IMG/VR virus record: IMGVR_UViG_3300018059_000035
Span: 1-28,702 of that record
DNA length: 28,702 bases
Strand: one strand, 5' to 3'
From: a virus
Shown: in pieces, positions 1 through 28,702 of the stretch
Numbering within the stretch: position 1 is the stretch's first letter
How the letters are laid out: each line of letters starts with the position of its first letter
Made by a program: the position numbers and the translations under genes
The notes under the pieces: model-generated
Seen by the model: the letters and a program-made list of their open reading frames with translations, nothing else
Told to the model about the DNA's origin: nothing
Database searches by the model: none

Positions 1-1155
1 AAGGTGGTCATCGGTCCCGCGGCCAACGCTTCAGCCACAGCGTTCAGCCTGCGGGTTTACATGGGAGATGGCTTCGCGGAGGTATTCGACAACCTTCTTG
101 TGACACCTTCAACAGACGTGAATTTCGTGGAGACGGCCATCAATGAGGTTTCCACTCTGATTACGGTGGACCAGAATGGCTCTTCCTCGGTCATCCCCGA
201 GGCTGGTACGACAACCCTTACGGGTGGAGACGATGGAGTTGCCTCGGTGACGGATGCCGACTATATCGGCACGACCACTTCCTTGGGGAAAACCGGACTC
301 CAGATTTTCGCCAACGCGGAGGATTTCGACCTGAACTTGCTGGCCGTGCCGGGAGTTTCCTCGGCAGCAGTCATCAACGAGATGCTGCTGCTCTGTTCGA
401 CACGCGGTGACTGCATGTCCATCGTGGACCCGCCGCTCGGGCTCTCGACGCAGCAGGTCGTGGACTGGCACAACGGCGCTGGCGCCTACTCGGATCATCA
501 GGCTTTCAATACGTTCTATGGCGCTCTGTATTGGCCATGGCTCCAGATTTACGACGCCACGAACAAAATGAAGGTTTGGGTTCCGCCTTCGGGTCTTGTC
601 GGTGGAGTGTATGCGTTCACGGACTACAACACCTTCACGTGGATCGCACCTGCCGGTCTCAATCGTGGTCACTTGCTCCAGCCGTTGAAAATCGAGCACA
701 ACCCGGATCTTGGAGAGCGGGATTACCTCTACGGCAATCAGAACGCGGTCAACCCGATTGTGAATTTCCGCAAGGACGGAATCACGGTCTTCGGTCAGCG
801 TTCGCTTCAGAGAAAGCCAAGCGCTCTTGACCGGGTGAATGTCGTGCGTCTTGTGCTTTATCTGCGGAAGGCTATTGCCACAGCGGTCAAGTACCTTGTG
901 TTCGAGCCGAACGATCCGATTACGTGGGCGGCTTTCGTGAATCTCGTGGAACCTTACATGGAGATGGTCAAGCAGAATCGGGGCGTATACGACTACAAGG
1001 TCATCTGCGACAAGGATACGAACCCGCCTGATGCCATTGACAGGAACGAAATGCACGGGGTCGTGGCGATGAAACCGGTGAAGGCCGCTGAATTCCTCGA
1101 AGTGAAATTCGTGCTCACGGCCACGGGCGCCCGGTTTGAGGATCTCGTTTTTTGA
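1..1155 (+). CDS. Contractile tail sheath protein, C-terminal part (5' end outside the window)
   Basis: The reading frame is already open at base 1, so the true start lies upstream and only about 384 residues are visible. The C-terminal two thirds look like a phage tail sheath: a conserved segment giving the order and disposition of bound DNA-independent structural repeats, with GLNRG, then NPIVNFRKDGITVFGQRSL, and a final helical segment containing LVFEPNDPITWAAF, followed by a domain ending in KFVLTATGARFEDLVF. Sheath subunits polymerise around the tube and contract to drive it through the host envelope. The gene stops with TTTTGA and is followed by a homing endonuclease instead of the tube gene, which lies 6.7 kb further on. 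The family call is by motif recognition; the N-terminal part cannot be judged. Confidence 0.88.
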   Translation, partial: KVVIGPAANASATAFSLRVYMGDGFAEVFDNLLVTPSTDVNFVETAINEVSTLITVDQNGSSSVIPEAGTTTLTGGDDGVASVTDADYIGTTTSLGKTGLQIFANAEDFDLNLLAVPGVSSAAVINEMLLLCSTRGDCMSIVDPPLGLSTQQVVDWHNGAGAYSDHQAFNTFYGALYWPWLQIYDATNKMKVWVPPSGLVGGVYAFTDYNTFTWIAPAGLNRGHLLQPLKIEHNPDLGERDYLYGNQNAVNPIVNFRKDGITVFGQRSLQRKPSALDRVNVVRLVLYLRKAIATAVKYLVFEPNDPITWAAFVNLVEPYMEMVKQNRGVYDYKVICDKDTNPPDAIDRNEMHGVVAMKPVKAAEFLEVKFVLTATGARFEDLVF

Positions 1156-1157
1156 GT

Positions 1158-1170
1158 CTAGACTTTCTAG
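1158..1170. repeat. Small perfect palindrome after the sheath stop codon
   Basis: CTAGA-CTT-TCTAG is a perfect 5-bp inverted repeat with a 3-base spacer, starting two bases after the sheath stop codon. Bases 1157-1167 are the exact reverse complement of the GAAAGTCTAGA found just before the endolysin start (5141-5151). It could be an operator or part of a 3' end structure; nothing in the sequence decides this. Confidence 0.4.
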
Positions 1171-1173
1171 CTT

Positions 1174-1182
1174 TGGTATACT
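1174..1182 (+). promoter_or_regulatory. Probable extended -10 promoter of the homing endonuclease gene
   Basis: TGGTATACT is a sigma70-type extended -10 element (TGn followed by TATACT). A weak -35 candidate, TTGAGT, lies at 1152-1157 with a 19-base spacer. Transcription would begin near 1188-1190, inside the loop of the hairpin at 1177-1204. A transcript from here would therefore lack the left arm that hides the ribosome-binding site. TATACTAT could equally be a phage-specific late promoter box. Confidence 0.5.
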
Positions 1183-1204
1183 ATCCTTCTAGGAGGGTAG
1201 TATG
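1177..1204 (+). promoter_or_regulatory. Hairpin that buries the Shine-Dalgarno and AUG of the homing endonuclease
   Basis: Bases 1177-1188 pair with 1193-1204 without a gap, forming a 12-bp stem that includes three G-U pairs and has a CTAG loop. The right arm contains most of the Shine-Dalgarno AGGAGG (1191-1196) and the whole ATG at 1202-1204. The left arm is the -10-like TATACTAT. In transcripts reading through from the sheath gene the start would be masked. Transcripts starting at the overlapping promoter would leave it open. T4 I-TevI is controlled by the same logic. Confidence 0.7.
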
Positions 1205-1708
1205 GCTGAATGGAGATCGTTGTTCGGGTTTGAAGGGTATTACATGATATCGAACGAAGGACAAGTCATGCGAGTAGCGCCGGGAAGGCACGGAGGAACA
1301 CGTCCCGGTTACGTTCTGCGTTCTCGTGTTGACCGTAAAGGGTATCATTCTGTGATGCCATGTGTGGATGGAAAAACAAAGGTGGTATCGCTTCATCGGG
1401 CTGTACTGCTTGCTTTCAAGGGGGAACCGCCGATTGTTGGCATGGAGGCCAATCACGAGGACGGCAATAAAGCAAATTGTCATCTCAATAATTTGAGTTG
1501 GGTGACAAATAGCGAAAACAAGAAACACGCGATGCGCACTGGTTTGCGTAAACGGCTTTTTTCTAAGGAAGACATTACGCAAATCAAGGCATGGTACGCA
1601 TCGGGTAGGTTTTCGCAACAGGCCATTGCGGATTTCTATGGTGTAAGTCAGCGTCACATTTCCTTTATTGTGCGTGGAGATATCTACACTGAGGACACGT
1701 TTTCATGA
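1202..1708 (+). CDS. Free-standing HNH homing endonuclease with NUMOD4 domain
   Basis: The 168-residue product has three visible parts. Residues 4-25 carry a NUMOD4-type motif (WRSLFGFEGYYMISNEGQV). Residues 63-110 are an HNH_3-type core (SLHRAVLLAF, then ANHEDGNKANCHLNNLSWVT), with H65, H85 and N96/N97 as probable active-site residues. Residues 120-160 look like a C-terminal helix-turn-helix for DNA binding (AIADFYGVSQRHISFIVRG). Such enzymes cut a conserved site in a related genome and are copied in by repair. It sits directly behind the tail sheath gene, a plausible homing target region. The DNA is visibly richer in A/T than the flanking structural genes, fitting separate origin. AGGAGG lies 5 bases before the ATG but is folded into a hairpin. 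It overlaps the next gene by ATGA. Confidence 0.9.
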   Translation: MAEWRSLFGFEGYYMISNEGQVMRVAPGRHGGTRPGYVLRSRVDRKGYHSVMPCVDGKTKVVSLHRAVLLAFKGEPPIVGMEANHEDGNKANCHLNNLSWVTNSENKKHAMRTGLRKRLFSKEDITQIKAWYASGRFSQQAIADFYGVSQRHISFIVRGDIYTEDTFS

Positions 1709-2094
1709 AGGAAATTACGGCTGAGCAGGTCGTGCGCGGACTGTTGGAGGACGATGAAACGACGTACGTTCACCTGCTGAAGACTCGTGGTGGTTCCGTA
1801 TGTGGTGCCACTTCTGGTGAATCATACGCAGACATCAATTGGGTGACCTGCCCGAAGTGCCTGAAGATTTATGACGCAGAAGACGATGGTACGAGTGAAT
1901 CGTTGCAGGAAGCGCGGGCAGGGCGGCAGGTCACGATTCTGATTGAGACCGATAACGAAGCTTTCACTGACGAACCGAGCTTGGAGTTGGCTCGAATTCT
2001 TCAGTCTCTCGCGTCCGGTAATTTGAACCCCGGAGATTCCATCAACATTCGGGACATCAATGGAAACACTGTCGGCAGCTTCAGGTGGACGTAA
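1705..2094 (+). CDS. Hypothetical protein with a possible single zinc-binding site
   Basis: The 129-residue product is not recognised as a known enzyme. Its N-terminal half has H23, C33, C49 and C52 (VHLL, SVCG, VTCPKC), a spacing that could hold one zinc ion. The C-terminal half is acidic and short-stranded, ending GNTVGSFRWT. The ATG overlaps the stop of the homing endonuclease (ATGA), so the two are probably translated from one message. The start was chosen for that coupling. Function is unknown; it belongs to a run of small phage genes of unknown role. Confidence 0.7.
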   Translation: MKEITAEQVVRGLLEDDETTYVHLLKTRGGSVCGATSGESYADINWVTCPKCLKIYDAEDDGTSESLQEARAGRQVTILIETDNEAFTDEPSLELARILQSLASGNLNPGDSINIRDINGNTVGSFRWT

Positions 2095-2097
2095 ATC

Positions 2098-2622
2098 GTG
2101 GCCGAAGCACTGGCGTGTGGGCATCCTAATTGTCTAGCGTGGGCTAGAGAAGGTGCCATTCCGTGTACCGAGTGCGGGAGACCCGTAGACCATTCTCCGA
2201 TGTGTCTGGAAAAAGATTCCGGTATCAAGTGCCGGGACTGCGCACGTGGAGATACGCCGACTAGCTGTGACGCTGATTATCGTAGTCAGGAAGTTGAGTC
2301 TATCGTTGAAGCGTTTTTCACGGAGGATGTAGCCGACACGATTTATCAGCAACTTCGTGCCTTGAGCGGCGGAGGCGGGCTCGGCGGGCTGTCAGCGTGG
2401 GGTGCCCGAGAATTCATAAAGTCGTCTGACTCATTGATGTTCCGTGTCGGTAAGCGGGGTAAAATCACCATCAAGTATGACGAGGGAATGGACGAATATT
2501 CGGTCACTCTCCATAAGCTCGGCAATGGGGGCAGTGTCACGAAGTTGAAGTCGTTGGACATGGTTTACTTCGATCAGCTTGTGGATGTGATCGGTGAATG
2601 GGTAAGTGAGTTTAACCCATGA
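2098..2622 (+). CDS. Hypothetical protein with N-terminal zinc-finger region
   Basis: The 174-residue product starts with GTG three bases after the preceding stop. Residues 7-57 are rich in possible metal ligands: C7, H9, C12, C23, C26, H32, C36, C45, C48 and C57, enough for two zinc sites (CTEC and CRDC are clear knuckles). Residues 66-74 read VESIVEAFF, a motif repeated at the C-terminus of the next protein. A Gly-rich linker (about 89-97) leads to a C-terminal alpha/beta region (SVTLHKLGNGG to IGEWVSEF). No function is recognised. It overlaps the next gene by ATGA. Confidence 0.7.
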   Translation: MAEALACGHPNCLAWAREGAIPCTECGRPVDHSPMCLEKDSGIKCRDCARGDTPTSCDADYRSQEVESIVEAFFTEDVADTIYQQLRALSGGGGLGGLSAWGAREFIKSSDSLMFRVGKRGKITIKYDEGMDEYSVTLHKLGNGGSVTKLKSLDMVYFDQLVDVIGEWVSEFNP

Positions 2623-2996
2623 CCCTCGCTCAGTGGTTGGAAAAATCTCCCGTCGTCGGTAAGGTGTACGATAAGGGTGTGTACACGATCCCTGACCAGC
2701 TACCGGACGACCTTCGCAGGGAACTCTGGAATCTGTCCGATTACCGGGTGTCGTCCGTAACTGGTGGGTCCATTTGGTTGACGAAAAAGAAAACCACCGA
2801 ATCAAAGCCAAAAATGACATACGAGTTGGCCATGGCTGCTGCGAAGGATGAAGCCAACCGCCATATGAGGGCGGGTGGGCGCACGAAGTGGGATGAGTCG
2901 GATTACAACGAAATGGCCAGAGTCTTCAATGAACTGTGGCCGGAAGGGTCGGAGACTGAGAGTATTGTTGAAGCACTCCTTGGGTGTGACCTGTGA
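2619..2996 (+). CDS. Hypothetical phage protein ending in an ESIVEAL motif
   Basis: The 125-residue product has an N-terminal half of unknown type and a helical segment at residues 70-108 (AMAAAKDEANRHMRAGGRTK, then WDESDYNEMARVFNELWP). That segment resembles a motif seen in many small phage proteins. The last 13 residues, TESIVEALLGCDL, contain the same ESIVEA string found inside the upstream protein. The ATG overlaps the upstream stop and the GTG of the next gene overlaps this stop, so it lies in a translationally coupled string. No function can be assigned. Confidence 0.7.
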   Translation: MTLAQWLEKSPVVGKVYDKGVYTIPDQLPDDLRRELWNLSDYRVSSVTGGSIWLTKKKTTESKPKMTYELAMAAAKDEANRHMRAGGRTKWDESDYNEMARVFNELWPEGSETESIVEALLGCDL

Positions 2997-3199
2997 CTCG
3001 CGCTGAACTCGAAAACCTCGCCTTTAACAAGACGCCGGGAGACTACAAAGCTTTAGACGCAGACGGCGCCATGCGTCTGAATTACGTGAACCCGAAATCT
3101 GGTAACGCTGAATCGTGGCCGATCAGCGCTCTTCCTGTTGAGCACCTTCTCCGCCTTGCCGGGCTTTCGAAGGATACCTTCATCGGGGGGAAAAAATGA
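2993..3199 (+). CDS. Small hypothetical protein
   Basis: A 68-residue product starting with GTG that overlaps the previous stop (GTGA) and itself ends in ATGA with the next gene. It has no membrane segment or recognisable domain. The sequence is of ordinary soluble composition, with a C-terminal helix (VEHLLRLAGLSKD). The tight overlaps on both sides are the main evidence that it is translated. Confidence 0.6.
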   Translation: MTRAELENLAFNKTPGDYKALDADGAMRLNYVNPKSGNAESWPISALPVEHLLRLAGLSKDTFIGGKK

Positions 3200-3669
3200 G
3201 CGAGATGGTCGAGTCGTTTGAAAGCACTGATGAGATGCCGCGCATAAATAAAGTAGAGCGGCGGAAACGTAAAATTGCACGTCTTTTCCATCGTCTTCTG
3301 ATCGGGCCAACCGACCTTAGTGAAGTGGTCGTCGGTTATTTTTCTACTGGTTACGCTACGCTTGGTATCTGGCATGGTACACGGGCTGCACCGTTTTTCC
3401 TGACGGTTGACCGTATGCCGGGACCGTATATTTTTTTGCCCTTTATACTTGTTATTCTTGGTGGTTGCATTCTCGTTGCGTGGGCGAAGGAAGGTATTAC
3501 CGCTCGAAAGGTGTGTGCGTGGGTGTCTGTTCCGGCGTTTGCGCTATGTACGTTTCTTTCTATCATCACGACTGGAGCGGGTGCGGCACAGATTATTTTT
3601 CCGGCGCTTACAGCACTTTCACTTAGGACTGTGCTTGGTCTAAATGGCCACGAGAAGAAGAGTGAATGA
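3196..3669 (+). CDS. Hypothetical integral membrane protein
   Basis: The 157-residue product begins with a polar, basic N-terminus (residues 1-36, with RRKRK) followed by three or four hydrophobic segments: about 44-60, 76-97 (PYIFLPFILVILGGCILVAW), 105-122 and 126-146. This suggests an inner-membrane protein with a cytoplasmic N-terminus by the positive-inside rule. It could be an accessory lysis or superinfection-related protein, but no family is recognised. The gene overlaps the upstream gene by 4 bases and the downstream gene by up to 26. Confidence 0.65.
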   Translation: MSEMVESFESTDEMPRINKVERRKRKIARLFHRLLIGPTDLSEVVVGYFSTGYATLGIWHGTRAAPFFLTVDRMPGPYIFLPFILVILGGCILVAWAKEGITARKVCAWVSVPAFALCTFLSIITTGAGAAQIIFPALTALSLRTVLGLNGHEKKSE

Positions 3670-4021
3670 TCCAATTCTTCTCACAATTGGCGGCTCCGTC
3701 ATCGTCGCAGCGACGGCGCTTGCCACAAAGCTACTGGAAAATCGTTTCGGTTCCAGTGTGCGCAGAATTGACCAAGGTGTTGCCGATATGGCTATCCTTC
3801 GGTCGGATAATAAGGACCTTGACGAGAAGGTCGATATTTGGAAAGAAAAATACTGGAAGCTTTATGAGGAGTGTGCGCACGAGCGGATTGAGAACGCGAA
3901 CGTGTTAATGGATGTATCGCGGCTCCAGCGTGAAGTTGATCGGCTTGAAAAAGAACAGAGTCAACAAATATGTCCATTCAGCGGGTGTCCGCTTGATCGA
4001 GAGCAAAAGCCGGAGAAGTGA
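3644..4021 (+). CDS. Membrane-anchored coiled-coil protein of unknown function
   Basis: The product is up to 125 residues. Residues 9-28 form one hydrophobic anchor (PILLTIGGSVIVAATALATK), and residues 40-107 are charged and heptad-like, so probably coiled coil. The end has two cysteines (CPFSGCP). This topology resembles an inner-membrane spanin or a scaffold-like anchor, but the partner is not evident. Two starts are possible: ATG 3644, inside the previous gene, or GTG 3662, which has the better Shine-Dalgarno-like GAAGAAG and a shorter overlap. The later start gives 119 residues. Confidence 0.6.
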   Translation: MATRRRVNDPILLTIGGSVIVAATALATKLLENRFGSSVRRIDQGVADMAILRSDNKDLDEKVDIWKEKYWKLYEECAHERIENANVLMDVSRLQREVDRLEKEQSQQICPFSGCPLDREQKPEK

Positions 4022-4070
4022 CTATCCCTACGGCCCCCACTACGAACTGTAGAAAGGAAAGGGAGGACCC

Positions 4071-4538
4071 ATGAGCTTCTTCGACGAACTGAAAGTCCTG
4101 ATCGCAAAGTATGAAAGTGGCCCCGCGCCAACGCCGGTCTCTTCAGAACCACCGTTCCTGTATCCGGCGAGTCCGCGTTTCGGGTCGAAAAACGAGCAGA
4201 AAGACATCGGCCCGTGCAATCCGCTCGACCTGCCGGAAGTCAAGGCACGGCTGGCGGAAGGGTACACGTACGCTGGAAACAGGGCGAAGTGGGGCGAGGG
4301 ACTTGACAAGGCGGACGCTGAGCTTCGGCGTCTCTGGTCGATGTCCACGCCTGAGTACCAGACGAGCCGTTATCGCCGTTGCGACCCAACCTTCGCCTGC
4401 GCCGGGATCAAGGGTGGTCTGATCGAAATGCCGGGAGCGAATCCGATGTCGCCTCAGAACCTAGACCAGTACGAGGGGTTCACTCTCGAATCGTTCCTTG
4501 CCAATGTTCAGACCGGTGGTGGACCGAGCGGCGGCTAA
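4071..4538 (+). CDS. Hypothetical protein
   Basis: A 155-residue soluble-looking product with a good ribosome-binding site (GGGAGG) ahead of the ATG. It is rich in Pro in residues 18-35 and has a charged middle segment (LPEVKARLAEGYTYAGNRAK). It contains three cysteines (C49, C104 and C110), too few for a clear metal site. No domain is recognised. It follows a 49-base gap, so it may start a new translational unit. Confidence 0.6.
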   Translation: MSFFDELKVLIAKYESGPAPTPVSSEPPFLYPASPRFGSKNEQKDIGPCNPLDLPEVKARLAEGYTYAGNRAKWGEGLDKADAELRRLWSMSTPEYQTSRYRRCDPTFACAGIKGGLIEMPGANPMSPQNLDQYEGFTLESFLANVQTGGGPSGG

Positions 4539-4547
4539 GATTCGACG

Positions 4548-5081
4548 GTGAGACGAATGTTGATTCTTGTGGGGCGACGGTTAATCCCTGTCGCCCTGCT
4601 TTTCTTTTCAAATATGATACTCGCTCAACCACAGCCCTTGCCGACCCGCAGGCCAACGGTTCCTCCTCCGCCTACGGCTGCCCCTCCGACTCCGGCGCCT
4701 ACGTGGACGCCGACCATGGTCCCGATACGGACACCGACTGCGGTCTCGACTGCTACTCCTGTCGGACCGACACCTGTTCCTACGTTGACACCGACTGTCA
4801 CACCAACATTTCCAGTGTCGTTCCCGACTCCTTCTGGTACGCCTGTGCTCAGCGTTCGTGCGCAGCTACGGTTCAAGGCGAGCGCAACCGGTGATCCGGC
4901 GATGTTTTACTTGGACTATCGAGTGGGTGGCGGGGGATGGAAAGCGGTTCCAATCAGCGGTGAAATATTGGAGTGGATCGGGCCAGAGGACGTGTTGGAG
5001 CTTCGAAAAACCGACGCGACAACTACATCTATCCGTCGTTTCCGTCTCGCGGTTGGCGCGATCCTCGTGCCGGAACGTTGA
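4548..5081 (+). CDS. Secreted Pro/Thr-rich protein with signal peptide
   Basis: The product is 177 residues from GTG 4548, or 174 from ATG 4557 in the same frame. Residues 1-27 look like a Sec signal peptide: basic MRRMLILVGRR, then hydrophobic LIPVALLFFSNMILA with a likely cut after LAQ or LA. There is no lipobox cysteine. Residues 28-100 are a low-complexity stalk of PTP, TPT and PPP units. Residues 101-177 form a compact C-terminal domain with aromatic and Gly-rich strands (YLDYRVGGGGW). It would be a periplasmic or surface protein with an extended linker. It lies just before a terminator. No family is recognised; a moron-type or lysis-accessory role is possible. Confidence 0.65.
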   Translation: MRRMLILVGRRLIPVALLFFSNMILAQPQPLPTRRPTVPPPPTAAPPTPAPTWTPTMVPIRTPTAVSTATPVGPTPVPTLTPTVTPTFPVSFPTPSGTPVLSVRAQLRFKASATGDPAMFYLDYRVGGGGWKAVPISGEILEWIGPEDVLELRKTDATTTSIRRFRLAVGAILVPER

Positions 5082-5094
5082 ATGTGTAACCCCA

Positions 5095-5140
5095 TAGGGC
5101 CGCAGTACGGACTTCAACGTGCCAGCGGCCCTACTTTTTT
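5095..5140 (+). terminator. Strong Rho-independent terminator ahead of the lysis genes
   Basis: TAGGGCCGC (5095-5103) pairs perfectly with GCGGCCCTA (5125-5133), and the inner arms GTACG and CGTGC (5105-5109 with 5118-5122) pair with one G-U. This makes a two-part stem, followed by CTTTTTT at 5134-5140. It closes the operon of small genes. The endolysin ATG is only 12 bases beyond the T-run, so expression downstream would need read-through or antitermination. Confidence 0.88.
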
Positions 5141-5151
5141 GAAAGTCTAGA

Positions 5152-5703
5152 ATGTATCTTCCTGCGCCTGTCATTGCTGCTCTTCCCGCCGTCGCGGCAC
5201 GTCACGAGCTAGATGTATACCTGCTCGCTGCTTTCGTGATGCAGGAGTCTGGTGGTGAAACATCAGCATGGAATCCGGAACCGAAATATCGTTACCTGTG
5301 GGATGTTCGCGATTGGAAGCCTTTTCGGACGTTGACCGCTGATGAAAACGCATCCGAAATTCCACCGGCTGATTTCCATAAACTTGGTGGGCAGCTAGAT
5401 CAGGAGTGGTGGGGGCAGCAGGCGAGTTGGGGGCTCATGCAGGTGATGGGAGCCGTGGCGAGAGAGCACGGATTTCGTGAAATCTTTTTCACCAAGTTGT
5501 GCAACATGGATGTCGGGCTAGCATATGGAGCGCGTCATCTTGCTGGTCTTTTTGCCCGTGGTTTCGATATGCAGGACGCCATCTCGGCCTACAATGCCGG
5601 ACATCCGACGCACGAAAATTACTACAAGTACACCAGCCCGGTTCTTCAATGGGTAGATAAACTCAGGAAAGAGAGGGCTTTTTCCACAGGGGGCACAGCA
5701 TGA
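5152..5703 (+). CDS. Endolysin, SLT-type lytic transglycosylase/lysozyme fold
   Basis: The 183-residue product has the hallmarks of the goose-lysozyme/SLT fold that cleaves the glycan strands of peptidoglycan. The catalytic glutamate is probably E32 in MQESGG. The substrate-site loop ASWGLMQVMG is at 91-100 and AYNAG is at 146-150. There is no signal peptide, so release probably depends on the holin encoded next (ATGA overlap at 5700). The ATG is 12 bases after a terminator T-run and only a weak GAAAG precedes it. It is not located in the tail fibre or spike genes, so a lysis role is favoured, though a virion-associated role is possible. Confidence 0.85.
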   Translation: MYLPAPVIAALPAVAARHELDVYLLAAFVMQESGGETSAWNPEPKYRYLWDVRDWKPFRTLTADENASEIPPADFHKLGGQLDQEWWGQQASWGLMQVMGAVAREHGFREIFFTKLCNMDVGLAYGARHLAGLFARGFDMQDAISAYNAGHPTHENYYKYTSPVLQWVDKLRKERAFSTGGTA

Positions 5704-6083
5704 AAATAATCGCGTGGTTCGCCGCCTTATCCGGCAAGCTCTCGGGATACAGGACGCTGTTTTTTCTTGCGGTGTCTATCATCCTGAAGCTTTTGGCGAT
5801 CACGGGTGTTCTTCATGGCACGAGTGTGGATGCGAACGAGGCTACGGATAAGGTCATTTTGATCGTGTCTGGTCTTTGTGATTTTGCGGCGTTCATCTAC
5901 CGGACTATTTCTACCAAGCCGGGACCAATGGCCCCGCCGTATGTAGGGCCGAATCGCCGTGTGGAAATCAGTGGAGACGCCCCGACGACGGTCAGCATTG
6001 TGCCTGAGCATTCGGTTGTTACGACAACGCCTCCTGATATTGTGGCTGGCACGCAGGTGTTGGTGGAAAAAAAGGAAGAGTAA
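5700..6083 (+). CDS. Probable holin (two membrane segments)
   Basis: The 127-residue product has two predicted membrane helices, at about residues 18-37 (YRTLFFLAVSIILKLLAITG) and 51-68 (KVILIVSGLCDFAAFIYR). A long polar C-terminal tail of about 55 residues follows and ends KKEE. Size, topology and overlap with the endolysin gene fit a holin, which permeabilises the inner membrane to time lysis. The ATG overlaps the endolysin stop. The family cannot be named from sequence, and the tail is longer than in many holins. Confidence 0.65.
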   Translation: MKIIAWFAALSGKLSGYRTLFFLAVSIILKLLAITGVLHGTSVDANEATDKVILIVSGLCDFAAFIYRTISTKPGPMAPPYVGPNRRVEISGDAPTTVSIVPEHSVVTTTPPDIVAGTQVLVEKKEE

Positions 6084-6084
6084 C

Positions 6085-7854
6085 TTGCCGACCAAAGCGC
6101 CTTCGGCTGACAAGATCACCGTCTACCGCACAACATATCCTGATGTGGCGGGTGGAGATCGTGTTGGAGCCGTGGCCCGCATTGACGGTGCTCTTGTCCC
6201 AATAATCGCCGAAAATATCGAGCACGTGCGGCGTCTGGCATCTGGAGCCGATTTCTCCCCGTTCATTAACCGAATTCAGGCGCTTGAGGTGGTGGCCTCT
6301 ACCGCGGAACAGAAAGCCGCGCTCACGGGATTTCCAACCGCCCCGTCCGCTGACAACCCATTCGTTACGAAAGATGGTCTTGGGACGCTCCGTCTTCCTG
6401 AAGAGGGGCAAGGCATCCTGCCGGGTGTCGGTGATTCCACCATCAGTGAATTCGTTGAAGCTCCGGTGGTGACTGCTGACGGTAGTGCTTCCGTATCTCT
6501 GACGCGAAGCTGGTATGTTTTTCAGGGAGTGTCATACCGTGTCACGGAGACGCACGCGCTTGAACTCAATCAACTGGACGGGGATGGTCAGGGGCTTGCG
6601 GCAGGCGAGGAATACACAGCGCGTCTCGTGCAATCGAAAGGTGACGGGATCACTGAAATCGGACCAGTGGTCGTTAAGGGAGCAAGGGCGGTAATAGGAA
6701 GCTCGGTGCTTCCGGATCTTCCGGCGCTCTCTCTGTCCATCGGGCAGGTGACGGTCTACTACCGTGTGGGCGGGACTTCGATTATTTCTCAGTCAGATGT
6801 CTTACAGACTGCTGTGAATGGACGTGGAAAACCGACCGTAGGCGTTGGGCTCAGTGTCATTATCGGAACGTTGCGCGCACGTCTCGCTGGAGCACTGGTT
6901 GCCATCTCAACTGTGACCGAGGTTCCTGTAACGGCGAACTTCAACAACCGGATTTGGCTCAAACCGGATGGTACGTTTGTCGCAGTAGCAGACGATTCTC
7001 CGTATGTAAACCCGCCCGTGTCCGGTGCGCTATTGATCTGCGATGCAGTCGGCGGACCTAGCTCGGTCACTTCAATCCAAGACGACCGTATTTTTTGGGA
7101 GCCGAATGCTCAAGTCATCGTATTTGGGGTGGTTGGGGCTGAAAGCCGCCTGATGAAGGTTGAAAAAAGATGGCGTGAGCGGCTATATATTCCAAGTGGT
7201 GTCACAACAATTTATACGAGTGCCGATCTAGGGTTGGGTGCCAACGTACGTATTTCAGCAGTTGCAACCAATTGTGTCGTGGTTCCTGCCGGACCTGTTA
7301 ATTTTGATGTTGGGGTTGACGGTGATACGCAGAGATTCGATGCCGCTGTAGGGCTTAGCGTGAGTGGAATCAGCGTTGGGATGAAAGACTTTTCAAGGCT
7401 CTATCTCTGGCCTTCTCCTCAGATCCTCATTACGTTCAACGCACCTACTACAGATGCAAACGGAATAATTGATGTTACAGTGTTTTTCGAGGAAGTAAAT
7501 TATGACGCGGACGACCGTATTCGGGCTGCTATTCCTTATAGCTACAACATAGACCGGGTTATTGCATACGTAGGCACTCCAGCAAGTCCCATTGGTGGCG
7601 GGCAAACGATTTTCAATCTCCTCCTCACTAGAAATCAGATGAACATTTTCCCGGATAGCGGGCGTCCGACAATTCCGGCAGGGGAAAAGTTTGACATGAA
7701 CGCCTACCCGCTTATAACGCTTGGGAAGGCGGGGGATTCGTTGCTCTACCACATGCCGGAAGCGTCAGGGGGCTACAGTTCTGCTTCTGGAGGTGGTAAC
7801 GGGGCTAGATCGCTATATGTTGCTCTCGTAATCTACCCGACTCAGGTTGCATAA
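6085..7854 (+). CDS. Probable virion structural or fibre-like protein
   Basis: The 589-residue product most likely starts at TTG 6085. AGGAAG stands 8 bases before it and the holin stop is one base upstream; frame-open sequence further 5' overlaps the holin in another frame. The protein is rich in beta-prone, Gly, Val and Thr residues, with no catalytic motif seen. An N-terminal helix region (residues 35-75) is followed by repeated strand-rich segments (VYYRVGGTSI, GKPTVGVGLSVIIGTLRARL), as in tail fibre or baseplate-attached proteins. Its DNA becomes more A/T-rich from about 7090 on, consistent with a replaced distal domain. Function is inferred only from composition and position. Confidence 0.55.
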   Translation: MPTKAPSADKITVYRTTYPDVAGGDRVGAVARIDGALVPIIAENIEHVRRLASGADFSPFINRIQALEVVASTAEQKAALTGFPTAPSADNPFVTKDGLGTLRLPEEGQGILPGVGDSTISEFVEAPVVTADGSASVSLTRSWYVFQGVSYRVTETHALELNQLDGDGQGLAAGEEYTARLVQSKGDGITEIGPVVVKGARAVIGSSVLPDLPALSLSIGQVTVYYRVGGTSIISQSDVLQTAVNGRGKPTVGVGLSVIIGTLRARLAGALVAISTVTEVPVTANFNNRIWLKPDGTFVAVADDSPYVNPPVSGALLICDAVGGPSSVTSIQDDRIFWEPNAQVIVFGVVGAESRLMKVEKRWRERLYIPSGVTTIYTSADLGLGANVRISAVATNCVVVPAGPVNFDVGVDGDTQRFDAAVGLSVSGISVGMKDFSRLYLWPSPQILITFNAPTTDANGIIDVTVFFEEVNYDADDRIRAAIPYSYNIDRVIAYVGTPASPIGGGQTIFNLLLTRNQMNIFPDSGRPTIPAGEKFDMNAYPLITLGKAGDSLLYHMPEASGGYSSASGGGNGARSLYVALVIYPTQVA

Positions 7855-7887
7855 CCCACCGGAGACTATCTTCTCGACGGCAGGTTT

Positions 7888-7893
7888 GGAGGT
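7888..7893 (+). promoter_or_regulatory. Strong ribosome-binding site of the tail tube gene
   Basis: GGAGGT ends 6 bases before the ATG at 7900, fitting the need for many copies of the tube protein. The 45-base gap before the gene shows no convincing promoter. Confidence 0.7.
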
Positions 7894-7899
7894 ACTTAG

Positions 7900-8409
7900 A
7901 TGGCCAGAATGAGCGCGGCTCACCTAGCTCCACAGGGCGGAGGATTCGAGCCTCAGCGTAAATACGATTTCGAAATCAACCTGTTCGGAGTGCCGGGGGC
8001 GGAGCTTATCAAGCTCGCCTGTGTGTCCGCTGGCGTGCCGGATGGCACGAACGAAGTCATCAACCTTCCATACCTGAATGAAGTCATCAAGGTGGCGGGT
8101 CAGGCAAAGTGGGCGAGCGTTCCGCTGGTCGTGCGTGACTTTGTGGACCAGCCTGTTTATTCTGCGTTGATGGCGTGGAGAAAGCTCGTGCAGGACCCTG
8201 CGACTGGTAACACCGGGCTCGCCTCTACCTACAAGAAACAGGGGGAGCTTTCTTTTATCGGACCGGACGGTGCCGCGGAAAAGAAATTCAAGATGATTGG
8301 TATTTGGCCTTCAAGCGTCAAGGATGAGGGTGTGAGTTACGCGGAAGGAACTGCTGTTCACACGATCACGATGACGTTGGAGTGCGATAAGGCGATGCCA
8401 CTTTTTTGA
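7900..8409 (+). CDS. Tail tube protein (gp19-like)
   Basis: The 169-residue product resembles contractile-tail tube subunits of the T4 gp19/Hcp fold. It has FEINLFGVPGAELIKLACVS near the N-terminus, then LPYLNEVIKVAGQAKWASVP. The C-terminal half has the typical GELSFIGPDGAAEKKFKMIG strand pair and IWPSSVK, with a closing HTITMTLECDKAMPLF. Subunits stack as hexamers to form the DNA conduit. It starts with ATG after GGAGGT. In related phages this gene directly follows the sheath; here 6.7 kb separates them. Confidence is high from size, motif order and neighbours. Confidence 0.9.
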   Translation: MARMSAAHLAPQGGGFEPQRKYDFEINLFGVPGAELIKLACVSAGVPDGTNEVINLPYLNEVIKVAGQAKWASVPLVVRDFVDQPVYSALMAWRKLVQDPATGNTGLASTYKKQGELSFIGPDGAAEKKFKMIGIWPSSVKDEGVSYAEGTAVHTITMTLECDKAMPLF

Positions 8410-8413
8410 AATC

Positions 8414-8445
8414 ACATTAGGTTCCTTGGTTTGACCCTGTAATGT
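8414..8445 (+). terminator. Inverted repeat after the tube gene; weak terminator or attenuator candidate
   Basis: ACATTAGGT (8414-8422) pairs with ACC and TAATGT (8434-8436 and 8440-8445) around a 3-base bulge, followed by CGTTTTCT. This could lower transcription beyond the abundant tube gene. The stem is A/T-rich and the T-run short, so the call is weak. It sits in the longest gap of the window (8410-8512). Confidence 0.3.
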
Positions 8446-8512
8446 CGTTTTCTCCTTCACTGCTGACCCCATGAAAAAAAGGCGAAAGCGGAGAGAAGAG
8501 AAGGAGAGAGCG

Positions 8513-9304
8513 ATGACCACGAATCTCAAGCCCGTACCACCGGTTGTTGAAATCCAGCCTCGTACGGCAGGCAGCGTTGAATTGCCCTCGCGAGGGAAGT
8601 TTTATGGCGCGGCCTGCCCCGATGGAATTGTCGAGATGTTCCCCATGACCGGACGTGAGGAAGCGCTCGTGTCCGGTATGGGGGCTTCGAACATCACGAC
8701 GATTTTTGACACGCTCCTTAAGCGCTGCATGAAAACTGGTCCACCGGTAGAGGAGCTTCTAACGAGTGACCGTTTCTACTTGCTTTTCGTGTTGCGTTCC
8801 AACAGCTATGGAGAGGATTACACGTTCACGACTAAGTGTCCGTCATGCAGCGCCCGAGTAAACCATACTTCTAAGGTCCCTTCTGATTTCAAGATTCTGT
8901 GGGCCAAGGACGAGTGGGCGGAGCCGTTTTCTGTTACGCTGCCTCGTTCACAAGCTACAGTGCAATTCCGTCTTCTGCGTGGCAAGGATGAAGCGGAGAT
9001 TCTTCAGTACGCCAGACGGGAAGAGGCGAAAGCCCGGCTTGAAGATCCTAGCTTCATTTATCGTCTCGCTAAGGCGCTCGTCACGATCAACGGGAAGACA
9101 CCTGAAATCCAGACAGCAATGACTTTCATTGAGAATCTGATCGGCGAGGATTGCTCGGCGCTGAAGAACGCCATCGACGATGTGACGCCGGGCGCGGTCA
9201 CCGGAGTGGACATCACTTGTACGAACGGGCGATGTGGAGATTTCTTTCGGGTGGATCTGCCTTTCACTGGCGATTTTTTTCGTACTCAACGACGTGGAGC
9301 GTGA
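8513..9304 (+). CDS. Baseplate hub assembly / tail chaperone protein (T4 gp26/gp51-like)
   Basis: The 263-residue product starts at ATG 8513, preceded by AAGGAG; an in-frame ATG at 8471 lacks such a site and would add a 14-residue basic tail. Features of the T4 gp26-like family are ELPSRGKFY (23-31), MTGREEALVSG (45-55) and LLTSDRFYLLFVLRSNSYGE (82-101). A zinc ribbon is likely from C109, C112, C236 and C241. The gene lies between tube and tape measure, the usual site of tail assembly chaperones. A run of seven T residues at 9274-9280 could shift ribosomes into the overlapping downstream frame and yield a longer form. Confidence 0.75.
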   Translation: MTTNLKPVPPVVEIQPRTAGSVELPSRGKFYGAACPDGIVEMFPMTGREEALVSGMGASNITTIFDTLLKRCMKTGPPVEELLTSDRFYLLFVLRSNSYGEDYTFTTKCPSCSARVNHTSKVPSDFKILWAKDEWAEPFSVTLPRSQATVQFRLLRGKDEAEILQYARREEAKARLEDPSFIYRLAKALVTINGKTPEIQTAMTFIENLIGEDCSALKNAIDDVTPGAVTGVDITCTNGRCGDFFRVDLPFTGDFFRTQRRGA

Positions 9305-9443
9305 GAACCTTTACGAGGAGTATCACCTGCTGATGTACCACGAGCACCAATCGTGGGAAGCTTTAGAAGCCATGCCGGTTTATGACCGGAAATGGTTTGT
9401 GCGGCGTCTGTTGAAGGAATTGAAAGATCAGGCAGGAAGGTGA
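9234..9443 (+). CDS. Short downstream chaperone frame, probably made as a frameshift extension
   Basis: This frame overlaps the end of the gp26-like gene by 71 bases. Its unique part, from about 9282, encodes LNDVERENLYEEYHLLMYHE followed by HQSWEALEAMPVYDRKWFVR and RLLKELK. That is a helical segment of the kind seen in short genes between gp26-like and tape measure genes. Translated alone, the only early starts are GTG 9234 or GTG 9294, neither with a clear Shine-Dalgarno. As an extension, a +1 or -2 shift at the T-run would give a protein of about 309-310 residues. A role with the tape measure as assembly chaperone is inferred from position. Confidence 0.6.
   Translation: MEISFGWICLSLAIFFVLNDVERENLYEEYHLLMYHEHQSWEALEAMPVYDRKWFVRRLLKELKDQAGR
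9274..9281 (+). other. Candidate programmed frameshift site (T7C)
   Basis: The zero-frame codons are GAT TTT TTT CGT. A Phe tRNA on the second TTT can move to TTC (+1) or back two bases to TTT (-2). Both enter the frame of the downstream chaperone segment and read V-L-N-D. A -1 shift would not. No strong downstream hairpin is evident. Confidence 0.5.
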
Positions 9444-9446
9444 TGT

Positions 9447-12305
9447 GTGGCCGATGAAACTCCGCCGGGAACTGTTGGCGGTGGTGAGGGAATTGACGCT
9501 CAGGGATTCAGTTTCTATCTCGGAGCCGAGGACGCCCTTTCCGAGACGCTGAAGAACGTCGATTCGGCGTTCGCAAAAACCACTGACAGGATGATACAGG
9601 GGGCTGAGAAGCTCACTGCACATCTCGATACGCATTCGACACAGCAGCAGAAGCTCTTCGAAAAATCCGCCAAGGCGTTTCAGAGCACTGTCGAACTGGT
9701 TGGGACCTCGACGAAACGTGTCTCGACGAGTACGGCAGCCGATGCCAAGAAGTTCGTTTCGGAAATTGCCGGGCTGGAGACACCGAGAACATTTCGTGAA
9801 ATTGAGACACAGGGTAGCGCCATGGCTCTTGTGCTCGGAGAGGCGTTCCTCCGAAACGAAAAGGACGGGCGTGCTTGGGTTCGTGCGAACGAGGAAGTCA
9901 TTCGTAAGGTGCTGGCTGATTACGCTTTTTTTGGGCGTGAAGCACCGAAGGCTATTCAGCAGGCGGGGGCGGGGTTCAAAACGCCGCCGGGAATGCTGCC
10001 GGGAGGAGGGGCACCACCGGGAGGGGTGCCGGGTATCGGTGGTTTCTTTGGAACAGTCGAGGAGTATATAAAGCGTATCAAGGGGATCAGTGTAGGCGCG
10101 ACGGCGCTTGGTGGTTTGGCTTTTGCGGCGGCAAAAAAACTCAGGGATGCCGCAGAAGACACCTACAAGGTCGGGGCTGAGGGTGCCAAGCTCACCATGA
10201 TGACTCAGGAGGACATTTGGCGGCGGTATTCTGAGGCAACTTCGGTCAAGGCACTTACGGGTGCCAAAACGGAAGAACTGGAGAAAATCAGTGTAGCCTT
10301 CGCTAAATTCAAGATCATTCCAACGTCCTTCAAAGAAGGCGCCAAGGCCGCGTTCGAACTGCACGAAGCGACGGGAATGTTGATTGAGGACGCCGCCACG
10401 ATGACGGCGAATTTCCAGAATTACTACGATCTGCAAGGAAAGGCGTTGGATCAGCAGGTCGGTCACGCTACGGCTCTGTCGAAGCTGACTCAACTGGATA
10501 TCAAGCAGCAGGCTGAACTCTATGATCGTCTGAAATATGTCGGCTTCGAGCTTAACGCGAACGCAGAGACTACCAAGAACATCGCCACGTCCACGATCAA
10601 TGCCGCTGCCGCGATGGCGAAATACGGTGTCAGCACAGAATCCGCTGTCAAGGATCTCACGAGCATCACGGAGGGAGGTCTCGGGGAATACCAGCAGAAC
10701 ATTCAGTCTCTCGTTCTTGGTGGGGCAAGCCCGGAAGAAGCCATGCGGATGCTCGATGACGTGGTGAACGGTGTTAAAGGCGCACTGGAAAAAGTCACCG
10801 CGGTTAAAAATCAAGCGGCAGAAAATATGTTCGGTCTTGGGCGTGGGTTACCTCACGCTGCGATGGGCCAAGCGCTCGGTGTGGAGTTGGCCACAACACA
10901 GCTTCAGTTGCCGGGGGGTGAGGGGGGGCGGCGTGCAGCCGTGGCACGAGGTGGACTTGAGAAAACACCACAGGCGGAAGCCGCCAAAGAACTCATGGAG
11001 GGGGGAGAAAAGGCGGCAGTCCACATCGAAAATGCAATGAAGGAATTCCTGACCGCTTCGGAAAATTGGGAGCGGGGGCAGGAAAAATTGATGGCTCCGC
11101 TTATTGAGTCGCAAAAGGGCGTCTATGAAGTGTTGTTGAGGGCTTCAGAAGAATTCAACAAGGGAGCCGGGAAACTCGCGGAAGCGGTGGGCAAGCTCGA
11201 TCCTCTCACGATGAGTCTAATTGGTTTTGGTATACAGCTTGGCGCCAACCTCCTGTCTTTCCGGATGATTCTGCCTCAGCTTGCGAAGCTGCTTGGAGTC
11301 GGAAAAGCTGCTGGTGCGGTTGGAGAAGTTGCTGCCGGAGCTACAGGGGCTGCTGGTGCGGGGGCTGGCGCAGCCGGTGTGGCAGGTGTGGCGAGTGTTA
11401 CAGCCGTTGTCGGAACCGTTCTCGCTGGCGCGGCTATTGGTGGGATTCTTGGTACGCTCATCAACAAGTACATTCTGCCGGAGTCGTGGAAAACAAAGAT
11501 CGGGGATCTCCTTCTCGGTAAAGAAGCGGCTGAAGGACTCTCTCAAGGAACGGCGGTTATGGGAGAGGGGAAGCGAACCTTTACCGAGGAGGAGTTGAAA
11601 GCCAGTCACGCGGCGAGAGCGGCGAGGAAAGCGCCTGCGGTCACCACGGAGACTGAGAAATTTCTCACTGAGACCAAGGCTGCTGCGCCTGTCAAGCCAG
11701 CCGTGCCTTCAAATGTAGTCTCAATGGAGGAGTATCGTAAGGAAAAGGCTGCCACGGCGCTACCCAAACCAGTCAGCACTGCCAAAACGCTTGCTCCGAT
11801 TGAGGCGCTTGCTGCTGCATCAAAATTCAGTGAAACGTCTACAACGGGGGGTGCGCATGTTCCCGGTAGTCTACATCCTGAAGGGCGCGCGGCTGATTTC
11901 TCGGTAAAGGGAAAGAGTGAAAAGCAAATTGAAACGTTCATCGCTGATGCTTTGCGTGCAGGCGCTACCAAGGCGGTCTACGAAACCAAGCCGCCTGCCG
12001 CGTTGAAGGATAAGAGCCAGTGGGCGCCCCATATTCACGTCGAAGTGGCGGAGGCAAGAAAAGCCGTTCCGGAAACTACCATGGCGGCAAAAACTACGAC
12101 TGCTGCTCCTGTTGTTGCTGCGATAGCGAAATTCCCGGAGCCATTCAAAGGAAAAACACAGGGAGACGAACAGATCATTTCCGAGCTACGTCAAGCCAAT
12201 GCTCTGTTGGCACAGACGCTTGCCGCGCTCCAGAAGAGAACGGGACACACGGCACCTATTTACACGCACGAGGGTGACACCGTGAACCAGATGCAGGGGG
12301 GGTGA
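9447..12305 (+). CDS. Tape measure protein with C-terminal M15-type peptidase domain
   Basis: The 952-residue product sets tail length and is threaded inside the tube. Long helical stretches run to about residue 570 (YDLQGKALDQQVGHATALSK and similar). A hydrophobic Ala/Gly-rich block at about 590-675 suits membrane insertion (GAAGAGAGAAGVAGVASV). Near the C-terminus is an M15-like zinc peptidase signature: SLHPEGRAAD, matching SxHxxGxAxD, with H810 and D817, plus HIHVEV with H862 and H864. That domain would cut peptide crosslinks in peptidoglycan during entry. The GTG start has GGAAGG ahead of it. From the known rule of roughly 0.15 nm per residue, the tail would be about 140 nm long. Confidence 0.88.
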   Translation: MADETPPGTVGGGEGIDAQGFSFYLGAEDALSETLKNVDSAFAKTTDRMIQGAEKLTAHLDTHSTQQQKLFEKSAKAFQSTVELVGTSTKRVSTSTAADAKKFVSEIAGLETPRTFREIETQGSAMALVLGEAFLRNEKDGRAWVRANEEVIRKVLADYAFFGREAPKAIQQAGAGFKTPPGMLPGGGAPPGGVPGIGGFFGTVEEYIKRIKGISVGATALGGLAFAAAKKLRDAAEDTYKVGAEGAKLTMMTQEDIWRRYSEATSVKALTGAKTEELEKISVAFAKFKIIPTSFKEGAKAAFELHEATGMLIEDAATMTANFQNYYDLQGKALDQQVGHATALSKLTQLDIKQQAELYDRLKYVGFELNANAETTKNIATSTINAAAAMAKYGVSTESAVKDLTSITEGGLGEYQQNIQSLVLGGASPEEAMRMLDDVVNGVKGALEKVTAVKNQAAENMFGLGRGLPHAAMGQALGVELATTQLQLPGGEGGRRAAVARGGLEKTPQAEAAKELMEGGEKAAVHIENAMKEFLTASENWERGQEKLMAPLIESQKGVYEVLLRASEEFNKGAGKLAEAVGKLDPLTMSLIGFGIQLGANLLSFRMILPQLAKLLGVGKAAGAVGEVAAGATGAAGAGAGAAGVAGVASVTAVVGTVLAGAAIGGILGTLINKYILPESWKTKIGDLLLGKEAAEGLSQGTAVMGEGKRTFTEEELKASHAARAARKAPAVTTETEKFLTETKAAAPVKPAVPSNVVSMEEYRKEKAATALPKPVSTAKTLAPIEALAAASKFSETSTTGGAHVPGSLHPEGRAADFSVKGKSEKQIETFIADALRAGATKAVYETKPPAALKDKSQWAPHIHVEVAEARKAVPETTMAAKTTTAAPVVAAIAKFPEPFKGKTQGDEQIISELRQANALLAQTLAALQKRTGHTAPIYTHEGDTVNQMQGG

Positions 12306-12306
12306 G

Positions 12307-12813
12307 ATGTCTTACTCTACTCCAGACAACGCTTTCATTCTCGATACCGTTATCGGTGACCAGTTCATCTTCCAGTTTATTCCTGAAACCATCGAAGACG
12401 ACAAGGGCTCTAATTGGGCGTTGTACGATATTTTAGGGCGTTCCTCGCCTCTTCGTGGGTACAAATCAGGACCGTCACGTACTATTTCCTTTACAGTCAG
12501 AATGTGGGCGAGTCCAACCGCGGCTGATGGCCGCAGTCCCGGCAAGGTCAAACAGGACATGGATTTTCTGCTGGCGTTACCGTATCCAGACTACAGCGAC
12601 AGTATCGCGCCTCCACATCTCTGCATCGTTCATATTGGTGAAAACATTGAAATGCAGGGTGTGTGTACGAACGCCAAGCTGTCCATCAACGCGCGTGACA
12701 ACGTGTGGGATCTCGGTCCGGGGTTTTCCCACGGTGTCAACATCGCCATGAGGTTCGAGGAAACGCTGGACGATCCTCTGGATGTTTATGATCGGATGGG
12801 TGGGGCAGGCTGA
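12307..12813 (+). CDS. CIS-tube/LysM-type tube initiator or baseplate protein
   Basis: The 168-residue product has the pattern of the contractile-injection-system tube-associated family. FQFIPETIEDDKGSNWALYD (22-41) is followed by GRSSPLRGYKSGPSRTISFT (44-63), which in relatives precedes a region that joins tube to hub. The gene starts with ATG one base after the tape measure stop. In this position, between tape measure and the LysM/hub genes, such proteins cap the hub end of the tube or bridge it to the baseplate. The match is by motif, not alignment. Confidence 0.65.
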   Translation: MSYSTPDNAFILDTVIGDQFIFQFIPETIEDDKGSNWALYDILGRSSPLRGYKSGPSRTISFTVRMWASPTAADGRSPGKVKQDMDFLLALPYPDYSDSIAPPHLCIVHIGENIEMQGVCTNAKLSINARDNVWDLGPGFSHGVNIAMRFEETLDDPLDVYDRMGGAG

Positions 12814-13160
12814 TGGCTACGACGAACGAGCTTCTTCCTCTCGCTGAGCATTCCGAGATCGTACACGACTACTCCCGGTTTTTCAGGCAGAGTGTCTATC
12901 GGGAAAGTGGGGAGATGTTTTGGGGGACGTGGATTCCGCCTGAAATTCCTTTTTCTCCGCAGGATGTATACCATGAAGTCGCGGAAAAAGATGAACGGCG
13001 GCTGGATCTCATTTCATACCGCTGGTATAAAACGCCCGAGCTTTGGTGGGTGATTGCCGAAGCTAATAACCTCATGTTCCCCGTCGATGATTTGGAAATC
13101 GGGATGATTCTCAGAATTCCGAACAAGGTGACTTTGAGGACGCTCGGAATTCTGCAATGA
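12813..13160 (+). CDS. LysM-like baseplate protein (gpX/gp53-like)
   Basis: The 115-residue product has a LysM-like or gp53-like core at residues 52-105: VYHEVAEKDERRLDLISYRW, then TPELWWVIAEANNL, ending in the MILRIPN strand. These hydrophobic signatures recur in small baseplate proteins such as P2 gpX and T4 gp53, which staple hub and wedges. Its ATG overlaps the previous stop as TGATG, and the hub gene follows with ATGA overlap. The role in the hub/wedge junction is inferred from family and order. Confidence 0.7.
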   Translation: MATTNELLPLAEHSEIVHDYSRFFRQSVYRESGEMFWGTWIPPEIPFSPQDVYHEVAEKDERRLDLISYRWYKTPELWWVIAEANNLMFPVDDLEIGMILRIPNKVTLRTLGILQ

Positions 13161-14380
13161 CGCTTTCTCCATCTGACTACGCTCCGAACCCACACGTCGC
13201 CTTTTCGTGGTTGACCATCGCAGGTACGCCGGTTACGACTACGGAGGGGGGGCGTCCACGGCATCTCGAAGCTTTCAAATGCTCGTTCAAGGTCGAGGAG
13301 ATCGGGAATTTTCACTTTACACTGTTCGACCCTGAGTACGATTTTGTCGAAGGGCTTATCACGAAATCCAAGGGGAAGTGTACCTTCAAGTTCGGATATA
13401 CGACCGGGCGGCAATCCAAGGAGTACACGGGCTACATTCTGGAGTACGTTCCACAATTCCTGATTGATGGAATTCGTATCCACATGAAGGGTCTTCTGCT
13501 CGGCATGGACATGCACAAGAAAATAAAGACCCGCCCGTGGACCGGCAAGAAAATTCACGAGATCGTTAAGGAGATTGCCGCGGACGCTGGTTTCAAAGAC
13601 GATGTGGAGGACTGCGAACCTGTCGAGTACCGCGAGGACCTTGATGAATCTGATTTGCAGCAGAAGAATTTTCCGCAGCACCAGACCGACCTCGGGTTTA
13701 TTCTGAACAAGCTTCAGAAGCAGGCGTGCCGACAAAAGGACAAGGCGAGTGGCTACGTGCTTTATTTCGACTATGAAACCAAGCCGCCAACGCTGCACTT
13801 TCATCCACCGCGAATGGAAGAGAAGCCTGTAAAGACTTTCATCTGGCGTGAGCGTCAGACGGAGGTCATTGCTTTCACGCCGCGGTATGCTGGCAATCTC
13901 CTGTCAGTTTTGCTTTGGGGTTCCTCGCAGACTCCCACACTGGACCTGACTGACACGGGGCAAAGTGCCAACCTCAAGAGCCACGACAAGGGAACTGGTA
14001 AGGGTTCGCATACGGACCCTGCTGCACCACGTATCGAGCAACCAGCCTCGGACACCGAGTTTCAAGAATCCGGTCGGATTTTTAAGGTGGAGCCGGATAA
14101 ATTCTTTGGTGAGCGTGAGTCGAAATTCTGGTGGTACAGGTACGCTTGGTTCGCGGCCATGACGGCGACTTTGACCGTTGTCGGAGATCCAAACTTGAAA
14201 CCGTTCAAGAAATATGAGGTGCGCGTACAGAAAAAAGATGGCGGGTTACATTGGACATCGGGGCTCTATATGTGCATGGGCATCAAACATGAAATCACAG
14301 AAGGACGTTACGAAACGACGATGGAGTTGTGGCGGACCGGTGCCAAGGGTGGAGAGACCGCTTCGGGGACACTCACATGA
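13157..14380 (+). CDS. Baseplate hub protein (gp27/gpD-like)
   Basis: The 407-residue product resembles the P2 gpD/T4 gp27/VgrG N-terminal hub fold. It has strand-rich barrels with FKVEEIGNFHFTLFDPEYDF and YTGYILEYVPQFLIDGI, a helical linker with TGKKIHEIVKEIAADAGF, a loop with QHQTDLGFILNKLQKQA, and a second barrel. Trimers form the ring that joins the tube to the spike. The next gene encodes an OB-fold spike, the usual partner. Its ATG overlaps the preceding stop. The last 80 residues (YEVRVQKKDGGLHWTSGLY to MELWRTG) match the final barrel of the family. Confidence 0.85.
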   Translation: MTLSPSDYAPNPHVAFSWLTIAGTPVTTTEGGRPRHLEAFKCSFKVEEIGNFHFTLFDPEYDFVEGLITKSKGKCTFKFGYTTGRQSKEYTGYILEYVPQFLIDGIRIHMKGLLLGMDMHKKIKTRPWTGKKIHEIVKEIAADAGFKDDVEDCEPVEYREDLDESDLQQKNFPQHQTDLGFILNKLQKQACRQKDKASGYVLYFDYETKPPTLHFHPPRMEEKPVKTFIWRERQTEVIAFTPRYAGNLLSVLLWGSSQTPTLDLTDTGQSANLKSHDKGTGKGSHTDPAAPRIEQPASDTEFQESGRIFKVEPDKFFGERESKFWWYRYAWFAAMTATLTVVGDPNLKPFKKYEVRVQKKDGGLHWTSGLYMCMGIKHEITEGRYETTMELWRTGAKGGETASGTLT

Positions 14381-15474
14381 TGGCTGAAACGCCTTATACG
14401 CTCGGGCCGAACGTCCCCAAGGACGAGCTTTCGTCTCGTCGTCTAGATGGCCCGTGGCCCGGTCTTGTGGAGTATGTAGCCGATCCGCTTCAGCAGGGGA
14501 GGGTCAAGGTCAGAATCTACCAGCTTCATGGCCCACAGGGGCGTGATCCAAAAACGAAAATCGCCACTGAGGATTTGCCGTGGGCTATGCCGTGTCTCCC
14601 GTACGCAGGTGGGAATGACTACGGTTCTTTTATGATCCCGCCCGTTGGCTCGACGGTGTGGGTGATGTTCGTGTCCGGCAACCCGGAATTTCCAATCTAC
14701 CTTGGGGGCTTCTACGCGATCAACCAGAAGGCGCAGGAGTATCTTCGAACGATGGGTTTCCCGAAGCACGAAATTTCCATGGCGGGCAGCGGGGATGTCT
14801 GGACTGGTCCAAAGGGGCCGGAGATGCCTCTGGAGGCGCTTCAGATGCTTCATGCCACTCCTGACGTGGCGGTCGTGGCCAAGTCCGTCAAGGGGGCGGC
14901 GCTGGTGTTCGACGACAAGGACGAGCGGGAGAGCACTACCCTTGTCGATAGGGCCGGTCAGGGGCTCTTCATGGAGGCTGAGGTCCAGAAGGGGCCTAAC
15001 CTCGGGAACGCGGCTCAGAGGGGCCTTAGCGCTCTCGCCAAGGGGGATTCAGCGGCTTCTGTCGGGGAGACTGTGGGAAACGAGGTCCGGGTCTTCCTCG
15101 TGGACGCCGGGGGTCAGGCGGTCCTCCTGCACTCTCACATAGGATCTGAGCGCATCAAGCTCATATCGCGTCCCGTGGGGGACGAAACGAACTATGCCGG
15201 GCACAAGGGAGAAATTTCGGTGGAACTGGACGCGGGCTCGCGGCGGGTCGTCTTTGCCTCCTCCTCTGGCGGGGACGCGGGGATGAAGGTCATTTTCGAT
15301 GCGGCCTCGGGGTTCATTGAGATTGCAGGTCCGGTTGTGGCCCGGCTCAATGTCGGTGTGCTGGAGATCCTTGGGCGCACGACGATGAAGGGAGACTTGC
15401 TCGTCGAGGGGGATCTGCTTGTTGAAGGAGACTCGTTAATCTGTGGAGAAAAGATCGGAGGGGAGGCAGCATGA
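14377..15474 (+). CDS. Baseplate spike protein with OB-fold (gp5/gpV-like), no lysozyme domain
   Basis: The 365-residue product starts at ATGATG overlapping the hub stop (either ATG is possible). Residues 28-113 are an OB-fold gp5-type domain: GPWPGLVEYVADPLQQGRVK, ending VWVMFVSGNPEFPIYLGGFY. The central part has less clear structure. The C-terminus is a Gly/Val-rich beta-prism segment with GDLLVEGDLLVEGDSLICGE. It would sit on the hub and puncture the outer membrane. Unlike T4 gp5 it has no lysozyme insertion; peptidoglycan cutting may instead reside in the tape measure M15 domain. Confidence is high. Confidence 0.85.
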   Translation: MMAETPYTLGPNVPKDELSSRRLDGPWPGLVEYVADPLQQGRVKVRIYQLHGPQGRDPKTKIATEDLPWAMPCLPYAGGNDYGSFMIPPVGSTVWVMFVSGNPEFPIYLGGFYAINQKAQEYLRTMGFPKHEISMAGSGDVWTGPKGPEMPLEALQMLHATPDVAVVAKSVKGAALVFDDKDERESTTLVDRAGQGLFMEAEVQKGPNLGNAAQRGLSALAKGDSAASVGETVGNEVRVFLVDAGGQAVLLHSHIGSERIKLISRPVGDETNYAGHKGEISVELDAGSRRVVFASSSGGDAGMKVIFDAASGFIEIAGPVVARLNVGVLEILGRTTMKGDLLVEGDLLVEGDSLICGEKIGGEAA

Positions 15475-15875
15475 AGTTTGAGCCTATCGTAGCCGCGAAT
15501 TTCGACTTCGATATCGGTCTGCCTTATTTTCATCTGGTGGTCAAACGGCTGTGTTGGCCGCTTCTCGTGGAAGGCGGCACAACCTTTCCGCACAAGGAGC
15601 GTTGTCTTCGTGTGGAAATCGTTCTCTGTGAGGATATTCCGTACAACGACTGGTTCGAAAAAATGTTGACGGAGACGTTCACTGGAGTGTTGACCTGTAT
15701 GGATCGAAAAGGGGCGGAAAAACTGATTGTAACCTTCCACAACATGAAGCTCGTCGAGCGTGGTTTTGATCTGGATTACACCAACTTGGGGCCGCTCAGG
15801 GCGAGGCTGGTTTTTCGCTACGACCATATCGAGGAAAAGCTGTTACCACCAACCGAGGTCATCACAACAATCTGA
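15471..15875 (+). CDS. Hypothetical baseplate-associated protein
   Basis: The 134-residue product is strand-rich (FHLVVKRLCWPLLVEGG, ERCLRVEIVLCED, AEKLIVTFHNMKL, ARLVFRYDHIEE). It overlaps the spike stop by ATGA and the next gene by TGATG. Composition and size recall small tube-fold or initiator-type proteins of the baseplate, but no motif proves it. Being coupled on both sides in the hub/spike string suggests a baseplate role. Confidence 0.55.
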   Translation: MKFEPIVAANFDFDIGLPYFHLVVKRLCWPLLVEGGTTFPHKERCLRVEIVLCEDIPYNDWFEKMLTETFTGVLTCMDRKGAEKLIVTFHNMKLVERGFDLDYTNLGPLRARLVFRYDHIEEKLLPPTEVITTI

Positions 15876-18199
15876 TGTCCATTCAATCCGAGATAGACCG
15901 CAATCTGACCGAACGTGGCCGGTTTTTGCATTCGTTCGTAATTTCCGGTGAATCGGGAGACGCGAATGTTCCTAAAGACGTGCATGTACGTTTCTACGGT
16001 TGTACGATTGGGTCACTCAATTTGAACGGAAACAACAACGTTTTTCTTGAAGGAGGAGTATGCGCAGCGATTGTGGCAAAAAGTTCGTCTCTGATGTCGC
16101 GTGGAACTGGATTTACGGGGGAAGCCTCTCTTGACGAACAATCGAAAGCCGATCTTTTCGGTGGCTCCATCACCGCCCCGTGGAGATTCAAAGCCCGGTC
16201 ATTTTTCCGTGGAGACAATCTCACGTTTTCTGGCGGTGATATCGCGCTCGATTTCCAAGCAGGCTCGCAAGGGCGTGTCACGCGCTCCACGTTTTCAGGG
16301 CACGGAACCGCGGCTGTAAAAGCCGCTGCCGGGTCCTATGCCTTACTTTCGAATTGTGCGTCGGTCAAGGGTACGCGGGCGTTGTGGGCGACTGATCGTG
16401 GAGTCATTCAAGCCATTGAGTGTGCGCTTGTCGAGGGAACGGGGCTTTACGCGTTACAGGTCGAGGACTACGGGCGTATCGAGGCGTTGAACTGCGCGCT
16501 CGTCAAAGGAGCCGTCAACGCTGGATACGGCGATACCTATGGGTTCCTGAGCCTGCAAAAATGCACGACGATTCTTGGGGCTGGAAATTCAGCCATCTTT
16601 CTCGATAACCATGCCGGGGCGGAGATACGGTTCTTCGATACGTGCGAAGGTCAGGGGGATTCGGCGATACGTACAACGAATCTGAATTCGGTTTTCGTGC
16701 TCGGAGGGGCGTTACTCCGGTCGGGAGCCAAGGACGGTCTGGAGCTAAAAGGAGGCTCAACCGGGCAGATTGTCAGCGTTGTGCTGGTCAAAGGTGCTGG
16801 ACGGCATGGGGTGCATCTCGAAAGCAACTCTGAATTGTATGTCAACGACGTGGTAAACATCGAAGGTGCCCAAGAGGGATTTTTCGCGGCCGATGGGTCG
16901 TTGCTCAACATGCATGACGTGGCTGTGGTAAAGGGGCTTGGAAGTCATGGTGGAACGATCAGCGGCGCGTCAAAGGCGGCACTCTTTGTCGATACGATCA
17001 TCGGGGAAGCTGGCCACGGGTTGAATCTTTCGGGAAAATCGCGTGTCGTGTTGAAAGGTCCTTCGCTCGTCAAAGGTAATTCAGGTCACGGCGTTAGCCT
17101 TGGCGCTGAATGCGAGATTGTCGTGTCACAAGCTGAATCGGTGTCCGGGGAAGCAGGCGACGGGATCAACGCTGGTGCTTCCTGCAAGGTCATCACGAAC
17201 AAGAGTACTGTTGTCGGAAAGGCAGGAAATGGCATTACAGCGGGGGCCGGAACGACGGTTCATGCCACATCCTGCGCCAGCATTCTTGGACAGGCTGGCC
17301 ATGGGATAGACGCCACGGATTCTCTCGTGCGTTTGCGGAAAGTGGCGTCTATTTCAGGACTGGCCGGGCACGGGATCAAGCTAGTCAACCCGGATTTTGA
17401 AATGGTTCTGTGTCCGGACGTTTCTGGCATCGAAGATGGGATCAACGCAGTTGGGCGAGGTGCGGGTTCTGACAGCCTGAAAGTCGAACGGTGTGTCGTG
17501 GTAGGGACCAGTACAGGGCTCAACGTGACGAAAGTGAAGGTTAGTAGTTACGGGTCTAAGTACACCGGTTCTACGTCTTTGCTGGCTGTACAAGCTCATG
17601 TCATCGTTTCGGAAGATGTTTTCGATGGTGATGCGACGATCTTGCAGACTGTGTACGAGGAGCGAAACTCCAAAATTGACGGAGACTTGACGTACGATGA
17701 CGCGTCTGTTTTTACTGTCAAGGGCGAGGTTACTGGAGATGTGGTTTTCAACAATACTGGAATTCTTTCGGTAAAGGGAATTACCAAGGATCTGACCGCT
17801 ACAGATTCCGCGTTGTTGTTGCTTAAATCAGCGGCACAGGCGGTAGAGTTAACGGATGCTGTGGCGCTTTTAGTCAAGACAACGGCGCAGGGAATAGACG
17901 TGACGGATGCAGTGGCTTTTCTCATCAAGGCTACCGCGTCGGGGATGTCACTTTCCAACGCGGCGGCAATCCTCGTCAAGGCTACCGCGTCGGGGATGTC
18001 ACTTTCCAACGCGGCGGCAATCCTAGCTAAATCAGGGGCTGGAATAATCTCTGGAAGCGGTTCTGTTGTTTCTGCTTTGGGGGGCACTCCCCAAATCGGA
18101 GTGGATTTCGTTGACCTTGAATCGGATCTCATCAAAATTCAGGACAAGACCGGTGCTTCGATGACCTTCGCTGGTTCGAGCATCACTACAAACGAGTAA
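15875..18199 (+). CDS. Right-handed beta-helix protein with tandem C-terminal repeats
   Basis: The 774-residue product is dominated by short strand-turn units. The middle third has a period of about 24 residues with recurring AGHGI/GHGV motifs (GEAGHGLNL, GNSGHGVSL, GQAGHGIDA, GLAGHGIKL). This strongly suggests a parallel beta-helix such as a tail spike or needle-like appendage that binds or cuts surface polysaccharide. Residues about 647-720 hold a 17-residue tandem repeat, partly identical in DNA. No catalytic carboxylate cluster could be identified by eye. Genes before and after are baseplate parts, so it is probably virion-bound. Whether it binds receptors or builds the baseplate tip is open. 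Confidence 0.7.
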   Translation: MSIQSEIDRNLTERGRFLHSFVISGESGDANVPKDVHVRFYGCTIGSLNLNGNNNVFLEGGVCAAIVAKSSSLMSRGTGFTGEASLDEQSKADLFGGSITAPWRFKARSFFRGDNLTFSGGDIALDFQAGSQGRVTRSTFSGHGTAAVKAAAGSYALLSNCASVKGTRALWATDRGVIQAIECALVEGTGLYALQVEDYGRIEALNCALVKGAVNAGYGDTYGFLSLQKCTTILGAGNSAIFLDNHAGAEIRFFDTCEGQGDSAIRTTNLNSVFVLGGALLRSGAKDGLELKGGSTGQIVSVVLVKGAGRHGVHLESNSELYVNDVVNIEGAQEGFFAADGSLLNMHDVAVVKGLGSHGGTISGASKAALFVDTIIGEAGHGLNLSGKSRVVLKGPSLVKGNSGHGVSLGAECEIVVSQAESVSGEAGDGINAGASCKVITNKSTVVGKAGNGITAGAGTTVHATSCASILGQAGHGIDATDSLVRLRKVASISGLAGHGIKLVNPDFEMVLCPDVSGIEDGINAVGRGAGSDSLKVERCVVVGTSTGLNVTKVKVSSYGSKYTGSTSLLAVQAHVIVSEDVFDGDATILQTVYEERNSKIDGDLTYDDASVFTVKGEVTGDVVFNNTGILSVKGITKDLTATDSALLLLKSAAQAVELTDAVALLVKTTAQGIDVTDAVAFLIKATASGMSLSNAAAILVKATASGMSLSNAAAILAKSGAGIISGSGSVVSALGGTPQIGVDFVDLESDLIKIQDKTGASMTFAGSSITTNE
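17813..18034 (+). repeat. 51-bp tandem repeats (17-residue units) in the beta-helix gene
   Basis: Four 17-residue units, at 17813, 17864, 17915 and 17966, plus a partial fifth follow the pattern A-x-L-x-K-x-x-A-x-G-x-x-x-x-x-A-x. Units 3 and 4 share 49 identical bases (17925-17973 and 17976-18024), so that duplication is recent. One unit may equal one solenoid coil. Confidence 0.9.
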
Positions 18200-18206
18200 A
18201 AAAATC

Positions 18207-18593
18207 ATGGCATGTCCACAGCTTCCTGAATCACTCAACGGGCAAATCCAGACACTTCATGCGCGTTGTCAGGCTTTGGAAAAACGTGTAGCGACGTTAA
18301 CGGCTGCTCTTACTTCGACGACTTCTTTTCTATCCACCGTGGCCGGAATAGTCGGTGTTTCGGTTCCGGGGGTGGTCGGCACCATCGCTACCTCACCGTT
18401 GGATCTGGCGGCTCTTGCGGGGCTGGTTCCAGCCGTTCCAACGATTCAGCTTGCCGGACTCATGCAGGCTCTTGATACGGTAGGTAACCCTTTGGATTTC
18501 GGGCTTCCAGCTTTTCCCGGTGGGGTTTTTCTAGACTTAGCCAATGACGCGGCCTGCGGGCAGCTTCATACCTCTATTTTCGTGAAGCCATGA
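18207..18593 (+). CDS. Hypothetical protein with hydrophobic middle
   Basis: The 128-residue product has an N-terminal helix that could be a short coiled coil (QIQTLHARCQALEKRVATLT). The middle is Val/Gly/Leu/Pro-rich (STVAGIVGVSVPGVVGTIAT) and the C-terminus ends in GQLHTSIFVKP. It lies between the beta-helix and gp25-like genes. It could be a small tip or trimerising protein, but no family, including PAAR, is recognised. Confidence 0.55.
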   Translation: MACPQLPESLNGQIQTLHARCQALEKRVATLTAALTSTTSFLSTVAGIVGVSVPGVVGTIATSPLDLAALAGLVPAVPTIQLAGLMQALDTVGNPLDFGLPAFPGGVFLDLANDAACGQLHTSIFVKP

Positions 18594-18617
18594 CTATCCT
18601 CTTGGAGAGAGTGCTGC

Positions 18618-20252
18618 GTGGTGGCGTCGTTCGATCTGTCTGAAGCCTCAGCCAATGTCATCGGGACAGGGGCGAAAGTACCGTTTGCCTTTGGTATAGG
18701 AAAAAGCGTTCGCTCGGTCACGACAGCGAATGGGCTAGACAAAATTCTAGATTCCATTAAAACGATTCTTCAGACCCGCCCCGGTGAGCGTTTCATGGTG
18801 CCTGATTTTGGGTGTTTGACCGGGGATACTCCAATTCCGCTTTTGGACGGCACGGTAGTTCTTATGCGGGATCTTGTAGGCCGAGAGGTATGGGTCTATG
18901 GGAATGATGGGAATTATGTAGTTCCTGTGAAGACCGATGGCGCGGTGTCTAGGGGGTTCAAGCAGGTCGTACGAGTTCTTCTGGACGATGGGGCTGAACA
19001 ACTATGCACTCCAGATCACCTGTTTCTTTTGCGGGACGGAACGTATCGAAGAGCGGATGCTTTGTCTTCTGGCGATTCGCTCATGCCTCTTTATCGCCAG
19101 ATCAACCGACGAGGATATGAGGAGACTTATATACCGTGTATTGAAAAATGGGTTCCTACTCATCGTCTGTTGATTCCCAAAGTTATGAAGGGAAAAGTTG
19201 TTCATCACGCTGATTTTAATAAGCGTAACAACGCGCCAGAAAATCTTGTGGTTATTGGGAAGATTAAACATTTCGAACTGCATTCGGTACACGCACGAGA
19301 AACGGGTATTCTCCACGCGCTGTGGTCCAGTCGTGAGGGACGAGAACGCATGTTAAACGTGGTTCGCAGAACCATTCAGCGGCATAATACACGCTACAAA
19401 GAAGACTGTGCCTATCGAGAGGATATTAGGGTGAAGCGTGCCATCAAGCTTCGTGCTTTTCACGCGAGGCGCCGTTTGGAAAATACTGCTGCGCGGGTAG
19501 AGAAGGAGCGGTGGAAGGAGCAGGTTCGACAGGAGAAATTGAAAAGGGCACATCTTATTCGTTCTGAAAATGCCCGTCAGTTCGGTGTTCCTCGTTTGAT
19601 CGCGTGGAGTCGTAGTGAGGCGGGGCGGACAAATGCCAGACAGCTTGGAAAAAACAAACTTAAGTCCGTAACTCGTCAGGGTATATTGGAGTTTGCGACT
19701 CCGCTGACCTTTGACGGAAACCGTGCTGAATTAGTCACTTATGTCTGCCAACATTTTCAGCTTTCGCGTGCGGCTTTGAAGCGTCGTGTGGCTCTTTCAG
19801 AATTAGCCCCGCAGGTTGCGAAGGGAAACAAGTGGCACAACCATAAAGTCGTGTCTGTGGAACCATTGGCGCTAGAGTTGGAGGTTTTCGATCTCGTCAA
19901 TACACGTACACAGAATTTCGCTGTAGGAGCAGGTGTTTTTGTTCATAATAGTCGGCTGTACGATCTCGTGTTCGAGCCGAACGATAATATCACAACCGCT
20001 CTTCTCAATTTCTACACTGTCGAGGCGCTCAAGAAATGGGAAAAGCGGGTACGTATTACGCGTGTGACCTTTCAGATGAACGAGAATGATCCACACTACG
20101 TTGGAATCTCCATTGAATTCTACGTCCTTCAGACGCACCAGAAAGGCTCTTACGTATTTCCGTTCGTAAGGCAACCTGCGCCGATGACGGAACTGGCAAC
20201 GGGCTCTGAGTCAAGACGTATTTTCACACAGGGGCAGGTGTTGCCGCTATGA
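18618..20252 (+). CDS. gp25-like baseplate wedge protein interrupted by an intein
   Basis: The 544-residue precursor is a GTG-started gp25/gpW-type wedge protein of about 165 residues split by a 379-residue intein. The N-extein (1-65) ends GERFMVPDFG and the C-extein (445-544) begins SRLYDLVFEPND. Joined, they give the conserved GERxxxPxFGxxLxxLxFEP signature of this family. The insertion point is thus at the most conserved stretch, typical for inteins. The wedge protein is a core part of the baseplate and also resembles the lysozyme-like protein of type VI secretion. The first nucleophile is C66 and the +1 residue is S445. Splicing appears possible because end motifs are intact. Confidence 0.92.
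   Translation: MVASFDLSEASANVIGTGAKVPFAFGIGKSVRSVTTANGLDKILDSIKTILQTRPGERFMVPDFGCLTGDTPIPLLDGTVVLMRDLVGREVWVYGNDGNYVVPVKTDGAVSRGFKQVVRVLLDDGAEQLCTPDHLFLLRDGTYRRADALSSGDSLMPLYRQINRRGYEETYIPCIEKWVPTHRLLIPKVMKGKVVHHADFNKRNNAPENLVVIGKIKHFELHSVHARETGILHALWSSREGRERMLNVVRRTIQRHNTRYKEDCAYREDIRVKRAIKLRAFHARRRLENTAARVEKERWKEQVRQEKLKRAHLIRSENARQFGVPRLIAWSRSEAGRTNARQLGKNKLKSVTRQGILEFATPLTFDGNRAELVTYVCQHFQLSRAALKRRVALSELAPQVAKGNKWHNHKVVSVEPLALELEVFDLVNTRTQNFAVGAGVFVHNSRLYDLVFEPNDNITTALLNFYTVEALKKWEKRVRITRVTFQMNENDPHYVGISIEFYVLQTHQKGSYVFPFVRQPAPMTELATGSESRRIFTQGQVLPL
18813..19949 (+). mobile_element. Intein with HNH homing endonuclease domain
   Basis: Positions are in precursor residues. Block A is CLTGDTPIPLLDGTVV from C66. 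Block B contains TPDH (TxxH type) in LCTPDHLFLLRDG. The HNH endonuclease core lies at about 183-220: VVHHADFNKRNNAPENLVVI with H197 and N209, then KHFELH. A basic helical region (about 230-400) probably binds DNA. Block F is VSVEPLALELEVFDL and block G is GAGVFVHN, ending with the H443-N444 pair needed for C-terminal cleavage, followed by Ser +1. All splicing residues are present, so the element appears active in splicing. Endonuclease activity is likely but unproven. Confidence 0.92.
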
Positions 20253-20617
20253 GTATTTTTCGCCTGTTCACGCGCGGGAAAAAAAGTCCGCTCATTGCGA
20301 AGAAGGAAATTCCCGTGGGGGTGACCGACAATCCGCTTGATCCTCGGTTGGGGCATGGACCGGACACGGGACCTCGTTCGCAAAACGAAGTGTACCTTGT
20401 GCTGTCCAAGGAAGAGCGTATGAAACCCTTTATGCGTCCCTATCGCGACACGTATGTCCACGTCAAATGCGGGATGCGCACGAAAATGGGAGTCGCACTT
20501 TCAGAGACGTACGCAAGGGACCCGAAATTCTACGGCTCCACGTATTGTTTTGAATGTCAAATGCATCTTCCGGTTTCTGAGTTCAACTGGCTGGACGGTG
20601 CGCAGGTAGGTAGCTAA
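20249..20617 (+). CDS. Small zinc-finger-like phage protein
   Basis: The 122-residue product overlaps the wedge gene by ATGA. Its C-terminal half has a probable zinc site (H71, C74, C100, C103) in the recognisable stretch YVHVKCGMRTKMGVALSETY, ARDPKFYGSTYCFECQMHLP, VSEFNWLDG. This motif recurs in small phage proteins of unknown role. The N-terminal 45 residues are basic and Pro-rich. It is coded between two wedge genes; an assembly factor or minor structural part is plausible. Confidence 0.6.
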   Translation: MSIFRLFTRGKKSPLIAKKEIPVGVTDNPLDPRLGHGPDTGPRSQNEVYLVLSKEERMKPFMRPYRDTYVHVKCGMRTKMGVALSETYARDPKFYGSTYCFECQMHLPVSEFNWLDGAQVGS

Positions 20618-20618
20618 A

Positions 20619-22499
20619 ATGACCGACGCTCCGATTGCCCGTGTCCAATATACGAATGCGGATTTTCGCACTCTGCGGCAGGAGCTACTCGCTCGCATCC
20701 CGTTTTTGACTTCGGGTAAATGGTCGGATCTCAACGAGTCCGATATCGGCATCGCTATCGTGGAGCTTCTTATTGGAATGCAGGATCAGAACCTCTTCTA
20801 CCTCGATAAGAAATTTCTTGAATCACAGCTTCCCACGGCGCGTCAAAGAGTCAACGTCAAGAATCTCCTGAAGCTGATCGCCTACGACGTGCCGGGGTAT
20901 GTCTCGGCCAGCGGGCAGGTGACGATCTCGGTGGCCCCGAGCGCTACTCCGCCCGCCTATGGGACGGTCAATGGACACGCCAATTCGATCCTGATTCCGT
21001 TGGCAACCGAGCTTTCGGGGCGGAGCGAGGTGGCCGACGCGGTTTCTTTCTATACCATCGAAGACCGCTACCTGACACAGCCACAGGCCGGGGCTTCAGG
21101 AGCGGTCACGGTAGGAGTCATTCAGGGACAGCGGTTGACTTCTCCTGAAACGTTTCAGGGGGATGGAACGGCTAATCAGCGCTATGTCCTGCGCGTGCAG
21201 AATGTGGCCCGTGATCTCTTGACGGTTAAGATCGGCTCGACCGAAAATTCGGCAATCCCGTGGGTACGGGTGACGACATTCTTGACTTCGAAGGCCAACG
21301 ATCAGATTTTTGAAGCAGTGGAGGACGAAAAGGGGAACGTCTACATTCAATTCGGGGATGGGAAATTCGGTAAGGTTCCTCCGCTCGGGCAGAATATCTA
21401 CGTTTATGCCGTCATCACGTTGGGTACGACAGGCAACCTTGCCGCTGGCACGGTGACGCAGGTAACCTCTTCAGTGCTCGACACGAATGGTAGTCCGGTG
21501 TCGTTGACCGCTTCGAATGTGCAGGCGATGACGGGAGGAGCCGATCCTGAGACAATTGAGATCGCGAAGCGTAACGGTCCGGCACAGTTGTCGGCGCTTT
21601 TCAGGGCGATGTCGAAGAGAGATTACATTGCGCTGGCACAATTGATTCAGGGCGTTGACAAGGCGAATGCGTGGGGAGAGCAGGAAGAGCTTCACCCAAA
21701 TATTAAGCTCTTTAACCGGGTCATGGTGACCTTTCTCGCGCTTGACTCGAATGGAAATCTTATCGACCCACTGTCTCCTGAATATGCCGTGATTCGTTCG
21801 CAGGTGTCTACTCTTCTGGAGGAGCGTAAACCGGTTACAACTCGTGTCGTGTTTGAGCAGCCACAGTGGGTGGACTTGATCGTTTCCACGCAGGTGGCTG
21901 TGGACAGGACGCTCTACGACGAAAATATCATCGCGTCAGAGGCCAAACTGGCTGTACAGGATTATTTCTCGTACGTCAACGTAACCTTTGGACAGGACGC
22001 ACGGCAGTCTCTTGTCTCCAAGCTGCTTCTCACTGTGCCGGGGGTTTCATGGGCAACGGTACAGCTTGCTCAACGGAAGGGCTCGACAGAAACAGCGCCA
22101 TCCTACGGGGACATTCCGGTGTCTCGGTGGGAGCTTATTCGTATCAACGACTTTGATCAGCAGGGAAATCCGGTACTCGGAACGGATGCTTCCGGCAAGG
22201 TTATCGAGCATGTCAGGATCTTCACGACCACGCAGGTGGATGCACCGACTCCGGATTTCCAGACAGACGAATCGTTGAGCGGTGTGTTCCCGTCAGGGGC
22301 GAAACCGTTCATTGAAACGCCGTTCGGCGTCATCAACGATGTGAACATGTCGTTCGTCAACCCGACGAATCTGGCTGGCAGAACTGTCATGGTCTACGTT
22401 GATGGTTTTTGGGATTCTGGCGCTGTGGTTTCAGGCGCAGGAATTACGACCAGTACGTCGCCGCATTCAAGCATCAAAGTCGTGAGTTGGGGAGGGTAG
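20619..22499 (+). CDS. Baseplate wedge protein (gp6/gpJ-like)
   Basis: The 626-residue product has the baseplate_J pattern. The N-terminal helical part has FRTLRQELLARIPFLTSGKW and IAIVELLIGMQDQNLFYLDK. The centre has PETIEIAKRNGPAQLSALFRAMSKRDYIAL split over 539-330-type motif positions in the middle third. The C-terminal part has KPVTTRVVFEQPQWVDLIVS and a typical VQDYFSYVNVTFGQDARQ stretch. Such proteins form the iris-like ring of the wedge with gp7 and gp53. It follows the gp25-like gene and precedes fibre genes, the standard order. The C-terminal 150 residues look like an added domain. Confidence 0.85.
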   Translation: MTDAPIARVQYTNADFRTLRQELLARIPFLTSGKWSDLNESDIGIAIVELLIGMQDQNLFYLDKKFLESQLPTARQRVNVKNLLKLIAYDVPGYVSASGQVTISVAPSATPPAYGTVNGHANSILIPLATELSGRSEVADAVSFYTIEDRYLTQPQAGASGAVTVGVIQGQRLTSPETFQGDGTANQRYVLRVQNVARDLLTVKIGSTENSAIPWVRVTTFLTSKANDQIFEAVEDEKGNVYIQFGDGKFGKVPPLGQNIYVYAVITLGTTGNLAAGTVTQVTSSVLDTNGSPVSLTASNVQAMTGGADPETIEIAKRNGPAQLSALFRAMSKRDYIALAQLIQGVDKANAWGEQEELHPNIKLFNRVMVTFLALDSNGNLIDPLSPEYAVIRSQVSTLLEERKPVTTRVVFEQPQWVDLIVSTQVAVDRTLYDENIIASEAKLAVQDYFSYVNVTFGQDARQSLVSKLLLTVPGVSWATVQLAQRKGSTETAPSYGDIPVSRWELIRINDFDQQGNPVLGTDASGKVIEHVRIFTTTQVDAPTPDFQTDESLSGVFPSGAKPFIETPFGVINDVNMSFVNPTNLAGRTVMVYVDGFWDSGAVVSGAGITTSTSPHSSIKVVSWGG

Positions 22500-22500
22500 G

Positions 22501-24978
22501 GTGTTCAAGAAATTCTTGACTGCACTGCTTTTCGTTTCTGGTATCGCTGCCGCGCAAGAAAAATTCAGTCTGTTCAATCGGGCGTCTCCCACTCCCGGAG
22601 GTACGACGGGCTGTATTGTCTATGCTTCGACGACCACTTCGTTGGGGTGCATCGCACTCGGGATTACGGGGTATGTGTTGACGGCAGGGTCAGCAGGACC
22701 CCATTATGCTCCGCCAACAACGGGGGTCGTTCCAACAGGTACTGGATTTCGCTATGTTGCGAGTGGTGTGGAGGCTGACACAGGCAAGCTCGTTGACACT
22801 TCTGATGTGAATAATAGTCAGATCACGTACGCGAAAATTCAGGACATGGGTGCCTCTTCGCGGCTTCTCGGGCGATCAACAACCGGAGCCGGGGTCATCG
22901 AAGAGCTTGCTGTCAGCACGGGGCTCACACTTGCTGGTGGTGCTTTAACCGTGACATCCCCCATCCTGACGACTCTTGGTGGCACCGGGACAATTACGAA
23001 CATGACGGCGGGGGGCATCGTGTTTCCGGGTGTGGGTGGTCCGTACACTCAGGATGCGACTAACCTTTTCTGGAATGACGCGGATAATCGTTTCGGAATA
23101 GGAACAGCTACACCGGCAGGTCTGCTCTCTGTCAATCTCGCGTCTGCCTCCGGGAACGTGAGCACATGGGACAGTACCTACGCGATCTTTGGTGCCGCAG
23201 GTTCGGCGCAGGGTAAGGCTGTCGGGATTGGGTACGACAGCGTTAGCGATTTCGGGGAGATCCGATCAATTCACCCCGGTACATCATGGAAGAACCTCGC
23301 TATCAGGGGAAGAAACCTCCTTTTTTACTATCAGGACGGCGCAGGCATCACTCAAGAGGGGATGCGGCTGGTTGAGACTACAGGCCGTCTTGGTATCGGG
23401 ACAGCGGCGCCCACCTCACGTGCGACGGTCTCCGATAATACAGTGGCGCTTCCGGCACCTCCGACAGGAACTGTAATTCATGTTGGTGGAGCGAACGACA
23501 CGTTAGCCCGTTTTGTTTTAGATTCCTTCGGCAACGCACAACCGAACATCACCTTGCGGCGGGCACAGGGTACGGCTGCTCTGCCTACTGCTGTTGTATC
23601 TAATGATATTCTTGCTGACTACGCGGCTCGGGGTCGTGGCACGACGGTCTATTCTACTGGCGCGGCTGCTTTGATAAGGATGAGTGCTGCGCAAAATTGG
23701 ACCGATACGGCTCAGGGTTCTTATTTGACGTTTTTTACGAGTCCGAATGGGACGAACACACTTACTGAGATTGTGCGTATCGACAGTACCGGACTTGTTG
23801 GGGTTGGTACGACGGCACCCACGTCGCGGTTGACAGCTTCGGATAACGCGGCAACGCTTCCGGCGCCTACTGCTGGTACTGTTTTCCATGCCGCGGCGGC
23901 GGATACCATTAACAGCCGATTTACAATTGATGCCTTCGGTGCTGGCGTGCCTCTCTTCACCGCTCGTGCTGCTCTCGGTACGGGGGCGTCTCCAACTGCC
24001 CTCGCTCTCGATGGCGGGATGGGCGGGTTTGACTGGCAGGGACGCGGCACAACGGTCTACTCTAGCACGGCGCGGGCTTTCATCCGGGCCGCTGCGGCTG
24101 AGGCGTGGACGGACAGCGCGCACGGTACGTATCTGCGGTTCGCCACGACGCCAGTTGGCTCAACAACAGTCACTGAACAGATGAGGCTCGACGCCGCTGG
24201 TCGTGTTGGGATCGGTGTCACGGTGCCCGTTTTCAATCTCGACCTTAAGTACCCTGTTGGAGCAACGGATGTTTTCGGCTGGCAGTATGGGGCTGATGCC
24301 GCTTCCCGTAATTGGGGGTTGCGTCCGGATATAATTGAGTATGGTGATTTTGTCATCCAGACGAGTGCCGCGAAAACATCTGGTCAGCTTAATATTAATC
24401 GCTGGCGAATCGGTCCTACAGGTCTCATTACCCATAGTCTTGCTGGACTCTCTGGTACTAGTGGTACATTATTAACGACTCCCGGCACTCTTTTTACGCA
24501 GACGGCAAATGCCGTTACGACAGCGAACAACCTCACGACGCTCTTCGGAACCGGGGTCGGGACTCTCACGCTCGCGACCAATACGCTCGCCATTGGGCGT
24601 ACCATCGAGATTGAGATGGGCGGGTTTATTTCGGCAGCGGACGGCGGGGCCGGGACAAAGACTCTCACTCTTAGTCTTGGCGGTGTTACCATCGCCACTG
24701 CGACGAGCGGAGCGACGTTCACGACCGTCGTGAACAACGCATGGCGAGCGAAGGCGTCCATCACCTGCCGCACGACGGGGGCGGGCGGGACCTGCATTGG
24801 CGGGGCGTCGTGGGAGACGCAGATCGCCACTGCCAACCCGAACGGGGTATTCGCCGTGGCGACAGCGACGGCGGCGTGCAACACAACGGGAACGCTGGTA
24901 ATAGACCTGAAGCTCAATAATGGGAACGCTACCGGGACCTCCACGACCACCTATGCCAGCGTGAAGATCCTGAATTAA
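22501..24978 (+). CDS. Tail fibre protein with N-terminal signal-peptide-like segment
   Basis: The 825-residue product starts at GTG 22501, preceded by GGAGGG. Residues 1-19 (MFKKFLTALLFVSGIAAAQ) look like a Sec signal peptide cut after AAA or AQ, unusual for a virion fibre. The body has repeated GIGT-x-P modules typical of phage fibres (FGIGTATP, LGIGTAAP, VGVGTTAP, VGIGVTVP) and a 136-residue tandem duplication at 295-430 and 431-566. The end (about 660-825) is strand-rich, probably a receptor-binding jelly-roll tip (TLTLATNTLAIGRTIEIEMG). Because the usual baseplate attachment motif is not visible, function is inferred. Neighbours are wedge and gpI-type genes. Confidence 0.75.
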   Translation: MFKKFLTALLFVSGIAAAQEKFSLFNRASPTPGGTTGCIVYASTTTSLGCIALGITGYVLTAGSAGPHYAPPTTGVVPTGTGFRYVASGVEADTGKLVDTSDVNNSQITYAKIQDMGASSRLLGRSTTGAGVIEELAVSTGLTLAGGALTVTSPILTTLGGTGTITNMTAGGIVFPGVGGPYTQDATNLFWNDADNRFGIGTATPAGLLSVNLASASGNVSTWDSTYAIFGAAGSAQGKAVGIGYDSVSDFGEIRSIHPGTSWKNLAIRGRNLLFYYQDGAGITQEGMRLVETTGRLGIGTAAPTSRATVSDNTVALPAPPTGTVIHVGGANDTLARFVLDSFGNAQPNITLRRAQGTAALPTAVVSNDILADYAARGRGTTVYSTGAAALIRMSAAQNWTDTAQGSYLTFFTSPNGTNTLTEIVRIDSTGLVGVGTTAPTSRLTASDNAATLPAPTAGTVFHAAAADTINSRFTIDAFGAGVPLFTARAALGTGASPTALALDGGMGGFDWQGRGTTVYSSTARAFIRAAAAEAWTDSAHGTYLRFATTPVGSTTVTEQMRLDAAGRVGIGVTVPVFNLDLKYPVGATDVFGWQYGADAASRNWGLRPDIIEYGDFVIQTSAAKTSGQLNINRWRIGPTGLITHSLAGLSGTSGTLLTTPGTLFTQTANAVTTANNLTTLFGTGVGTLTLATNTLAIGRTIEIEMGGFISAADGGAGTKTLTLSLGGVTIATATSGATFTTVVNNAWRAKASITCRTTGAGGTCIGGASWETQIATANPNGVFAVATATAACNTTGTLVIDLKLNNGNATGTSTTTYASVKILN
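23383..24198 (+). repeat. 136-residue tandem duplication in the tail fibre gene
   Basis: Two 408-base units, 23383-23790 and 23791-24198, align without gaps. Shared protein landmarks include APTSR, SDN, LPAP, GTV-x-H, RF-x-x-D-x-FG, RGRGTTVYS-type text and WTD-x-A-x-G-x-YL. DNA has diverged, so the duplication is old. A third start (GRVGIG) follows at 24199 without the rest. Confidence 0.85.
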
Positions 24979-24979
24979 T

Positions 24980-25081
24980 ATGCCCGGTTTCACCGAGACT
25001 CGGCGTTTCGTTCTATCGGCTGAGTGTGGAAACAATTCGATGATGTACGCCATCGTGGAAGTGAGGGGGGGTGGTAGCTAA
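24980..25081 (+). CDS. Possible 33-residue small protein
   Basis: ATG 24980 follows the fibre stop by one base (TAATATG), and the frame runs to TAA at 25079-25081, overlapping the GTG start of the next gene. The product begins MPGFTETRRFVLSAECGN and ends VEVRGGGS. No strong Shine-Dalgarno is seen, but coupling to the fibre stop could replace it. It would fill the gap between two genes. Function is unknown and it may be non-coding. Confidence 0.4.
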   Translation: MPGFTETRRFVLSAECGNNSMMYAIVEVRGGGS

Positions 25082-27989
25082 AGTGGCAACAAAGACTACG
25101 GCTCCGGTCGTTGACCGTCTGACACTCAGCGATCACACGTCGCAGGTAATGGGATTTCTCGACGATGAGAATTCCGGTGCTATAGTCTATGTGTATCTGA
25201 ACACAAAAAGGGTCGCGACTGTTTTCACAATTCTTGACTCGAACGGTAGGAAGAGGTGGCGCGCGGAGACTTCGGATTTCGCGTTTGGTGGCGGAGTCCA
25301 GCACGTCAAATCCGGGGATCATTTTTATTTTCAGGCCAAAGCAGTCGGGAAGGATAAATCCGATCCGACGAAAATCTACACGGTTCTTGGCATCGACCAG
25401 CCGGATACTCCTTACACTCAGGCGGATCTCTCACAGCCACTGGGAAACATTTACGAAAGTGAACGTTACCTTGTCGGGGATGTTCCGTTGTTCAATGGTA
25501 CGGACCTCTTCATGTCTGATATCTCGAATAACGTGGAGGAAGGAGTCACGGTATCGGTTTACGTGAACGGTACGTTTCTTGGCATCACACAGTCGGATCG
25601 GACCGGGCACTGGACATTCGATACGCTCAGCGTTCCGGATTCACCGCTTCTTCCTTTGACGAAGAATGACCGGGTAACGGCACGAGCTATTCGGTACGCT
25701 GTCAATCCGGCGGACGGCTTGAAAACTGAAGTGCTTGTGCCTTCCGCCGAATCACAGCCTGCCATCGTGCTCGGGAACTTCTATACACAGCGCCTGTTCG
25801 ATTTTCTTCCGGCGCAGATGCAGACGGATGACAAGATTTCTGGCGACCTTCAAGTATTCACGAAAATACTTGGGATGACGATGGATGAAGTGAAGTCGTT
25901 CATCGACCAGTTCACCGACATTTTTGACATCGACCGGTGCGACACTAAGTATTTCGATGCGCTGGCCTATTTGCTTGGCTACCCCCTCAACAAACAGGAC
26001 TCGTTTGAGTCTCAGAGGTTTCAACTCAAGAATGCCGTTGAGTTGTGGAAGCGCAAGGGCACCTTCGAAGTCTTTCGAATTCTTTTCTACCTCCTTGATT
26101 TCGACATCACGATCACTGAGCTTTGGACAGAGGACTACGCGCTTTTCTTCCCGACGATCATGGCGTCAAACCGCGTGGATTATCTCTACTATGACGACCA
26201 GAATAACCCGCTGCCGCCACCTGACACGGCTCCCGAGCTTCTCGAAAATGGCGGCACATGGTATAAGTCTCCTTATTTCGGAATTCATATCGACCCGCTC
26301 GTGCAGTACACTCCAACACCGGGGTATCCCTATAAGACTGATCCTGTGGCCTGTCCGATGGAATCGAACACGTTTGCGATTGCCTTTTCGCCGGAGGACC
26401 TTAAATATCTGCTCGAACGGGTTGATTATTTTCGCCCTGCGCATACGGTGCTTGACTACATCGCTTTCATGTTTCCGATTTTCGAGTGCGGTCCGATTCC
26501 GGACGACCCGATGGAATTGGACGTGGACTGGTATCCGCAGGACCCCGGTTGGTACGCGCCGTACTGTCTGCCTGATGATCCGATTTACTACCGTGACGGT
26601 CACCACTCCACGCGGCCAGACGGGAAGGGTACGCTCGACCTCGGCGTGATGAGGGATTTGACAGGACTTCATCCCTCCACCGATCCGACTATCAACATGA
26701 AAAGGCTGCCGGAACGTGGTTATTGTCATCCGGGAGAAATTCTGGAATTCGCGTCGGAGAGCGACACCGAGGAACCATATTATTTCACTATGCTCAGAAA
26801 TGGTTTTGGAATGTCTATCGCCGATCTCGCGCCTGACATGAATGATTGGCCTTCTCGTGATCCCTACGACCCGCCACTTCGTGACGGGAAATACCGGTAC
26901 GCCTCTCGGTTGCTTGTCTACCACAGCCATTTGGAAATGCTTCACAATTTCTTTCCTAGTACTCAATACGGAGTTTCTCCAAGAAGTTCTCTGGTTCAAT
27001 CCAGTGAGGACGGGTATCTTTACGGCGTGACATCAGCAGGAGGTTTGCTTGGTTACGGCATGGTTTTCAAATTCGATTTAGATGGTAATTTGCTAGACAC
27101 TTACAACTTCGGTACGTATGAAGCGAGAGACGTACAGTGTGGATTAACGGAAGCACCGGAACCGGGGATTGATCCACTCAGGCTTTACGGCGCTTCGGGG
27201 GTAGGTGGTTCCGCCGATGCAGGGTGTGTATTCAAAATAAATCGCACTCCTATGGCTCTGACTGTTCTTCATTCATTTCAGTTAGGTAATGAAGGCTACC
27301 TTCCGTCTTCATCACTTGTGTACGCCGTTGACGGATATCTTTATGGTGTCTGTGCGGGTGGTGGTCCGTCTGGACAGGGTACTGTTTTCAGAATTCTTGG
27401 GGATGGCACTGACTTTAGCGTTGTTCACGCGTTTGGTGCAGACGGAGTGAATTCTTCACGTTCGTTGATGCAGGCTTCGAACGGACATTTTTATGGAACT
27501 GATGCAGTCGGTAATGTCTTCAAGATGGATGGGACAACGTTTGCTATAACAGTGCTTGCAACAGGGCTTGATACACCCTATGGAACACTCGTGGAGTACA
27601 GTGGGTTTCTTTACGGTGTGACTAGTGCTGGTGGGACTAACGGCAGGGGATTGTTCTACAAGGTGGAGCTTGCGACTGGAGCCTATACTGCTGTTTCATC
27701 ATTTCCGGTATCTCCCGGTCCTACTCAAACATTCGCGTTTCTTGCGCTTGCTAGTGCTGGTTTATTTTATGGTGTCAGCACTCAGGGTGGTAGCGGCAAT
27801 GATGGGGTAGTGTTTTCTGTAAACACGGCGGGTACGATAACCACACTGGAATCGTTTATGCGCAACATTACTGGCTTTAGTTCGAAAGCGGGATTACTCA
27901 AAGCGACCAATGGTAGTTTCTACGGAGTGACTCCAGTGGCTACTCTTATCGGTGGAAGTTATGGAACACTTTTCAGGTTCCTGTACTAA
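25071..27989 (+). CDS. gpI-like tail protein fused to a seven-repeat GloVer-type propeller
   Basis: The 972-residue product starts at GTG 25071 (GTG 25083 is possible). Residues 1-95 and about 140-225 look like Ig-like beta domains (VYVNGTFLGITQSDRTGHWT). Residues about 235-355 match P2 gpI-type tail proteins: FYTQRLFDFLPAQMQTDDK, DALAYLLGYPLNKQDSFESQ, VELWKRKGTFEVFRILFYLL. A Tyr/Asp-rich linker follows (400-630). From about 639 to the end, seven tandem units carry LYG or FYG then GG and VF-K, the pattern of GloVer-type (TIGR03803-like) bacterial repeats, predicting a closed propeller. The propeller DNA is more A/T-rich than the gpI part. The fusion would put a receptor-binding or cell-surface domain on a baseplate protein. 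Confidence 0.85.
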   Translation: MVAKVATKTTAPVVDRLTLSDHTSQVMGFLDDENSGAIVYVYLNTKRVATVFTILDSNGRKRWRAETSDFAFGGGVQHVKSGDHFYFQAKAVGKDKSDPTKIYTVLGIDQPDTPYTQADLSQPLGNIYESERYLVGDVPLFNGTDLFMSDISNNVEEGVTVSVYVNGTFLGITQSDRTGHWTFDTLSVPDSPLLPLTKNDRVTARAIRYAVNPADGLKTEVLVPSAESQPAIVLGNFYTQRLFDFLPAQMQTDDKISGDLQVFTKILGMTMDEVKSFIDQFTDIFDIDRCDTKYFDALAYLLGYPLNKQDSFESQRFQLKNAVELWKRKGTFEVFRILFYLLDFDITITELWTEDYALFFPTIMASNRVDYLYYDDQNNPLPPPDTAPELLENGGTWYKSPYFGIHIDPLVQYTPTPGYPYKTDPVACPMESNTFAIAFSPEDLKYLLERVDYFRPAHTVLDYIAFMFPIFECGPIPDDPMELDVDWYPQDPGWYAPYCLPDDPIYYRDGHHSTRPDGKGTLDLGVMRDLTGLHPSTDPTINMKRLPERGYCHPGEILEFASESDTEEPYYFTMLRNGFGMSIADLAPDMNDWPSRDPYDPPLRDGKYRYASRLLVYHSHLEMLHNFFPSTQYGVSPRSSLVQSSEDGYLYGVTSAGGLLGYGMVFKFDLDGNLLDTYNFGTYEARDVQCGLTEAPEPGIDPLRLYGASGVGGSADAGCVFKINRTPMALTVLHSFQLGNEGYLPSSSLVYAVDGYLYGVCAGGGPSGQGTVFRILGDGTDFSVVHAFGADGVNSSRSLMQASNGHFYGTDAVGNVFKMDGTTFAITVLATGLDTPYGTLVEYSGFLYGVTSAGGTNGRGLFYKVELATGAYTAVSSFPVSPGPTQTFAFLALASAGLFYGVSTQGGSGNDGVVFSVNTAGTITTLESFMRNITGFSSKAGLLKATNGSFYGVTPVATLIGGSYGTLFRFLY
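26985..27986 (+). repeat. Seven propeller repeats (blades) encoded at the C-terminus
   Basis: Units begin with SSLVQSSEDGYLYG, then RLYGASGVGG, SSLVYAVDGYLYG, SLMQASNGHFYG, GTLVEYSGFLYG, LALASAGLFYG and GLLKATNGSFYG. Average unit length is about 48 residues. Seven units fit a complete seven-bladed propeller that closes near the C-terminal residue (GTLFRFLY). Confidence 0.85.
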
Positions 27990-28002
27990 AGGGAGAGGTT
28001 AA

Positions 28003-28551
28003 GTGAGAAAAAAGAAGTTGCATCCGGTTATTGAGGAAGTGCTTCGGAAGCACGAGCAGGCAGCGGAACGTTATCTGCGAAAACTCAACGTGATTGAGCG
28101 GGCTCCGTGCGGGATCGGGTTCCTGACTCTCGTAACGGTGGATGAGCACGGAAACGTACGTGACACGGTGTCTGGAGCGAACATCGTCGTGAATCTTGGA
28201 CGGAGTAGCCTTGCACACCTGCTGGCCGGGGATTCTTCGGATAACCACAAGATCGTCGCCATGGTATTTGGTGACGGCTCTACGCCTCCTGCGATCACGG
28301 ACACGGGGCTCAGTGGCAGCACGATCATCCAAAAGGACACTTCCTACGACTTCCCTGATGGAGCCACAGGTCTCAAGGTGCGATTTACAGCCGTTGTCGG
28401 TTCGGCTGAGGGGAACGGCGCGGGATCGCAGATTTACCGCGAGGCGGCGCTCGTGAAGGGAAATGGGGACATCTTCTCGCGAAAGGTCAGCGGGTCTATC
28501 ACGAAGGACAATACGGTGGTCCTAACTGCCCTCTACACTTTTATTTTTTGA
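28003..28551 (+). CDS. Fibre or baseplate-associated virion protein
   Basis: The 182-residue product starts with GTG after AGGGAGAGG. A basic N-terminal helix (MRKKKLHPVIEEVLRKHEQA) is followed by a strand-rich domain with NIVVNLGRSSLAHLLAGDSS, VAMVFGDGSTPPA, and a closing EAALVKGNGDIFSRKVSGSI. This resembles fibre- or collar-associated proteins, where YREAxLxxxxGxxFxR is common. It is the last plus-strand gene and ends TTTTTTGA. A role as connector or accessory of the fibres is inferred from its position and motif. Confidence 0.6.
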   Translation: MRKKKLHPVIEEVLRKHEQAAERYLRKLNVIERAPCGIGFLTLVTVDEHGNVRDTVSGANIVVNLGRSSLAHLLAGDSSDNHKIVAMVFGDGSTPPAITDTGLSGSTIIQKDTSYDFPDGATGLKVRFTAVVGSAEGNGAGSQIYREAALVKGNGDIFSRKVSGSITKDNTVVLTALYTFIF

Positions 28552-28552
28552 G

Positions 28553-28702
28553 TCAGAAGAATCTGGTGCCGTTCAGGTTGAAAATCTCTTGCTTGAGCTT
28601 GGCGATCTCGGCTTCCTTTTTTTCGATCTCTTCGACGTGTTTGCTGGTTTCGTTGTAAATGTGAGCTTCGTGAGCCTCTTTGAGAATCTTGGGGTTGCTG
28701 TC
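28553..28702 (-). CDS. C-terminal 49 residues of a minus-strand gene (cut by the window edge)
   Basis: The reverse strand reads without stops from the window edge to TGA (complement 28553-28555). It encodes DSNPKILKEAHEAHIYNETS, then a charged heptad-like stretch (EEIEKKEAEIAKLKQEIFNL) and a tail ending RFF. This looks like a genuine coiled-coil C-terminus. Its stop is one base from the stop of the fibre gene, so the genes converge with no space for a terminator. The product cannot be identified from this fragment. Confidence 0.65.
   Translation of the reverse strand, partial: DSNPKILKEAHEAHIYNETSKHVEEIEKKEAEIAKLKQEIFNLNGTRFF

Follow-up and report, generated by a model that had tools for sequence, protein, structure and literature searches.

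A predicted seven-bladed GloVer β-propeller at the C-terminus of a gpI-like baseplate protein in a contractile-tail gene cluster

The window analyzed here, i.e., the whole 28,702-base stretch of an IMG/VR virus record, carries a contractile-tail gene cluster (Table 1). Profile searches gave the gene order gp25, J, fibre, gpI, which fits the position of P2 gpI after gp25 (W) and J. The open reading frame (ORF) under study (25071-27989, plus strand) starts with GTG, is intact and encodes a 972-aa protein in which a gpI-like module is fused to GloVer repeats. The 825-aa fibre-like protein has a signal-peptide-like N-terminus (MFKKFLTALLFVSGIAAAQ), which is odd in a virion protein; a fibre-like ORF at L024 634-3009 (minus strand), with repeats of its own, likewise has a signal-peptide-like start. 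A 51-base direct tandem repeat, present in two copies (17909-18010), is located close to the end of a 774-aa ORF (15875-18199). Profiles of defence systems gave no match.

Table 1. Features of the window and of the fusion ORF, with the evidence for each.
Feature	Position in window	Strand	Evidence or remark
Tail sheath	4-1155		
Baseplate hub	8471-9304		
Hub/lysozyme-like	14329-15474		
gp25-like baseplate wedge protein	18618-20252		W-type position before J
Baseplate J-like/wedge gene	20619-22499	+	Baseplate_J (Pfam), phrog_219; 62% identity with sister's
825-aa tail-fibre-like gene	22501-24978	+	phrog_9942 and phrog_18345 (tail fiber); directly upstream of fusion ORF
gpI-like baseplate module, residues 1-616	25071-26918	+	Identity with sister ortholog; Tail_P2_I and TIGR02242 matches
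Tail_P2_I/TIGR02242 core, residues 244-354	25800-26132	+	Profile matches
Fusion junction, residues 615-620 (LVYHSH)	26913-26930	+	Sister ends VITTHV, stop
Seven-bladed GloVer β-propeller (predicted), residues 621-972	26931-27986	+	TIGR03803 score, AlphaFold, VIA-align
GloVer unit 1	26970-27113	+	
GloVer unit 2	27183-27284	+	First half degenerate
GloVer unit 3	27294-27443	+	Top-scoring, 54.4 bits
GloVer unit 4	27444-27551	+	Short, without GG loop
GloVer unit 5	27573-27704	+	
GloVer unit 6	27735-27857	+	
GloVer unit 7	27879-27980	+	
Next gene, phrog_5417	28003-28551	+	66% identity with sister's; conserved

The N-terminal module is matched by the Pfam profile Tail_P2_I (PF09684) with 26 bits at residues 271-354, above the gathering score of 20.6, and by TIGR02242, a phage tail protein domain, with 44.3 bits at residues 244-334, which is under the curated cut-off of 51.85. 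In the full-length model, whose confidence is low in this part, two β-rich stretches, perhaps Ig-like, at residues ca. 12-91 and 147-221 precede the helical Tail_P2_I domain; residues 93-246 and 334-615 mostly have pLDDT values below 50, while most of the propeller lies between 80 and 95. Apart from the window phage and its sister (see below), INPHARED, IMG/VR and GTDB genomes yielded no relative of the gpI module within the reach of our peptide patterns.

GloVer is a common repeat family in Verrucomicrobia, Acidobacteria and others. The whole fusion protein scores 189.6 bits (E-value 4.7e-57) with the GloVer model TIGR03803, well over the cut-off of 44. Seven tandem units were matched between positions 26970 and 27980, and seven were again found with a profile of our own; none of 14 control genomes contained rings of this family. 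A first-pass annotation of the window that had described a gpI-like module joined to seven GloVer repeats, and had proposed the TIGR03803 search as a check, was thus right in both coordinates and counts. The name of the model, “choice-of-anchor”, suggests surface-anchored bacterial proteins. Here, the domain instead lies at the end of a baseplate protein of a phage, which is a matter of context and has no bearing on domain homology.

From an alignment of the isolated propeller domain with eight viral-contig GloVer proteins, AlphaFold predicted a closed seven-bladed ring (pLDDT 78.7, pTM 0.83), as the same annotation had anticipated. VIA-align superimposed this model, over its residues 1-354, on virginiamycin B lyase (2z2n) with a Z score of 31.6 (2.2 Å, 288 residues), and a fold search with the full-length model again returned chiefly propellers. 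Sequence searches retrieved no convincing solved GloVer structure; the designed Pizza propeller was matched at 1.2e-7. The top structural match being an enzyme, the propeller might be a lyase or hydrolase that degrades a host surface polymer in the manner of tail depolymerases, and two genomes of our acidobacterial phylum sample do encode Tail_P2_I proteins that have a Glyco_hydro_42-like segment at the C-terminus (L171 and L172). However, seven-bladed propellers of unrelated function score nearly alike (YncE, Z 31.0; WD40 proteins, ca. 29), so the fold tells nothing about catalysis, and the propeller matched no catalytic family in profile searches. We consider an enzymatic role very unlikely.

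The sole known sister of the window phage is a 141-kb viral contig, IMGVR_UViG_3300032163_000002. Its tail cluster is syntenic with that of the window, with 74% identity for the sheath, 51-68% for the hub and most baseplate genes and 63% for gpI. The sister gpI ortholog is 619 aa long, aligns with residues 5-616 of the fusion protein and ends at the start of the propeller: the sister sequence reads YASRLVITTHV-stop, vs. YASRLLVYHSH in the window, after which the first propeller strand begins. The next gene, separated by 9 bases in the sister and 13 in the window, is common to both phages and has a GAGGTT stretch resembling a ribosome-binding site on its 5′ side in both; the propeller is therefore flanked by syntenic neighbours. 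No GloVer units were found in the sister record, and tblastn found no match to the 825-aa fibre in 139.9 kb of it. Thus, two candidate host-contact elements differ on an otherwise common baseplate.

Another contig, which differs from the window at 6 of 13,635 bases, has the same fusion, and the fusion ORF itself is free of mismatches. Since two contigs agree on the fusion, a chimera of a single assembly is unlikely. All six mismatches fall in window positions 20198-20284 and 28374-28685, four being close to where the gp25-like gene ends. An intein that contains an HNH endonuclease domain splits the gp25-like ORF; since the sister counterpart of this ORF (L030 6358-7983), located at the same place, is of like length and 51% identical, it is apparently intein-bearing too.

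The propeller DNA is A/T-richer than the gpI module, as the first-pass annotation had stated: GC content is 47.6% vs. 51.8%, and GC3 is 0.395 vs. 0.601. Among 266 in-frame segments of equal length taken from other genes, the lowest GC3 is 0.452, so that the propeller lies below them all. Since the sister ortholog stops at the junction and the next gene is common to both phages, we conclude that the whole propeller was gained or lost as a single unit at the natural C-terminus of gpI; together with the GC3 minimum, this makes gain likelier. Loss would mean that the propeller is ancestral to the tail cluster and disappeared from the sister. The gpI module has only two known relatives, and the change therefore cannot be polarised; moreover, the propeller has diverged from all sampled bacterial propellers, which argues against a fresh capture. 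However, the GC3 contrast occurs inside a single ORF, and GloVer had no match in INPHARED phages (two query propellers) or in PHROGs; we regard ancestral presence followed by loss as quite unlikely. The acquisition proposed in the first-pass annotation is, with the propeller-less sister ortholog and the GC3 outlier, well supported.

Low GC3 is no proof of a bacterial source for the captured propeller, since GC3 of the sister's own gpI is 0.355; a low-GC relative phage is equally possible. Among the matches listed, the closest bacterial GloVer propellers come from several phyla and share 30-38% identity with that of the window. A phylogeny was another check proposed in the first-pass annotation; in a tree of sampled propellers, that of the window was placed within the bacterial radiation, but on a long branch and with no well-supported neighbour, its pairing with an Oxalobacteraceae protein being weak (92/83). 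By both identity and tree, no close donor was found among the bacterial propellers listed. The low identity, the long branch and the lack of a well-supported neighbour are consistent with acquisition from a source outside the sample, either long ago or with fast evolution since.

Bacterial GloVer proteins share with the window protein the repeat profile, commonly seven units and the motif LYG-x-T-x-x-GG...G-x-VF. In contrast to it, those found are stand-alone proteins, either secreted-looking or large and surface-type, and none of those sampled has a tail module. The claim of the first-pass annotation that no standard phage tail protein has such an architecture was too strong, since propellers on phage baseplates are already known, and Tail_P2_I proteins with NHL-type propellers turned up in our searches of cyanobacterial genomes. 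In PMC4901313, gp131C of myophage phiKZ is described as a virion protein with a seven-bladed propeller at the baseplate periphery, proposed to be a receptor binder or an enzyme, and gp45 of phi11 as a propeller receptor-binding protein on the baseplate that functions in host recognition. The resemblance of gp131C to the window protein is one of description, the propeller being a C-terminal domain in both; the description of gp131C mentions neither GloVer nor Tail_P2_I (PMC4901313). Unlike the window protein, gp45 is a five-bladed, trimeric receptor-binding protein of a siphophage and is not carried on gpI. Among long Tail_P2_I proteins, three from cyanobacterial genomes (L168, L222 and L227) combine a gpI-like domain with propeller repeats in a single chain, though the repeats are NHL/SBBP instead of GloVer; L222 has the domain order of the window, with gpI first and NHL-type repeats after, whereas L168 and L227 begin with the repeats, followed by gpI.

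P2 gpI is a baseplate protein adjoining the site of fibre attachment, and a domain at its C-terminus may therefore sit at the rim. The best explanation, and in our opinion a probable one, is that in this contractile-tailed phage the lineage gained a GloVer β-propeller at the C-terminus of a gpI-like protein, where it functions as a rim adhesin binding the host before contraction. The adhesin role itself is plausible and the likeliest one for the propeller. The propeller gained by the window lineage would derive from a GloVer gene of a bacterium or of another virus, and the gpI module would anchor it in the baseplate wedge. Several propeller copies would then extend from the rim and attach to a glycan or protein of the host surface ahead of sheath contraction, presumably alongside the 825-aa fibre, likewise absent from the sister.

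That fibre may have been gained as a pair with the propeller, since both are missing in the sister, and the propeller could then be a structural adaptor that docks either the 825-aa fibre or the 1633-aa protein with NHL repeats on the baseplate and makes no host contact itself. In eCIS, some fibres have β-propeller lectins, and in some of these systems Tail_P2_I proteins are likely fibre adaptors (PMC12923769). However, the NHL-repeat protein (1633 and 1641 aa; L039 2614-7515 and L030 12301-17226) is encoded downstream of gpI in both phages and hence does not need the propeller. We judge the adaptor role unlikely. The presence of the NHL-repeat protein also means that the tail region has a second propeller type.

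To our knowledge, no ligand has been identified for any GloVer protein. As an extension of the adhesin reading, the captured propeller might be a host-specificity module, gained by gpI in one step at its natural C-terminus, that attaches to a surface glycan which bacterial GloVer proteins also recognise. This is a tentative idea that we do not expect to hold; if true, the GloVer family at large would consist of lectins that bind glycans or surfaces. The propeller-bearing phage and its propeller-less sister offer a clean way to probe the GloVer binding target, and the pair shows that a baseplate protein can acquire a whole propeller with its neighbours undisturbed. What is new is the occurrence of GloVer repeats in a baseplate protein of a tailed phage, with the junction visible.

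No paper giving the TIGR03803 accession or the model name was found in the literature searched. Foldseek searches against viral models retrieved many phage proteins with propeller folds; the closest viral structure match to the propeller was A0A481Z910 of Pithovirus LCPAC304 (E-value 8.7e-20, TM 0.81, 23% identity), which, unlike the window protein, is a stand-alone 380-aa giant-virus protein and no phage tail protein. Tail_P2_I was found in none of ten GloVer-bearing viral records, among which fragmentary ones could mask a case. In a search of IMG/VR with two DNA patterns, the window phage was the only tail-fused GloVer case; apart from one giant repeat protein, the other matches were GloVer ORFs that stand alone and mostly look as if they carry a signal peptide. 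In IMGVR_UViG_3300034198_015644, a 106-kb record classed as viral, L185 and L213 are very long ORFs that have 25 and 6 GloVer-like units, respectively.
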